Below, piece after piece: positions 1 through 64,000 of a DNA stretch of 64,000 bases. The position numbers were made by a program, and so were the translations under genes. This stretch comes from Tepidisphaeraceae bacterium. Its GTDB lineage: Bacteria; Planctomycetota; Phycisphaerae; Tepidisphaerales; Tepidisphaeraceae. Location of the stretch: the NCBI GenBank assembly GCA_035998445.1, contig DASYHQ010000026.1, positions 1-64,000 on the forward strand, in the 5' to 3' direction. Below the pieces are notes generated by a model. It had not been told where the DNA came from and ran no database searches. It was given only the letters and a program-made list of their open reading frames with translations. The first letter of the stretch is position 1. Every line of letters begins with the position of its first letter.

Positions 1-180
1 GTGAGCATGCTCAAGCGGAACCTGGGCCCATTCGTCGCCGCCCGAACCGACCGCACCCGCTCGGCCGACGTAATGCTCCGCGTGCTGACCCACAATCTGG
101 CCTTGCTGATGCGCTTACTCAGAGAGCTTTTCTACGGAGCCGGACATCTCTCAAATTCCCATTTGAGTGAGGTCCCCTGA
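1..180 (+). pseudogene. C-terminal end of an insertion-sequence transposase (cut by the window edge)
   Basis: Frame 1 is open from the first base to a TGA at 178-180. The 59 residues carry the pattern SMLKRNLGPFVAARTDRTR followed by a leucine-rich helix beginning LRVLTHNLALL. That is the usual C-terminus of DDE transposases of the IS4/IS5 type, where a conserved S-x-x-KR-x-G stretch precedes a helical tail that ends the protein. The rest of the gene lies left of the window, so it may be intact or a remnant. It is followed on the opposite strand by an exported-protein gene. No terminal inverted repeat could be identified inside the 20 bases between the two genes. The family assignment rests on this short tail only. 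Confidence 0.55.
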
Positions 181-203
181 TCTATTCCCCCTTCTCCGCC
201 CCC

Positions 204-935
204 TCACTTGCCGGCGTCTTGAGCTGGTGGCGGTACAAGGACCGCACAGCCGGCCCAGCCAGCGACGGCAGTTTGGGGGATCTCAAGGACGTCCTCGGCC
301 TTGGCCTCACGGCTGAAAATTGAAAGCGTCGAACCCTTTCCGTCATTGTAGCCGAACCGGCCCCCCCTGATCGGCTTCCAGCCCTTTAGTTCAGGTATTT
401 TCGCGCCGGACCCAATCGCAATATACACATCGCCCGCCTGCTTCACGGTAATTTTTATGCTGGCCGGCTGACCTCCTGCCGTCTGCGTATAAGACCAGCC
501 CTCAAAGGCTGCGGGGATGTCGCTCCATACATAGTTACGATTCGAGAACGCCTTCGAATTATTGGTGAACGGTGCTAGTTTGAAGCCCGCGCCCTCGACT
601 GCAATTGCTGCGACGCTTTCTATCACGGATTTTTGAAGCGACTTCCGCAATGCGTCCGTTTGCTCCTTCGCGACCTTCGCCGCCTGGTCGGCAGCGTTCG
701 CCCCTTCAAGATTTCCGGCGACGATCATCTGTCGTCGAACCTCGGCAGCCGCCATGATGAAGACGTCATGTGCAGCCAGTTGACGCTTCACATAATCCAC
801 GCGCGCCGATTCTAACTCCTGATCTCGAGCCTGCGTCGCCTTGACAAGCGCCTGCGGCAACTCCGCGGCGGCTAGGGTCGTCTCTATTGGGACGAGCAAC
901 ACTACGAAGAGTTGGACGTAACGCACTTTCATCAT
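204..935 (-). CDS. exported protein of unknown function with N-terminal coiled coil
   Basis: The 243-residue product starts with a short charged segment and a hydrophobic stretch (about residues 7-23, ending TTLAAAE), consistent with a Sec signal peptide. Residues 25-110 are charged, alanine-rich and probably helical. The C-terminal 130 residues look like a beta-rich domain with aromatic and glycine positions (NRNYVWSDIP, GWSYTQTAGG, KGWKPIRGG). No family was recognised. Two start methionines are adjacent (MMK), so the start may be one codon later. It lies alone between an IS remnant and a toxin pair, which suggests an accessory region. Confidence 0.6.
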   Translation of the reverse strand: MMKVRYVQLFVVLLVPIETTLAAAELPQALVKATQARDQELESARVDYVKRQLAAHDVFIMAAAEVRRQMIVAGNLEGANAADQAAKVAKEQTDALRKSLQKSVIESVAAIAVEGAGFKLAPFTNNSKAFSNRNYVWSDIPAAFEGWSYTQTAGGQPASIKITVKQAGDVYIAIGSGAKIPELKGWKPIRGGRFGYNDGKGSTLSIFSREAKAEDVLEIPQTAVAGWAGCAVLVPPPAQDAGK

Positions 936-1005
936 CTCCGAATTAAGGCGGACACGGAAAAGGGGATAGTTACATGTTCTCGGCCTTCCTCGAACGCCCC
1001 GCGCT

Positions 1006-1212
1006 TCACACTCCGCGTGCTTCTATGTCCATCTGCTTCACGAGTTCCTCAGCGCTCCACTCGGGCAGCAGCGTGTCGCGCTCGGCGGTGTAATTGAGGG
1101 CGCTTCGCTCGAACTGGTGGATGAAACGCACCGCGTTGACCCAGCCGAGCGAGCGCACTAACGCTTCAAAGCCGCGGGAACGGAGTTCGACGGGTTCGAG
1201 TAGTTGCGTCAT
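1006..1212 (-). CDS. small protein coupled to the PIN-domain gene; candidate antitoxin
   Basis: This 68-residue ORF begins with an ATG that overlaps the stop of the upstream PIN gene (ATGA at 1212-1209), so the two are almost certainly translationally coupled. That overlap decides the start over an alternative ATG seven codons upstream. The sequence is mixed helical (FEALVRSLGWVNAVRFIHQF) with an acidic C-terminal half and no recognised DNA-binding motif. Position and size fit the antitoxin or partner of a type II toxin. The order is toxin first, which is the reverse of standard vapBC. Antitoxin function is inferred from context only. Confidence 0.6.
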   Translation of the reverse strand: MTQLLEPVELRSRGFEALVRSLGWVNAVRFIHQFERSALNYTAERDTLLPEWSAEELVKQMDIEARGV

Positions 1213-1652
1213 ATCGATAGCTCTCCGGCGCACGCCAGGATGGGAAGCACGCGCGTTCGAATCTTATCGCCATGACGCGTCGCGATGGCGATCAACCGAT
1301 CGTCGGTCGAGGCGAAGACGTTCGCTCCGGCCGCTTCGGCTCCGGCAACGTGAAGGGCATCGAAGCTCTTCCAGCCCAAGGCCATCAGTTCGCCGATCCG
1401 GTCTTGGAACGTCTGCGGTTCATTGGGCCGCCAGAGGGGGACGGCCGTCAACCATTGCTCGACGCGCACGGCTCGCTCGCGCACCGGGTTGAGCCGGTTC
1501 TCCAATGCGAGCGCCGTCGACCGCACGAACTGCACGTCATCGCCTTCCATCGCGAGCAGGCCGAGGACGGCCTCGGTCTCCAGCCGGATGCGCGGCTGAG
1601 ACTGATCGTCGAACGGCCGCTTGAGGCAACACATGTCCAGATAGATGAGCAT
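1209..1652 (-). CDS. PIN-domain protein, VapC-like putative ribonuclease toxin
   Basis: The 147-residue product has the layout of a small PIN-domain nuclease. An N-terminal strand carries the first acidic residue (LIYLDMCCLKRPFDD, Asp6), a central glutamate-containing helix follows (LETEAVLGLL), and a C-terminal half has SFDALHVAGAEAAGANVFASTDDRLI with the late acidic cluster. PIN toxins of the VapC group cut RNA, often tRNA, with Mg2+ bound by these acids. The stop overlaps the start of the small downstream ORF. The gene lies 165 bp downstream of rpoC in the same orientation, separated from it by a terminator. The family call is good; activity and target are unknown. Confidence 0.75.
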   Translation of the reverse strand: MLIYLDMCCLKRPFDDQSQPRIRLETEAVLGLLAMEGDDVQFVRSTALALENRLNPVRERAVRVEQWLTAVPLWRPNEPQTFQDRIGELMALGWKSFDALHVAGAEAAGANVFASTDDRLIAIATRHGDKIRTRVLPILACAGELSI

Positions 1653-1725
1653 GGCCTACGGCATCTTAACCGCGATGGCCCCTCCCGTCGCCCCATTGCC
1701 TGTCGTGCGAGCTTCCAGTGCCCAC

Positions 1726-1759
1726 GAAAAGACCCCGGTAACTTACGCCACCGGGGTCT
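1726..1759 (-). terminator. rho-independent terminator of rpoC
   Basis: A perfect 10-bp stem (1730-1739 with 1750-1759) with a 10-base loop is followed on the minus strand by a run of four T. It lies 58 bases after the rpoC stop codon, which ends the rpoB-rpoC transcript before the PIN toxin pair. Confidence 0.85.
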
Positions 1760-1817
1760 CGTCTTTCGCTCACGTTAACTCGATCTCACTGCATCGTCCC
1801 GAATAACCGGGGCGAGG

Positions 1818-6248
<4,431 letters not shown>

Positions 6249-6330
6249 GATCGTTCTCTTTTCTCTGGTCAGGCCGGCAACCCAATTGCGGGTTTCCGAC
6301 GGGGTCAAATTTACGTTCGTCACCGAGAGC

Positions 6331-6624
6331 TTACGCGGACCGTTTGCGTTTGCTCCCGGTAGCGCTCTTAGCAATTCGCAGGAACGCCTTTAGCAGGTCA
6401 TTCAGGGCTTGGTCGTCCGGAAAGGCCTTTCGGACTTCCGGCTCCAACTTGGCGTTCTTCGACGCCGCGATCTTTCGTTGGTGCGATCGGATTTCTTCTT
6501 TCGTCGGTTTGGCAAACAGGTTGCCACCCGCACGTTTCACCGGCACGAAGTGTGACGTATCGTCAGGCAGGTCGTACGCCATTTCCTCGGGCGTGAACGT
6601 CACCTTGCGCACGCTATGCTTCAC
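6331..6624 (-). CDS. brnA: BrnA-like / CopG-type antitoxin
   Basis: This 97-residue protein (from GTG 6624, [14 protein letters not shown]) follows brnT and overlaps its end by 11 bases. Its C-terminal third, [26 protein letters not shown], has the periodicity of the ribbon-helix-helix segment of BrnA/CopG antitoxins. An AGGAAGG ribosome site lies about 10 bases upstream of the GTG. An ATG start 21 codons upstream at 6687 is possible but would overlap brnT by 74 bases. In BrnTA systems BrnA neutralises the ribonuclease BrnT and represses the operon. Here it ends 82 bases before rpoC, so read-through from it reaches rpoC. The antitoxin call comes from the tail and the neighbour. Confidence 0.7.
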
Positions 6625-6899
6625 CGGTGTAACGGCCTTCCTCTGCGCGATTCGCTCTGCGAGCAGTGATGATGCGGATCGTTTCATTGCGTTCCGTGTA
6701 GGCGACAGAAATCAGTCGCCATTTGCTTGAGATTCCGATCAACAACCAACGATCTTCATGCCTTGAGTGCGCCGCGTCGTACTCCACCTTGCGATGCAAG
6801 TCATCGAACGCACTCTCGGCTTCGGCGAACGACACGCGATGCTTCCGCAGGTTCGCGGCTGCCTTGTCGTCGTCCCCACTCGAACTTCAGGCCTTTCAA
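6614..6899 (-). pseudogene. brnT: BrnT-type ribonuclease toxin, frameshifted near the N-terminus
   Basis: Read from a TTG at 6899 (GAGGAG ribosome site at 6905-6910) the frame begins MKGLKFEW and then leaves the BrnT frame. One base later the same sequence gives DDDKAAANLRKHRVSFAEA, the conserved BrnT start, and continues to a full C-terminus (RWLLIGISSKW, then RIITARRANRAEEGRY, with the conserved I-x-x-ARRA block). Removing one G from the run at 6874-6877 joins the halves into a complete protein of about 94 residues. Either the toxin is inactivated by a one-base insertion in a homopolymer, or this is a sequencing or assembly error. The TTG overlaps the stop of the upstream membrane-protein gene (TTGA). 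Confidence 0.8.
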
Positions 6900-7092
6900 G
6901 CCTGCTCCTCTTTCGTTTCAGGCACCGACTTGGAGTCGGTGATTGGTTTTACTTCAAAGCCGCGGCGTGATCGGGTCCGAAATTTTCGAACCGCATCAAT
7001 AGCGAGTAACACCAGCAGCGAGGGAACTATAACTAGGCCTATGAAGAACAAGCTCCAAACGAATAGTTCGTTCCGGTGATACTCCGCCTCGG

Positions 7093-7096
<4 letters not shown>
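6896..7096 (-). CDS. small single-span membrane protein in the rpoB-rpoC gap
   Basis: The 66-residue protein has one strongly hydrophobic segment (about residues 12-36, [20 protein letters not shown]) followed by a basic stretch ([10 protein letters not shown]) and a charged tail. That suggests an N-out single helix with a cytoplasmic tail. The start is a GTG that overlaps the rpoB stop (GTGA at 7096-7093), and its own stop overlaps the TTG of brnT. The three reading frames rpoB, this gene and brnT are therefore chained by four-base overlaps. No family was recognised. Confidence 0.6.
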
Positions 7097-10863
<3,767 letters not shown>

Positions 10864-10958
10864 CGTTCGTCCTTAAAGTCTGAGGGAACGTTGCGTTAGT
10901 TTGCCTCGCCACCGCCGGCGACGAGCCGAATCATCGACCCGGATGAGTCGACAAAGAA

Positions 10959-10984
10959 AGCCGCTTCGGTCACGAAAAGCGGCT
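10959..10984 (-). promoter_or_regulatory. stem-loop in the rpoB leader, possible attenuator
   Basis: An 8-bp perfect stem (AGCCGCTT with AAGCGGCT) lies 96 bases before the rpoB start. On the minus strand it is followed by TTCTTTG, a weak U-rich tract. It could act as a leaky terminator or simply structure the leader. It is a visible structure without known regulator. Confidence 0.35.
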
Positions 10985-11098
10985 CATGTCTTGGCGGTGG
11001 GCGTCACGTTACCTGGACACCCGCCCACCACTCTCAAAGTTAAATATCGCGTGCAGTACGTTAGGGGCCTGGAAAACACCAATCAAGCGCAACGAAAT

Positions 11099-11135
11099 AA
11101 CCAAGACCCGACAGCATCCGCTGCGGGACTTGGTT
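11099..11135 (-). promoter_or_regulatory. long stem-loop in the rpoB leader
   Basis: Arms at 11099-11110 and 11124-11135 pair over 12 positions with one mismatch and a 13-base loop. The hairpin lies about 40 bases inside the predicted rpoB transcript. No ORF of weight overlaps it, and an 87-codon plus-strand frame at 10901-11164 looks fortuitous. The region 10864-11310 otherwise shows no gene. Confidence 0.4.
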
Positions 11136-11179
11136 CAATTGCGTGGATGGTTATTCTAGGCTAGTCAACTGACCGCGCC

Positions 11180-11208
11180 AACATAAACCATAAAATGTCA
11201 GTCGTCAA
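11180..11208 (-). promoter_or_regulatory. predicted sigma-70 type promoter of rpoB
   Basis: On the minus strand TTGACG (11208-11203) and TATGTT (11185-11180) are separated by exactly 17 bases. Transcription would start near 11173 and leave a leader of about 310 bases that holds two stem-loops. It is the best -35/-10 pair seen upstream of rpoB, and it fits rpoB having been cut off from the ribosomal-protein genes by inserted DNA. Confidence 0.5.
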
Positions 11209-11310
11209 GTTAATGATGATTGAATAACAGGAGGGATGTAAGTCAGATCGCTTCGTGATCGGTGGACGGCATCCCACGGTGGCAGATTCCTGAAGCAGCG
11301 TCAGGCCTCA

Positions 11311-11387
11311 TCATCCTGAGGCACTCAGAAGAATCTCTTCCACCCCACGTCACGGGGGAGGAGATCCTTCGAAGTACCTCAGGATGA
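11311..11387. repeat. intergenic palindrome, family A copy 1
   Basis: The left arm TCATCCTGAGGCACTCAGAA (11311 on) and the right arm ending AAGTACCTCAGGATGA (11387) form an imperfect inverted repeat of about 27 bp per arm with a short spacer. The same arms occur at 24538-24616 and 52604-52675. It lies between the PA14/DUF1080 gene end and the rpoB promoter. Confidence 0.85.
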
Positions 11388-11416
11388 CGGCACCTGCTAA
11401 CTCTTATCGCGAGCCT

Positions 11417-14089
11417 CTACTTCAACGCCCTTATCTTGATATTGCGATACGCTACCCAGTCGCCGTGATCTTGGAGGACCAGATGCCCCTCCTTCTCGCG
11501 GCCGTAGCGTTTTTGGTCCTTGAACTTGCTGCCGGCCCAAGCAGCCTCCCAATCCGGGCTGTTTAGCTCGTATTCGACTATTTTCTCGCCATTTAGCCAA
11601 TGTTCGACGTGGTTCCCCTTCACCACCAGCCGAGCCCGGTTCCAGCGACCGGCGGGCCGGGTGACGTCGGTGGTTGGGGCGAACATCGCGTACGCGGAGC
11701 CCGCGGAGGTGAGCGCGTTGCGGCCATCGGGGTGGCGCTCGTTGTCCAGCACCTGCATCTCGGGACCGGTCAGGTACCCGATCGGCAGGTCTTCGCTCAC
11801 CCGGTAAAAGATGCCGCTGTTACCACCTTGGCTGACCTTCCAGTCCAGCGAAAGCTCGAAGTCCTTGAACGATTCTTTCGTAATGATATCCCCCCCACCG
11901 CCTACACGAGCCAAGGCACCGTCCTCGACCGTCCACCCCGAGGGCATCGCTTCCTTTCGGTAGCCGCGCCACGCGTCGGTCGACTGACCATCGAACAGCA
12001 ACCGCCAGCCCGCGGACTTTTCGGCGTCGGTGAGCTGATTGGCGGGCGGCGCCGGTGGCACCTCCATCGTGGCGTTCTTGGGGATCGCGTTCAGCGTGTA
12101 CCACGCCTCGGTCACCCACAGCGTCTTGCCGGATGCCGACTTCAACTGTGGGTCGAGCCGTACGTAGACCACATGCCCCGGCTTCATCTCGGGGATGGGC
12201 AGGAACAGCGTCTTGCGGTCGGCGGAGAGGCCTATCGAGGCCAGGGCGATGTCGTCCAAGCCCACCTTTGGTCCGCCGTACTGTTCGTTAGGCACGTAGC
12301 GCCATTGCTGGACGATGAACGCATCAGGCTCAAGCATGACATCGTCGGCGACGGGTTCGGTCAGGTCGATCTGCAGGCCGTTCGTCTTCGCCCGCACCGC
12401 CAAGGGTTCAAAGGCGGTCTTGTCGTTCCACGCCAGCCGTTGCAGGCCGAAGCTCTTCTTCCCCTGCTGGCCCCAGTTACCGCTCGAGCCGATCTGACCT
12501 ACGTACAGGTCACCCTTCGGCCCGATATGCAGCCGATTTACGCCTCCTTCCAGCCCCTGGGTGAACTGCAGCGCCGCCCCCTGCCACTGGCCGTCAATCT
12601 TCTCGATGAAGACGCGGTTGATGCCGCCATGCGTTACGTCACCCAACAGCACCTGCCCGGCGTACGGGCCCTGCTCCACGTAGACCGGCTCGCTCGGTGA
12701 ATTGCCGATCTCGTTCTGCGGCAGCCACGCGATGGGTGGCGTCGGTGGGCGATCGGCGTTGTCGTGATCCGGGTTGATGTGCGAGTTGTAGAAATGCCCT
12801 TCCTGCACGTGCACCAGCTTCGACGACGGCAACCAGTCGCCTTGATTGTCGGCCACCAGAACTGCGCCGTCCGGTCCAAGGCCGATGCCGTTCGGCGTGC
12901 GCAGACCGGTCGCGAACATTTCCACGCTGCCGTCCATGCCGATCTTGATCGCCGTGCCACGGCCCTTCACCTGATTCGCGGTCGTCGCGCCGCCGGGATT
13001 AATCGCGACGGCGAGGTTCGCGTAGAAGTAGCCGTCCTTATAGGCCAGCCCGAACGCGAACTCGTGGAAGTTGTCGGTCACGTTCCAGTTGTTCGCCACG
13101 CTGCGGTACTCGTCGGCGACGTCGTCCTTGTTGTGGTCGATCAGCTCGGTCAGCTCTTGCTTCTGCAGCACGAACACGCGCCCGTCTACCACGCGCAGCC
13201 CGAGCGGCTCCGCCAGGCCCGCCGCGAACCGTTTCACGGTGATCTTCGACGCATCCGGTTGGTCGACATTGTCCAGGATGTACACGCCGCCCGTCGGGTC
13301 CCACGTGCAGATGACCATCCGGCCATCGGGCAGGAAGTCGATGCCACCCACCTTGGGCTCAAACCCGTCCGGCCGGGCCTGCGACAGGTTGAGCGACGGA
13401 TGCACGGCATCCAGTGGCCTAGCGTCACCCGGGCGCGTCTCGCGCGTCTGCTTCGTCACGACCTTCTTCGGCCCCGGGCTGGTCACCCGCACCTCGCCCG
13501 CAGGACAGGTGAACACGGCCGGTGGGACGATCTCAAACTCCTTCGCGCCCGGCGGCTTCCACCGCAACACGAGCGCCTCGCCGCCATCCATTTCGAAGTG
13601 ACGCACGACGAACGGATGCTCGCCCTTGGTCAGCTTGGTCGTGGCGGTCTTCGGGTCGGCGCTGCTGTGCAAACCGTCGTGGTTGACGACGACCTTGCCG
13701 TTAATGGCCAGCGTCGAACCGTCGTCACTGTTCAGGCGAAACGTGTACTCGCCCGGCTCGGTGATGTTGATAAACCCACTCACCTCAGTGATGAACCGCT
13801 CGGAAAGCCCGCCGAAGTCGTCGACGTTATTGAAGTTGATGTTCGGCCGCTTCACGTTGACGTTGGCGGTCTGGTTCGGCACGAGCAGCGGAATCTCACC
13901 GCTGCGTCCCTCGAACTGGTAGACGCGCATGGAGACGCCCGGCTCGCGCACCATCGACGCCTCGTTCGGCGCCGCCGAGGGAGCAGATGCGTCTTGCGCC
14001 AACGCGAGTCGAGTCGATGCCGCAGCGCTCGTCAACGCCAACGCGGCCGCGATTGTGATCTTCGTGATGCTCTGGTGGTTCATGTTCAT
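11417..14089 (-). CDS. exported PA14 / sugar-dehydrogenase-like beta-propeller / DUF1080 fusion
   Basis: The 890-residue protein has a signal peptide (residues 1-31, ending ALAQDA). Residues 50-200 resemble a PA14 domain (SGFINITEPGEYTFRLNSDDGSTLAINGK in pieces). Residues 235-660 resemble the propeller of sorbosone / PQQ-type glucose dehydrogenases (FLPDGRMVICTWDPTGGVYI, LRTPNGIGLGPDGAVLVADN). Residues 690-890 form a DUF1080 (3-keto-disaccharide hydrolase, laminin-G-like) domain beginning WRLLFDGQSTDAWRGY. This architecture fits periplasmic or surface carbohydrate processing, a common planctomycete theme. The start ATG overlaps the upstream lipoprotein stop by one base (TAATG), so the pair is one operon. 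Whether the propeller binds PQQ cannot be read from sequence. Confidence 0.85.
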   Translation of the reverse strand: MNMNHQSITKITIAAALALTSAAASTRLALAQDASAPSAAPNEASMVREPGVSMRVYQFEGRSGEIPLLVPNQTANVNVKRPNINFNNVDDFGGLSERFITEVSGFINITEPGEYTFRLNSDDGSTLAINGKVVVNHDGLHSSADPKTATTKLTKGEHPFVVRHFEMDGGEALVLRWKPPGAKEFEIVPPAVFTCPAGEVRVTSPGPKKVVTKQTRETRPGDARPLDAVHPSLNLSQARPDGFEPKVGGIDFLPDGRMVICTWDPTGGVYILDNVDQPDASKITVKRFAAGLAEPLGLRVVDGRVFVLQKQELTELIDHNKDDVADEYRSVANNWNVTDNFHEFAFGLAYKDGYFYANLAVAINPGGATTANQVKGRGTAIKIGMDGSVEMFATGLRTPNGIGLGPDGAVLVADNQGDWLPSSKLVHVQEGHFYNSHINPDHDNADRPPTPPIAWLPQNEIGNSPSEPVYVEQGPYAGQVLLGDVTHGGINRVFIEKIDGQWQGAALQFTQGLEGGVNRLHIGPKGDLYVGQIGSSGNWGQQGKKSFGLQRLAWNDKTAFEPLAVRAKTNGLQIDLTEPVADDVMLEPDAFIVQQWRYVPNEQYGGPKVGLDDIALASIGLSADRKTLFLPIPEMKPGHVVYVRLDPQLKSASGKTLWVTEAWYTLNAIPKNATMEVPPAPPANQLTDAEKSAGWRLLFDGQSTDAWRGYRKEAMPSGWTVEDGALARVGGGGDIITKESFKDFELSLDWKVSQGGNSGIFYRVSEDLPIGYLTGPEMQVLDNERHPDGRNALTSAGSAYAMFAPTTDVTRPAGRWNRARLVVKGNHVEHWLNGEKIVEYELNSPDWEAAWAGSKFKDQKRYGREKEGHLVLQDHGDWVAYRNIKIRALK

Positions 14090-14886
14090 TACTTGGCTGC
14101 CTTCAGTTCGGTAACCAGGGTGGTCGTGCCGTCGCGGTCGAACGCGAGCATGCGCTGTTCGCCGGCCGTTTCCAGTTCGGCCTGAGCGGGATTGCCGGAA
14201 TCACCTGCGGCGGCCTCCGGGATCGTGACGTCACCCGCCTGCGGCAGTTGTAGCAGCAGGCGCGCGCCCTGCGGCAGTCCCTTGATGGTGAACGCTCGCT
14301 GCAAGCGAGTCGCGGGTCCATCCGACGTTGCGATCTCGGGCTGCTCCTGCACTTCAACCTTCCCGGCGTCGCCGAGGTCGACCGTGTAATTGAGGGTGAC
14401 GCCACCGTCGCGTTGCGTATAGCCACGATAGGCTGGGCGGATCGGTTGCGGTCTTCCATCGCGCACGATCGACCAGCCTTGCGCGGCTTGATCGAAGTAC
14501 GTCTCGCCCTGCGATTGCGGTTGAGGACCGTGGCGCGTGTCGTACACGCCGCCGGTGAACTTCACACCGCCCGACCACGCCTTCACCAGCGTGCAGGTCT
14601 GCGTGTCGTAAGCGAGCCAAAGCGGATCGGCCAGTGCGACCGTCAACATGCGCGGCTTCTTGTTCAGCACGGAGCGGAACACCCACGGGTCGCGCGGCCG
14701 GGTCGTCGGGGCCGGCGCGACTTTCGCCGCTACCGGGCCGGTGGCGGGCGTCACTGCCACAGGCGCGCCGGGCTGCGCCGGCGCCTCGACCTGGGCGACC
14801 GCTTGTCGAACGCCATTGTCGGCTGGGCCGTTACAGGCCGTGAGAAGAAAGGGTAAGACGAGATACGCTGGCCAACGATGTGTCAC
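14089..14886 (-). CDS. lipoprotein of the family found beside or inside DUF1080 / sugar-dehydrogenase-like proteins
   Basis: The 265-residue product starts at GTG 14886, giving a short basic start, a hydrophobic segment and a lipobox (LLTAC, cysteine about residue 17). A longer frame up to 15090 lacks a signal and was rejected. After a proline/alanine linker the domain starts DPWVFRSVLNKKPRMLTVAL and contains LWLAYDTQTCTLVKAWSGGV and YDTRHGPQPQSQGETYF. I recall this pattern from the N-terminal parts of large planctomycete and verrucomicrobial exported proteins that carry PA14 or cytochrome domains; that cannot be checked here. It is co-transcribed with the PA14/propeller/DUF1080 gene and probably works with it outside the cytoplasm. 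Confidence 0.65.
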   Translation of the reverse strand: MTHRWPAYLVLPFLLTACNGPADNGVRQAVAQVEAPAQPGAPVAVTPATGPVAAKVAPAPTTRPRDPWVFRSVLNKKPRMLTVALADPLWLAYDTQTCTLVKAWSGGVKFTGGVYDTRHGPQPQSQGETYFDQAAQGWSIVRDGRPQPIRPAYRGYTQRDGGVTLNYTVDLGDAGKVEVQEQPEIATSDGPATRLQRAFTIKGLPQGARLLLQLPQAGDVTIPEAAAGDSGNPAQAELETAGEQRMLAFDRDGTTTLVTELKAAK

Positions 14887-15101
14887 GCTGTAGGTCTCCG
14901 CGTCGAAGTGAGTTGATATGGCTGCGGTGCGTCTCCGGGCATCCGTGCCTGCGCCGGTTGCTTCGTGCTCGATCGAGCAGGAGTGCGTCCGGCTAAAGTC
15001 TCGCCAAGGCAGACGTCGGTAGTCTACCCCAAGACAGTACCGCCCGGAACCGGCTGCGTTGTAGAAGGATGAGTTGACGTCGCCCTTCACGGCCCCTGCG
15101 A

Positions 15102-16697
15102 CTACGCCTGCCGGATGACCGCGGGCCGACCGAAAACCTCTTCGAACATTTCGGCGCGCGACGAGGCCGACCAGATTTCCATCTCGGCGTCGCTGCGGCT
15201 TTCGACCAGGATATCAACCCGGTCCGGGCGCGTGCGGCAGACGACCTCGTTCACCACCGAGCAGTTCGTGCGATCCAACCCATCGGCGATGCGCAGCAGC
15301 GCCGCGCCCACACGCACCGTCTGCTGGTAGCGCTTCGGCAATGCCATGAACTCGGCGTCGTCGCGGCTGGGGGGCGACTTGCGGTGGTAGCGCGCGATGT
15401 TCGCGATCGTCCGCACCTCGTTCTCCTCGAACGGGTCGAGGTCGCCGTTCATGATGAGGTACATGCTGTGCTTGTGGTGGGCCTTGCGGCTGATGAGCGC
15501 ACCGATGTCGTGCAGCGTGGCGCCGTAGGCGATCAACTCACGCTCCTCGTTGCCCATGCCGTGCAGCGGGCGTAGCTGGTCGAACAGGCTGCACGTCAGC
15601 CGTGCCACCTGATCGGCGTGCTCGCGGTGCCAGTGGCACCGAATCGCCAGATCCAGCACGGCCCGGCGGCGCGGGTTGGGCACCTTCCGGCGCACCTCGA
15701 ACTCCGGACGATGCTTGGCCAGGTAATCGACCAGGATGCCCTCGCGCAGCGCCGACTTGCATGTGGTGAACTGCTCGACGTTCAACCGCTTGCACACCTC
15801 GCGCACCAGCACCGCCGCCGCCAGGATCTGGTCGCGCCGCTTGTCGTCCAGGCCCTGCATCGTGGCGCGGTCTTCGGACTTGCTCTTGATTAACTCGTCG
15901 ACGAGCGCTCCCAGCGTCGCGCAGCGCAACACCCCAGCCGGGTCCTTCGGCGCGAGCGCGGCGCACATCGTGGACAGATTTTCGACCGCGCCACTGGTGG
16001 CGATGAAGCTCACCGGCTTGTGCCGCGCGATCTCGGCGGCCAACGGGGTCAGCTCGCGGTCGTAATGGGCCAAGAGCGCAGCGAGTTCCTTCGGATCGAC
16101 CGGGTCGGACTTCACGAACTTGGCCGTCATGCGGGCGGCGCCCAGCTTGCGGCTTTCCAGCAGCAGCGCCTTGTCGCCGGACGCCACGATGAACTCGACG
16201 CTGCCACCGCCGATGTCCAGGATCATGTGCGGGCCACCGCTGAGGTCGAGCCCGTGCCGCACGCCCAGGAAGATCAGCCGGGCTTCCTCGCGCGCCGAGA
16301 CCACGCGCACGTGCAGTTTCAGTTCCCGGCGGACCTGCTCGATGAACTCGCCGCCGTTGGTTGCCTCGCGCACGGCGCTGGTGGCGACGGCGATGATCTT
16401 CTCGCATTGGAGGCGCTTGGCCTCGCTAACGAATCGCGCCAGCGTGATTTTGGCGCGGTCCATCGCCACCTTCGACAGGCGCTTGGACGGGAACGACATG
16501 CGCCCCAGCCCCACCAGCTCGCGCGAGCGCGACAGCAGCGTCATGCCGCCACTGGCGTCGATGCGGCAGACGATCATGTGCAGGCTGTTCGATCCCACGT
16601 CGATCGCCGCCAGCCGGACGTCGTCGGGCGCCAGGGGTGTCTCGCGGGAACCGCGCTTGGCCGGGACGGTGGACGGGCGTGGGGGAAGGTCGGTCAT
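15102..16697 (-). CDS. ppx: exopolyphosphatase / guanosine pentaphosphate phosphohydrolase with HD domain
   Basis: The 531-residue Ppx/GppA-family enzyme removes terminal phosphate from polyphosphate or pppGpp. The actin-like ATPase fold motifs are visible: phosphate-1 loop AAIDVGSNSLHMIV (residues 30-43), VATSAVREATNGGEFI, and phosphate-2 loop ILDIGGGSVEFIV (residues 159-171). The C-terminal part carries an HD-type helical domain (ATLHDIGALIS, HKHSMYLIMNGDL). The gene is divergent from ppk1 with 48-108 bases between starts, so synthesis and breakdown of polyphosphate share one control region. Length is typical for Ppx2/HD-containing members. Substrate preference between polyP and pppGpp is not decided. 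Confidence 0.92.
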   Translation of the reverse strand: MTDLPPRPSTVPAKRGSRETPLAPDDVRLAAIDVGSNSLHMIVCRIDASGGMTLLSRSRELVGLGRMSFPSKRLSKVAMDRAKITLARFVSEAKRLQCEKIIAVATSAVREATNGGEFIEQVRRELKLHVRVVSAREEARLIFLGVRHGLDLSGGPHMILDIGGGSVEFIVASGDKALLLESRKLGAARMTAKFVKSDPVDPKELAALLAHYDRELTPLAAEIARHKPVSFIATSGAVENLSTMCAALAPKDPAGVLRCATLGALVDELIKSKSEDRATMQGLDDKRRDQILAAAVLVREVCKRLNVEQFTTCKSALREGILVDYLAKHRPEFEVRRKVPNPRRRAVLDLAIRCHWHREHADQVARLTCSLFDQLRPLHGMGNEERELIAYGATLHDIGALISRKAHHKHSMYLIMNGDLDPFEENEVRTIANIARYHRKSPPSRDDAEFMALPKRYQQTVRVGAALLRIADGLDRTNCSVVNEVVCRTRPDRVDILVESRSDAEMEIWSASSRAEMFEEVFGRPAVIRQA

Positions 16698-16745
16698 CTG
16701 GGTCGGCAGTTTAACGATTGTTCCCGTCAGAGTTCAGCTTGAATC

Positions 16746-18950
16746 ATGTTAAGAATTTACGAGGGGCTGTTAAACCAGCCAGATGGGGTTAGTCTGGCAC
16801 GCGATATGTCGTCCTACGAACAGCCCGACCCCGCGGTGGCCGAGCCAAGCGCTGACCTGCCGCCCAACTCGTACCTGAACCGCGACTTAAGCTGGCTCGC
16901 GTTCAACTATCGCGTGTTGCAGGAAGCGGTCGACGCGCGCAACCCACTGCTGGAACGCGTGCGGTTTCTCGGCATCTTCGGGACAAATCTCGATGAGTTC
17001 TTCATGAAGCGCGTCGGCCTGCTGTTGCGCCTGCGCGAGTCGACTCCGCTGTCGCCCACGTTCGAAGGCCTGATGCCCGAGCGGCAGTTGCGGCTGGTGC
17101 GCGAGGAGATCGAAAAGCTGCTGCTGCAACAGCGCGACTGCTTCGAAAACCTGCTGCGCCCCGCACTGGCAGAGAACAACATTCACCTGTTGGGCTGGGA
17201 CGATTTGTCGCCGGAGGATCGCGAGGAGGCCGACACTTATTTCCGCTCGAACGTCTTCCCGATCCTTACGCCGTTGGCGGTCGACCCCGGACACCCGTTC
17301 CCGTTCATCTCGAATTTGTCCGTCTCGCTGGCGGTGGTGCTGCAGCACCCCGATCGGCCGGAGCACGTCTTTGCGCGCGTGAAGATCCCCGAGATGCTGC
17401 CGAACTGGATTCGCCTGCGCAACGCCGGCAGCAGCAGCGGTGGGCAGTTCCGGTTCTTCAGCCTGTACGATTTGATTCGCAACAACCTCAACCACCTGTT
17501 CCGCGACATGGTGATCGTGGACGCCACGCTCTTCCGCATCACCCGCAGCGCGGCAGCCGAGAATTTGGAAGATGAGGATCCGGAAGATCTGCGGGAGTCG
17601 GTTCAGCAGGAACTGCACTTGCGCCGGTTCGCGCCCGTGGTGCGCATGGAGCACGATGCGGACGTGAACACCGAGGTGCTCGCGTTACTCATGAGCGAAC
17701 TGGACCTGCAGGCGAGCGACGTCTACGCGGTGCCGCTGGCGCTGCGGTTCGTCGATTTGTCGCCGGTGGTGGACCTGAAGCTGGCGAAGCTGACGTTCGC
17801 GCCGTGGTCGCCCTGCTTGCCGTCGGCGTTGACCGACAACGATGCCGACTTCTTCAGCCTGATGCGCAAGGGCGACATGCTGGTGCATCACCCGTACGAG
17901 AGCTTCAGCGCCAGCGTCGAACGCTTCGTCAGCGATGCCGCCGACGATCCGAAGGTGCTGGCGATCAAGATGACGCTCTACCGCACCGGCGACGAGAGCC
18001 CGTTCATCCGCACGCTGATTCGGGCGGCCGAATCGGGCAAGCAGGTCGTTTGCCTGGTCGAACTGAAGGCCCGCTTCGACGAGCAGCGCAACATCATGCT
18101 TACGCGCGCGCTGGAAAAGGCCGGCGTGCACGTCGTGTACGGTGTGGTCGGCCTGAAGACCCACTCGAAGGTGACGCTGATCGTCCGCAACGAGCCCGAC
18201 GGCCTGCGGTCGTACGCCCACATCGCCACCGGCAACTATCACGCGCAGACGGCCCGACTGTACACCGATCTGGGCCTGTTCACCGCATCCCCCGAGGTCA
18301 CCGGCGACCTGATCGAGCTGTTCAACTTCCTGACTGGCCGATCGGTGAAGCGCGACTACAAGAAGCTGCTGATCGCCCCCACCAACATGCGGCGTCAGTT
18401 CCTGGAACTCATCGACCGAGAGATCGCCCACGCCGCCGCGGGGCGACCGGCGCGGGTAATCGCGAAGATGAACAGCCTGGAGGATCGCAAGATCATCGCG
18501 CGGCTGATCGCCGCGTCGCAGGCGGGCGTCGACATCGACCTGATCATCCGCGGGCTCTGTTGTCTGGCGCCGGGCGTGCCGGGGCTGACCGACCGCATTC
18601 GCGTCATCTCCGTGATCGGCCGGTTCCTTGAACATTCGCGCATCTTCTACTTCCAAAACGGGCAAACCGACCCGCTGGCCGGCGACTTCTACATGGGGTC
18701 GACGGACTGGATGAGCCGCAACCTGAACAACCGCGTTGAAGTGGTCGTGCCGGTCAGTTCGCGGCCGCTGCGCGAGCAGATGTGGGAACTGCTGCAGATC
18801 TGCCTGAACGACCAGCGGCAAGTCTGGGACATGCAACCCGACGGCCGCTACGTCCAACGCAAGCCCGCCACGCCCGACGCGCCCGGCACGCACCAGATCA
18901 TGATGGACCTGACCCGCAACCGCTGCGGCGTCGCGGGGGCGAAGAAGTAG
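16746..18950 (+). CDS. ppk1: polyphosphate kinase 1
   Basis: The 734-residue PPK1 transfers the gamma phosphate of ATP reversibly to inorganic polyphosphate. The N-terminal domain begins YLNRDLSWLAFNYRVLQEA. The catalytic phospholipase-D-like half has HPYESFSASVERFV, IKMTLYRTGDESPFI and VVYGVVGLKTHSKVTLI, whose KTHSK histidine is the autophosphorylated residue in the family. The C-terminal signature SRIFYFQNG is present (HSRIFYFQNG). An alternative start at 16806 (MSSYEQPD) is equally plausible; neither has a strong ribosome site. It is divergent from ppx. Confidence 0.96.
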   Translation: MLRIYEGLLNQPDGVSLARDMSSYEQPDPAVAEPSADLPPNSYLNRDLSWLAFNYRVLQEAVDARNPLLERVRFLGIFGTNLDEFFMKRVGLLLRLRESTPLSPTFEGLMPERQLRLVREEIEKLLLQQRDCFENLLRPALAENNIHLLGWDDLSPEDREEADTYFRSNVFPILTPLAVDPGHPFPFISNLSVSLAVVLQHPDRPEHVFARVKIPEMLPNWIRLRNAGSSSGGQFRFFSLYDLIRNNLNHLFRDMVIVDATLFRITRSAAAENLEDEDPEDLRESVQQELHLRRFAPVVRMEHDADVNTEVLALLMSELDLQASDVYAVPLALRFVDLSPVVDLKLAKLTFAPWSPCLPSALTDNDADFFSLMRKGDMLVHHPYESFSASVERFVSDAADDPKVLAIKMTLYRTGDESPFIRTLIRAAESGKQVVCLVELKARFDEQRNIMLTRALEKAGVHVVYGVVGLKTHSKVTLIVRNEPDGLRSYAHIATGNYHAQTARLYTDLGLFTASPEVTGDLIELFNFLTGRSVKRDYKKLLIAPTNMRRQFLELIDREIAHAAAGRPARVIAKMNSLEDRKIIARLIAASQAGVDIDLIIRGLCCLAPGVPGLTDRIRVISVIGRFLEHSRIFYFQNGQTDPLAGDFYMGSTDWMSRNLNNRVEVVVPVSSRPLREQMWELLQICLNDQRQVWDMQPDGRYVQRKPATPDAPGTHQIMMDLTRNRCGVAGAKK

Positions 18951-18957
18951 AATCTCT

Positions 18958-18999
18958 ACTGGTCCCTCTTCCGCATCCTCTGGGAGAGGCTAGGCAAGG
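18958..18999. repeat. truncated family C palindrome
   Basis: The stretch beginning ACTGGTCCCTCTTCCGCATC and continuing CTGGGAGAGGCTAGGC matches one half of the family C elements (compare 63511 on) right after the ppk1 stop. The second half is missing. Confidence 0.5.
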
Positions 19000-19045
19000 T
19001 TGATGTATGCCCCGATCAGTTCAAGTATGCCGAAAAAGCATCCCA

Positions 19046-19206
19046 TGTCATCCCGATGGGAGGCTTGTCGACCTGAGGGATCTCTCAAAGCTGAGAACTG
19101 TCCGTGGTTCGAGATCCCTCAGGTCGCCAAGGCTCCCATCGGGATGACGGGCAAGGCATCCCGCGGAGGTTTTTCCGCTAGCCTTTAGGTGCCGCTCGGG
19201 ATGACA
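19046..19206. repeat. intergenic palindrome, family B copy 1 with satellite module
   Basis: The left arm begins TGTCATCCCGATGGGAGGCT (19046) and the right arm ends GGCTCCCATCGGGATGAC (19148). It is followed by a second module, TTTTTCCGCTAGCCTTTAGG up to a further GGGATGACA at 19206. The same second module recurs beside copies 2 and 5. The 455-base gap between ppk1 and rplL holds only this, the truncated C element and the rplL terminator. Confidence 0.85.
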
Positions 19207-19351
19207 GTTCTCCAGTTTGGGCATCTCGGGGTTTGTGATCCGCATGTAGCGCAGGGTGCTTATCGAAATCTGAAAGGACTGATGGATCACTTGCCTTTGT
19301 AGTGTGATCCCTTGAAACATGCGCCATCGCACACTCGATATCGATCCGCGC

Positions 19352-19384
19352 AAAAAACGGACCCGTCTTTCGACGGGTCCGTTT
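19352..19384 (-). terminator. rho-independent terminator of rplL
   Basis: A 12-bp stem (AACGGACCCGTC at 19356-19367 with its complement at 19372-19383) is followed on the minus strand by six T. It lies 23 bases after the rplL stop and ends the ribosomal-protein transcript, so rpoB needs its own promoter. Confidence 0.92.
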
Positions 19385-19406
19385 GCATTCGATTGGATCG
19401 AATAAC

Positions 19407-19805
<399 letters not shown>

Positions 19806-19941
19806 GACTTCTTCTCCGACCCGTATCGTGGGCCAATCGTGTCGAAACAATGTGTCCCGCCCGAGAGCCCGATTCACATCGAATCGGTTTAACCCCAATG
19901 AAGGGGACAGTCGGACCGCCGGACTGGTTCAGATTTTGGAT

Positions 19942-20012
19942 TGCCCACGAATTAGCACGAAAGGGAGCAATATTAGCTCTTATTCGTGTTCGTTCGTGCC
20001 AATTCGTGGGCA
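19942..20012. repeat. intergenic palindrome between rplJ and rplL (family G)
   Basis: The 20-base arms TGCCCACGAATTAGCACGAA (19942-19961) and TTCGTGCCAATTCGTGGGCA (19993-20012) pair with one mismatch. The element fills part of the 217-base rplJ-rplL spacer. It would put a long hairpin in the mRNA between the two stalk genes. Confidence 0.85.
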
Positions 20013-20022
20013 CGTGTTTAAC

Positions 20023-20598
20023 TTACGCGCTCGCTGCGGCCTCAGGGGCGGCGGCCTCAGGAGCTGCGGCACCACCGGCCTTTTCGGCCTTCTCTTCGAC
20101 GGCCTTGATGAGGGCGGCAACCTTGCCGGCCTGACCCTTGAAGATGCCACCGAGCTTGGCGCCCGGAGCGAGGATGAGGGCCACGACCTGGCCGATCGCC
20201 TCTTCGCGGGTCGGCAGCTTGCTGGCCTGCTCGACGCCTTCCTGGCCGGCGTAGACTTCACCGTCGAAGAAGATGCCGCGCAACTCGAGCGTGTCGTCGG
20301 CCTTCTTCTCGTCCAGCAGGATACGCGCGATCGCCGAGACGCTGCCCTCGCCGTAGATCACGGCGCTGGGACCGTCCAGCAAGGTGTCGAAACCCTTGAT
20401 CTTCGTGTTGTCGCTGGCGCGGCGGGCCATCGTGTTCTTCACGACGGCCATGCGCAGGCCCTTCTCACGCAGGCGACGACGCATCGCGTTGTTCTTGATG
20501 GCGCCGATGCCGCGCGGGTTCACGACCGCGATGCCTTCCAGCGGTGAAAACCGGCCGGCAAGGTCCTTCTCAATGAGGCTCTTAACTTTCTTGCTCAT
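20023..20598 (-). CDS. rplJ: 50S ribosomal protein L10
   Basis: The 191-residue protein anchors the L7/L12 stalk to 23S rRNA. The N-terminal domain reads SKKVKSLIEKDL and continues with GIAVVNPRGIGAIKNNAMRR and VVKNTMARRASDN, typical of L10. The C-terminal tail is alanine-rich (EKAEKAGGAAAPEAAAPEAA), somewhat longer than usual. It lies between rplA (100 bases upstream) and rplL. Confidence 0.96.
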   Translation of the reverse strand: MSKKVKSLIEKDLAGRFSPLEGIAVVNPRGIGAIKNNAMRRRLREKGLRMAVVKNTMARRASDNTKIKGFDTLLDGPSAVIYGEGSVSAIARILLDEKKADDTLELRGIFFDGEVYAGQEGVEQASKLPTREEAIGQVVALILAPGAKLGGIFKGQAGKVAALIKAVEEKAEKAGGAAAPEAAAPEAAASA

Positions 20599-20698
20599 GA
20601 TTGTTTGTCCGTAGTCAGTTGTCGGTTGTCAGTAGTGGTTCGCAATCCGGCGTCGTCCTCTGATCCTTACAACGGACCGAAGGACGACGGACCACGGA

Positions 20699-21391
20699 CT
20701 ACACCGTCAGGTACACCGCGGGCGTCATCGAGCCCTTCAGCACGACCTTCTTGAAGTACGCGCCCTTGCTCGTCTGCGGCTTCATCCGGCGGATCTGGGC
20801 GATCATCGCGTTCACGTTGTCGGCCAGCTTCGCATTGTCGAAGCTCAGCTTCCCGACCACGCTGTGGACGTTGCCACCGCTGTCGTTGCGGAACTCGACC
20901 TTACCGGCGGCGTACTCGCGGACGGCGTCGGCGACGTTCGGCGTCACGGTGCCGGCCTTGGGCGAGGGCATCAGGCCCTTCGGACCCAGAACCTTACCGA
21001 GGCGACCGACGAATCGCATCATGTCCGGGCTTGCGACGGCAACGTCGAAATCGGTGAAGTTCTCCTTCTCGATCGCGGCCACCAGTTCCTGCCCACCGGC
21101 GCGAACCGCGCCCGCCTCGAGTGCCAGCGGCGCGAGGTGGTCGGGGCAGAACGCGACGACGCGCTTCGTCTTGCCCACGCCGTGCGGCAGCGAGAGCGAG
21201 CCGCGGATCATCTGATCCGCTTGCTTTGCATCAATTCCGAGGGAGAAGATCAACTCGACCGACTGGTCGAACTTGGTGGGCTCGAAGCTTTTGAGCTTAT
21301 CGAGTGCGGCCTCGAGGGGCAGGCTTTCCTGCACGGCCTTCTCGGCGGCTTTCTTATAACGCTTTGAACGTTGCTGTACGACAATAGCCAT
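20699..21391 (-). CDS. rplA: 50S ribosomal protein L1
   Basis: The 230-residue L1 binds 23S rRNA near the E site and often represses its own operon. Typical blocks are AKQADQMIRGSLSLPHGVGK, GRLGKVLGPKGLMPSPKAGTV (residues about 125-145) and GGNVHSVVGKLSFDN. It is first in rplA-rplJ-rplL. It is separated from rplK, its normal upstream neighbour, by a plus-strand gene, so it must use a promoter in the 250-base divergent gap at 21392-21640. Confidence 0.98.
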   Translation of the reverse strand: MAIVVQQRSKRYKKAAEKAVQESLPLEAALDKLKSFEPTKFDQSVELIFSLGIDAKQADQMIRGSLSLPHGVGKTKRVVAFCPDHLAPLALEAGAVRAGGQELVAAIEKENFTDFDVAVASPDMMRFVGRLGKVLGPKGLMPSPKAGTVTPNVADAVREYAAGKVEFRNDSGGNVHSVVGKLSFDNAKLADNVNAMIAQIRRMKPQTSKGAYFKKVVLKGSMTPAVYLTV

Positions 21392-21640
21392 CTGCTATCG
21401 CTCCTATCGCCGATAAATGCCCGGCGAAAAGCTCCCACTGTTACGGCCCGTGGTTCGGCCATCAGAATTCCTCGCCGAAAGCGAGGGTCGAACAATTTAC
21501 TGGAACCGTGCGTCAGATTCAACGCGCCGTAGACGGAAAATCGCTGACGGAATGGGCCGCCGCAATAAACCATCTCATTGAGCGATTGTAGAGCATTGCT
21601 CAAGCGAGCTGTGGGATAGGGCTGGATGGAGGACCTTCCG

Positions 21641-23287
21641 ATGCTGCGTTTAGCCTTGTTGCTTCTGGCGTGCTCTCAAGCGGTCGCGGCCGCTGGCGAG
21701 TGGAATTTGATCTCGAACGGTGACCTTGAGAAGCGGGACAGTGATCGGCCACCGGCGGGATTTGTGCTGGAGGGTGCCGCCGATTATCGCTACTTGGGTG
21801 ACCGCGGTCGCGACATCAGCAGTTGGGGCATTGGGCTGCCGTCGGACAAACCCGAAGGCGCCGTCTCGTGCACCGTCGACGGTATCGACGCCAAGCAAGG
21901 CCACTGGTTCCGCTTCACGTTCCGCGGGCTGCCGCAGGGCAACTTCGCGGTGCGAAACGACGATCTGTACATGAAGGTCGCGTTCTTCGGTGACGGCGGA
22001 AAGGTCAGCTACGACGCGAAGACGCGCAAGATCTACGACCTCATCGAACACGCCCGCAAGGCCGTCACCGTCAACGGCCCACACGGTGAGGCCGGCGCTG
22101 AGGTGTGGCAGACCTACACGCTCGAATTTCCGCTGCCCTTCCCGCAGGTCGACCAACTGCGGCTCAGCGTCGGCTTCGACCACGGCGCCAGTCGCCGGCG
22201 GCGCGATACGGCGTTCCTTGTGGACGACCTGAGCCTCGTGCGCATCCCCGAACCGGCCGGTGTTCATCCGACCACGCGCCCAGTGGCCGCGCAGCCACAG
22301 AAAGAGAAACTGCTGCCGCTGGGGGGGCGATGGTTCTACGCAGCCAAGGCGGGTGAGACGCGCCCGCCCCAACGCTTCGACTCGACCAATGCCGACCGAC
22401 TGCTCTACCGTGACGGCGGCTACTCCGCGCCGTTCGCGGGCAACACCAGCGCGTGGTTGCGCCCGGGCCACATGGACTTGGCAGGCAACGTGCTGACGGC
22501 GTCGCGCCTGGTGCAGGACAACGTCGTCATCACGTTTGACCGTGCCAGCATGATCGTCCGCACGCACAACGTGCCGAACCACCCCACCGGTCAGTTCCCC
22601 GAACAGGGCTTCGGTAACCGCAGCTACGTGCAGGAGCGCGACGAGACGTTCTACTTCCCGCTGGTGCCCAAGCAGGCCGAGCGACCCGTCGCGACGAATC
22701 AAGATAACAGCAACGGCGCCCTGCACATGGGGCCGATCGGCCTGGCGATCAACGGCGTCGTCTTCTACAACCCGTTCGACATGGGCGACACCGTCGCGGT
22801 CGACATGATGGACCGCTGCTGCGGGCACCCGAACATCGACAACCAGTACCACTATCACAAGTACCCAATCTGCGTGAACACGCCTTGGGCCGACGAGGGC
22901 GCCGGTCATTCGCCGCTGATCGGCTTCGCGTTCGACGGCTACCCGGTCTACGGGCCGTTTGAGCGGGCGAACGTGATGGCCAAGGATGTGAAAGGCAAAG
23001 GGGCGCTCAACGCGTTCAACGTTCACTACGACGAGGAGCGCGGCTGGCACTACCAGGTAACCCCAGGCCAATTCCCCTACCTCATCGGCGGCTTCTGGGG
23101 CGTGGAAGACTCCCGCAACGCCTTCCGCGGCCGCGGTGGCCGCGAGGGTGGAGCGGGTGGCAATCGCCAGGCGGGTGGCGGAGGACAGAACCGACGGCCC
23201 GTCGGCGGACCGCCGAGCGGTGGGATTACGGACAATGACGTCCCACCGCCACCGGACGGCCGGCGTCGGCCGCCGCGCGACCGGTGA
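21641..23287 (+). CDS. exported YHYH-domain protein
   Basis: The 548-residue protein starts at ATG 21641 behind GGAGG (21630-21634) with a short signal peptide (MLRLALLLLACSQAVAAAGE). Residues 20-200 look like a carbohydrate-binding or jelly-roll domain. Residues 280-500 match the YHYH family: the name motif is in NIDNQYHYHKYPICV, followed by HSPLIGFAFDGYPVYGPF. The tail is low-complexity glycine/arginine/proline. YHYH proteins are secreted and of unknown function. It is the only plus-strand gene inside the ribosomal-protein cluster and splits rplK from rplA. Confidence 0.85.
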   Translation: MLRLALLLLACSQAVAAAGEWNLISNGDLEKRDSDRPPAGFVLEGAADYRYLGDRGRDISSWGIGLPSDKPEGAVSCTVDGIDAKQGHWFRFTFRGLPQGNFAVRNDDLYMKVAFFGDGGKVSYDAKTRKIYDLIEHARKAVTVNGPHGEAGAEVWQTYTLEFPLPFPQVDQLRLSVGFDHGASRRRRDTAFLVDDLSLVRIPEPAGVHPTTRPVAAQPQKEKLLPLGGRWFYAAKAGETRPPQRFDSTNADRLLYRDGGYSAPFAGNTSAWLRPGHMDLAGNVLTASRLVQDNVVITFDRASMIVRTHNVPNHPTGQFPEQGFGNRSYVQERDETFYFPLVPKQAERPVATNQDNSNGALHMGPIGLAINGVVFYNPFDMGDTVAVDMMDRCCGHPNIDNQYHYHKYPICVNTPWADEGAGHSPLIGFAFDGYPVYGPFERANVMAKDVKGKGALNAFNVHYDEERGWHYQVTPGQFPYLIGGFWGVEDSRNAFRGRGGREGGAGGNRQAGGGGQNRRPVGGPPSGGITDNDVPPPPDGRRRPPRDR

Positions 23288-23301
23288 GTCGCGCCGATTG
23301 G

Positions 23302-23524
23302 CATCCCGATGGTGCCTTGGCAACCTTAGGGATCTCGACTTTACAAGCCACACTCGTAAGTTCGAGTTTCTTGCAGTCGCCTTAAGGCTAGCGGACAAAA
23401 CCTCCGCGTAAAGCCAAAACCTGTCATCCCGAGGGGAGCGGTAGCGACCCGAGGGATCGCCCACGGCCCGCACCGTCCCTCATTCGAGATCCCTCAGGTC
23501 GCTTCCGCTCCCATCGGGATGACA
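23302..23524. repeat. intergenic palindrome, family B copy 2 with satellite module
   Basis: A first module (GCATCCCGATGGTGCCTTGG at 23302 on, then AAGGCTAGCGGACAAAACCT near 23385) precedes a complete palindrome from TGTCATCCCGAGGGGAGCGG (23422) to CTCCCATCGGGATGACA (23524). It fills the gap between the YHYH gene and the rplK terminator. No gene is seen in 23288-23649. Confidence 0.85.
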
Positions 23525-23576
23525 TTCTGCAGGTGGCGATAGAGTTCGCCCCAGCGCGATCTCCCGTGAACAAGCG

Positions 23577-23613
23577 AAAAAGCCCTCGGTCGCGCATTGC
23601 GCGACCGAGGGCT
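23577..23613 (-). terminator. rho-independent terminator of rplK
   Basis: A perfect 14-bp stem (23582-23595 with 23599-23612) with a three-base loop is followed on the minus strand by a run of T. It ends the tuf-secE-nusG-rplK transcript 36 bases after rplK, before the inserted YHYH gene. rplK and rplA are therefore separate transcription units here. Confidence 0.93.
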
Positions 23614-23649
23614 CGTTTGTTTGAATCAATCTCGACCGACCGAAGTGAT

Positions 23650-24078
23650 TTACCCTTCGACCGTGATCCCCATCGACCGGGCTTGGCCAGCGATGATGCG
23701 GGCGCCGTGGTCGAGATCGAAGCAGTTCAGATCCGACTTCTTCTCGGCCGCGATCTTCTTGCAGTCGGCCATGGTGATCTTGCCGATCTTGGTCTTGTTC
23801 GGCTCGCCGCTGCCCTTGGTCGCCTTGGCGGCTTCCTTCAGCAGTTCGGCGGCCGGGGGGCTCTTCAGTTCGATGTCGAAGGTGCGGTCCTTGTAGACCG
23901 TGACCACGCAGCCGATGACCTTGCCCTTCATGGGCATCGAGGCGGCGTTGAACTTCTGGATGAACTGGCCCGGGTTCACACCGTGCTGACCGAGGGCCGG
24001 CCCGATCGGGGGCGCGGGGGTCGCGACACCTGCGGGAGCCTGGAGCTTGAACTGCTTGGTGATTTCTTTCTTGGCCAT
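23650..24078 (-). CDS. rplK: 50S ribosomal protein L11
   Basis: The 142-residue protein binds the GTPase-associated centre of 23S rRNA. It has the proline-rich N-terminal signature LQAPAGVATPAPPIGPALGQ and GVNPGQFIQKFNA, and the C-terminal RNA-binding end DHGARIIAGQARSMGITVEG. It follows nusG after one small membrane-protein gene and carries its own strong terminator. Confidence 0.98.
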   Translation of the reverse strand: MAKKEITKQFKLQAPAGVATPAPPIGPALGQHGVNPGQFIQKFNAASMPMKGKVIGCVVTVYKDRTFDIELKSPPAAELLKEAAKATKGSGEPNKTKIGKITMADCKKIAAEKKSDLNCFDLDHGARIIAGQARSMGITVEG

Positions 24079-24127
24079 GGTTGCGCTCGAATTCTTATCA
24101 AAGGTCCCCGGGCTAGCCCGGGGCTAT

Positions 24128-24505
24128 TTAGTCAACGATCGTTACGTCTATCGTCCGCCGGCCCGTCGATGGGCGAGGCGACTGGGTTTCCTCGACGATG
24201 TCGCCAACGACGACATCCGGAGCATAAGTCGTTGCCCCGCGAACGGGACCGCTTGGCTCCTCGACCATCACCCCTTCCACGATTACCCGTGGCTCGGGCG
24301 TCAGGGCTCGCACCAGCTTATAGGCCGGCACGGCGAGCACTAAAAGGGCAAGGATACTAACGCCTAACGCCAAAAGAGACAAGGCGATCAGCACAATTCC
24401 CGGCACCGCCGCGATCAGGATCAGTGCCCTGCCCCATCCGGGCAGGCCGGTCACGCCGCCCTTCACGTTCTGATATTGTCCGTAGTACTGAAACAAGCGA
24501 GACAT
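24128..24505 (-). CDS. small membrane protein inserted between nusG and rplK
   Basis: The 125-residue product has a short hydrophilic start (MSRLFQYYGQYQNVKGGVTG), a long hydrophobic region (about residues 26-62, probably two closely spaced helices or one long one, ALILIAAVPGIVLIALSLLA) and an acidic soluble tail of about 60 residues. No family was recognised. It is co-directional with its neighbours and would be co-transcribed with rplK. A family A palindrome separates it from nusG. Confidence 0.55.
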   Translation of the reverse strand: MSRLFQYYGQYQNVKGGVTGLPGWGRALILIAAVPGIVLIALSLLALGVSILALLVLAVPAYKLVRALTPEPRVIVEGVMVEEPSGPVRGATTYAPDVVVGDIVEETQSPRPSTGRRTIDVTIVD

Positions 24506-24537
24506 ACAATCACCTAGAGAATCGTCGTCACTCTACT

Positions 24538-24616
24538 CGTCATCCTGAGGTACTCCGAAGGATCTCTTCGAAACTGGACGATCCGAAGTGAACCTTCGGA
24601 GTACCTCAGGATGACG
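24538..24616. repeat. intergenic palindrome, family A copy 2
   Basis: The left arm CGTCATCCTGAGGTACTCCG continues AAGGATCT, and the right arm CCTTCGGAGTACCTCAGGAT ends GACG. This is the best-preserved copy of the family in the window, between nusG and the small membrane-protein gene. Confidence 0.9.
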
Positions 24617-24647
24617 AATCAATGCAGGCCGACGATCTTAGGCAATC

Positions 24648-25190
24648 TTACAGCTTCTCGATCTGCCAGTATTCCAGTTCCAGCGGGGTCGGGCGGCCGA
24701 AGATGGTCGTGATGATGCGGACCTTGCCTTGGTCGCCGAGGATCTCGTCGACCTCGCCTTCGAAGTTTTCGAACGGGCCGTTGGTGACCTTGACCTTGTC
24801 GCCCTTCTTGTACTCGGTCTTGAGGTTCGGCGCATCATCGGGGCGCTCGGCTTCCTCAAGCATCTTGGCCTGATCCTTGGGGCTCATCGGGGTCGGCTTG
24901 CCGTTGCTGCCGATGAAGTCACCGACGCCGTCGGTTTCCTTGATGAGGAACCAGACGTTTTCGGGGATGGTGCCGGTCTTGTCGAGTTCCAGTTCGATGA
25001 AGACGTAGCCGGGATAGAGCTTGCGATCGCTCTCCTTCCGCACCCCGCCCTTCATGCTGCGGACGCGTTCGGTGGGAACCAGGATTCGGCCGACGGTCGC
25101 CTCGGCGCCTTCGATCTTCACCTTGCGGGCCAGCTTTTCGCGGACCGCGTCTTCCTTGTTGCTCGCGACGCGCAGGACGAAGAATTGCAT
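24648..25190 (-). CDS. nusG: transcription termination/antitermination protein NusG
   Basis: The 180-residue NusG binds RNA polymerase and couples it with Rho or the ribosome. The NGN domain begins MQFFVLRVASNKEDAVREKL and contains KLYPGYVFIELELD. The KOW domain holds KKGDKVKVTNGPFENFEGEV and a C-terminal FGRPTPLELEYWQIEKL. It starts 14 bases after the secE stop, the universal secE-nusG order. Confidence 0.97.
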   Translation of the reverse strand: MQFFVLRVASNKEDAVREKLARKVKIEGAEATVGRILVPTERVRSMKGGVRKESDRKLYPGYVFIELELDKTGTIPENVWFLIKETDGVGDFIGSNGKPTPMSPKDQAKMLEEAERPDDAPNLKTEYKKGDKVKVTNGPFENFEGEVDEILGDQGKVRIITTIFGRPTPLELEYWQIEKL

Positions 25191-25204
25191 GAGGGGACTC
25201 AGCC

Positions 25205-25699
25205 TTACTTGTTAATGAAGAACGGCGGGATGCGAAGCACGTCGATCAGGTAGAAGAACGTCTGGAACACCAGATCGATCACCCACAACAGTGCCGCGAT
25301 CAGGAACATGAACCCGACGACGACCTTGGTCGAACCGATCAGCTGGCTACGGCTGGTCCAGTTGACCTTCTTCATCTCGCTGTCGGTCGCGATGAGGAAC
25401 TCGGCGTTGGTCGGCTTGTTCATCAGCCAGTAGACGCCCAGCCCGTAGACCGCTGCGAACACCAGCGCGATGATCGTGATGTGGTCACGGTCGCTGACGC
25501 CCAGGCTCGGCAGGTACGCGTACAGGTTGTAGATCGTGAGCGCGCCGATCAGCGCCGCAGCGCCGGCGGTGCCCATGCGGGTCCAGTAGCCCTGGCCCTT
25601 TTTATAGATCGAGAAGAACCCGCCCTGCGAGCCCGCACGGCTGCCCTTGGGCGATTCATCGCCGGGCCCCTCATCGCGAACGACTACATCTGTGGCCAT
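25205..25699 (-). CDS. secE: preprotein translocase subunit SecE
   Basis: From ATG 25699 (MATDVVVRDEG) the product is 164 residues, longer than the three-helix or minimal SecE types. A hydrophilic N-terminus is followed by a helix near residues 44-62, a second near 74-92, then the conserved cytoplasmic amphipathic stretch SEMKKVNWTSRSQLIGSTKV and a final membrane helix (VVGFMFLIAALLWVIDLVFQ). SecE clamps SecY. The identification rests on the K-V-x-W-x-S-R motif and on the position next to nusG. Confidence 0.95.
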   Translation of the reverse strand: MATDVVVRDEGPGDESPKGSRAGSQGGFFSIYKKGQGYWTRMGTAGAAALIGALTIYNLYAYLPSLGVSDRDHITIIALVFAAVYGLGVYWLMNKPTNAEFLIATDSEMKKVNWTSRSQLIGSTKVVVGFMFLIAALLWVIDLVFQTFFYLIDVLRIPPFFINK

Positions 25700-25774
25700 C
25701 GGTCGATCGCCCTTCTCATCCTTCAAACTCGGCATGGGTCTCCGAACGGTCGCGTCAACCGACCCCTACTTCAA

Positions 25775-25847
25775 CACGCCGGACAGGAATCGAACCTGTA
25801 ACCTGCCGCTTTGGAGACGGCCGCTCTGCCAATTGAGCTACCGGCGT
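25775..25847 (-). tRNA. tRNA-Trp (anticodon CCA)
   Basis: The 73-base cloverleaf has acceptor arm ACGCCGG/CCGGCGT, D-loop GTAGCTCAATTGGCAGAG, anticodon loop CTCCAAA with CCA, and T-arm ACAGGTTCGATTCCTGT. The 3-prime CCA is not encoded. It sits between rpmG and secE, a position seen in many bacteria. Confidence 0.97.
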
Positions 25848-25858
25848 AGGAGGAATTT

Positions 25859-25929
25859 ACGATTTGCGATTGCCGATTTGAGATCGAAAGCAGGATCCGA
25901 GCGCCCGCTCTTCCAATCGCAAATCGGCA
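25859..25929. repeat. short intergenic inverted repeat between rpmG and tRNA-Trp
   Basis: CGATTTGCGATTGCCGATTT near 25860 pairs with CAATCGCAAATCGG ending at 25929. A related single arm (TCAATCGGCAATCGCAAATC) lies just before the PfkB kinase gene near 53336. Confidence 0.6.
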
Positions 25930-25941
25930 ACCGGAAATGCC

Positions 25942-26106
25942 TTACTTCCGCTTGACCTTGTGCAGCGTGTGGCGGCGCAGGCGCTTGCAGAACTTCATCA
26001 GTTCGACCTTTTGCACGCCACCGGCGACCTTGATCTCGGTGCGGTAATTCAGGTCACCGGTCTCGGTGCACTGAAGCCAAACGTACTCGCGATTATCTTT
26101 TGCCAT
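25942..26106 (-). CDS. rpmG: 50S ribosomal protein L33
   Basis: The 54-residue reading frame starts MAKDNREYVWLQCTETGDLN and ends KFCKRLRRHTLHKVKRK. It lies in the canonical tuf-rpmG-trnW-secE order. Zinc-type L33 has two CxxC pairs; here each pair keeps only its first cysteine (CTET and CKRL), so this is a zinc-independent form or one losing the site. It is below the usual 60-codon cut for ORF lists. Confidence 0.95.
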   Translation of the reverse strand: MAKDNREYVWLQCTETGDLNYRTEIKVAGGVQKVELMKFCKRLRRHTLHKVKRK

Positions 26107-26138
26107 GACTACGACTCCTCAGGAAAGTGCAGAATTCA

Positions 26139-26181
26139 GAGTGCAGGATGCGAAGTGAAAATCACTTCGCACCCTGCACTC
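26139..26181. repeat. perfect-type hairpin between tuf and rpmG
   Basis: GAGTGCAGGATGCGAAGTGA (26139-26158) pairs with TCACTTCGCACCCTGCACTC (26162-26181), with one or two mismatches and a three-base loop. It has no T run, so it is probably not a terminator. It may be an RNA-processing or stabilising hairpin or another mobile palindrome. Confidence 0.7.
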
Positions 26182-26204
26182 GTCATTCAGCACTTGCAAA
26201 TAAC

Positions 26205-27401
26205 TTAGGCCAGGATCTTGGTGACGACGCCCGAGCCGACCGTCTTGCCACCTTCACGGATGGCGAAGCGGAGCTTCTCTTCCATCGCGATCGGGGCCTT
26301 CAGCTCGACCTCGATGCCGACGTTGTCGCCCGGCATCACCATCTCGGCGCCACCCAGCAGCTTGGCCACACCCGTCACGTCGGTCGTGCGGAAGTAGAAC
26401 TGGGGCTGGTAGCCGGTGAAGAACGGCGTGTGACGGCCGCCTTCTTCCTTGGTCAGGATGTAGACCTCGGCGGTGAACTTCGTGTGCGGGGTGATGCTCT
26501 TGGGAGCACACAGCACCTGGCCGCGCTCGAGGTCTTCCTTTTCAACGCCACGCAACAGCACGCCGACGTTCTCACCGGCCTGACCGTTGTCGAGCGTCTT
26601 GTTGAACGCCTCGATACCGGTGACGACCGACGGACGGTTCGGCTTGAGGCCGACGATCTCGATCGCGTCGCCGACCTTGATCACGCCGCGCTCGATACGG
26701 CCGGTGCCGACCGTGCCGCGACCCTTGATCGAGAAGACGTCTTCGATCGGCATCAGGAACGGCTTGTCGACCTCGCGCTGCGGGATCGGCACGAAGCTGT
26801 CCAGGGCGGCCACGAGTTCGTCGATCGGCTTGTTGGCCGCGTCGTCGGCCGGGGCGTCCAACGCGGGCTTGGACGAGCCACGGATGATCGGCGTGTCATC
26901 GCCGGGGAAGCCGTACTTCGTCAGCAGCTCGCGGACTTCCATCTCGACCAGCTCGAGCAGTTCCGCGTCGTCGACCAAGTCGATCTTGTTGAGGAAGACC
27001 ACGATCTTCGGCACGCCGACCTGACGGGCGAGCAGGATGTGCTCGCGGGTCTGGGGCATCGGGCCGTCGGCGGCGGACACGACCAGGATCGCGCCGTCCA
27101 TCTGGGCGGCGCCGGTGATCATGTTCTTGATGTAGTCGGCGTGGCCGGGGCAGTCGACGTGAGCGTAGTGGCGCTCGGGCGACTCGTACTCCACGTGGGC
27201 GGCGGCGATCGTCACCGTCTTGGTGGCGTCGCGTTCGGTACCGCCCTTGGCGATGTCCTTATAGTTCTTGGCCGCGGTGCCGAACTTCGCCTGCGAGCGC
27301 GCCGACAGGGCGGCGGTCAGGGTGGTCTTGCCGTGGTCGATGTGACCGATGGTGCCGACGTTCACGTGCGGCTTCTTACGTTCAAAATTGGCCTTGGCCA
27401 T
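26205..27401 (-). CDS. tuf: elongation factor Tu
   Basis: The 398-residue GTPase delivers aminoacyl-tRNA to the ribosome. G1 [11 protein letters not shown]3 [13 protein letters not shown]4 NKID and domain 2-3 blocks ([21 protein letters not shown]) are all present. The switch I / G2 region is unusual: the standard RGITIN stretch is replaced by KTVTIA in [18 protein letters not shown], keeping only the G2 threonine. I believe related planctomycete EF-Tu share this, but this could not be checked here. A strong GGAGGATCC ribosome site precedes the ATG. Transcribed from a strong promoter behind tRNA-Thr. Confidence 0.98.
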
Positions 27402-27423
27402 GGTGGATCCTCCGGATCGTTTG

Positions 27424-27518
27424 AATGCCGATTACCTGAATGCCGATTGCCGAATGAAGGACAGCCTTCACTTAACCGATAAGCCGATTCGGCATTCGAA
27501 ATTCGGCACTCGGCATTA
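27424..27518. repeat. short inverted repeat between tRNA-Thr and tuf
   Basis: Two copies of GAATGCCGATT at 27424-27450 face the inverted text CCGATTCGGCATTCGAAATT and TCGGCACTCGGCATT before the tRNA. It forms an imperfect palindrome of about 95 bases in the tuf leader. Confidence 0.55.
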
Positions 27519-27525
27519 TTTGTCA

Positions 27526-27597
27526 AGCTGGTACTGGGGGTTGAACCCAGGACCTCCACATTACCAATGTGGCGCTCTACCACTGAGCTATACCAGC
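27526..27597 (-). tRNA. tRNA-Thr (anticodon GGT)
   Basis: The 72-base cloverleaf has acceptor arm GCTGGTA/TACCAGC, D-loop TAGCTCAGTGGTAGAG, anticodon arm CCACATTGGTAATGTGG with GGT, and T-arm CTGGGTTCAACCCCCAG. CCA is not encoded. It is the first gene of the tuf-secE-nusG-rplK transcription unit. Confidence 0.97.
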
Positions 27598-27780
27598 ACG
27601 TGTCTCTCGCACGCGCCTTCCGCGCCCGCCGCTTACTGCGACCAATGTCGGGGTGACCCACCGACGAGGCCCCGGTTCGCTTCACGGTCGAGACCATTCG
27701 GTTCAGCACCAAATCGTTCCAACCGTACCGGCAATGCCGGACGAGCCCGCCGGGCGCACCGGGAGCGTAGAAGGGCGGAC

Positions 27781-27808
27781 AGTATAAGCGCGTGCCGAAC
27801 GATGTCAA
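27781..27808 (-). promoter_or_regulatory. strong predicted promoter of the tRNA-Thr / tuf / rpmG / trnW / secE / nusG / rplK unit
   Basis: On the minus strand a perfect TTGACA (27808-27803) stands 16 bases from TATACT (27786-27781). The predicted start lies about 180 bases before tRNA-Thr. The rest of the gap 27598-28027 shows no gene and a GC-rich leader. Confidence 0.75.
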
Positions 27809-28027
27809 TTCGGGTGTTTCGCTCAACGTCGGCTCATCACCTGGCCCATCCATAGTAGGTCGCCTCAGTGCCCCGTGTCGCTTGGCCACCGCTTGCGGTC
27901 TCGCAGGACGGGGCGACCTCCCCTCGGCGACTTCGATCAGTGGTTCCGCGAAACCGCAAGCGGATCTGGCAACGTTCTCAAACTCTACATTTGCATATTC
28001 GCTTAAAGCCGTTACACCTTCTGGCCT

Positions 28028-29005
28028 ATGCCCAAACCTTTGACCATCTGGTGCAACCAAAACTTCTCGCCCACCCTCGCTGCGACGCTGGAGCGGTCGA
28101 TTGGCAGCCATCAGCTCGTCTGGGCATCCGACATGAAGGCCTCCAACCTCGTGGCGGCCGGGCACGACCCGGCGTTGGCGACCGCGCACATCGCGTTCGG
28201 TCAGCCGAACCCGGAGCAGGTGATCGAGTCGCCCAACATCCGTTGGGTTCACCTTACCAGCGCCGGCTACACCCGCTACGACCGTGACGACCTGCGCACG
28301 GCGTTCAAGGCGCGCGATGCCGCGATGACGAACAGTTCAGAAGTGTTCGCTGAGCCGTGCGCGCAGCACGTGCTGGCGTTCATGCTCGCGCAAGCCCGTG
28401 CCCTGCCGGCCTCGTGGGCCGACCAGTGCGGTTCGCGCGCCTGGCCGACCCCGAAGCTGCGGCCAATGTCGCGATTGCTGAACGGGCAGCGCGTGCTCAT
28501 CCTGGGATACGGCTCCATCGGCCAGAAGCTGGTCGACTACCTGCGGCCACTGGAAATGGACATTATCGCCGTCCGCCGGACGGTGAAGGGGAACGAGGGC
28601 GTGCCGACCGTCACGGTCGACCAGACCGACGCCCTGCTCGCCGACGCCGACCATGTCGTGAACATCCTGCCCGCCAGCACGCAGACGACCGGGTTCATCG
28701 ATTCGGTGCGCCTGTCGAACATGAAGCCGTCCGCCGTGCTGTACAACATTGGGCGCGGTGACACGGTGGACCAATCGGCGCTGATCGACGCGCTGCAGAA
28801 CGAGCGCATCGCCGCGGCTTACCTCGATGTGACCTCGCCCGAGCCGTTGCCGGCAGATCATCCGCTGTGGAGCGCCCCCAACTGCTACATCACCCCGCAC
28901 ACGGCCGGCGGGCATCACGATGAAATGGAACGCCTGTTGGCCCATTTCCTCGGGAACCTGGAGCGGTTCGTGGCGAGCAGTGCGCTGCGCGATCGGATTA
29001 TCTGA
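28028..29005 (+). CDS. D-isomer-specific 2-hydroxyacid dehydrogenase family protein
   Basis: The 325-residue NAD-dependent enzyme has the nucleotide-binding Rossmann motif LILGYGSIGQKLVDYLRPLE (about residues 157-176), the catalytic-region block NIGRGDTVDQSALIDALQ, DVTSPEPLPADHPLW, and the catalytic histidine in YITPHTAGGH. The lid domain begins LTIWCNQNF and is diverged from D-lactate or phosphoglycerate dehydrogenases, so the substrate is unknown. It is a lone plus-strand gene next to the tuf promoter region. Confidence 0.88.
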   Translation: MPKPLTIWCNQNFSPTLAATLERSIGSHQLVWASDMKASNLVAAGHDPALATAHIAFGQPNPEQVIESPNIRWVHLTSAGYTRYDRDDLRTAFKARDAAMTNSSEVFAEPCAQHVLAFMLAQARALPASWADQCGSRAWPTPKLRPMSRLLNGQRVLILGYGSIGQKLVDYLRPLEMDIIAVRRTVKGNEGVPTVTVDQTDALLADADHVVNILPASTQTTGFIDSVRLSNMKPSAVLYNIGRGDTVDQSALIDALQNERIAAAYLDVTSPEPLPADHPLWSAPNCYITPHTAGGHHDEMERLLAHFLGNLERFVASSALRDRII

Positions 29006-29040
29006 ACTGGTATTGCCATCGGCGAGCCACACGCCGCAGA

Positions 29041-29144
29041 TGTCATCCCGAGCGGAGCCTAAGGCGACGGGAGGGATCTCGATTGTCGGTAGTCGCTAGA
29101 AGGTCGAGATCCCTCAGGTCTCCAAGGCTCCCATCGGGATGACA
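29041..29144. repeat. intergenic palindrome, family B copy 3
   Basis: Left arm TGTCATCCCGAGCGGAGCCT at 29041 and right arm ending GGCTCCCATCGGGATGACA at 29144. It lies between convergent genes (hydroxyacid dehydrogenase and lptD). Confidence 0.9.
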
Positions 29145-29237
29145 GTCTCAGGCCTCTCAGGTACGCAGCGGTTACCGGAGCGGCTTCTGGCTGACTGTCA
29201 TCGGTTGTTGCTTCCCCTTCCCTCTTCCGACGTCCCA

Positions 29238-32180
29238 TCACTGTTGCTGTTGCGGCACCCAGTTCTGCACCGTGGCGCTGCTGATCGGCACGCCTTCGGG
29301 CACGAAGTTGAAGCCGATGCGATTCTCTTCATTTCGGCGGTCGACCGAGCCGTAGACCTGTAGCCAGAACTTGTCGAAACGGCGCGTCACGGTGCCTGCC
29401 GTCCGCACGTTCGCACCGTCGCCGAAGTCGTACTGCTGGCTGAGGCTGAGCAGGTATTTCGGCGTCACCTGATAGTCCATCGCTAACGTCATGATGTTCG
29501 AGCTGAACGGTTCGATGTAGCGCAGGCCGGCGTAATATCGCACGCGGTCCTCGTGCGACACGTTCAACCCGATGGCGGCGTTGGAGAGCACGCTTTCATC
29601 GAGGTTGTACGTGAGGTCGCCAAGCACCACGGTGCTGTCGCTCAACCGCCACGTGCCGTCGACCATCAGCGTGTTGCGCGGGATCGAAGCTTCCGGCATC
29701 GAATAGTAAAACACCCCGCGGAAGTCGTCCGGCGGCGTTTGGTCGACCGGCAGGCCGTCGAAGCCACTTGCCTGCGGTGGGCGATTGCGGAAGAACGAGG
29801 CCTCGGCGTTCAGCGTGAACACGTCGCTGCTGCGCCACCGGCCGGGGCCACCACGCTTGGTCTGCCAGCGCTGGCGCAGTGCAATCTGCATCGCGCTCAG
29901 ATCGGTGATGTCGTCGATCGGCTCGTCGAAGATGTAAACATCGTTGCGGTCGACGTTCTGCGCGCCGGCGAACAGATGCAGTTCCGGCTGCACCACATGC
30001 CGCAGGCGGTGGATGTCCAGCAGTTGGCTGTACGCGTTGTCATCCACGCGCCAGAACGAGGTCGTGAACCGCGCGCCCACCCCGCCCAGCACGCGCTGCG
30101 TGACCGTGCCGTCCACGCCTTCCGAGTACGGCGTGTACCGCCCCACCACGTACGGAATCGCCTTCACCGGCCCGACGCTGAACGGAAATTGCACTTCCTG
30201 CCGGAAGTCGCCGCGGTAGATCGTGTCGTCGGCGATGCCCGTCGTGCCGACGGAGGGAATGCCCGGCGTCGACTGCGGTGGGTTGAACCCCTGCTCGATC
30301 AGCGACGCCTCGCTGACGTTGTGGTTCAGGCCCGACACGAAGTTGTCGCTGTAGAACGTCGCGTGCGGCCCCAGGCCGTCACCGATGCGGTGATAGCCGA
30401 TCTCCGGCAGCCGCTCGACCTCGAACTGCTCCTGCTGCCATTCGGCGCTGGTGACGTAGTCGTTCGGCTGCGCGCTGAGCAGGAACGTGTAGGCGGTGTT
30501 GTCGACCGATCGCTTCAGGTAAAGCGCCGACTCGCGCGTCACGCCCTCGTCGAACTCCTCGTCGTACGGCTCCCATTCCTCCAGGAACGTGGGGTCGGAG
30601 ACGTACCAACTCTGCGTCTGCAACTGCCAGCCGTCGGGGAAGAAGTGCTGATGCCTGAAGCCCGCGACGCCGCGGATTTCCTTGTACCCGGGATCGACGG
30701 CGGTGCGGCCGCTGCCGAGGCGGTCGATGTCGTGCTCGTAGACGAAGTACGAGTCGACCTCGCCGAAGAAGTCGATCGGCTGCCGCGTGTTTTCCGTGAC
30801 CACCCCACCGCGATACTCGGCGTTCAAGCCACCCGCCGGGCCGCGGTCACTGTAGTAGTCGACCCGGTAGCTGGCGTCGAGCGTGTCGGGCGATTCGAGC
30901 CCCAGCGTTTCAAACAGGCCCCAGGTTGTGCGCACGCCCAGGCCGTAGTTGTCGCGGCGTTCCAGCGCCAAATCACGCAGCGCCGCCCCGCGACCGGTGG
31001 CGGTGCCGGAGGTGTAGGGCAGCCAGAAGACGGGGATGCCGACGAACTTGAAGAACGCGTTGTTCGCCTTGAATCGCGGCGACGAGCCTTCGGGCGTATG
31101 GATGTAGATCCGACTGGCCTCCAGCGCAAACGACGGCCGGGCGAACTGGCTCGTCGTCAACTGCACGCCGCGCCCTTCGTACTCGCCTTCGGATAGCTGC
31201 TTGAGCGTACGCGCCCGCATGACGAACGGGATGCCGGACTTCATGTCCGTCGTGTGCAGCACCGCCTGCGTGAGCACCGCCGACTTATCGTCGATTCGGA
31301 AGTAGGCGCTGCGCCCGGTTAACCGCTGCTCACCAATGCGCTCCGTGGCGGCCGGCATGTAGATGATGCGGACGTCGCCCTCGAGGTAGATGGCCTCCAG
31401 CGATGCGCCGGGACCGGTCAGCCCTTCGCTCTTGGGATCCGACGTCTTGATGCCGGTGTAGACGACCGCATTCTCGGCGTAAAACTCGGCGTAGGAACCA
31501 TCTGGCCAGCGGTGGAAGATCGACGGGCCGGGCAGCAGGTACGCCACCTCCCCATCGTGCTCGATGCGCTGCAGGTCGCCCTTCAATGCGATGCGCACCT
31601 CCGTGCCGGGGGCCACGTCGGCCAGTGGGTCGGCCTGTGGCGGTGCGGCGGCGGGCGCCTGCGCAGTGCTGGGCTGGGTTGAGCCGGGGGGCGGGGCCAG
31701 TTCTTCGCGGGCCACCTGCTCGTCGTTCCGTAGTTCCACCGCGGCGCGGAACAGCGGCGAATCGCTCTCGTCGCGCGCGATGCGTCGGGATGCCTCGAAG
31801 CGCAGGTCGCCGCGGGCGACGGTGGTGGCGTACAGGTTCGCCGCGCTGCGCGTCGCGCCGGCGGCCTCAATCTCGGCGTTGCCGATCAGGGCGATGCCGA
31901 CCTGCTGCGCGTCGGGCGAGCCGGGGACGGGCTGAAGCCAGACGACGGCGTTGTCGGCGCGCAGCGTGGACTCGTCGGTGCGGATGACGACCGGGCCCGC
32001 GATCTGCATCACGCTGGCGCCGTCGCGGTCCTGCCAGGTGCTGACGGCGGCGCCGGCGACGTGGAAGCCCAGCGGGGACGTGGGCGCGGTGGTCGTGGTG
32101 GGCGCGGTCGCCTGTCCATTGGCCGTCGACGTCACGCAGACCGCGACTGAAGCTGCTGCGATCCACGCCCGCCAATGCAC
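29238..32180 (-). CDS. lptD: LptD-like outer-membrane protein
   Basis: The 980-residue exported protein has a signal peptide (ending TSTANGQ) and a low-complexity proline/threonine stretch. An OstA/LptA-type beta-jelly-roll region spans about residues 60-330 (VVIRTDESTLRADNAVVWLQ, ARGDLRFEAS, LTGRSAYFRIDDKSAVL). A long C-terminal beta-barrel region contains the family block FKFVGIPVFWLPYTSGTATG (about residues 375-395) and many alternating aromatic strands. LptD inserts lipopolysaccharide into the outer leaflet. The presence of this protein implies an LPS-like outer membrane. It is larger than the roughly 780 residues of enterobacteria because of linkers. Confidence 0.88.
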   Translation of the reverse strand: MHWRAWIAAASVAVCVTSTANGQATAPTTTTAPTSPLGFHVAGAAVSTWQDRDGASVMQIAGPVVIRTDESTLRADNAVVWLQPVPGSPDAQQVGIALIGNAEIEAAGATRSAANLYATTVARGDLRFEASRRIARDESDSPLFRAAVELRNDEQVAREELAPPPGSTQPSTAQAPAAAPPQADPLADVAPGTEVRIALKGDLQRIEHDGEVAYLLPGPSIFHRWPDGSYAEFYAENAVVYTGIKTSDPKSEGLTGPGASLEAIYLEGDVRIIYMPAATERIGEQRLTGRSAYFRIDDKSAVLTQAVLHTTDMKSGIPFVMRARTLKQLSEGEYEGRGVQLTTSQFARPSFALEASRIYIHTPEGSSPRFKANNAFFKFVGIPVFWLPYTSGTATGRGAALRDLALERRDNYGLGVRTTWGLFETLGLESPDTLDASYRVDYYSDRGPAGGLNAEYRGGVVTENTRQPIDFFGEVDSYFVYEHDIDRLGSGRTAVDPGYKEIRGVAGFRHQHFFPDGWQLQTQSWYVSDPTFLEEWEPYDEEFDEGVTRESALYLKRSVDNTAYTFLLSAQPNDYVTSAEWQQEQFEVERLPEIGYHRIGDGLGPHATFYSDNFVSGLNHNVSEASLIEQGFNPPQSTPGIPSVGTTGIADDTIYRGDFRQEVQFPFSVGPVKAIPYVVGRYTPYSEGVDGTVTQRVLGGVGARFTTSFWRVDDNAYSQLLDIHRLRHVVQPELHLFAGAQNVDRNDVYIFDEPIDDITDLSAMQIALRQRWQTKRGGPGRWRSSDVFTLNAEASFFRNRPPQASGFDGLPVDQTPPDDFRGVFYYSMPEASIPRNTLMVDGTWRLSDSTVVLGDLTYNLDESVLSNAAIGLNVSHEDRVRYYAGLRYIEPFSSNIMTLAMDYQVTPKYLLSLSQQYDFGDGANVRTAGTVTRRFDKFWLQVYGSVDRRNEENRIGFNFVPEGVPISSATVQNWVPQQQQ

Positions 32181-32375
32181 CCGAGGGACTCCTTCCCAAC
32201 GCTACGATGAACTATGCCCGTTTCGCGAGGGCGGCATGATAGGGGCCACCGCCGGGTGAATCAATTTAGTGCGTGTTTGCGAGCGCAGCCGCGTGGCGGG
32301 TAGATTGGCGTACGCGTCCGTGGTTCGAGGCCTGTCGTGACCACTCGCCGCGAACAGCGGACCACTGACAACACC

Positions 32376-32918
32376 ATGTTCGGTTTTGGCAAGAAGAAGC
32401 AGGACGAGGGGACGCCGCAAGGACCGGGGGTCAGCAAGCGGCTCTGCACCGACAAGTTTTCCGGCAAGTACCCGCACGTGGGCCTGTACGACTGTCGCGA
32501 GCGCAAGGTATGGGTCGCCAAGCCGCTCAACGGCCAGGCCATTCGCACCTCGCACGCCCGGCTGATCACCGGGGCCGAGAACGCGACCAGCACCGTGTGG
32601 AAAGACCGCTTCCTCTGCTTCTGGTTCTACACCCCCAACACCGGCGAGGGGTACGTGCACGGCTACCCGATCGACTGGGACGAGGCCCACCTGCTCGTCC
32701 GCATCGATCCCAACTGGGACTACGACCGCCAGCGCTTCATCGCGCCCGAAATGGAGGACCACATCGACGCCAACCTCGAACGCCAGTTCCGCCACGGCGA
32801 ACAGGTCTTGGCCTTCTACGCCGCCGCGAAGCTGTCGTATCCGTTAAGTTTGCACTACATCGGCCAGCGCGCGACGGAGTCGCAGTTTTACGTGAAGCGG
32901 CTGGAAGGCGCTGGTTAA
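32376..32918 (+). CDS. conserved-looking cytoplasmic protein of unknown function
   Basis: From ATG 32376 (MFGFGKKKQDEG) the 180-residue product has no signal or membrane segment. Its middle is rich in aromatic and acidic residues (YPIDWDEAHLLVRIDPNWDY, QFRHGEQVLAFYAAAKLSYP), suggesting a compact globular domain. A GTG start at 32337 adds 13 residues of low-information sequence. No family was recognised. It is a single gene between lptD (divergent) and a family C repeat. Confidence 0.6.
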   Translation: MFGFGKKKQDEGTPQGPGVSKRLCTDKFSGKYPHVGLYDCRERKVWVAKPLNGQAIRTSHARLITGAENATSTVWKDRFLCFWFYTPNTGEGYVHGYPIDWDEAHLLVRIDPNWDYDRQRFIAPEMEDHIDANLERQFRHGEQVLAFYAAAKLSYPLSLHYIGQRATESQFYVKRLEGAG

Positions 32919-32927
32919 GGCCCTGCA

Positions 32928-33081
32928 TGGCCATCAACATACTTGATGCATGGGTTCCGGTCCCCTCTCCCGCGTACTCGCGGGGGAGGGCCAGGGAGGG
33001 GGCTGCGCGTACGATCGGGGACATGTCAGCGCTCGCGCCCCCACCCTAACCTTCCCCCGGCGTACCGGGAGAGGGGACCGG
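32928..33081. repeat. intergenic palindrome, family C copy 1
   Basis: The palindrome runs from CCGGTCCCCTCTCCCGCGTA (32957) to CGGGAGAGGGGACCGG (33081). The 25 bases outside its left arm (CATCAACATACTTGATGCAT then GGGTT) reappear inverted outside the right arm of copy 2 at 36499-36525, so the repeat unit is longer than the hairpin. Confidence 0.85.
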
Positions 33082-33223
33082 AGGGACGCGCGGGCACGGA
33101 GTGCGTCAGGTCTGTTGTTGCCCTTCCATGGCTTATGTCAGCCAGATCCGCCCCCACTGACTGGAAACGGCGTTTTTACGCCTCGAACCCGACAACCGTT
33201 TTTCCCATGCCGGCTGCCGGCCG

Positions 33224-33475
33224 CTCGTGCGAATGTCCGATCATCTCGTGCGAACGGGGCAGCGGCTCGTGCGAACGTCACATTCGCACGTGCGAACGTC
33301 GCATTTGCACGAGCAAACGTCGCATTTGCACGTGCGAACGTCGCGTTCGCACGAGGAAATGGCGCGCTCGCACGAGGGAATGCGTCATCCGCACGAGCAA
33401 ACGTCCCGTTCGCACGTGTGCCCGCCGCATTTTCCCGCGCGAATGCGGCGCCTCCTCGGGCGTTGGCCGCACGCG
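33224..33475. repeat. 21-bp tandem array of hairpin-forming units
   Basis: About 12 imperfect units of exactly 21 bp begin CACGTGCGAACGTCGCGTTC or a close variant. The best unit, in 33331-33360, contains GTGCGAACG-TCG-CGTTCGCAC, a perfect 9-bp inverted repeat around three bases, so each unit can fold back. Both strands have an open frame coding a heptapeptide repeat (A-F-A-R-A-N-V on plus), an automatic consequence of a 21-bp unit without stops. It lies between the family C copy 1 and glgP; nothing else is seen in 33082-33620. Confidence 0.85.
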
Positions 33476-33620
33476 CACGGGCAAGTGATCGGGTCCGCAC
33501 GGCTGAAGAAGGTATGAATCCGCCATCACCGCCTCGCCATTCCACCCCACCCGCTCCGCGGTTACCCTGCTCGCAAACCGTTCAAGGACGAGCTGGCACC
33601 GCGCGCAGGGACATCAACAT

Positions 33621-36191
33621 ATGACCACGACCTTTTCCCCGACCATCCGCACGTTTCAAGTGTCACCGGACGTGCCGGAGGCATTGCTGCCGCTGGCGGA
33701 GATGGCGCAGAACCTGTGGTGGGTTTGGAACCCCGACGCCGTCGAGCTGTTTCGGCGGCTCGATCGCAAGCTGTGGAGCGAGGTCTATCACAACCCCGTG
33801 AAGCTGCTCGGCATGCTGCCGCAGGAACGGTTAGCGGAGGCGGCCACGGACGACGGCTACCGCGCGCACCTGGCGCGCGTGTACGAGGCGTTCCGCGCGC
33901 ACCTGGACCAGCCGGGCTGGTTCGCGAGAGCGCACAGCGACACGAAGATGCTCGTCGCCTACTTCAGCGCCGAGTTCGGTTTGCACGAATCGCTGCCGAT
34001 CTACTCCGGCGGTTTGGGCATCCTGGCGGGCGATCACCTGAAGTCGGCCGCGGAGATCGCGCTGCCGTTGGTGGGCGTGGGGTTGCTCTATCGCAACGGG
34101 TACTTCCAGCAATATCTGTCGGCCGACGGTTGGCAGCAGGAGTCGTACCCGGAGCTGGACTTCTACAACCTGCCCGTGCAGCCCTGCACGCACGCCGACG
34201 GGTCGGCCGTTCAAGTGCGCGTGGACCTGCCCGACAACCCGGTCCACTGCAAGGTGTGGAAGGTCAGCGTCGGCCGGATTCCGCTGTACCTGCTGGACAC
34301 GAATTTGCCCGAGAACGCCCCGGCCGACCGCGACATCACCGCGCGGCTGTACGGCACGGGGACGGACCTGCGCATCAAGCAGGAGATCGTGCTGGGCATC
34401 GGTGGCGTGCGCGCTCTGGAGGCGATGAAGGTGCCGGCCAGCGTGTTCCACATGAACGAGGGGCACGCCGCGTTCCTGGCGCTGGAGCGGATCCGCACGT
34501 TGCTGGCGAACAGCCCGATGACGTTCGACGAAGCCCGCCAGCAGGTGATGGCGACCAACATCTTCACGACCCACACGCCCGTGCCGGCGGGCATCGACAT
34601 GTTCTCGCCCGAGACGGTGCTGAAGTTCTTCCGCGACTTCATCCCCGGGCTAAAGCTGAACGACGAGGGCTTCCTGGCATTGGGCCGTGAGGATGTGACC
34701 AATGCCAAGCAGGGTTTCTCGATGGCGGTGCTGGCGATCCGGCTCGCCGACAGCGCCAACGGGGTGAGCTGGCTACACGGCGATGTCAGCCGGCACATGT
34801 GGCACAACATCTGGCCGGCGGTGCCGCCCGACGAGGTGCCGATCCGCCACGTCACCAACGGCATCCACACGCGCTCGTGGCTGGCGCCCGACATCCAGTT
34901 CGTGCTCGAACGTTACCTGTCGGACAAGTGGAAGAGCGACCCGACCGACCATTCGGTCTGGAGCGGCGTGTCGCAGATCCCCGATGCCGAACTGTGGCGC
35001 GCCCACGAGCGCTGCCGTGAACGGCTCGTTAGCTGGACGCGCCGAAGGCTGCATCAGCAGTACGCCAGCCGCGGCGCCGGCTACGACGACCTGCAGGCCG
35101 CCGACCAGGTGCTGGACCCCGAAGCGCTCACGATCGGCTTCGCGCGCCGCTTCGCGACCTACAAGCGCGGCGCGCTGCTGATGCGCGACCCCGAACGCCT
35201 CAAGCGTCTGCTGGAAGACACGAAGCGGCCGATCCAGTTCGTCTTCGCGGGCAAGGCCCACCCGGCCGACAACGAGGGCAAGGAACTGATCCGCGCGATC
35301 GTCAACTTCGCCCGCCAGAACCCACAGCTGCGCCGCCGGATGGTCTTCATCGAAAACTACGACATGAACGTCGCGCGTTACCTTGTGCAGGGCGTGGACG
35401 TCTGGCTGAACACCCCCAAGCGCGGCATGGAGGCCAGCGGCACCAGCGGCATGAAGGCAGCTGTGAACGGCGTGCCGAACTGTTCAATTTTGGACGGCTG
35501 GTGGGTCGAGGGCTACGCCCCCGACAACGGTTGGGCGATCGGCCGCGGCGAGACGTACGCCGACCCCGACCTGCAGGACCAACTGGAGAGCCAGGCGCTG
35601 TACGACTTGCTGGAGAAGCGCATCGTCCCCGAGTTCTACAACCGCGGCATCGACAACCTGCCGCACGAGTGGATCGCGCGGATGAAGGCGTGCATCGGCC
35701 AACTTGCGCCGATCTTCAACACGAACCGCATGGTGAAGCAGTACGCCGAGGAGTTTTACGTGCCCGCCGCCCAGCGCGGTCTGATCCTCAGCGCCGACGG
35801 TGGCAAGCGCGGCGTCGCGCTCGCCCACGCCAAGGATCGCCTGCGACAGCGCTGGGGCGGCATCAAGATCGTCGGCGTTCATTCCAGCGGCAACGGTCAC
35901 TTCAAGGTCGGCCAGGCGATGCACGTCGAGGCGCTCGTGGACCTGCCCGAGATCGACCCCAACGAGATCAGCGTCCAACTCTACTGCGGCCCGATCAGCG
36001 CCACCGGCCAGGTGGAGAAACCCGCGGTCATCTCGATGACGATGTCGCGGACGATGTCCCCCCATCGCTACGTCTTCGCCGGCACCCTGACCTGCGAGAC
36101 CAGCGGCCGCCAAGGCTACGCCGTCCGCGTGGTGCCGGGGGAAGCGGATATGGCCAATGCGTTTGAACCGGGTTTGATCGCGTGGAACTGA
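33621..36191 (+). CDS. glgP: alpha-glucan (glycogen/maltodextrin) phosphorylase
   Basis: The 856-residue GT35 enzyme releases glucose-1-phosphate from glycogen or maltodextrin. The N-terminal DUF3417-type region (LAEMAQNLWWVWNPDAVELF) marks the short bacterial/archaeal phosphorylase branch rather than the muscle type. Motifs include SAEFGLHESLPIYSGGLGIL, HMNEGHAAFLALERI, TTHTPVPAGIDMF and the pyridoxal-phosphate lysine in MEASGTSGMKAAVNGVPN. No SD-like site stronger than GGGA is seen. It has family C repeats on both sides in mirrored orientation and an unusual 21-bp array upstream. Confidence 0.95.
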   Translation: MTTTFSPTIRTFQVSPDVPEALLPLAEMAQNLWWVWNPDAVELFRRLDRKLWSEVYHNPVKLLGMLPQERLAEAATDDGYRAHLARVYEAFRAHLDQPGWFARAHSDTKMLVAYFSAEFGLHESLPIYSGGLGILAGDHLKSAAEIALPLVGVGLLYRNGYFQQYLSADGWQQESYPELDFYNLPVQPCTHADGSAVQVRVDLPDNPVHCKVWKVSVGRIPLYLLDTNLPENAPADRDITARLYGTGTDLRIKQEIVLGIGGVRALEAMKVPASVFHMNEGHAAFLALERIRTLLANSPMTFDEARQQVMATNIFTTHTPVPAGIDMFSPETVLKFFRDFIPGLKLNDEGFLALGREDVTNAKQGFSMAVLAIRLADSANGVSWLHGDVSRHMWHNIWPAVPPDEVPIRHVTNGIHTRSWLAPDIQFVLERYLSDKWKSDPTDHSVWSGVSQIPDAELWRAHERCRERLVSWTRRRLHQQYASRGAGYDDLQAADQVLDPEALTIGFARRFATYKRGALLMRDPERLKRLLEDTKRPIQFVFAGKAHPADNEGKELIRAIVNFARQNPQLRRRMVFIENYDMNVARYLVQGVDVWLNTPKRGMEASGTSGMKAAVNGVPNCSILDGWWVEGYAPDNGWAIGRGETYADPDLQDQLESQALYDLLEKRIVPEFYNRGIDNLPHEWIARMKACIGQLAPIFNTNRMVKQYAEEFYVPAAQRGLILSADGGKRGVALAHAKDRLRQRWGGIKIVGVHSSGNGHFKVGQAMHVEALVDLPEIDPNEISVQLYCGPISATGQVEKPAVISMTMSRTMSPHRYVFAGTLTCETSGRQGYAVRVVPGEADMANAFEPGLIAWN

Positions 36192-36234
36192 GGTAAATGA
36201 CGCGCTTCGGACCACCCCTGACGCACGCCCGCGG

Positions 36235-36498
36235 TCTGGTCCCCTCTCCCGGTACTCCGGGGGAGGGTTAGGGTGGGGGCCACTCGACGCTACACCTAGG
36301 TCCTGTCTGAAACCCCCGCGTAGGGGCTGGCCTCCGTGCCTGCCCTTCTTCGTTTCGGGTGGAATCGAAGAGGGCAGGCACGGAGGCCTGCCCCTACGCG
36401 GTGGACTCAGACGACGTTCTCAGACAGAACCCTAAAGGTCTTGCCCCTCGCGCCCCCTCCATAGCCCTCAGGGGCGAGTAGGCGGGAGAGGGGACCGG
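36235..36498. repeat. family C palindrome copy 2, interrupted by a different palindrome
   Basis: The family C left half (TCTGGTCCCCTCTCCCGGTA at 36235 to about 36290) and right half (about 36441 to GGAGAGGGGACCGG at 36498) are separated by a foreign inverted repeat at 36299-36434. The gap from glgP to the GbsR gene (36192-36578) contains only these elements. Confidence 0.8.
36299..36434. repeat. inverted-repeat element nested inside family C copy 2
   Basis: Ends GGTCCTGTCTGA (36299-36310) and TCAGACAGAACC are inverted copies. An inner palindrome carries CCTCCGTGCCTGCCCTTCTT and its complement GAGGGCAGGCACGGAGGCCT with flanking CCCCTACGCG. The bases CCTA stand on both sides and could be a target duplication. 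Confidence 0.7.
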
Positions 36499-36578
36499 CC
36501 CCATGCGCCAAGTATGTTTATGCTGACGCCCGTTCTCGCCTGTGCCTCGGGGCAAGGGTCGCTTCAATTCCCACTTCC

Positions 36579-37148
36579 CTACAGCGCCTTCAGCAGCACG
36601 CGCACGATGCGCGTCAGCCCGGCCTTGGAGTTGCCGATGAACTGCGTGAAGATCTTGTTCGTCACGCCCATGAATTCCTCCATGTCGTCGAGGCGGGCGC
36701 GGGTCATGCTGATCGGGTGATCGTGGGCGGCCTTGCCGATTGTGGACTCGTCGACCATCTGGCGGCACTGGTGCAGCGCCTCGATCACCGGGTCCAGTTC
36801 CCGCCGTTTGCGCTCGGCAGCGATGATCGAGAACATCTCCCAGACGTCGCTGAGGCTCTCGAAGTACTCGCGCCGCTCGCCACGCTTGTGCAGCCGGCGG
36901 ATGATGCCCCAGTCGCACAGCGCCCGCAGGCTCATGCTGGCGTTGCCACGGCTGATGTTCAGCCGTTCCATCACGTCGTCCGTACACATCGGTTGCCCCG
37001 TGATGTACAAAAACGCGTGAATCTCGGCCATCGTGCGGTTAATGCCCCACGTCTGCCCCATCTCGCCGAATCGGCGGATGAACAGGTCCTGGGCGGTGCG
37101 TAACTGAACTTCCGGGGCAACGGCAGGCTTGGTAAGCGTCTGAGCCAT
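36579..37148 (-). CDS. GbsR-type MarR-family transcriptional regulator
   Basis: The 189-residue protein has an N-terminal winged helix-turn-helix (RTMAEIHAFLYITGQPMCTD, DDVMERLNISRGNASMSLRA, LHKRGERREYFES) matching the GbsR branch of MarR regulators. The C-terminal half is helical and probably dimerising. GbsR proteins sense small ligands such as choline, but the target here is not visible. It is convergent with glgP and stands alone, with a 268-base upstream gap that holds a palindrome. The N-terminal residues AQTLTKPAVAPEVQLRTAQD are a free tail. Confidence 0.85.
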   Translation of the reverse strand: MAQTLTKPAVAPEVQLRTAQDLFIRRFGEMGQTWGINRTMAEIHAFLYITGQPMCTDDVMERLNISRGNASMSLRALCDWGIIRRLHKRGERREYFESLSDVWEMFSIIAAERKRRELDPVIEALHQCRQMVDESTIGKAAHDHPISMTRARLDDMEEFMGVTNKIFTQFIGNSKAGLTRIVRVLLKAL

Positions 37149-37271
37149 CGTACGTCCTTTCAGATAGTACTGAAAGTATAGCTACAGGAATGGAGAGCTC
37201 AAGATTTCACGGAAATTGAAAGTAGACGTACGGACAGTCGGCTGTCTGCACCAAATCCGACCTTAACTGTG

Positions 37272-37328
37272 TTTAGCCGCGAGCCTGCTCGCGATGGGTT
37301 AGAACTTCGCGAGCAGGCTCGCGGCTAA
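37272..37328. repeat. intergenic palindrome upstream of the GbsR gene
   Basis: TTTAGCCGCGAGCCTGCTCG (37272 on) pairs with CGAGCAGGCTCGCGGCTAAA, about 22 bp per arm with a 12-15 base loop. No T tract follows on either strand in the required direction, so it is not an ordinary terminator. Confidence 0.8.
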
Positions 37329-37417
37329 AAAACGGGGGTCGAGCGCGCGGGTAACACGATCTCCATCCAGTTGCGAAGAGGATTTTGATTATCGCGCGTC
37401 CGTAGAGTTCGGTTCCG

Positions 37418-38884
37418 CTACTCGCGCCCCACGCTCACAACCGCGTCCTTCGGTTCCATGAGTTCAACCTTACAGTGTTCGGCGGGCGTGTCGTTCAGCA
37501 CCGCCTGCAGGTCGGCGATTGACCCGATCGGCTTGCCGGCGATGGAGGTGATGATCGCCCCGGTCGCCACGCCTTCTGGGATCGAGCCGGCGGCCTTGTT
37601 CACCGCCAGCACCATCACGCCGGCCGACTGCCAATGACCGGGCACCGGGCCGAGCACCATGCCGCCCCACCGCAGCCGCTGGTTGGTGCGGTTGACCGCG
37701 ACCTGCGTCTGCGTGCGGGGGCGCAGTTGGACGAAAATCGACATCGTCGTGCGGCCGCGATGGACCTTCATCGACAATGGCTTGGCAATGTCCGCCAGCG
37801 CGACGCTGCGGATCAGGTGATCACCGTCACGGAGTGTTTGGCCATCGATTGACTCGATGACGTCGCCTCGCATCAGCCCGGCTAAGGCGGCGGGTGAACC
37901 GGCTTCGACCGTGTCTACGCGGGCGCCGGCGTCACTCGTCATGCCGACGGCGGCGCGGTCGCTGAGCGTCGGTCGGCTGACCGCGATGCCCAGGAAGCCG
38001 TGAACGATCTCCCGCCCGTCCTTCAGATCGCGCACGAGTTCCAGGATGTCCCGGTCGGCCGGTATCGCAAAACCGATCCCGTTCGCCTGCCGGTGCGGCA
38101 GCACGACGGCGGTGTTGATGCCGATCACCTCGCCGGCGAGGTTGAACAACGGCCCACCTGAATTACCCGGATTGATCTGCGCCGTTGTCTGAATCAAATT
38201 GCTGTAGAGACGATTTTCGTTACTCGCCAGCTTGGGCAGCGAACGGTTGACGCCGCTGACGATGCCGACGCTCATGCAGATCTCGCCGTCGCTCGACAGC
38301 CCGTAAGGGTTGCCCAGCGCGATCGACCACTGCCCCCTGCGGGCTTCACCGGTGGCGAAGCGCACGGGCGGCAGGCCACGAGCGGGAATCTTCAGGACGG
38401 CCAGATCGGTGCGCGGATCGGTGCCGACCACGATGGCGGGGTAGACCTTGCGGTCATCGGTCGTCACCCAGAGTTGCTGGGCTTCAGCGACGACGTGATC
38501 GTTGGTTAAGAGGTAGCCATCGGAATCGATGACAAAGCCGGTGCCGACGAGGCGGGCAGACTTGTCGAATACGGCGCTGGCGAGCTGGTCGGCGTTCAGG
38601 TCATCGGCCCGCACGAGCGCGTTTGACTCAACCGCCTTCGCCGTCGCCGAGATCGCGACGACCGAAGGGGCCAACCGCGTCGACAGCTGCTCGAACTGCT
38701 GTTCGATCGCCGCCAGATCCCCAATGTCGGAGACGACCGCCGACGTTGCCGCCGGGGCGTCACCACCGTGAACCGACGATGCCGTCAGCGTCATCGTGTA
38801 ACCGATGCAGCCGGCGACGCCCACAAACGATAATAACCGTCGCAACGCTGCCCGCGTGCGGCGACCACTTGCCCGTCGTTCCAT
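37418..38884 (-). CDS. HtrA/Deg-type trypsin-like serine protease with PDZ domains
   Basis: The 488-residue protein starts at 38884 (MERRASGRRT); upstream codons look non-coding. A basic N-terminus and hydrophobic segment (about residues 18-36) suggest a signal or anchor. The catalytic triad is visible as TNDHVVAEAQ (His), TDPRTDLAVLKI (Asp) and TTAQINPGNSGGPLFN (Ser). The C-terminal region holds one clear PDZ domain (SPAALAGLMRGDVIESIDGQ) and a degenerate second one (GVATGAIITSIAGKPIGSIA). Role: periplasmic or envelope protein quality control. No operon partner. Confidence 0.93.
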   Translation of the reverse strand: MERRASGRRTRAALRRLLSFVGVAGCIGYTMTLTASSVHGGDAPAATSAVVSDIGDLAAIEQQFEQLSTRLAPSVVAISATAKAVESNALVRADDLNADQLASAVFDKSARLVGTGFVIDSDGYLLTNDHVVAEAQQLWVTTDDRKVYPAIVVGTDPRTDLAVLKIPARGLPPVRFATGEARRGQWSIALGNPYGLSSDGEICMSVGIVSGVNRSLPKLASNENRLYSNLIQTTAQINPGNSGGPLFNLAGEVIGINTAVVLPHRQANGIGFAIPADRDILELVRDLKDGREIVHGFLGIAVSRPTLSDRAAVGMTSDAGARVDTVEAGSPAALAGLMRGDVIESIDGQTLRDGDHLIRSVALADIAKPLSMKVHRGRTTMSIFVQLRPRTQTQVAVNRTNQRLRWGGMVLGPVPGHWQSAGVMVLAVNKAAGSIPEGVATGAIITSIAGKPIGSIADLQAVLNDTPAEHCKVELMEPKDAVVSVGRE

Positions 38885-39099
38885 TGAACAACCCCGACGA
38901 GTTACAGCCCACCATTCTTCGTACAACAGATCCCGTGTTAGTCGTATCGTCTGCCCAGACGACCGACTAAAGCGCCCAATCCCACTAAAGCAATTTTGGG
39001 GCCAAGTTATCGGAACGCAAGAGGGCCGGTGCGCTTATCTGTCAATGGACAAAATATCGCGATTATTCGGCTGTTGACGGGCTCTTCGGTGTAACGAAA

Positions 39100-39171
39100 G
39101 ACCCCGCCGTTGTCCGGGGCGTTCTGAGACCGTGTTACGGATCTCAGCAGCCACGGGCGACTGGCGGGGTC
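39100..39171 (-). terminator. long stem-loop ending in T3, possible terminator downstream of recA
   Basis: GACCCCGCC (39100-39108) pairs with GGCGGGGTC (39163-39171) around an internal hairpin (CTGAGACC/GGATCTCAG). On the minus strand TTTCG follows. It lies between the family C copy 3 and the protease start, and could end recA transcription or encode a small structured RNA. Confidence 0.45.
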
Positions 39172-39200
39172 GGTGCGCTTTGTTTAGGCAATCGGGTCTC

Positions 39201-39329
39201 TTCCGGTCCCTCTCCCAAGTACTCATGGGAGAGGAGAGGTGAGGGTGATTTTCGACCTAATGACGGCCCTTGTTATTTGAGATCACCCTCACCCTAGCCC
39301 TCTCCCGGCGTACCTGGAGAGGGAACCGG
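39201..39329. repeat. intergenic palindrome, family C copy 3
   Basis: From TTCCGGTCCCTCTCCCAAGT (39201) to TGGAGAGGGAACCGG (39329), with the inner GAGGGTGATTTT / GATCACCCTCACC pair shared with copies 4 and 5. It ends 10 bases from the recA stop. Confidence 0.9.
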
Positions 39330-39339
39330 ATCCTGGGGC

Positions 39340-40464
39340 TTACTCCGCATCCTCCTCGGTTTCCTCAGGCGTCAGCGGCGCGTCGGCGGCACTCTTGGCC
39401 TTTAACAGGCCCTTGCTCTGAAGGACCGCATTGCGGATCTCCTCGGCCAGGTCCTTGTTCTCGAACAAAAACTGCTTGGCGTTCTCACGGCCCTGGCCAA
39501 GACGCGTGGTCTTGTAGTTGTACCAGGCGCCGCTCTTCTCGACGATGTTGCCCAACGCCGCCAGGTCGAGCAGATCGCCCTCGTAGCTGATGCCGCGGTC
39601 GAACATGATGTCGAACTCGGCGTCGCGGAACGGGGGGGCGATCTTGTTCTTCACCACGCGGGCGCGGGTGCGGTTCCCGACGGCGATCTCGCCTTCCTTA
39701 ATGCTACCGGTCCGACGAACGTCGATGCGGATGCTGCTGTAGAACTTCAGCGCGCGACCACCGGTGGTCGTCTCCGGGTTGCCGAACATCACGCCGATCT
39801 TCTCGCGGATCTGGTTGATGAAGATGACGGTGCTCTTGCTCTTGCTGATGGCGCCGGTCAGCTTACGCAGCGCCTGCGACATCAACCGGGCCTGCAAGCC
39901 GACGTGGCTGTCGCCCATCTCACCTTCGATTTCCGCCCGCGGGATGAGGGCGGCGACCGAGTCGATCACAATCACGTCGACCGCGTTGCTGCGGACGAGC
40001 AGTTCGCAGATTTCCAGCGCCTGCTCGCCGGTGTCGGGCTGGCTGACCATCAGGCCGTCCAGTTGAACACCGAGGCGCTTGGCCCACGACGGGTCGAGCG
40101 CGTGCTCGGCGTCGATGAAGGCGGCGACGCCACCGGCCTTTTGCGAGGCGGCGATGATGTGCAGCGTGAGCGTCGTCTTGCCCGAGCTTTCCGGCCCGAA
40201 GATCTCGATCACGCGACCCTTGGGAATGCCCGACCCCCCCAAGGCAATGTCGAGCGACAGCGAGCCGGTGGGAATGCCGTCGATCGGCTTGATGTTATCG
40301 CCGTCGAGCTTCATCACCGAGCCTTTGCCGAACTGCTTCTCGATCTGCTGGACGGCCCGGGAAAGGGCCGAGTCGCGAGCGGGATCGCGCGGGGCGGTGC
40401 CCAGCGCGGCAGCGGCGGATTCGTTCTTCTTTTCGGCTAATTGAGCAGCGGATGGCCTTGCCAT
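39340..40464 (-). CDS. recA: recombinase RecA
   Basis: The 374-residue protein binds single-stranded DNA and drives strand exchange and SOS induction. Walker A is [16 protein letters not shown] (about residues 80-95), Walker B is [12 protein letters not shown], and loop regions [20 protein letters not shown] and [22 protein letters not shown] are canonical. The start at 40464 (MARPSAAQL) follows family practice; the longer frame upstream is not protein-like and no strong ribosome site is seen. No palindromic LexA box was recognised in 40465-40860. Confidence 0.98.
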
Positions 40465-40882
40465 GGGAGGAGCTTTCTCGCCGGGTATCTTGGTCAGCCG
40501 GCGTGCGGGTGCGGGTCGCCATCCCACCGGTAAAACGGGAGAGGCAAACTGCACCATTGTCGTGACTAGAGACGGGCTATGCTTCTCGGGGCTGCCGGAG
40601 AATCGTCCGAAACGGATCGCACTCGTTGCGAGCACGACAAATCGTTCCAACCGATCAGGTTCCAGCGGCCTTGCCAAACGGGATCCAACCCGCTCGCACA
40701 CCCGCAATCGCGGCTCGACGCCAGTCACCAGCGTCCCGGCCACGTGTTAGGTCGAAGTTTAGTAAGGGATCGGTCGTTTGGGAAGGGGAAAGTTAGGAAA
40801 ATTTTTTGGCTGCGAGAACGAGGTACTGAACGGCATTTAACAACAATGAGGTGACGTCAAAACGTTCAACAAAATCGCATTT

Positions 40883-41000
40883 GGCATCCCGAACGGATCG
40901 CCTCGCGCGATCTGTAAGGCGACCTGAGGGATCTCGAACCACGGACGGTTCGCGGCCTTGGGAAACCCTCAGGTCGCCAAGGCTCCCATCCTGCATGACA
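40883..41000. repeat. intergenic palindrome, family B copy 4 (diverged)
   Basis: GGCATCCCGAACGGATCG at 40883, then ACCTGAGGGATCTCGAACCA, and right arm CTCAGGTCGCCAAGGCTCCC ending ATGACA at 41000. Between recA and pdxH (gap 40465-41037). Apart from this copy the gap shows no gene. Confidence 0.8.
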
Positions 41001-41037
41001 CTCGGCGCGGGTTCGCAGTCGATTCAACTGCTAACTA

Positions 41038-41691
41038 CTACGGCGACAAACGCGATCGCTGCCAACCCGTTTCAGTCCTTTCGTACACCAGCCGATCATG
41101 TAACCGACTCGGCCGACCTTGCCAGAACTCGATTCGGCTCGGAATGACGCGATAGCCACCCCAGTAGTCGGGCAGTGGCACGTCCTTCCCTTCCAGTTCC
41201 TTTTCCTTATCCGTCTGCCGGCGTTGCAGTTCGTCGGCCGATGCGATGACCTCGCTTTGCTGGCTGGACAGGGCGCCGATCTGCGACTTGCGCGGGCGGC
41301 TGTGGAAGTACCCTTCCGACTCCTGGCGGCTGGTCTTCTCGACCGTGCCCTCAATCCGCACCTGCCGCTCCAAGTCCGGCCAGAAGCAGACCAGCGCCAC
41401 GCGCGGGTTGGCGACCAGTTCGTGGCCCTTACGGCTTTCGTAGTTGGTAAAAAAAACGAAACCCCGCTCGTCCACCCCCTTCAACAGCAGGATGCGGGCC
41501 GACGGTTGCAGGGTCGCCGCGTCGACGGTCGCGACCGTCATCGCGTTTGGTTCGATCACCTTGGCGGCCAGCGCCTGGTCGAACCACCTGCGGAACTGAA
41601 CGATCGGGTCCGCGTCGGCGTCCTGCTCCAATAGCGCGGCCTGGCGGTAGTCCGTCCGCAGGTCCGCCAGTGAGGGTGAGGTGGTGCTCAT
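41038..41691 (-). CDS. pdxH: pyridoxamine 5'-phosphate oxidase
   Basis: The 217-residue FMN enzyme converts pyridoxamine- or pyridoxine-5'-phosphate to pyridoxal-5'-phosphate, the cofactor also needed by GlgP. Start at 41691 ([17 protein letters not shown]). Typical motifs are [34 protein letters not shown] with SRKG (FMN and phosphate contacts), [13 protein letters not shown] and the C-terminal signature [20 protein letters not shown] and RLHDR. Length is normal. Confidence 0.96.
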
Positions 41692-42079
41692 CGTGCCGAT
41701 TGTAGAACCGAAAAATTCCGGACGCGAGAATTCCACCCCATAGCCCGCCGCTTGCGGTGGGAAACGGTCATCCAAGAGGAAGTGGATGGTGGGCAGTAGG
41801 TAGTGGGCAGTCCGAAGATAACAAGCCTCCCCCGCCTCCCCACCCCAACCCTCCATAACGGTCTTAACACCTCAACCGCCTGCCATCGCGAGTCTACCGA
41901 TGAATTCGCGCGTTTTCGCTATCGGTCGACGATGATGCTAGGTTACAATCGCCGGGACGCGGAGCGACCTGGCCAGCGGAAAAGAGACGGGCAAGTCCGA
42001 ACTAACTTGGCACGCGCTTCGTCCTATTGGTCACTGGACGATCCCCATCGCCGCCCACCCACCTGAGGCCGGGCGCGCG

Positions 42080-45000
42080 GTGAGCGGTTCCGTTGTCGAT
42101 TTTGCACCATGGCACGTTCATCAGGTTGGTTGGATGACCTTAGACGCTGATCTCAATACGGCCCCCTCCGCCGCGCTCGTGCCGCAGGGCAAGCACGCCG
42201 GACAGACGGCCATTCCGCTCCTCCGCCCCGCCACCATCATCGGTGCCCGCCATCGGTCGCACGTGCATCTGCTCTCGCGATCGGTCAGCAAGGCCCACGC
42301 GATCCTCATCCGCACCAACGGCGGCTACTACGTCCGCGACCTCGCGTCGCGCTCCCACGTTTACGTCAACGGCCGGCAGGTTCGTGAAGCCGATCTTGTC
42401 CATGGCGATCTGCTGAAGATCGGCAACTTCGTCTTCCGCTTCACCGAGCGCAACGTCCCCAGCGATCGCCGCCCGTCCACCCGTGCCGCCGAGGCCGCGT
42501 TCGAGGTGGAGGGCAGTTCGATGCCCTTCGCCGTCCAGGACCGCTCGGTGCTCATTGGTCGCCGGCAGCAGTGCGACGTGTCGCTGATTGAGTCGTCCGT
42601 CTCCACCGCCCACGCGCTGCTGTTCGACATGGATGGCCATTGGTTCCTGCGCGACCTATCGAGCCGCACCGGCACGTGGTTGAACGGCACGAAAATCCAT
42701 CAGCAGGAAATCCGTTTCGGCGACGAGATCCGCATCGGTGAGACCTCGATGCGTTTCGTCCCCTCTACCGCCGACGCTTTGCGACCGCAGGTGGACGAGT
42801 TGGAAGACCTGGTCGGCACCGCGCCACTGCTGGAGCCGGAAGAAGCGGACGTCCTGCCGCAACTGCTGCTGCCACCCGATGCGCCAATTGGCGTCGCCCG
42901 CCCCGTGGCCGTGCCCGAAGTACCCGCAGCCGAAGCCCCAGTCGAGACGGCGGATGAGCCAGACGCTCTTCCGATCGACGAACCCCTACCGCTCAGCTTC
43001 GACCTTGATGAGCCCGCTGCCCCGGCGATCGCTGCCGCAGATGATGCGCCCGACGCTCCCGCGGCCGACGAAGACGACCTTCTGCAGATGATGCTGGACG
43101 AGCCCGAGGCGCCCGCGGCCTCCCCACCGCCGGCCGCGCCAGTGGGATCGGGTGTGCCGGCGCCGATGGGCGTGATCGAGGCCGAGCGTCGCAACGCTCC
43201 ACCGGCCAAGCAACCGCCCGCCAAAGGCGACGACCTCGTCGATCTCGATCAGGAACAGGAGATCGACCTCGCGAGCGATCCGGATGTTTCCGGACCGGGC
43301 GAGACAGCCACGCTGCGCCTGGCGCCCGACGACACCCAGCGGAAGCCGTCGCTGTCCGACCGGGTCGTCGACCCGGCCGACAACAGCGACACGATCAGCG
43401 AGGCGCAACGGCTGCTGGTGGATGCCGACCTTACCGCCGACCGGCTGTCGTCCAGCGCCACCGCCGCCGACCTGCAAAGCGCCGCCGAGGAAGCCGTCGC
43501 CGCCGCCAACGTGGAGGCCGGTGAGGCCGATTCCTACGATGCCTTGTCGCTGAGCGACCTGAGCGCGCTCGACGCCCCCGCTGACGATGCGACCCCACCC
43601 CCGTCGGACGTGGAACTGGAGCCCCGCCGGGGCTGGCGCCGTCGCAGTGGTAAGGACCAGGAAGCGCCCGCGGCGGCTGAACGCCCGACACCCGCACCCG
43701 CTAAAGACGTGGAAGCGGCCGCGGCCGCTGCGCCATCACCCTTCGAACCAACCCCGGCGCGCCCCGCGGCACCCGAGCCTGAGCCTGATACAGAAGCTCC
43801 GTTCGAATTCGAACCCGCCGCCGAGGCAGCAGCGCTCGAAGGGGTTGAAGAAGACGTATCGGTCGATGAGTCAACTGCGCCCACCGCCGAGGCCGAAGCG
43901 GAACCTGAAGCGGAGACCATCGCCGCGAGCGACGATGGCGAACCGCAGCCGATTGAAGATCTGTCGCGCCTGGACTTCTCCGCGCTGTCGCTGGATTCGG
44001 GCGCAAAGTCGTCCGACGACGTCGCGCTCGACCTCAGCGAGCCCGCAGCGCCATCCGAGGCGACGCCGGAGCTGAACCTGGGCATGGTTCCGCCCGACCC
44101 GGAGCCCACGCCGCCGGCCGGTTCCACACCCGTTCAACCGTTGATCGCAGCCGACGCGCTGGAACTGCCCGCCGCGCCCGAACCGGCCAAGCCGCGTCGC
44201 GGGCGGAAGACCGCGAAGAAGCCCGCGCCGGTGAAACCCGCGCCACCGGCCAAGGCCGCGCCACCCCCGCAGCCTCAGCCAAAGCCAGCTGCGAAGCCGA
44301 CGCGCAAGCGTCGACTGACCAAGGCCGAGCTCGCCGCCGCCGCGGCCGCCGCGGTGGCACCAGAGGCCATCGAATCGGTCGAGCCGCTCGCCGCCGATGT
44401 CACCGAGACGCCCGCGACGCCCGAGCCGGAACTGGAACCGACGACCGCGTCGGCCGAGGTGATCGACACGAGCGAGCCAACGCCTGAGTCGGCGTTTGAC
44501 CTGGCTGAGATGGACGAGACCGACCCCTCGCCAATGGCCGACGGCGACAATGTCGATGCGCTCACTGACACCACCTTCGGCCGTCAGCTTAACGACTTCG
44601 CCGGCGACGCGCCCGACCCGGTCATCGTTGAATCCCCCTTGGATGAATCCGCCGAACTGGAACCGCCGACAACGGCCGCACCAGATTCCACCGAGGTGGT
44701 CGCAGAACCCATCGTCACGGCCGAGGCAGACGAACCGCAGGCGACGGAATACGTGGCCGACGTGTCGCCTGCGACCGATTACCACCCGGCGACGCTCGAC
44801 GAACCGATCGCCGACGCGCCTGCGCCGGCCGAAGCCGACACCACCGAGCCCGCGGCCAATGCCGACCGCCCGCGCAGCGCGCTGGAGCAGATCGCAGCAT
44901 CGTTCTCAGCGGCCGATCTGGACGAGGTCGAAGCCGACGAACCCACCGCTCCGGTCCCATCGATGGGCGTGCTGGAAGCCGATGCACAGCTGGATGCCGG

Positions 45001-47347
45001 CTTGGCCGAGCCGTTGGACTTAACCGACGCGACTGCGGAAGTGCCACCGACCGATGTCGACCCCTTGGCCGACACAGGGCTCGCCACCGAGCTCGTTCCG
45101 GAAGCCCCACCGGAACCACCCGCCGCGCCAGAAGCCGCTGCGGTGAAACCGGTTGTCGACGAGACGCCTGCGCCGGTCACCGAACTGGTCGCTGATGTTG
45201 AAGTCGAAGCACCCACAGAGCCCGAGCCCGAACTTGTAGCGCAGGTGGACGCGCCAACGACGTCGCAGGAAGCGGCAACCGCCGCGCAGAACGAATGGCG
45301 GATGCCGGATGAGTCGGACCTGTTGGTGCCCGACGACGAGCCCGCCGATGGCATCGCGGACGGTCGTGATTCCGCAAGCTTCATCGGCGGGGTGCCGTTG
45401 CCCTTGAACCCCCTTGGCCAGCCGGAAGCCAGCGTCCCAGCCATTGCGGATGAAGGCGCGCCCGTTCCCGAATTGGACTTGCCCGAACTGGACCTGTCGC
45501 CAGAGCCTTCGATTGTCGTGCCGTCGGGTGATGTGGACATGCCCACGCCGGACGACATGCTCGACTTCGGCGATGACGCGCCATCGTCGGTCGAGCCGGT
45601 CAGTCAGACAAACGAGCCGGAAGCCCCGGCACCGACCGCGGTCGTCGAGCCGCCTTCGCCCGCGGCGGCGGCGGCATCAGCAACGGTCGTTCCCCCGCAG
45701 CATTTGCCCCCGCGTCCTCGGCAGATGGGTCGCCGTGCGACGCCGTTCGCCAAGACACCGTTCGACGAAATCCCCGAGCCGAACGGCGACTCCGACCCCA
45801 ACGCCATCCCCCCGTTCGCCGGGCCCGGCCCTGCCACGTTCGGGCAGGTGACGACCGCGTTCGACGGGCTGGCCATGCCGCCGGTGCGCGAGGCGGACGT
45901 CTTCTCGCATCAGGTGCCCGGCCACGTCGTCGGTCAGAACCGCCAACGCCCCGCTGCTCCCACCAGCAGCGCCAAGGCGCCGGTGATTCCGCCGACCGAC
46001 AGCACGCTGGGCCTGACGCCGGAGACGATCGAGTACGCCTCGCGCGAACCGGCCGACGTGCCCGCCAAGGCCGCGCGACCGACCGCGCCCGGCTTCCGTC
46101 CGCCGACCATGATCGGCAACGCGCCCGAGGGCAAGCGAACGCCCGGCGGCAAGCGCAAGAAGTGGTTCGGCCTGAAATGGCTGCTGCCCATGATGGTCTT
46201 CGCCATGGCGTTGGTGGCCGGGCTGATCTACGCAATGGTGCCGGTGGTCACGGTCGTTCAAGGTTACGTTGACTACAACAACCTCGACAAGGTATCGCCG
46301 GCAAAGCGCGAGCAGATCCAGGTAAGCCAGATGGCGCTGGTGACGCACGAGGAGACGCGCAAGCAGGCGGCGGACATCCTCGACAAGATGCCGATGCGGC
46401 GCGGCATGAATCCCGGCTTCCTCGCCAGCACCCAGGAAGCCGCCATCGCGCGGGACCGAAACGTCTCGATCAGCTTCCCGCCGCCCGGCACACGAATGGT
46501 AGTGCGCGTCAAGTCGACCGACCCCGCCCGCGATACGCTGCGCCTGCAGGCGTTGCTGACGCACGTCTCGGTCGCGACCGCGTCCATGACCGATCGGGCC
46601 CATCAGTTGAAGGAACTGGAACGCTCGCAGAAGGCCAAGCTGGCCGAGAACGAGCGTAACCTGATGGAGCAGGAGATCCGACTGGCGCAGGCTCGCCGGG
46701 CCGGCAATAATCGGCCGCCGGGTGAGGATGTGATCGCGCTGGAGAACGAACTGAAGACGCTCGAGACCGCACGCAGCGACGCGTTCCTGAGGGTGACCGA
46801 CCTGCAAACCGAGTTGGATCAATTGAAGTCGGCCAATCCCGCAGCGGCTCCTGATCGACTAGCAAGCGTGCAGGCGCAATTGGAAGAGGCCCAACGCGTC
46901 GCCGACGCCGCCGGTAATGCGGCCACCAATGCCGACCGCGAGCTTCGGAAGATGCTGGTCGCCCGCATGGAGGCACAGTCCGCATACGAGAAGCAGCAGG
47001 AACTGGAACGCTCGATCGCCAGCTTGAAGGCGCAGCGACAGGAATTGCAGCAGAAGACCGTCGAGGCCGTCGCCGAGGCCGATTCCGTCGTCACGATGAC
47101 GAAGTTCGTTGAGGGCACGATCACCGCGTCAAATCCCGAGGACCCACGCCTGATGTACGTGGTCATCAGCACGGTCGCGATCTGGCTGGTCTTCGTGATC
47201 CTGATTGCGGTCACTTGGAAATCCCAGCACGCCCCTGCAACTGCCGAGGAAATCAACGACGGCGACGGCTTCGATGCCGCCGACCCACAGTTCAGCCTGA
47301 TCGCCCCTCAGCGTGACCCGACCGCGAAGGAAACCGTACCGGCGTAG
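42080..47347 (+). CDS. giant double-FHA, disordered-linker, membrane coiled-coil protein
   Basis: The 1755-residue protein has two forkhead-associated domains (about residues 45-118 and 150-225; the second is better preserved with LIGRRQQCDVSLIESSVSTA and DLSSRTGTWLNGTK). FHA domains bind phosphothreonine. A linker of about 1100 residues, rich in Ala, Pro, Glu and Asp with one basic island (about 697-755), follows. Near the C-terminus come a basic patch, a membrane helix (about 1372-1393, WLLPMMVFAMALVAGLIYAM), a periplasmic segment with a long coiled coil (about 1510-1680), and a second helix (about 1691-1713). The C-terminal layout resembles Wzz/chain-length-determinant proteins. Start may be GTG 42080 or ATG 42134. 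No kinase gene is adjacent. Function unknown; a phospho-dependent envelope scaffold is inference. Confidence 0.85.
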   Translation: MSGSVVDFAPWHVHQVGWMTLDADLNTAPSAALVPQGKHAGQTAIPLLRPATIIGARHRSHVHLLSRSVSKAHAILIRTNGGYYVRDLASRSHVYVNGRQVREADLVHGDLLKIGNFVFRFTERNVPSDRRPSTRAAEAAFEVEGSSMPFAVQDRSVLIGRRQQCDVSLIESSVSTAHALLFDMDGHWFLRDLSSRTGTWLNGTKIHQQEIRFGDEIRIGETSMRFVPSTADALRPQVDELEDLVGTAPLLEPEEADVLPQLLLPPDAPIGVARPVAVPEVPAAEAPVETADEPDALPIDEPLPLSFDLDEPAAPAIAAADDAPDAPAADEDDLLQMMLDEPEAPAASPPPAAPVGSGVPAPMGVIEAERRNAPPAKQPPAKGDDLVDLDQEQEIDLASDPDVSGPGETATLRLAPDDTQRKPSLSDRVVDPADNSDTISEAQRLLVDADLTADRLSSSATAADLQSAAEEAVAAANVEAGEADSYDALSLSDLSALDAPADDATPPPSDVELEPRRGWRRRSGKDQEAPAAAERPTPAPAKDVEAAAAAAPSPFEPTPARPAAPEPEPDTEAPFEFEPAAEAAALEGVEEDVSVDESTAPTAEAEAEPEAETIAASDDGEPQPIEDLSRLDFSALSLDSGAKSSDDVALDLSEPAAPSEATPELNLGMVPPDPEPTPPAGSTPVQPLIAADALELPAAPEPAKPRRGRKTAKKPAPVKPAPPAKAAPPPQPQPKPAAKPTRKRRLTKAELAAAAAAAVAPEAIESVEPLAADVTETPATPEPELEPTTASAEVIDTSEPTPESAFDLAEMDETDPSPMADGDNVDALTDTTFGRQLNDFAGDAPDPVIVESPLDESAELEPPTTAAPDSTEVVAEPIVTAEADEPQATEYVADVSPATDYHPATLDEPIADAPAPAEADTTEPAANADRPRSALEQIAASFSAADLDEVEADEPTAPVPSMGVLEADAQLDAGLAEPLDLTDATAEVPPTDVDPLADTGLATELVPEAPPEPPAAPEAAAVKPVVDETPAPVTELVADVEVEAPTEPEPELVAQVDAPTTSQEAATAAQNEWRMPDESDLLVPDDEPADGIADGRDSASFIGGVPLPLNPLGQPEASVPAIADEGAPVPELDLPELDLSPEPSIVVPSGDVDMPTPDDMLDFGDDAPSSVEPVSQTNEPEAPAPTAVVEPPSPAAAAASATVVPPQHLPPRPRQMGRRATPFAKTPFDEIPEPNGDSDPNAIPPFAGPGPATFGQVTTAFDGLAMPPVREADVFSHQVPGHVVGQNRQRPAAPTSSAKAPVIPPTDSTLGLTPETIEYASREPADVPAKAARPTAPGFRPPTMIGNAPEGKRTPGGKRKKWFGLKWLLPMMVFAMALVAGLIYAMVPVVTVVQGYVDYNNLDKVSPAKREQIQVSQMALVTHEETRKQAADILDKMPMRRGMNPGFLASTQEAAIARDRNVSISFPPPGTRMVVRVKSTDPARDTLRLQALLTHVSVATASMTDRAHQLKELERSQKAKLAENERNLMEQEIRLAQARRAGNNRPPGEDVIALENELKTLETARSDAFLRVTDLQTELDQLKSANPAAAPDRLASVQAQLEEAQRVADAAGNAATNADRELRKMLVARMEAQSAYEKQQELERSIASLKAQRQELQQKTVEAVAEADSVVTMTKFVEGTITASNPEDPRLMYVVISTVAIWLVFVILIAVTWKSQHAPATAEEINDGDGFDAADPQFSLIAPQRDPTAKETVPA

Positions 47348-47370
47348 TGTTGTGCGTCGTTGCCGTTCGC

Positions 47371-47928
47371 TTACAAGTCCACCCGGTTCAGCATTGGGAT
47401 TCGCAGCAGCGTTTCGTACACCGGTTCCGGCTCGCCGAGCGTGCTCTTCATAAGGTGGATCGCGGAGACCGTAAACCAGCCTTTGGGCCCAAGGTCCGTC
47501 TGGCGCGCAACGGGAACTTTAGGCGCGTCGCGCTTCGAGCGGCCGATCGTCACGTGCGGGAGGAATTTTCGGTTCTCCTTCTCAAAGCCCAGCCGTGCGA
47601 ACGCGGCATCCAGATTTGCCTGATAGTCGGCCAGTTGGTCCACGTCCCCCTTCAGTTCCAGTGCCATCACTTGCCGATCGGGCGACCCCAAACGAATCAG
47701 CTTGCCGAACTGCAACGCGACCGGTGGACATGGCGACACGCTACCCAGCGCCGTACGGGCGGCGTCCGCGGTGACGTCGTCCACCTCGCCGAGGAACTTC
47801 AGCGTGATGTGCAGGTGAGACGGGTTCGTCCAGCGGAACTCGGGATACCGGCTGGCGATGTCGGTGGTGAATCGCCGCAGGAGCGCCTGCGTGGGCAACG
47901 GTAACGGGACGGCGACGAAGAGGCGCAT
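47371..47928 (-). CDS. thpR: RNA 2',3'-cyclic phosphodiesterase (2H family)
   Basis: The 185-residue enzyme has the two H-x-T/S-h motifs of the LigT/2H phosphoesterases: HLHITLKFLGEV (about residue 43) and HVTIGRSKR (about residue 130). It starts at 47928 (MRLFVAVPLPLP), five bases after the stop of the upstream MazG-like gene, so the two form an operon. It is convergent with the giant FHA gene, with 23 bases between stops. Confidence 0.92.
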   Translation of the reverse strand: MRLFVAVPLPLPTQALLRRFTTDIASRYPEFRWTNPSHLHITLKFLGEVDDVTADAARTALGSVSPCPPVALQFGKLIRLGSPDRQVMALELKGDVDQLADYQANLDAAFARLGFEKENRKFLPHVTIGRSKRDAPKVPVARQTDLGPKGWFTVSAIHLMKSTLGEPEPVYETLLRIPMLNRVDL

Positions 47929-47933
47929 CGCGA

Positions 47934-48305
47934 TCAATCCTTTGGCACGGGCCGCTGGTAGTTGCCGTTGAATTTCTCCGCCGGGTACTTCGCCCGGTTT
48001 TTCACCATCTTCGCCTCGGCGGCCGCAGCAACGTCGAGATCCATGCTGTTGGCCAGCGACAGCAGGTACATCAGCACGTCGCTTAGTTCCTCACCGACCG
48101 CCTTGCGAAAGTCGGCGTCGTTACGGCTGCGGTCGATCGCCTCCTCGGCCGTCAGCCATTGGAAATGCTCCAAGAGCTCGCCCGCCTCCACGCACGTGCT
48201 GGCGGCAAGGTTGCGCGGCGTGTGGAACTTGTGCCAGTTGCGCTCGGCGACGAACGTCGCCATCATCGACTTCAGGTCCGAAATCGTCGTTTGGGAGTCG
48301 GTCAT
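47934..48305 (-). CDS. MazG-like nucleotide pyrophosphohydrolase
   Basis: The 123-residue all-helical protein has the metal-binding ExxE and ExxD pair of the MazG/dUTPase superfamily (STCVEAGELLEHFQWLT, about residues 37-53, and EELSDVLMYLLSLANSMDLD). The C-terminal KNRAKYPAEKFNGNYQRP is typical of the short single-domain group. It hydrolyses a (d)NTP to (d)NMP and PPi, probably clearing unusual nucleotides. Followed closely by thpR. Confidence 0.9.
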   Translation of the reverse strand: MTDSQTTISDLKSMMATFVAERNWHKFHTPRNLAASTCVEAGELLEHFQWLTAEEAIDRSRNDADFRKAVGEELSDVLMYLLSLANSMDLDVAAAAEAKMVKNRAKYPAEKFNGNYQRPVPKD

Positions 48306-48396
48306 AGATACTTAGTGTACGCGGAACGATCGCTATCCAGTTCCAGGAAAACCTTGCCGCTGAAGCGGCAAGGCCGGGTCGGTCGATAATGCGTCG

Positions 48397-48753
48397 ATGG
48401 CCCTCGCGTTCCTGTTGCTCGTCATCTCCAACGTCTTCATGACGTATGCCTGGTACTACCACCTGCACAAGTTCAAGGCCTACCCGCTGATCGCGGTCAT
48501 CCTCATCAGCTGGGGCATCGCGTTCTTCGAGTACGTCTTTCAAGTGCCCGGCAACCGCATCGGCAATAACGCAGGACTGTCTGTGGCCCAGCTTAAGATC
48601 GGCCAGGAGGCGATCACGCTGGCGGTCTTTTGTATCTTCGCGCGCGTCGTGCTGAAAGAACATTTGACGTGGAACGTATACGTGGGGTTCGCGTTCGTGC
48701 TGATCGGGGTGGTGTTCGTGTTCTACTTTAAGCCGATCCCACCGTCACATTAG
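48397..48753 (+). CDS. DUF486 / DMT-type small membrane protein
   Basis: The 118-residue product has four predicted membrane helices (MALAFLLLVISNVFMTYAWY; LIAVILISWGIAFFEYVFQV; ITLAVFCIFARVVLK; VYVGFAFVLIGVVFVFYFKP) and the FEYVFQVPGNRIG block of the DUF486 family, a relative of small drug/metabolite transporters. Substrate unknown. It faces away from the MazG-like gene with 91 bases between starts. Confidence 0.9.
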   Translation: MALAFLLLVISNVFMTYAWYYHLHKFKAYPLIAVILISWGIAFFEYVFQVPGNRIGNNAGLSVAQLKIGQEAITLAVFCIFARVVLKEHLTWNVYVGFAFVLIGVVFVFYFKPIPPSH

Positions 48754-48761
48754 GATTGATC

Positions 48762-48794
48762 AAAAAAGAGGGGCAGGCCCGGTGGCCTGCCCCT
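48762..48794 (-). terminator. rho-independent terminator of the manganese catalase gene
   Basis: An 11-bp stem (AGGGGCAGGCC at 48769-48779 with GGCCTGCCCCT at 48784-48794) is followed on the minus strand by six T. It lies 24 bases after the catalase stop and 8 after the convergent DUF486 stop. Confidence 0.88.
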
Positions 48795-48818
48795 GCAAAA
48801 GCACGTCAGATTATTCGA

Positions 48819-49703
48819 CTACTTCGATGCTGGCGGCACCGGCGCTGCCGGTGTGCCGTAGTAGCGCGGGTCGGCGCCTTTGGTCAGATCTGGCGCATCG
48901 GCGTACACCTCGGGTTGCTCGACATACGTGAACGTGCCCTTGCCGTCCGGCGCCGGCCCGCTGGCCCAACGGCCCTGCGAGCTCTCCGTGCCGGCGCTGA
49001 AGTTCAAGAACTGGTAACTGAACTTCGTGTGTTCCTGGCTCTGCGGGAAATTGGACGGGCAGGGCGTATCTTCCAAGCCGTCGGCCCGCAGCTCTTCGAT
49101 CGCGGCCAGCCATTGGTTCTGGTGCATCGTGTCGCGGGCGAGCAGGAACGAAAGCAAGTCGCGCACGCCCTTGTCCTCGGTCATGTTGTACAAGCGGGCG
49201 ACCTGCAGGCGGCCCTGGCTCTCGGCCGTCACGTTCAGACGGAAGTCGGCCAGCATGTTTCCACTGGCAGTGATGTAGGCCGCCGTCCATCGATTGCCCA
49301 TGCTGTCGGCCGGCATCGCGCCCTGACCTGACGCGATCAGCAACTGCGGGTTCATCGCGGCCGCGGCGATCGTGTCCTTCGGATTCGTGCCGCCCAGGAC
49401 CGCGCTGACGACGGAACTCTTCTTAGCGGCGCTTTCGGTGGTATCCGCATCGGCACCTTCGAGTAGTCGCGCGACCATCGTCGCCAGCATCTCGACGTGA
49501 CCGATCTCTTCCGTGGCAATGTCCAGCAACATGTCGCGGTACTTGGCCGGGCCGCGACAGTTCCAACCTTGGAACAAGTACTGGTTCATGACCGACATCT
49601 CGCCCCACTGCCCGCCGATGACCTCCTGCAGCTTGCTGGCGAAGAGCGGGTCCGGACGGTCGGGCTTTGCGTGATACTGCAGTCGCTTGTCGTGAAGGAA
49701 CAT
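48819..49703 (-). CDS. manganese catalase
   Basis: The 294-residue KatN-type enzyme breaks down H2O2 with a di-manganese centre. Metal-ligand helices are visible: GGQWGEMSVMNQYLFQGWNC (Glu near 35), DIATEEIGHVEMLATMVARL (Glu/His near 66-69), LNVTAESQGRLQVARLYNMT (Glu near 150) and LARDTMHQNQW (His near 180). It is divergent from osmC with a 280-base shared region, and msrB is nearby, indicating an oxidative-stress neighbourhood. A strong terminator follows. Confidence 0.94.
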   Translation of the reverse strand: MFLHDKRLQYHAKPDRPDPLFASKLQEVIGGQWGEMSVMNQYLFQGWNCRGPAKYRDMLLDIATEEIGHVEMLATMVARLLEGADADTTESAAKKSSVVSAVLGGTNPKDTIAAAAMNPQLLIASGQGAMPADSMGNRWTAAYITASGNMLADFRLNVTAESQGRLQVARLYNMTEDKGVRDLLSFLLARDTMHQNQWLAAIEELRADGLEDTPCPSNFPQSQEHTKFSYQFLNFSAGTESSQGRWASGPAPDGKGTFTYVEQPEVYADAPDLTKGADPRYYGTPAAPVPPASK

Positions 49704-49983
49704 TGCTTACCTCGGTTTCGCCGCGAAAGGGGCGGCTTGTATTGGAGCAGCCACAACGCCCGTTCGCGCGAACGCGCTCGCCCTGGCCACGTGTTGAACG
49801 TGCCAGTGCAATGGACATACCCCCGAGGTTGCGCTCAGGAAGAACCTGACGCCGGCTCAACGGAGACATTCCACTGCGCCGCCTCGACGCGCTGCAATTG
49901 GAGTTCGGTTCGCCTACACTCCCGGGAACACGCCGCCTTCCGTGCAAGGCGGGCGCAACAATACCTAGAGAAGGAGAACGCAC

Positions 49984-50412
49984 ATGCCCATCAAATCCGC
50001 CAACGCCGTTTGGAACGGTTCGCTCGTCGACGGCAACGGTCACATGACCACCAAGAGCGGCGCCGTCAACGTCGACTATTCGTGGCAGGCCCGCTCGGGC
50101 GACGCCCCGGGCACGAACCCCGAAGAACTGATCGCGGCCGCCCATGCCGGGTGCTTCTCGATGGCGCTGTCGCACATGCTGGCCGAGGCTGGCCATCCGC
50201 CAACGAAGATCAACACGACCGCCGAGGTGTCGTTCGACAAGGTCGAAGGCGGCTTCGCGATCACGAAGATTCTGCTGAAGACGGAAGGTCAGGTGCCCGG
50301 GATCGACGAAGCCGCCTTCAAGAAGCACGCCGACAACGCGAAGACTGGCTGCCCGGTCAGCAAGGCGCTTGCGAGCGTGCCCATGACTCTGGAAGCGAAG
50401 TTCGTGAAGTAA
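49984..50412 (+). CDS. osmC: OsmC-family peroxiredoxin
   Basis: The 142-residue protein reduces organic hydroperoxides with two cysteines. Both are visible: AAAHAGCFSMALSHMLAEAG (about residue 56) and NAKTGCPVSKALASVPMTLE (about residue 121). The N-terminal SANAVWNGSLVDGNGHMTTK and TNPEELIAAAHAGC mark the OsmC (rather than Ohr) branch. It has a strong AAGGAG ribosome site and is divergent from the Mn catalase. Confidence 0.94.
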   Translation: MPIKSANAVWNGSLVDGNGHMTTKSGAVNVDYSWQARSGDAPGTNPEELIAAAHAGCFSMALSHMLAEAGHPPTKINTTAEVSFDKVEGGFAITKILLKTEGQVPGIDEAAFKKHADNAKTGCPVSKALASVPMTLEAKFVK

Positions 50413-50430
50413 TATCGCGGTCACTACGAA

Positions 50431-50597
50431 TGTCATCCCGATGGGAGCCTCAGGCGACCTGAGGGATCTCGATCCACGGACGGTTCTCGGCCGTGGATCG
50501 AGATCCCTCAGGTCGGCTAGCCTCTCATCGGGACCACACTTCCCTGACCAAGCGCAGGGGTCTGTCCGCTAGCGTTTAGGCTCCGATCGGCATGACA
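50431..50597. repeat. intergenic palindrome, family B copy 5 with satellite module
   Basis: From TGTCATCCCGATGGGAGCCT (50431) through a right arm near 50505-50538, then the satellite TCTGTCCGCTAGCGTTTAGG and a final GGCATGACA (50597). It fills the osmC-epimerase gap. Confidence 0.88.
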
Positions 50598-50624
50598 TAC
50601 GGACGCACGCTTAGCCATTTCGCA

Positions 50625-51560
50625 TCACGCCAGCAGGTCATCCAGCGCCTTATCCAATTCCGGATACGCGAACACAAACCCCTCCCGCATCAACCGCGCC
50701 GGCACACAACGACGGCCAAGCAGGGCTAGTTCCGGGTCGGTGCGCATGAACCACGACCCCACGCGCACCATCGAAGCCGGCGCTGGCGGTGACCATGGCC
50801 GACCGACCGCACGGCGGAGTGATCGCATAAACTCGCGGTTGGGCTGTGGCTCAGGCGCTGTAGTGACGTACATGCCATGCATCGCGGGTTCGTCGATCGC
50901 CCGCATCACGATCGCGATAAGGTCGGCCACGTGAATCCAGCTGATGTACTGCCGGCCGGTGCCGACGGTGCCACCAAGGAACAGCCGTGCCAGCCGAGAC
51001 AGCGTCTTCAGCGCCCCCGCGTTACGCCCTAACACGAAGCTGATGCGCAACGTGACGAACCGACACCCCTGCAATTCCGTCGCTGCCCTCGCCAGCGCCG
51101 CTTCCCACGCGGTGCCGACCTCCGGGGCGAAGCCGGTACCGATGGGGGCGGATTCATCCAGCACCTCGTCACCTGTGTCGCCGTAGATGTGGGCCGTGGC
51201 AGACTGCACCCAAACGCGCGGCGTCGTCCCCACCTGCTTCAACGCCGTCGCAAGCGCCCGCACGCTGTCGATGCGAGACTCCAGAATCACCCGCTTGTTC
51301 GCCGGCGTCTTGCGGCAATCCACCGTCCGCCCGACGTAGTTCACCACCGCATCCGCTCCCTCAATCTCGGCCGCCCACGGCCCGACGGTTTTGCCATCCC
51401 ACGTCACGTACCGCACTTGGCCATCTACCTTGCTCGGTCCGCGCGTCAGTACGACGACCTGTTCGAACCGCTGGCACAGGGTCGGCAGCAACGATTGCCC
51501 CAGAAACCCGCTACCGCCCGCCAGGATGACTTTTCCGGACTTGGTGAATGTGCTAGCCAT
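50625..51560 (-). CDS. NAD-dependent epimerase (TIGR01777 / SDR39U1 family)
   Basis: The 311-residue extended SDR protein has the dinucleotide motif [18 protein letters not shown] at its N-terminus and the family block [32 protein letters not shown] and [20 protein letters not shown]. Start at 51560 ([10 protein letters not shown]). The substrate is unknown for this family. It is divergent from msrB with 98 bases between starts. Confidence 0.9.
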
Positions 51561-51658
51561 ACAATCAGCGTACGCCAACTGCAGCCGTTGGCACGCGCCG
51601 ACCGCGATGTTTCACGCGATTCGTTGTGGTCGAAGCGTTTGAACTGAAAGGAACGTCC

Positions 51659-52138
51659 ATGAACGTGAAAGTATTCGACGAGAAGGGACAGTTGATCGGC
51701 CCCATTGACCTGCCGCGCGTCGAGAAGAGCGACGCCGAATGGCAGAAGCAGCTGACGCGCGAGCAGTACCTCGTCGCCCGCAACAAGGGCACCGAGCGCC
51801 CCTTCTGCGGCACGCTGCTCGACAACAAGGAGAAAGGCGTCTACGCCTGCATCTGTTGCGGCCTGCCGTTGTTCTCGTCCGACTCGAAGTTCAACAGCGG
51901 CACCGGTTGGCCGAGCTTCTTCTCACCCGTGGCGGCGGAAAACGTGATCGAGGACGTCGACACTGCCCACGGCATGCGCCGCACCGAGATCCTCTGCGCC
52001 CGGTGCGACTGCCATCTCGGTCACGTCTTCGACGACGGCCCACGACCCACCGGCCTCCGCTATTGCGTGAACAGCGAATCCCTTCGCTTCGTGCGCAGCG
52101 ACGCGCTGGCGACGCTGGCAGAGCCCGTGGCGCAGTAG
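51659..52138 (+). CDS. msrB: peptide-methionine (R)-S-oxide reductase
   Basis: The 159-residue enzyme repairs oxidised methionine. The start at 51659 ([11 protein letters not shown]) has a GAAAGGAA ribosome site. Zinc-site CxxC pairs appear as CICC and [10 protein letters not shown], and the catalytic cysteine is in [13 protein letters not shown]. The family block [14 protein letters not shown] is intact. It belongs with katN-type catalase and osmC in an oxidative-damage neighbourhood. Confidence 0.96.
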
Positions 52139-52254
52139 GTCAGCAGAACGTCGCGGGTCTTGTCGCGGTATTTCTCTCCTGGCGCTGATATAGGCGCTGG
52201 CAGCACGAGCGCCGCGCGATAGAAGGGATGGCCAACCCTTTACCGGAGGTCTCC

Positions 52255-52569
52255 GTGAAACGTGAACTGCTCGCCCTATCGCTCGCGCTGTGCGTCGCCG
52301 CCCCCGTACTGGCCGAGGACAAGCCAAAGGATGACACCAAGCACGAACACAAGCACGACAAGAAGGACAAAAGCGAGAAGATCAAAGCCGAGGACCTGCC
52401 CGCGAAGGTGATGACCGCCTTCAAGAACCTCTATCCGAACGCCACGATCACCGAGGTTGAGAAGGAAACGAAGGACGGCAAGGTCGAGTACGAGATCGAG
52501 TTCAAGGACGCCGACGGCAAGGAACACGACGTCGAGTTCAACGCCGAAGGTGAGAAGATCGACGACTGA
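52255..52569 (+). CDS. exported PepSY-like small protein
   Basis: The 104-residue product starts at GTG 52255 behind GGAGG (52244-52248), with a signal peptide MKRELLALSLALCVAAPVLA. A short His/Lys/Asp-rich linker (HEHKHDKKDK) follows, then one PepSY-like unit (DLPAKVMTAFKNLYPNATIT, then KVEYEIEFKDADGKEHDVEF). Such proteins are periplasmic, possibly metal- or peptidase-associated. The His-rich linker could bind metal. Alternative start at 52228 lacks the ribosome site. Confidence 0.75.
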   Translation: MKRELLALSLALCVAAPVLAEDKPKDDTKHEHKHDKKDKSEKIKAEDLPAKVMTAFKNLYPNATITEVEKETKDGKVEYEIEFKDADGKEHDVEFNAEGEKIDD

Positions 52570-52603
52570 TCGCCGTTCAACACGATCCCGACGCTATAAA
52601 ATC

Positions 52604-52675
52604 ATCATCCTGAGGTACTCCGAAGGATCTCTGTGATTCCGTGAAGAAGAACAGATATCCTTCGGAGTACCTCAG
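52604..52675. repeat. intergenic palindrome, family A copy 3 (interrupted)
   Basis: ATCATCCTGAGGTACTCCGA at 52604 and right arm TCCTTCGGAGTACCTCAG ending 52675. The last bases of the right arm (GATGACG) are displaced to 52851 by the inserted element at 52676-52846. Confidence 0.88.
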
Positions 52676-52846
52676 AGGGTGTTTATCAAGTCTGGCCCCT
52701 CTCCCATGTACTCATGGGGGAGGCTGGGAGGGGGTGATTTCGAAACGACGACAAGTGTCAGCCGTTCGGAATCACCCCCTCCCAGCCTCCCCCGGAGTAC
52801 CGGGAGAGGGGCCGGAGCGAGCCCCTCCGGCTTAATAAGCACCCTT
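52676..52846. mobile_element. family C palindrome copy 4 inserted into a family A palindrome
   Basis: The 171-bp segment has ends AGGGTGTTTATCA and TAATAAGCACCCT in inverted orientation and the family C hairpin inside (GGCCCCTCTCCCATGTACTC to AGTACCGGGAGAGGGGCCGG). It is bordered by TCAG on both sides (52672-52675 and 52847-52850), consistent with a short target duplication. It carries no gene. Confidence 0.75.
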
Positions 52847-52945
52847 TCAGGATGACGAGGCGCGGCGGGTCGACTCGAACTCTTCTGACGGACTCCCATC
52901 CCTTTCGTTGCCCGACAGCCATCGCACCGGTACCATCCGCGGCCT

Positions 52946-53308
52946 ATGCGCTGGTTATTACATGGTCCGATGTCCGCCTCCGTCGGCGACGCCCTGCGGC
53001 GGCACGAGCACACCGCCGTCGATCTTGTCACCGCCGGTCTGCCCCCCGCCGCCGATCCCATGACCGTCTTGGACGCCGCCCGCAAGGGCCAGCTGGACAT
53101 CGTCACCACCGACGACGCCCTCGTCCTGGCCGCCACCAAGGCAAAGCCGCTGAAGCGCTCCGTCGTTTACCTGCAGTTGGAAGGTCAGGACGTCGAACAG
53201 GACGACGCCATCGACCGCCTCTTCACCCGCTACAAGCGTCTAACGCCCAACCGCCTCTACACCGTCACCGAAAATCGCGTGAAGGTGCGCCAACTCCCAG
53301 GCGCTTAG
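52946..53308 (+). CDS. PIN-like (DUF5615-type) small protein
   Basis: The 120-residue product begins MRWLLHGPMSASVGDALRRH and contains GQLDIVTTDDALVLAATKAK, resembling the PIN-like DUF5615 group, where an early acidic residue and a T-x-D pair form the nuclease-like site. The first acidic residue of the group (LLDE) is replaced by LLHG, so activity is doubtful. It stands 62 bases before the PfkB gene. A longer frame running through both was rejected because its upstream part is not protein-like. Confidence 0.6.
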   Translation: MRWLLHGPMSASVGDALRRHEHTAVDLVTAGLPPAADPMTVLDAARKGQLDIVTTDDALVLAATKAKPLKRSVVYLQLEGQDVEQDDAIDRLFTRYKRLTPNRLYTVTENRVKVRQLPGA

Positions 53309-53370
53309 GCACCGCGCTCCATGTAATTTCTTCTCAATCGGCAATCGCAAATCGAAAATCGGCAATCCCT

Positions 53371-54273
53371 ATGTCCCTCCTCGTCACCGGCTCCATCGGC
53401 ATCGATACCGTCGAAACTCCCTTCGGCAAGCGCGACAACGTGCTCGGCGGTAGCGCGATCTACTTCAGTTACGCGGCCTCGTTCTTCGCGCCCGTACGCC
53501 TCGTGGGCGTGGTGGGTGACGATGCCCCGCAGAGCGTCTTCGACACCTTTAAAGATCGCGACGTCGACGCCAGTGGCCTCGAAGTCCGCACCGGCAGCAA
53601 GACCTTCCGCTGGCACGGCTCGTACGTGAAGGACATGAACGAGGCCCAGACCGTCGAGGTCGACCTCAACGTGCTCGCCGAGCGCGCCCCGAAGATCCCG
53701 CAGAACTTCCTCGCCAGCCGCTACGTCTTCCTCGCCAACACCCACCCCGTATTGCAGCAGGAGATGGCCACTAACCTGAAGGACGCCAAGCTCATCGTCG
53801 CCGACACGATGAACCTCTGGATTCAAACCGAGCGTCCCGAACTCGTAAAAATGCTCGGCAAGATCCACGGCCTGGTCCTGAACGACGGCGAGGCCCGCCT
53901 GCTCACCGGCGAGAAGAACCTCATCACCGCCGCCCGCGCCGTGCTCAAGATGGGCCCGAAGTTCGTCGTCATCAAAAAGGGCGAGCACGGCTCGATGCTC
54001 GTCGGCGACCGCGACGTCTTCGTCCTGCCCGCCTACCCCGCCGACAAGGTCGTCGACCCCACCGGCGCCGGCGACAGCTTCGCCGGCGGCATGATGGGCT
54101 ACCTCGCGACGCAGCAATCCCTCAGCCCCAGCACCATCCGCCGCGCCATGGCCTTCGGCACCGTCATCGCCAGCCACACGATCGCGGACTTCTCATTGGC
54201 AGGATTGCAAGCGACGACGCGCGATGCGATCGACGATCGCTACGATGCGTTCAAGCAGGCGATCAGCTTCTAA
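53371..54273 (+). CDS. PfkB-family carbohydrate / nucleoside kinase
   Basis: The 300-residue ribokinase-fold enzyme begins MSLLVTGSIGIDTVETPFGK with the substrate-binding GGSAIYFSYAASFF block. The ATP/anion-hole signature VVDPTGAGDSFAGGMMGYLA (about residues 229-248) contains the catalytic aspartate. Specificity cannot be fixed; it may act on a sugar or a nucleoside such as adenosine. Confidence 0.9.
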   Translation: MSLLVTGSIGIDTVETPFGKRDNVLGGSAIYFSYAASFFAPVRLVGVVGDDAPQSVFDTFKDRDVDASGLEVRTGSKTFRWHGSYVKDMNEAQTVEVDLNVLAERAPKIPQNFLASRYVFLANTHPVLQQEMATNLKDAKLIVADTMNLWIQTERPELVKMLGKIHGLVLNDGEARLLTGEKNLITAARAVLKMGPKFVVIKKGEHGSMLVGDRDVFVLPAYPADKVVDPTGAGDSFAGGMMGYLATQQSLSPSTIRRAMAFGTVIASHTIADFSLAGLQATTRDAIDDRYDAFKQAISF

Positions 54274-54294
54274 GGTAAGTGGTTCGACTTCTCC

Positions 54295-54930
54295 ATGGAC
54301 CTCCCCACCCTCCTTAGCGACCTCGGGCAATTGCTCCGCGAACACTGGCCCAAGGCCATCGTGTCGCTGGGCGCGCTGGTGATCGGCACGTGGTGGGGCA
54401 AACGGCGGGCGCGGGCGGAGTGGTCGCGCAAGCGGTTCCTGGACCGCATTAACTTCTCGTTGAACCTCATTCACGACGGCACCCTGCAGATCCGCACGCT
54501 GGCGGAGATGAACTGCAAGCAGGTCTTCCTGAACGAGGTCGCCGTCGAGCGCATCCTCGCCGCCGCCGCGAAAACGTCCGCCGACGACGCCATCCTGCCG
54601 CTACCGTCCGACGAGCGTTGGTACATGCTGAACGCCGTGCTGAACGAGATCAGCGAGCGCTACTCCGCCGGCTTCCTGAAGCGCGACATGGGCCTGCCCG
54701 TGCGGACGGCCAACTATCTGATCTGCCTGACCTACGAAAACGCCGGTGACCTGAAGACCCGCAAGATTCGTGCGATGATCGTGCGTAAGGACCTGCTATT
54801 AAACCTTCCCGCCGACCCGCCACGGCTGGAGCGCCCGCACCACGCGATCCGCTTCAACACGCTGAAGCAGCTCGCCGCCTCGTACACCGCCGATCCGTCG
54901 AACTTCCTCGACGTGGAGATCTGCCTGTAG
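54295..54930 (+). CDS. membrane-anchored protein of unknown function
   Basis: The 211-residue product has one N-terminal membrane helix (about residues 20-34, AIVSLGALVIGTWWG) followed by a basic stop (KRRARAEWSRKRF) and a soluble, mostly helical domain. No family was recognised. It follows the PfkB gene by 21 bases and precedes the Nudix gene by 24, so the three may form an operon. Confidence 0.65.
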   Translation: MDLPTLLSDLGQLLREHWPKAIVSLGALVIGTWWGKRRARAEWSRKRFLDRINFSLNLIHDGTLQIRTLAEMNCKQVFLNEVAVERILAAAAKTSADDAILPLPSDERWYMLNAVLNEISERYSAGFLKRDMGLPVRTANYLICLTYENAGDLKTRKIRAMIVRKDLLLNLPADPPRLERPHHAIRFNTLKQLAASYTADPSNFLDVEICL

Positions 54931-54954
54931 CCTAAGCTGCAACGAAGGAACCGC

Positions 54955-55506
54955 ATGGCCAAGAAGACCACCCCCACCACCGTCTACAACGGCAAGTTCA
55001 TCCAGATGAAGTCGCGGAATGGCTGGGAGTACGCCAGCCGTACGAAGGCGACCGGCATCGTCGGTATCGTGGCCGTCACCGATGCCGGCGAACTGCTGCT
55101 CATCGAACAGTTCCGCCCGCCGGTGAACCAGACCGTGATCGAGATCCCCGCCGGCCTCGCCGGTGATACGGCTGGCAGCGAAACCGAGGCCCTACTCGTC
55201 GCCGCCAGGCGCGAGCTGCTGGAAGAGACCGGCTACACCGCCCGCCGCTGGAAACAGCTCGCCGTCGGCGTCCCATCGGCCGGCATCTGCGACGAAGTCA
55301 TCACCCTCTTCCTCGCCACCGGTTTGAAGAAGACCGCCGACGCCGCCGGTGATGAATCGGAAGACATCACCACCCACCTCGTCCCCGTCGCCAAGGTCGA
55401 AGCCTTCATCAAGCGCCAGCAACGCAAGGGAAAGACTGTCGACCTGAAGGTCTACGCCGCGTTGAACTGGGCGGCGCAAGCGGGGAAGGCGTCAGCCGCG
55501 AAGTGA
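54955..55506 (+). CDS. Nudix hydrolase, ADP-ribose pyrophosphatase type
   Basis: The 183-residue protein begins with KFIQMKSRNGWEYASRTKAT and IEQFRPPVNQTVIEIPAGLA, the layout of NudF-type ADP-ribose pyrophosphatases. The Nudix box is AARRELLEETGYTARRW with the upstream glycine displaced by about two residues (GDTAGSETEALLV). It cleaves a nucleoside diphosphate linked to another moiety. The end is lysine/alanine-rich. Confidence 0.9.
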   Translation: MAKKTTPTTVYNGKFIQMKSRNGWEYASRTKATGIVGIVAVTDAGELLLIEQFRPPVNQTVIEIPAGLAGDTAGSETEALLVAARRELLEETGYTARRWKQLAVGVPSAGICDEVITLFLATGLKKTADAAGDESEDITTHLVPVAKVEAFIKRQQRKGKTVDLKVYAALNWAAQAGKASAAK

Positions 55507-55529
55507 CTTGTGCCGGTCCGGATCACCCG

Positions 55530-56027
55530 CTTCTGTAGGACAGGCATTCCTGCCTGTCTCTCCCCTCGTATTCTGTCTTCCCTCTTCTGTGGCACAAACA
55601 TTCTCGTCTGTGTATCCCCCGTCTTCTCTCCGTCTCTTCCAGTTGCTCTGATAGGAGGAGAAAGACTTTGACGCGAAGCTCGCGAAGGTGGAAACGCGAA
55701 GAGGCGCGAAGGGCGTTGCGCCAGATCGATGTTCTTCGCGCAGCGCGAGCGTAGAGATGGACCGCGTGTTCTTTGACAACCAAACGATCGATGCGCGGGT
55801 CAAGGTCAAGCTCCTGCCCGTCCACCCGATGGTGCAAAATGGTGCAGAATGGTGCACGTTTTCGGGTTTTGACTTACCCAGACCGCCGCGATCGGCCGGG
55901 TTCCCCTTCGCGTCCGCCTTCGCGACCTTCGCGCCTTCGCGTCTCTTCTATTCTTGGTTGCGCAAGGCAGACAGGGGGGAGAGTAGGACGGGGAGAGAGA
56001 CAGGCAGGAATGCCTGTCCTACAGAAG
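55530..56027. mobile_element. 498-bp gene-less element with 36-38-bp terminal inverted repeats
   Basis: CTTCTGTAGGACAGGCATTC...CTCTCCCC (55530-55565) is inverted at 55990-56027 (GGGGAGAGAGACAGGCAGGA...CTACAGAAG), nearly perfectly. Inside, a diverged direct copy of the left end lies at 55584-55621 (CTTCTGTGGCACAAACATTC), and a second inner inverted text near 55670-55720 and 55910-55950 uses CTTCGCG words (GCGAAGCTCGCGAAG / CCTTCGCGACCTTCGCG). No convincing ORF. Resembles a non-autonomous miniature element. No target duplication was identified. Confidence 0.65.
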
Positions 56028-56074
56028 ACGAACGCCGAGCGCGGCTCACGCGTCCACGACGTCCCGCTCCCGAC

Positions 56075-58003
56075 TCACTCCGTCACCATCGCCAGCACGT
56101 CGCGGAACGGCACGCCGGACCAGCTGCCGAAGCGGCGGTCTTTCGTCAGCTTGGCACGGCTGGCGCCCGGCGACGGGATGCCGCAGAGGAAGCGGGCGAG
56201 TTGGCGCGGGGTGGACAGGGCGGAGTGGCGTTCGGATTGGAGTTGGCGGAGGGACTGGCGCTCGGCGGTGGTGGGCTCGGTGGGGACGGGCGTAGGCAAC
56301 CCACCGGGGCGGTGGCCGCGGCACCAGCCGCAGTGGCCGCAGTCGGCCTCGGTGGGCTCGCCGAAGTAGGTCAGTAGGCGGCGGGTCTTGCAGCCCTGGT
56401 GGGAGGCGAATTTCGTGACTTCGTCTAACCGTTCGACATCGCGCACCTCGCGCGTGTGGAAGCGGTCGGACATGGTCTTCGTGAGCGGGCGGCCATCGGT
56501 GATGGTCTGCAGTCGGCGGTAGCCTTGGCGAATGCCGCCGACCTGCACGACCAGGTCGCCGCGCTCTTCGAGGTAGGTGATGGCGGCGACGATGCGCTCG
56601 CGCGGCTGGCCGAGGTCGAGCGCGATCTGGTGAACGTCCAGCACCGACCACGTCTTGAGCTTCCTGGCGCGCCCGAAGATGTCGCGCAGGAAGGCGGCGC
56701 GGTCGGCATCGTAGCCGGCGAAGATGTCGGCGAGCGGCCAGGCGTGCTGGAACTTGTACTCGGTGTAGAACGGGCCGGTGGACTCGATGTAGCCGTCGAG
56801 TTGCAGGTAGGTCAGCAGCGTTTCGACGACGAGCGGGCGCGTGTCGTTGGCGTTGGACAGCTCGTACGTGGAGACGTCGAACTGCTCGCCGGCCGTCAGC
56901 ACGGTTTTCAGAATGCCGGCGATCGCCTCGCTGGTGGGCGTGTCGCCGAAGGTGAAGTTTTCCAGCGTCACGCGGTCGCTTATGCAGGCGAACATCTCGC
57001 AGATGCTTTCCTTGCCATCGCGACCGGCGCGGCCGATCTCCTGAGCGTAGTTTTCTAAACTCTTGGGCAGGTTGAAGTGGTAGACGTAGCGAATGTCGCG
57101 CTTGTCGATGCCCATGCCGAAGGCGATCGTCGCCACCACCACCTGCCCCGCCGACGCCATGAAGGTGTCCTGAATGGCGTGGCGAACGTCGGCATCCAGA
57201 CCCGCGTGATAGGCGACGGCATCGATGCCGTTCTCGGCGAGAAACGTCGCCAGCGTCTCGGCGGTGCGCTGCAGCGTGACGTAGACGATCGTGGGGCCGG
57301 GCGGGCGCGTGCGCAGGCGCTTCAGCAGCGTGTGGGCCCGTTCACCATCGGTGCTGGGCGAGACGACCAGCGACAGGTTGGGCCGATAGAAGCCGGTCTG
57401 CACAACGTCGCTGGGTTCGATCCCGAACGCCGCTGCGATCTGCTTAGCAACCGGTGGCGTGGCGGTGGCGGTAAGGGCGAGCACGCGCGGGATGCCGAGG
57501 CGTTTAGCGAGCGGTGCAAGCTTGAGGTAGTCGGGCCGGAAGTTGTGGCCCCACTCGCTGATGCAGTGGGCCTCATCGACCGCCATCAGCGCGATGTTCA
57601 GTCGCGACAGCGTATTCAGGAAGCGTTCGTTGGCCAGCCGTTCGGGCGCGATGTAGAGCAACTTCAGCGACCCGTCGCGCAGCCTGCGAAACGTCTCGCC
57701 CGCCTCTGCGGTTGATACGGATGAATCCGACCGCGCCGCAGCCACGCCCTTGCGGACGAGGAAGTCGATCTGATCCTTCATCAGCGCAATCAATGGCGAG
57801 ACGACGAGCGTGACACCATCGAGCATGAGGGCCGGCAGCTGATAACACAGGCTCTTGCCCGCCCCGGTCGGGAAGATGGCCAGCACCGATCGCCCCGCCA
57901 GCAGACGATCGACGACCGCCTGTTGTCCCTCGCGAAACGTGTTGAACCCAAAGACGTCGCGCAGCACGTCGCTGGCGGTTGGTGTGTCGATGTCGACTGG
58001 CAT
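56075..58003 (-). CDS. recQ: ATP-dependent DNA helicase RecQ
   Basis: The 642-residue helicase has Walker A FPTGAGKSLCYQLPALML (about residue 45), motif II AVDEAHCISEWGHNFRPDY, motif III LALTATATPP, motif VI QEIGRAGRDGK, and a zinc-binding/WH region with GCKTRRLLTYFGEPTEADCG and CGWCRG. No HRDC domain is evident; instead the last about 70 residues form a short basic region. It unwinds DNA in recombination and replication repair. Confidence 0.95.
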   Translation of the reverse strand: MPVDIDTPTASDVLRDVFGFNTFREGQQAVVDRLLAGRSVLAIFPTGAGKSLCYQLPALMLDGVTLVVSPLIALMKDQIDFLVRKGVAAARSDSSVSTAEAGETFRRLRDGSLKLLYIAPERLANERFLNTLSRLNIALMAVDEAHCISEWGHNFRPDYLKLAPLAKRLGIPRVLALTATATPPVAKQIAAAFGIEPSDVVQTGFYRPNLSLVVSPSTDGERAHTLLKRLRTRPPGPTIVYVTLQRTAETLATFLAENGIDAVAYHAGLDADVRHAIQDTFMASAGQVVVATIAFGMGIDKRDIRYVYHFNLPKSLENYAQEIGRAGRDGKESICEMFACISDRVTLENFTFGDTPTSEAIAGILKTVLTAGEQFDVSTYELSNANDTRPLVVETLLTYLQLDGYIESTGPFYTEYKFQHAWPLADIFAGYDADRAAFLRDIFGRARKLKTWSVLDVHQIALDLGQPRERIVAAITYLEERGDLVVQVGGIRQGYRRLQTITDGRPLTKTMSDRFHTREVRDVERLDEVTKFASHQGCKTRRLLTYFGEPTEADCGHCGWCRGHRPGGLPTPVPTEPTTAERQSLRQLQSERHSALSTPRQLARFLCGIPSPGASRAKLTKDRRFGSWSGVPFRDVLAMVTE

Positions 58004-58152
58004 GCTGATCCCCTTCCGAAGGATAAATCGGTTAGGGATAAGTTAGCAACCACGGCCACGGCGTCAAAGGAATTTTTGGCGGCGCGACAGCGTCTCACGG
58101 TGGGACTAATGTTCCCCGGTGTTGCAATAGGGTTCATCCTGTCCAGAACAGC

Positions 58153-58198
58153 AAAACGAAGAGGGCCGAAGTCTACGCGACGCCAGGCCCTCTTCGTC
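58153..58198 (-). terminator. rho-independent terminator after the degenerate gene
   Basis: ACGAAGAGGGCC (58156-58167) pairs perfectly with GGCCCTCTTCGT (58186-58197) and is followed on the minus strand by four T. Confidence 0.85.
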
Positions 58199-58213
58199 GA
58201 AACACGCCATGTG

Positions 58214-58830
58214 CTAGCGGTCAGCCGTTGAAGGACCCAGCAATTTGGGCTGGTTCTGTTGCTGATCCTGCGGTTGCTGCGCGTTTTGGTTCTGGCCCTG
58301 CTGCATGTTCTGGCCCTGCTCGGTATTCGTTTGCGGCTGCATGGTCCCTGAGGCGGGCTGGGCGTTGTTGCCCTGTTGGCCACGGCCGTCGATCTGGGCG
58401 GTGCTGCCGTTCATCGTGACCGATTGCGCGAACAACAGCCGCTTGTCCTGCACCTTCACTGGCACGGCGGTGAACGTGATGCTGCTGTCCTTGCTGATAT
58501 CCATCTTCAGCTTGTCGGCTTGGCCGAAGTCGACGGCGACCTTGCTGCGCTTATCGTTGCCCTGCCGCTGGGCGTCGACCATCGCGATCAGGTGCTGCGC
58601 GCCGCGGATGAGTTGTAGGCGCCGGTGTCGTAACGGTCGTAGTACCAATTGTCGCTGTCATCGGCAGTGTTGTAGCCGTACCACGAGTCGCTATCGCTGT
58701 CGCCGGACGTATCCTAGGGGGTGGAGTACGGTTCGTCGTCCCAGCGCCACCAAGACTCGTCGATCGGGTTGTAGTTATTGCAGTCGAACCATTCGGTTAT
58801 GTCGAGCCAATGATTGTCCTCGTAGTACGA
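58214..58830 (-). pseudogene. degenerate exported-type protein with aromatic/acidic and Gln-rich regions
   Basis: Read on the minus strand, an aromatic/acidic stretch (WLDITEWFDCNNYNPIDESW) is followed by an in-frame TAG at 58716-58714. The same frame continues in the same style (DSDSWYGYNTADDSDNWYYD) to about 58626. There a two-base change in a CG run (58597-58606) shifts to the frame coding AQHLIAMVDAQRQGNDKRSK, then a beta-like segment and a Gln/Asn-rich tail to 58214. Homogeneous composition across both lesions suggests one former gene. The N-terminus is not identified; the region up to about 59017 shows nothing firm. Confidence 0.55.
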
Positions 58831-59017
58831 GAGGTGGACGCGCCGAACTCCGCCGCGTTTGCGGAGCAGCCCGCGCCGAAGGAGTGCGTGAGCGAGCGTC
58901 GCGGAGCTAACGCGATACGCGATCCGCGAGGGCATGACCTCGCTCGCTCGTCTGACGCGGCCGGGTGGTGCCCCGGCCGCGCTGCCGTGCCAATCACTTC
59001 GCCTCTCCGTGCGATCA

Positions 59018-59323
59018 TCAATTCGGACTGACGCGCCGGCCGTCGCCGTGATAGATCGCCTGGCCCGCATCGCCGTTGGTGATGTACACGAATTTGTAGA
59101 GCATCTGCCCGGTCGAAGCGGGCTGCTGCTCGACATTGGTAAGGGACGCGTTGGGATGGTCCTTGCGGAACGCGTTCTTCGCGGCGTCAGGAACGACCGA
59201 CATCGGAGCGCCAGACACAGTCGCCTGATCGTCCCGTTCGTACGTCTGGCAACCCACCATCGGCATTGCGACTAATGCGGCGGCCGAAACTAACACGGAT
59301 GCTTGAATGTAGTTCTTGAACAT
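59018..59323 (-). CDS. lipoprotein with PepSY-like domain
   Basis: The 101-residue product has a signal with lipobox (AMPMVGCQ, cysteine about residue 25). A small domain, VPDAAKNAFRKDHPNASLTN with TGQMLYKFVYITNGDAGQAI, follows the pattern of PepSY-like modules (compare the protein at 52255). Outer- or inner-membrane anchored; function unknown. Confidence 0.7.
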   Translation of the reverse strand: MFKNYIQASVLVSAAALVAMPMVGCQTYERDDQATVSGAPMSVVPDAAKNAFRKDHPNASLTNVEQQPASTGQMLYKFVYITNGDAGQAIYHGDGRRVSPN

Positions 59324-59378
59324 AGCGATGTCTCCGTAAAGGCCACAAGACGGATTGGAGGGCTTTTGAGGCCGCTAT

Positions 59379-59942
59379 CTACTTCTGGCGATGGAACCGC
59401 ACGCTCTTGCCCTCGGTGTACTCGATCACCAGCACGTCATCACCGTCGAAGCGGTACTGCACCGTCGTGCCGCCGCGAATGGCTTCGGAGGTGATCTTGT
59501 TGCCCTGCACCTCGTAGGGCCCCTTCTTGTCGCGCACCTGACCGACCAGCGGCAATTCGGACCAAGCGGCGATGCGGACGGGCCCTTCTTCCTTAAACGT
59601 CAACCGGACCCTTACGTCACCGATAGGCGCCTCGACGTTCTCCGCTTCCCACGTGCCATACAGGCGTTGGGCCGCTGCGTCGTCGTCGTTGCCGCCACCG
59701 CCACCGCTTGCGGATGGCTGTGGCGTTGACTGCTGGCCCGCGGGTTCGGTTGAAGCGGTACTGGTTTGGGCAGACATTTCAGCGTTGGACGTCACTTCAA
59801 CAATCGCCCCGTTATCGGTGGTGCCCGTGCCGGCGGACTGCGATGACGTTCCTTGCGGTTGCTGCGCAGCGTTGCCGCCACCGCCGTCACATCCAGCGAT
59901 TAGCGCCACGAGCAGCCCGAGGATTGAGATTGGGAGTTTCAT
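59379..59942 (-). CDS. lipoprotein with low-complexity linker
   Basis: The 187-residue product begins MKLPISILGLLVALIAGCDG with a lipobox cysteine at 18. A Gln/Ser/Thr/Gly linker (about 20-85) follows, then a C-terminal beta-sheet domain (LYGTWEAENVEAPIGDVRVR, then TTVQYRFDGDDVLVIEYTEG). The domain resembles small lipocalin-like or DUF-type folds reporting on chemistry of unknown kind. No partner recognised. Confidence 0.7.
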   Translation of the reverse strand: MKLPISILGLLVALIAGCDGGGGNAAQQPQGTSSQSAGTGTTDNGAIVEVTSNAEMSAQTSTASTEPAGQQSTPQPSASGGGGGNDDDAAAQRLYGTWEAENVEAPIGDVRVRLTFKEEGPVRIAAWSELPLVGQVRDKKGPYEVQGNKITSEAIRGGTTVQYRFDGDDVLVIEYTEGKSVRFHRQK

Positions 59943-60029
59943 AGCGAATGCACCTTACGACTTTCCTCACAAGCGCCACAACGGATGAAACGCTCGTTCT
60001 GCGGTGCAACTTGCTGCGCATGATTGAAT

Positions 60030-61076
60030 CTAGAACGGCGAACTACCGCCGACGTTGCCGAACACCTCACCCGTGATGTAGCTCGAATCGGCGCTGGCCA
60101 GCAGCACGAACGTGCTGGCAAGTTCGGCGGGTTGGCCGGGGCGGCCCATGGGCGATTCCTTACCGAAGGTTTCGACCTTTTCCTGCGGCTGCCCACCGCT
60201 GGGTTGCAGGGGGGTCCAGAAGGGGCCCGGGGCGACGGCGTTCACGCGGATGCCCTTGCCGTTCTTGGCCAGCTGCTTGGCCATCGACTTGCTGAACGAC
60301 ACGTTGCACGCCTTCGTCTGCGCATAGTCAACGAGGTTCTCGGACGGGTCGTACGCCTGGATGCTGGCGGTGTTGATGATGCTGGCACCGGGCGGCAGGT
60401 GCGGGAGCGCGGCCTTGGTGATCCAGAACATCGCGTAGACGTTCGTCTTGAACGTGTCGTCGAACTGCTGCGTGCTGATCTCGTCGATCGACGGCTGCGA
60501 CGTCTGGCGGCCGGCGTTGTTGACGAGGATGTCCAAGCCGCCGAGTTGATCGACGGCGTTCTGCACGAGCTGTTTGCAGAAGTTCTCGTCGCGAATGTCG
60601 CCCGGTAGCGCGACGGCCTTGCGCCCGGCGTCGCGTATGAGCGCAACGACCTCCTTCGCGTCCGGTTCCTCGAACGGCAGATAGCCGAACGCGACGTCGG
60701 CCCCTTCTCGCGCAAACGCGATGGCGACGGCGCGGCCGATGCCGGAATCGCCACCGGTGATCAGCGCCTTGCGACCGGTGAGCTTGCCGGAGCCCTTGTA
60801 GCTCTGTTCGCCGTGGTCGGGGCGCGGGTCCATCTTCGAGGTCAGGCCCGGCCACTCCTGCGGCTGGCGCGGGAACGGTGGCTGCGGATATTCGGTGAGC
60901 GGGTTGGTCAGACCCTTGTTGCCCCCGGCGTTCTGCTGGCCGGGCGCGGTCGCGGGTGTGTTCTGTGCCATGAGTTGTCCTCCGGAAAGGGCCGCGGGAA
61001 CTGCGAGCAGGCCAACAGCGCCAAGACGAACGGCATCGCGACGCGTGAGCGTGGCCTGGGGATCGTTGGAAGTCAT
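60030..61076 (-). CDS. Tat-exported short-chain dehydrogenase/reductase
   Basis: From ATG 61076 the 348-residue product begins with a twin-arginine signal (TLTRRDAVRLGAVGLLAVPA, then ALSGGQLMAQ). After a Pro/Gln-rich spacer the SDR domain has the cofactor motif ALITGGDSGIGRAVAIAFAR, NNAG, catalytic Ser in NTASIQAY and the Tyr/Lys pair DYAQTKACN. This class (glucose/ribitol-type SDR, YhdF/YgfF-like) is usually cytoplasmic; a Tat signal implies folded export with NAD(P) bound. The longer frame to 61352 was rejected. Confidence 0.88.
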   Translation of the reverse strand: MTSNDPQATLTRRDAVRLGAVGLLAVPAALSGGQLMAQNTPATAPGQQNAGGNKGLTNPLTEYPQPPFPRQPQEWPGLTSKMDPRPDHGEQSYKGSGKLTGRKALITGGDSGIGRAVAIAFAREGADVAFGYLPFEEPDAKEVVALIRDAGRKAVALPGDIRDENFCKQLVQNAVDQLGGLDILVNNAGRQTSQPSIDEISTQQFDDTFKTNVYAMFWITKAALPHLPPGASIINTASIQAYDPSENLVDYAQTKACNVSFSKSMAKQLAKNGKGIRVNAVAPGPFWTPLQPSGGQPQEKVETFGKESPMGRPGQPAELASTFVLLASADSSYITGEVFGNVGGSSPF

Positions 61077-61091
61077 GGGGTGGTTCCTTTT

Positions 61092-61163
61092 CGTACCATG
61101 GGCGGCCCGCCCATGAGCTGTTTCATCAGGAGACGAAGACACGGGCGGGCCGCCCGTGGTACG
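61092..61163. repeat. intergenic palindrome upstream of the SDR gene
   Basis: CGTACCATGGGCGGCCCGCC (61092-61111) pairs with GGGCGGGCCGCCCGTGGTAC, with a variable middle. Not a family A, B or C copy. Confidence 0.8.
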
Positions 61164-61170
61164 GCCGCAC

Positions 61171-61200
61171 GACGGCCCCGACAACTGAAGCGGGGCCGTC
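61171..61200 (-). terminator. GC-rich stem-loop after the Gln-rich protein gene
   Basis: GACGGCCCC pairs with GGGGCCGTC (61171-61179 and 61192-61200) with a 12-base loop, 24 bases after the stop at 61225. There is no T run, so termination strength is uncertain. Confidence 0.45.
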
Positions 61201-61224
61201 GTGGGTGAATTCGGCTGCTTGTCA

Positions 61225-62085
61225 TCACTGCTGTTGCTGCTGCTGCCCACCACCTTGGTTGGCCGATGAGATGGCCTGGCCGAGTTGGTCGACGGCGCGT
61301 TGCGCTTCGGTGCGCAGCTGTTGCTGGGCCCGATCGCCACCGATGATGCCACCGGCGGCCTGGGCGTCGGCGAGGTCGCCGGTGCCTTCGTTGTTGGCGG
61401 TTTGGCCGTTGGCCTGTTGCGCCTGGTTGGTCGTCTTGCGGCTCTGGCTGATGAGCTTCATCGCGACGTTCTCGGCGTCGTACAGCGCTTGGCTGACCTG
61501 TTCGGTCGGCTTCTTGTCGAGGAAGGCGTGCGCGGTCTGAAAGGCCTTGCTGGCGTGTTTGAGCGTGTAGCCGGTGGCCTCCATGTCCTGCTGCTGGTTC
61601 AGGCCCTCGCTGGCGCCGGCTTGGTAGAACTGCGCGAGGCTCAGCAGCGCGGTGCCGAATGGCTGCTTAAGCTGGTCCTTGTCCAACACCTGCTTGTAGC
61701 TCACCTTCATCGCCAGTTCCTGAAGCTGCTGCGCAGACTGCTCGAGCTGCTGGCGCTGCTGCTGCTGGGGCCCTGTGGCGGCGGCGGCCTGCAGGCGCAT
61801 GGCGGCGGCGGCGGCCATGATGTCCTCCTTGGCGTCGTGCTGCTCGTCGGCAATGTTCTTCATGGCCTTGGTCAGCAGTTCGCGCGGCTGGCCGCTCAGG
61901 CCCCAGGCGACCTTCTCATCCACCTGGAACTGTCGGCTGCCCTGCTGCTGCATCTCCTGCTTGGCCTGTTGCTTCACCTGGTCGATCGGGCTGCTGCCGC
62001 CCCCCTGGTTGTTGTTCTGCTGACCCATCGCGGCGACGGCCATTGATGCCGCCACGATGAACGCGGACGATTTTACGAGACGCAT
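61225..62085 (-). CDS. exported Gln/Ala-rich helical protein of unknown function
   Basis: The 286-residue product has a signal peptide (MRLVKSSAFIVAASMAVAAM). The body is mostly helical with repeated Gln, Ala and Leu (QQQQRQQLEQSAQQLQELAM) and a C-terminal QGGGQQQQQQ tail. Coiled-coil probability is high but no family was recognised. Periplasmic location inferred. Confidence 0.6.
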   Translation of the reverse strand: MRLVKSSAFIVAASMAVAAMGQQNNNQGGGSSPIDQVKQQAKQEMQQQGSRQFQVDEKVAWGLSGQPRELLTKAMKNIADEQHDAKEDIMAAAAAMRLQAAAATGPQQQQRQQLEQSAQQLQELAMKVSYKQVLDKDQLKQPFGTALLSLAQFYQAGASEGLNQQQDMEATGYTLKHASKAFQTAHAFLDKKPTEQVSQALYDAENVAMKLISQSRKTTNQAQQANGQTANNEGTGDLADAQAAGGIIGGDRAQQQLRTEAQRAVDQLGQAISSANQGGGQQQQQQ

Positions 62086-62364
62086 GGGTGCTCCTCTGTG
62101 CTACGGGTACGCCAGCCGCTAGCCCCACCACTTGGTGAGGTATTTCACGCACGCCAGCGACCGCCGACCTCGCAAGGTTCGTTCCAAGGGGGTCAACATG
62201 TGGGAAAAGACGATTTAGCTTAGATACGCAAGCGAGTTGAACGACATTGATGACGGCTCAGCGTTGTCCAGTTCGACAGCTGGCGATGAAGTGCGCGGCA
62301 CACGTTGTCGGCCCTGCGACGTGAGGGTGTCGCGTGTGGCGTCGCGTGGGATGCCGGTCCTGTA

Positions 62365-63480
62365 CTACCCCGCTTGCGACAGCAGGTACAGCGCCAGCAG
62401 GATCATTGCGGGCAGGATGATGTAGAAGAACACCTTCACCCAGCTGATCGGCCGATCGCCGGCGACGGCGCCGGTGTAGCCGTTTACCAACGTCTGGTAG
62501 TTGCGCGTGCCGAACGTGTAGGTGACGAGCCAGACCGGCACCAGAACATGCTTGAACGTGCGGCCGGCATACGTCGCGTTCACCTGCAGACCGCGATGCG
62601 TGTCGCCAGGCACCTGCGCCGCGCAGAGCGACCGCAGGGCGGCATCCATCTGCTGGCGACTGACGTCGGCGGCGCGGCGTAGGTCGAGCTGGTAGCGCTC
62701 GACCGTCCAGCCACGCACGAACGCGGGGTCGTAGGCGGCCAAGTCATCGGTCGGGAACGGCTCGACCTGTCGCAGCAGGTCGATGCGCACGCCCTGCGTA
62801 CCCGGGACGAGGTTGTCGTCGAACACGTGTGACAGCTGGCCGCTGCTGGGGTACCAGCGCACCCGGCGTTCCTGCGAGCGCACGCGCTGGCCCTGCGCAT
62901 TCGTACGCGTGACGGTCTCGTAATAATAGTCACCGGACTCGGCCGTCCAGCGGGCGTGGGCGCGGGCGTCGAAGGTCCAGTACGGCAGGTAGACGCCGTG
63001 CAGCGTGTCGGTGAGGGCGGCGCCCTTCAGGCGATTCGGGGCAAACCATCGTGAGGCGTACCACCGCTTCAGCAAATCGCGCACCTGACCCTGATCGAGC
63101 TTCACCGGCAACAGGCTTTCGGGCGCGATCGCGTCGCGCGTCTCCTGGTAAGGCGCGATGGACGGCGAGCCACAGAAGTCGCACCGCTGTGCTACCCGGC
63201 CGGGCTCGAAGACGCTGATCGCCTGGCAGCTCTGGCACTTCACCTGGACGGTGGCGGTGCGGTAGCCGCGGCCATCGTCGGTGACGTTGGCGAGCGCCTG
63301 CTCGAGGTCGTGCTCGGCGATCGTGCCGCCACCGGTGCCGCGGGTGGGTTGATCTTTGGGGATGAAGCCGCAGTAGGGGCAGGCGAGCGCCTGCTTGCCG
63401 GCGTTCCACTCCATCTCGCCACCACATTCGGGGCAAGCGCGTTTGCCAAGGGCTTTAATTTCGGTGGGAGGGGTGGTCAT
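62365..63480 (-). CDS. zinc-ribbon membrane protein
   Basis: From ATG 63480 (MTTPPTEIKALGKR) the 371-residue protein has two Cys4 clusters: CPECGG with CPYCG (about residues 16-37) and KCQSCQ with RCDFCG (about residues 81-104). A large soluble domain rich in aromatic residues follows (LHGVYLPYWTFDARAHARW), and one C-terminal membrane helix (VFFYIILPAMILLALYLLSQ). It resembles TFIIB-type zinc-ribbon proteins often next to SPFH/virion-core-like genes. The next upstream gene, cut by the window edge, may be such a partner. Confidence 0.75.
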   Translation of the reverse strand: MTTPPTEIKALGKRACPECGGEMEWNAGKQALACPYCGFIPKDQPTRGTGGGTIAEHDLEQALANVTDDGRGYRTATVQVKCQSCQAISVFEPGRVAQRCDFCGSPSIAPYQETRDAIAPESLLPVKLDQGQVRDLLKRWYASRWFAPNRLKGAALTDTLHGVYLPYWTFDARAHARWTAESGDYYYETVTRTNAQGQRVRSQERRVRWYPSSGQLSHVFDDNLVPGTQGVRIDLLRQVEPFPTDDLAAYDPAFVRGWTVERYQLDLRRAADVSRQQMDAALRSLCAAQVPGDTHRGLQVNATYAGRTFKHVLVPVWLVTYTFGTRNYQTLVNGYTGAVAGDRPISWVKVFFYIILPAMILLALYLLSQAG

Positions 63481-63510
63481 GGGACAGATGGCGTTCAAAC
63501 CATTGCGACG

Positions 63511-63636
63511 TCTGGTCCCCTCTTCCGGTACTCCGGGAGAGGGGCAGGGTGAGGGTGATTGGTTCTTACGAGCATCGCCAGCAGTTCGAAATCACCCTCA
63601 CCTAGCCTCTCCCGGCGTACCGGGAGAGGGACCGGA
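63511..63636. repeat. intergenic palindrome, family C copy 5
   Basis: TCTGGTCCCCTCTTCCGGTA (63511) to GGGAGAGGGACCGGA (63636), with the inner GAGGGTGATT / AATCACCCTCA pair. Confidence 0.9.
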
Positions 63637-63689
63637 TGGACCCGACCATGCTTCGCGGCTTCCTTCGCGCCTTCGCGTTCTCCGCTGCA

Positions 63690-64000
63690 TCAGCTGGCCA
63701 AAAACTCATCGATCGCCGTTCTGGTGATGCGGTACTGGCTGCCGATCTTCTTCGCCTTCAAATCACCGGCGGTGATGGCGGCCATCACGTCGGCCTCGGT
63801 TACACCGAGGTACTGCGCAACCTCCGGCAGGCCCATCAATCCCGCCGCCGTCGCCGATGCAGCGGCCGCGGTTCCACCGGAGGCGGTTGTGGATTGCGAG
63901 GTCGCGCCGGCGAACGCGCCACCACCCGGGGCCACGCCACCCACTGCGCCGCCTGTGCCGCGCATCATCTCCTGGGCAATGCCGAAGCCGATCGCCATCT
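63690..64000 (-). CDS. C-terminal end of a protein with excisionase-type HTH, probably an SPFH / virion-core-like gene (cut by window edge)
   Basis: The frame continues leftward in the gene sense beyond 64000, so only about 103 residues are seen: a Gly/Ala/Thr-rich linker (FGIAQEMMRGTGGAVGGVAP) followed by LPEVAQYLGVTEADVMAAIT and KKIGSQYRITRTAIDEFLAS. The latter is the helix-turn-helix found in phage excisionases and in DNA-binding tails. In related genomes an SPFH or virion-core-like protein with this tail stands next to a zinc-ribbon protein, which matches the neighbour at 62365. The main domain is outside the window. Confidence 0.6.
   Translation of the reverse strand, partial: MAIGFGIAQEMMRGTGGAVGGVAPGGGAFAGATSQSTTASGGTAAAASATAAGLMGLPEVAQYLGVTEADVMAAITAGDLKAKKIGSQYRITRTAIDEFLAS

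Follow-up and report, generated by a model that had tools for sequence, protein, structure and literature searches.

In the window, a 64,000-nucleotide stretch of DNA from a Tepidisphaeraceae bacterium, the genes separating rpoB from rpoC include one for a BrnT-type toxin and one resembling an antitoxin gene, and a pair of the same kind occupies the same site in five other genomes. The arrangement is best read as an addiction-type toxin–antitoxin module of the BrnT kind (type II), nested in the RNA polymerase operon, expressed with the operon and decaying in the window, a reading to which we assign a probability of about 0.6. BrnT would cleave mRNA, its partner would neutralize it, and both would ride on the rpoB transcript. 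The module would persist mainly as an addiction-type passenger, since a cell that loses it is left without antitoxin, and many deletions would hit rpoB or rpoC as well.

The order on the minus strand is rpoB, a gene for a 66-residue membrane protein, the BrnT-type gene, the antitoxin-like gene and rpoC, all co-directional. Open reading frames and translations bear out the gene content, order, shared strand and coordinates (6331–7096) given in an earlier note on this DNA. The features are as follows.

7093–10863, minus strand: rpoB, an open reading frame of 1256 residues with 71–88% identity to RpoB at 16 other loci.
6896–7096, minus strand: the 66-residue protein, with a GTG start, one long hydrophobic stretch (judged by eye) and an RGFEV tail.
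6614–6899, minus strand: the brnT-like toxin gene, frameshifted as assembled; Pfam PF04365 matches the 73-residue open reading frame 6614–6835 and the profile match covers 6617–6874.
6331–6687, minus strand: the antitoxin-like gene, encoding 118 residues from ATG 6687, or 97 residues if the start is GTG 6624.
6249–6330, minus strand: the spacer of 82 nt from the antitoxin stop to the rpoC start.
1818–6248, minus strand: rpoC, starting at ATG 6248 (the list of open reading frames has TTG 6374 as its start).

The genes had been described as chained by short overlaps. The rpoB stop codon does share four nucleotides (GTGA, 7096–7093) with the GTG start of the membrane-protein gene. The stop codon of the latter likewise overlaps a TTG (TTGA, 6899–6896), but the frame opened by this TTG does not continue into BrnT. 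The overlap of 11 nt claimed for the two toxin–antitoxin genes is possible with GTG 6624 as the antitoxin start, but it extends to 74 nt with ATG 6687; in the five other loci the corresponding overlap measures 56–86 nt.

The 73-residue open reading frame matches the Pfam BrnT family PF04365 with 63.3 bits, against a cut-off of 34.5 (E = 2.7e-17), and among solved-structure chains the BrnT profile matches 7vd7, described as 'toxin', with E = 2.3e-20 and gives a weak match to the BrnT chain 3u97 (E = 0.018). The frame of TTG 6899 encodes LKGLKFEW, a BrnT-like beginning, followed by foreign sequence and soon by a stop, while the BrnT continuation (DDDKAAANLRKHRVSF...) sits in the next frame, starting at the GGGG run at 6874–6877 and ending at the stop at 6614. 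This change of frame at the G-run was overlooked in the earlier note, which had implied an intact toxin. A complete open BrnT frame is absent from the window, whose copy is the sole BrnT place found by profile search in its genome; the frame is unbroken in each of the other carriers (L003, L005, L009, L010 and L148). The frameshift may be a genuine mutation or may stem from misassembly, the family search having returned no second genome of the genus of the window (g1) in which the G-run could be compared. The module of the window is probably losing its toxin, with the antitoxin left behind, as a broken toxin frame beside an open antitoxin frame fits toxin decay.

The putative antitoxin (6331–6687) matches no Pfam family at E ≤ 1, the BrnA family PF14384 included, and has no NCBIfam match; an ordinary BrnA was dismissed on these grounds, and the former assignment to the BrnA family does not hold in the strict sense. 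Three of its homologues also match no Pfam family at E ≤ 1, nor does the homologue in a genome of another family (G109) at E ≤ 0.1. The antitoxin was aligned with five homologues from the rpoB–rpoC interval. Its C-terminal part matches a group of antitoxins (A5) that partner BrnT copies elsewhere in the class (hhalign probability 98); A5 matches a further group (A4) with a probability of 96 over the first 38 columns, and the one A4 member scanned hits PF14384 at 3e-7. These successive profile matches indicate that the antitoxin is a BrnT partner tied to BrnA indirectly, through the intermediate group A5; a direct comparison of the rpoB–rpoC antitoxin group (A6) with A4 gave no match. The C-terminus may form a ribbon–helix–helix; the single-sequence AlphaFold model of the antitoxin is a low-confidence fold (pLDDT 72, pTM 0.25) containing helices only and no strand. 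Matches of the antitoxin profile to solved structures, most of them to designed helical repeats (best E = 8.2e-11), others to a galactokinase and a ribosomal protein, were read as composition matches, and a single, weak PADLOC match to a methyltransferase (E = 0.005) was taken as chance. Thus, of the BrnT-type toxin–antitoxin module proposed earlier for this site, the position, the chaining and the BrnT homology stand, whereas the intact toxin and the strict BrnA do not.

With the BrnTA system of Brucella abortus (PF04365/PF14384) the window shares a toxin gene that comes first, an overlapping antitoxin gene on the same strand and a match to the BrnT profile; toxin first is the gene order tabulated for BrnT pairs in PMC11980606. 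It differs from BrnTA in an antitoxin without PF14384, in its position between rpoB and rpoC, in the small-protein gene upstream and in a toxin that is frameshifted as assembled. BrnT pairs elsewhere in the class share the toxin family and, for the A5 antitoxins, the C-terminal domain; in the N-terminal part, however, the antitoxins of both A4 and A5 are of an EYDF type, whereas those from the rpoB–rpoC interval have a different type of 10-residue motif.

A comparison of rpoB–rpoC spacers in relatives, suggested by the earlier note, located this pair in the corresponding interval of five other genomes. The rpoC start was found in 15 of the 26 family genomes searched, giving 16 loci with the window, in which the gap between rpoB and rpoC ranges from 97 to 1305 bp. 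BrnT together with an antitoxin of the window type is present in five of these 16 loci and absent from 11, and also occurs between rpoB and rpoC in G109, so that the pair is found there in six genera and two families. Toxin and antitoxin genes are adjacent and co-directional, with the toxin first, in all six loci, and in the five carriers other than the window they share the strand of the two RNA polymerase genes. Chance open reading frames are ruled out by these homologues at the same site. One family genome (G017) carries two different rpoB–rpoC loci (L014 and L017), perhaps through contamination of the assembly.

The antitoxin type is closely associated with the site. In a search of 397 class genomes, scoring at most 11 candidates per genome, the antitoxin profile had matches in 45, and the six matches of at least 80 bits all lie between rpoB and rpoC; five of these six were used to build the profile, the one from outside being that of G109 (80 bits). 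The next-best match in the class (G019, 42 bits) covers the N-terminal half only and lies beside groES. Across the phylum (391 genomes) the best match besides the window reached 41 bits, and several weaker ones, scoring 31 to 39 bits, extend over the greater part of the profile; of these weaker matches, the five that were opened (L316–L320) have BrnT near and neither rpoB nor rpoC. BrnT itself is more widespread: of the 80 places listed in 237 class genomes, 75 lie away from the rpoB–rpoC interval and five inside it, a listing that omits the sixth carrier (G014), which fell under the completeness limit. A tblastn search of 72,556 plasmid records gave no match to the window antitoxin at E ≤ 0.01 and none to the 73-residue BrnT open reading frame at E ≤ 0.001, and recent plasmid cargo is accordingly unsupported. 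Among the matches listed in a search of open-licence papers, no title concerned toxin–antitoxin genes between rpoB and rpoC.

The 66-residue membrane protein has no Pfam match and, in NCBIfam, two matches far under the cut-off. Its profile finds a copy in seven of the 16 family loci, one of which (L005) is a weak match of 32 bits that has no RGFEV motif. Across the 26 family genomes, seven places in six genomes score at least 66 bits, all of them between rpoB and rpoC (next best 30 bits), a confinement that is partly circular, as the profile was built from those same copies. In L009 (genome G016), two copies are found, one on each side of the toxin–antitoxin pair.

The genes rpoB and rpoC are among the best conserved gene neighbours in bacteria, and the statement that they are nearly always adjacent holds for the control loci, 57 of 58 of which have a gap below 190 bp (the exception measures 211 bp), but not for the class, in which the gap is at least 190 bp in 58 of 135 loci (12 of 16 in the family and 46 of 119 outside it) and at least 400 bp in 50 of these 58. 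The class sample comprises the 16 family loci, 20 from a class-wide rpoC search and 99 out of 100 loci retrieved from other listed places, the retrieved loci being a part of the list biased towards good rpoC matches. The controls are the top rpoC matches among records without a planctomycete title, largely from Bacillota and hence an unbalanced sample. Kept apart as neither class nor control were 21 named loci with a planctomycete-like rpoC (L065–L083, L104 and L143), two of which have wide gaps: L075 and L069, the latter with a GNAT gene. L069 is titled Alphaproteobacteria and was judged to be mislabelled; counted as a control, it would bring the exceptions to two of 59. L144 and L231 stand outside the counts.

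Profiles identified GNAT genes in 29 of the 135 class loci, the BrnT pair in six, an HEPN protein in four, an HEPN partner in six and the small membrane protein in seven. The most frequent content of wide gaps is therefore the GNAT acetyltransferase gene (L204, L155, L160 and 26 others), on the coding strand in each case; one member matches Acetyltransf_1 (E = 2.4e-4). In L168, L174, L177 and L229 the interval holds an HEPN-domain protein followed by a partner of about 90 residues with no convincing Pfam match, possibly another toxin–antitoxin pair. In L178 and L244 the profiles find the partner alone, with no HEPN protein, a parallel to the state of the window, where the antitoxin remains without an intact toxin. 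Another 14 wide loci, unclassified by profiles, include ones with a PD-(D/E)XK gene, a sulfotransferase gene, a 23S IVP-like gene and a glyoxalase-like gene.

The rpoB–rpoC interval of the class is thus a site that accepts small gene cargo, and the module may be there for no other reason than that the interval tolerates inserts and keeps whatever arrives. The range of contents, from the GNAT genes and HEPN pairs to the sulfotransferase genes and the single 23S IVP-like, PD-(D/E)XK and glyoxalase-like cases, agrees with such neutral tolerance; yet all six strong hits of the antitoxin subtype fall in this interval and the profile-classified genes point the same way as rpoB and rpoC in every locus that has them, so that neither kind nor strand looks random. 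We consider this explanation rather improbable, if the best placed of the alternatives to an addiction module.

The addiction-module reading draws on signs of selection on the toxin. In the closest pair of copies (L005 and L009), brnT has a dN of 0.25 and a dS of 1.7 (dN/dS of about 0.15), and the antitoxin gene a dN of 0.42 and a dS of 0.87; 12 of the 25 gene pairs compared gave no dS. The five other carriers share 76–88% identity with the window in RpoB and 71–84% in RpoC, except for a 93% segment in G025, while among the copies identities are 41–71% for BrnT (excluding the window brnT) and 30–53% for the antitoxins. RpoB and RpoC being more alike than the copies of the toxin or the antitoxin, the module evolves fast. 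The window antitoxin has its nearest counterpart in G109, a genome of the other family (46%, against 30–39% for the remaining copies), a hint that antitoxins may have been exchanged between families. On the RNA polymerase tree, the presence of the toxin–antitoxin pair needs four changes, two of which are forced by well supported branches; in the BrnT tree (38 rows), four of the six rpoB–rpoC copies form a weak group, with the other two falling outside it. Neither the copies in the BrnT tree nor the carriers in the RNA polymerase tree form one supported clade. As the trees are weakly resolved, they do not decide between one entry followed by losses and several entries, and a single origin of the rpoB–rpoC copies is possible from the sequences compared.

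Expression with the operon agrees with a scan for the separate promoter and terminator that, according to the earlier note, would isolate the module: neither strand showed a sigma-70-like promoter, and the three terminator-like sites detected are all on the plus, non-coding strand, leaving none on the coding strand. The scan relied on simple consensus patterns, limited to sigma-70 for promoters, and agrees weakly with co-transcription. The module is probably co-transcribed with rpoB and rpoC, and by hypothesis toxin dosage would track RNA polymerase expression.

Taken together, the BrnT homology, the dN/dS of brnT, the recurrence at six loci with all six strong antitoxin hits among them, the lack of promoter-like and coding-strand terminator-like sites, the HEPN partners left alone in L178 and L244 and the three family genomes in which BrnT follows groL count for the addiction-module reading. 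The broken toxin, an antitoxin that does not match Pfam BrnA and has a low-confidence fold, the 12 of 25 gene pairs that gave no dS, the 75 of 80 BrnT places elsewhere, the 11 family loci (of 16) that lack the pair and the trees count against it.

BrnT pairs were also seen near other core genes. In G008 the pair lies directly between groL and groES (L307:621–1125, with Cpn10 and Cpn60 matches), and in G019 it lies between the end of groL and groES, with two further open reading frames after groL (L306:1364–2057). These pairs resemble the module of the window as coding-strand BrnT pairs among core genes in the same family; they differ from it in the operon and, for G019, in the two open reading frames before BrnT and in an antitoxin, beside groES, with a DUF2442 domain. 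In G020, BrnT is downstream of a groL sharing 85% identity with the G008 gene (L305:2342–3887), and an open reading frame that starts like a BrnT partner continues into an unrelated large sequence; a short piece of this groL had no Pfam match. G284 (L265) has a BrnT pair between two genes read as pyruvate dehydrogenase E1 alpha and beta, of which Pfam backs the downstream one only, with a transketolase-type domain, and in G139 BrnT is upstream of mutS. The groL, pyruvate dehydrogenase and mutS cases come from the displayed loci and represent no counted enrichment; many BrnT copies in the same listing sit beside other genes or beside genes on the opposite strand.

The position of the module could itself be functional. 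With the antitoxin supplied from the RNA polymerase transcript, a block of transcription by phage takeover, an inhibitor or starvation would deplete the antitoxin and free BrnT, and selection would retain the module there as a sensor, in keeping with its recurrence at one site in two families, with co-directional genes in all six loci and with BrnT copies close to groL and groES in the family of the window. However, a toxin–antitoxin module anywhere in the genome would also sense such a block, the module is patchy, being missing from most family loci, and its toxin is broken in the window; we regard a sensor as unlikely. A wider form of this idea, which we hold to be equally doubtful, is that BrnT modules of the class settle in core operons (rpoB–rpoC, groL–groES and probably pyruvate dehydrogenase); where the supply of antitoxin depends on the transcription or chaperone machinery of its own operon, hijack or collapse of that machinery would release the toxin. 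Finally, we think it very improbable that the antitoxin, by binding DNA of the interval, adjusts rpoC with respect to rpoB and that the toxin is secondary: the antitoxin frame is open beside a frameshifted brnT and the C-terminus of the protein resembles partners of other BrnT copies, but the intervals compared at five loci share no inverted repeat and the modelled fold is of low confidence.

The antitoxin of this site represents a type of BrnT partner that Pfam fails to recognize. Placed between rpoB and rpoC, a toxin module would tie a growth-arresting RNase to the synthesis of RNA polymerase, and it allows one to ask whether its position is its purpose, the sensing of transcription shutdown, or mere shelter from deletion.

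Follow-up and report, generated by a model that had tools for sequence, protein, structure and literature searches.

A probable IS1031-group MITE-like element with a preferred landing site in a REP-like palindrome of a Tepidisphaeraceae bacterium

Results

A family A palindrome is split by a 172-bp insert

The window (the whole 64-kb stretch of DNA that we analysed) contains three copies of a REP-like palindrome, family A: two are uninterrupted (11308-11389 and 24537-24617, both on the forward strand) and one, at approximately 52604-52857, is interrupted. Family A consists of CGTC followed by a hairpin that starts with AT (ATCCT..AGGAT), is arranged in inverted pairs and occurs in high copy number; at the interrupted locus, the uninterrupted A would read GAGTACCTCAGGATGACGA. 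In the interrupted copy, the left arm, the linker and most of the right arm run as far as CCTCA (52604-52674, forward strand), and the right arm continues from 52850 with GGATGACGA, the remaining outer end (GGATGACG) occupying 52850-52857 on the same strand. The initial annotation had recognised the broken right arm; the limits that it gave, CTCAG at 52675 and resumption at 52848, shift to CCTCA at 52674 and to 52850. The outermost arm sequences (52602-52613 and 52847-52858) show 92% pairing across the insert. Removal of the insert together with one TCA restores the A hairpin, at -33.0 kcal/mol, as compared with -24.5 kcal/mol when the outer piece is left out, and the rejoined arms align to the uninterrupted copy at 24537 with only a few substitutions.

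The insert (52675-52846, forward strand) is a MITE-like unit, hereafter E, with inverted ends GAGGGTGTTTATCAAG and CTTAATAAGCACCCTT. It carries a complete family C palindrome, as had been described, although its length is 172 bp rather than 171 bp. The palindrome (52691-52816, forward strand) consists of two arms in inverted orientation, and each arm contains a CCTCTCCC..GGGAGAGG-type hairpin of its own. The left terminal inverted repeat lies at 52675-52690 on the forward strand and the right one at 52831-52846 on the reverse strand, where the last base is T instead of C (CCCTT for CCCTC, a single substitution). These 16-bp ends are alike at 13 of 16 positions (GAGGGTGTTTATCAAG versus the reverse complement, AAGGGTGCTTATTAAG), a level of match seen in 7 of 200,000 trials with random pairs of window positions. 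When we searched the 64-kb window for CTSAGAGGGTGTTWAWKAA with up to three mismatches, we found two sites, which are the two ends of E, and none in 100 shuffles. As single-stranded DNA, the insert folds at -70.3 kcal/mol (z = -13). TCA stands on either side of it, at 52672-52674 and 52847-52849 (both forward strand). The duplication proposed in the initial annotation is thus real, but the TCAG reported there consists of a 3-bp TCA plus G, the first base of the inverted end GAGGGTGTTTATTAAG.

Several other repeats lie in the window. Five family B palindromes (GTCATCCCGATGGGAGC...GACCTGAGGGATCTC), similar in style to family A, are found at 19046-19148, 23421-23525, 29040-29145, 40895-40998 and 50430-50538. 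An array of 21-bp units (CGCACGTGCGAACGTCGCATT-like) with overlapping inverted repeats occupies 33222-33431, and inverted repeats of further families lie at 36305-36412 (GTAGGGGC..GGCACGGAGGCC) and 55530-56027 (TGTAGGACAGGCATTCCTGCCTGTC). An Rfam search of the window detected tRNAs only.

E units are numerous and carry exchangeable palindromes

A genome search with the DNA of the insert gave 74 matches, and a search with the ends plus flank (CTSAGAGGGTGTTWAWKAA) gave 43 and 39 matches, as compared with 0 for a reversed control pattern. Looking for further GAGGGTGTT-ended copies, as the initial annotation had advised, thus led to about 60 E units across the genome. The ends of 47 of these could be paired and read, a few of the weakest pairs (e.g. 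L143) being possibly false. Genome-wide, E is multicopy, approximately 165-270 bp long and devoid of a transposase gene, and its ends come in two flavours, GAGGGTGTTTATTAAG and GAGGGTGTTAAAGAAC.

Among the 47 paired units, family C is the cargo in 7 and another palindrome, D (ATGGGCG..CGCCCAT, present twice, inverted), in 39. Of the 27 distinct places with family C that we read, about 9 show both E ends, 4 a single end and 14 neither, as assigned by a threshold test in which some cases are marginal. We conclude that family C spreads independently of E. In the window itself, C palindromes without the E-end pattern lie at 32957-33082, 36235-36498, 39250-39330 and 63510-63643.

Some loci show further layers of nesting. 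At L107 (G000:C18:341000-342300), two E units, the first with D and the second with C, are packed into the remnants of one A copy. Four near-identical copies of a longer repeat (ATACGAATCGTGATTAA ... TTAATCACGATCCGTAT), in which A ends and E ends occur together with D, are present at L038 (G000:C26:247848), L039 (C35:57647), L041 (C58:31) and L042 (C64:50300), in all four cases at a contig end, which suggests that a multi-copy element of recent origin forms the next outer level of nesting.

E occupies one position in family A

We sorted the flanks of the E units by whether their family A sequence was of the outer (CGTCATC-) or of the inner (GGAGTAC-) kind. E touches family A in 43 of the 47 paired units and has it on both sides in 35. 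Judging roughly from the 207 matches to its arms, family A accounts for well below 1% of the genome; therefore, the placement of E in A is not due to chance. The order of the flanks is inner/outer in 16 units and outer/inner in 14, corresponding to insertion into the right or the left arm, and since A is a palindrome these two arrangements represent a single site. The inner/outer units have TCA on both sides in 14 of 16 cases, and the outer/inner units have TGA on both sides in 10 of 14, such that 24 of 30 A-embedded units show the exact duplication expected for their arm. The insertion point in A is nearly always C^TNA^G.

Four units have A on neither side by the flank test, and one of them, L109, is clearly outside A. 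Its flanks are ATTGCTGCCGATCTCA to the left of E and TCACGAATGCC to the right, and the bases at the junctions are CTCA/G...C/TCAC, indicating that the duplication is the 3-bp TCA. TCA is likewise duplicated in units outside A, namely L109, L121 and L098. We also considered a 5-bp duplication, CTCAG, and rejected it on the basis of the flanks of L109 and of an insertion sequence (IS) in G097, a genome from another genus. A type 1 REP association is defined by all copies being inserted at one position of a REP sequence; measured against this, use of A by E is near 100% rather than 100%, L109 at least being a clear exception.

In five units, both flanks are outer A sequence, mostly with TGA on the left and TCA on the right, an arrangement not expected from a single insertion. 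Together with chimeric units such as L124, in which family B and family A each provide one flank, these would be accounted for if homologous recombination or gene conversion between A-like repeats had brought E into place, with CTCAG being repeat sequence rather than a target duplication. However, most units combine an identical, arm-specific duplication with intact A linkers that differ from one unit to another, and the double-outer class can be explained by two E units in the two arms of one A. We infer that these five units fit two insertions into one A copy, followed by recombination between the E units. Hence, we regard recombination as an extremely unlikely origin for the arrangement in the window, and favour insertion of E by transposition.

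E units were inserted independently into pre-existing A copies

According to the initial annotation, the same fused structure at many unrelated loci would mean a single composite repeat rather than an insertion. The fused arrangement does recur, at at least 30 loci, and in some units (L002, L004) no more than about 12 bp of A remains on one side, as might be seen if A, E and C had spread as one unit and the locus in the window recorded no insertion of its own. We compared the similarity of E with that of the A linker among the 30 units with outer A sequence on one side and inner A sequence on the other. If the composite had spread as a unit the two should rise together, but they do not (r = 0.003, permutation p = 0.45). 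E units that share up to 97% identity are embedded in A copies whose linkers are only about 50% identical, and the E unit in the window is 92% identical to those at C18:50029 and C41:116299, yet the A linkers around these units are 60-70% alike; the average linker similarity over all pairs is 62%. A composite repeat is also at odds with insertions in either arm of A, with the TCA duplication of L109, which has no A flanks, and with the use of the same kind of site, in a different repeat, by an IS with similar ends in another genus. Thus, with E and linker similarity uncorrelated and a few units outside A, the recurrence does not carry the conclusion once attached to it: the lack of correlation indicates independent insertions into A copies that already existed, and spread of a composite repeat is very unlikely.

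The initial annotation had also regarded family C as the mobile unit. Insertion into a pre-existing A is upheld, but the mobile unit is the GAGGGTGTT-ended E, with C as its cargo. A different mover of C or E could be a RAYT-like Y1 (HUH) transposase acting as in REPINs, with the short repeat a coincidence: there are 8 matches to PF01797 in the genome, both C and D consist of paired REP-like hairpins, and C occurs also apart from E. Against this, the TNA duplication is exact in 24 of 30 A-embedded units; and among six PF01797 loci that we examined, a C or D hairpin is present in the stretch read at two and brackets the gene at none. HUH transposition is not known to generate a target duplication or to involve DDE-type inverted ends. 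Hence, the inverted ends and the target duplication led us to reject RAYT as the mover of E, and for the locus as a whole we hold this explanation to be highly improbable. RAYT-type spread of C and D themselves is plausible.

The ends of E resemble those of IS5-family elements in other genera

E has the properties of an IS1031-group MITE, namely terminal inverted repeats, a 3-bp TNA duplication and a short, gene-less, multicopy unit. Members of the IS1031 group, which belongs to the IS5 family, are about 860 bp long, target TNA with an exclusively 3-bp repeat, and carry two ORFs that overlap and are linked through a frameshift (PMC12016507).

Contigs of G012, a genome from another genus in this family, break off within a longer element that has the ends GAGGGTGTCCAAGAAGT; all known pieces of this element are fragments at the ends of contigs. 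These ends sit at CTCAG/CTGAG next to CATCC-type sequence, and two of three flanks are another CATCCTGAG repeat (GTCCTTCGACTCGCTGCGCTCGCTCAGGATGAC) that has 138 matches in G012. One end of the element encodes MARPPYETDLTDRQWRTLM.. and the other ends in GYRRLDRDYEFKPSNSVGMLWLGFIRLMLNRIWNC*; a Pfam search with these end fragments (20 and 35 aa) gave no match. Searching with the C-terminus identified homologous ISs in G342 and G053 and a 19-copy IS in G097. Two complete relatives are approximately 860-880 bp long, are flanked by TAA/TAA and TTA/TTA duplications, and contain two ORFs (split orfA/orfB) that match PF13340, PF01609/PF13586 and the NCBIfam entry NF033580, IS5 family transposase. In G097, the IS ends adjoin TNA in 19 of 19 cases and TNAG in 16 of 19. 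The first 8 bases of the E ends (GAGGGTGTTTATTAAG and GAGGGTGTTAAAGAAC) are identical to those of GAGGGTGTCCAAGAAGT in G012 and GAGGGTGTGTGAGAAG in G097 and G342; the remaining bases are only similar.

The initial annotation had proposed looking for a transposase with the ends of E. PF13340 and protein searches of this genome (assembly 95.5% complete) detected no autonomous IS with GAGGGTGTT ends; they detected three IS5-like loci, which are divergent (29-32% identity), the two that we examined having other ends. For a MITE, an autonomous partner in the same genome is usual but not a requirement. Scanning genome contigs for the end of the G012 IS yielded two single matches that are unrelated and consistent with chance. 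Judging from these sequence comparisons, the enzyme for E is likely an IS5-family, IS1031-group transposase.

In a second genus (G021), E-like units are found at the same position of that genome's own A-like repeat. In a third (G016), E-like ends (GAGCGTGTTTAAGAAC) surround GTAGCATGGGC..GCCCATGCTAC hairpins (L161-L165), outside any A-like repeat. The combination of E with D may therefore predate the use of A as a site.

Discussion

We propose that the insert at 52675-52846 is a MITE-like, non-autonomous member of the IS1031 group (IS5 family), placed by a transposase supplied in trans into a pre-existing family A copy, with A as its preferred landing site and C as a passenger; we consider this account very probable. 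The transposase would recognise the GAGGGTGTT... inverted ends of E, and E would enter the outer part of the A palindrome at C^TCA^G, duplicating TCA. Several tens of other A copies would have been hit independently, always at the equivalent base. The C palindrome would be passenger DNA of this E unit, with D in its place in others. Movement of E is deduced from sequence patterns of this kind; the transposase presumably comes from the IS clade found in G012 and in the other genera (G342, G053 and G097). Likewise, the preference may be for the A hairpin or the CATCCTGAG core rather than simply for a safe intergenic site, and C probably entered E after E existed.

More tentatively, and with less confidence than would be needed to prefer it, we suggest that an IS1031-group clade may have evolved recognition of REP-like palindromes with the CATCCTGAG core, and that its gene-less derivative might serve as an exchangeable carrier that brings REP hairpins (C and D here; A-like in the sister genus) into existing REPs, so that nested hairpins are built stepwise.

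The E units provide a countable case of one mobile element with a repetitive palindrome as its landing site and empty copies in the same genome. The nesting could be used to rank repeat families by age. The case also allows a direct test of whether sequence or hairpin shape is read by the transposase.

We compared E and family A with known systems. Members of the IS1031 group such as ISLrh have ends that start with GA and contain a TGT motif, and generate a 3-bp TNA duplication (PMC12016507), as does E; unlike them, E is about 165-270 bp long, lacks a transposase and is filled with other palindromes, and it uses a narrower target, C-TNA-G within a single repeat. A literature search on IS5-family MITEs in Planctomycetes yielded nothing on E. 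REPINs and BIMEs with their RAYT transposases resemble C and D, which are inverted pairs of short hairpins, in a genome with RAYT-like genes, whereas E has DDE-type ends and a TNA duplication. CGTC-tagged REPs, including Neisseria dRS3 (PMC3733652), share with family A the CGTC tag, the AT start, the inverted pairs and the high copy number. However, the stem of family A is 5+2 bp with a 2x2 internal loop, as opposed to 8-9 continuous pairs, and its tail is CTC, not CCA. We did not classify family A as a CGTC-tagged REP, because of its interrupted stem.

The closest parallel in insertion behaviour is the type 1 REP association, described for ISPsy8, ISPa11, ISPpu9/10, ISRm22 and ISRm19 (Tobes and Pareja 2006, PMC1525189). 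These ISs, like E, occupy a fixed position in a REP-like palindrome, with broken halves on both sides and a target that can be reconstructed; they differ in being autonomous IS3, IS110 or IS4 members with 4-10 copies, whereas E is gene-less, has tens of copies and shows a few exceptions. ISNm1106, with a looser type 2 association, is the sole IS5 member listed (PMC1525189). ISs that always break a REP at one base are already known (PMC1525189). What is new is a gene-less IS1031-group unit with exchangeable palindromic cargo that makes near-exclusive use of one base in one repeat, which extends fixed-position REP targeting from IS3, IS110 and IS4 (PMC1525189) to the IS1031 group of the IS5 family and to an element that has no genes.
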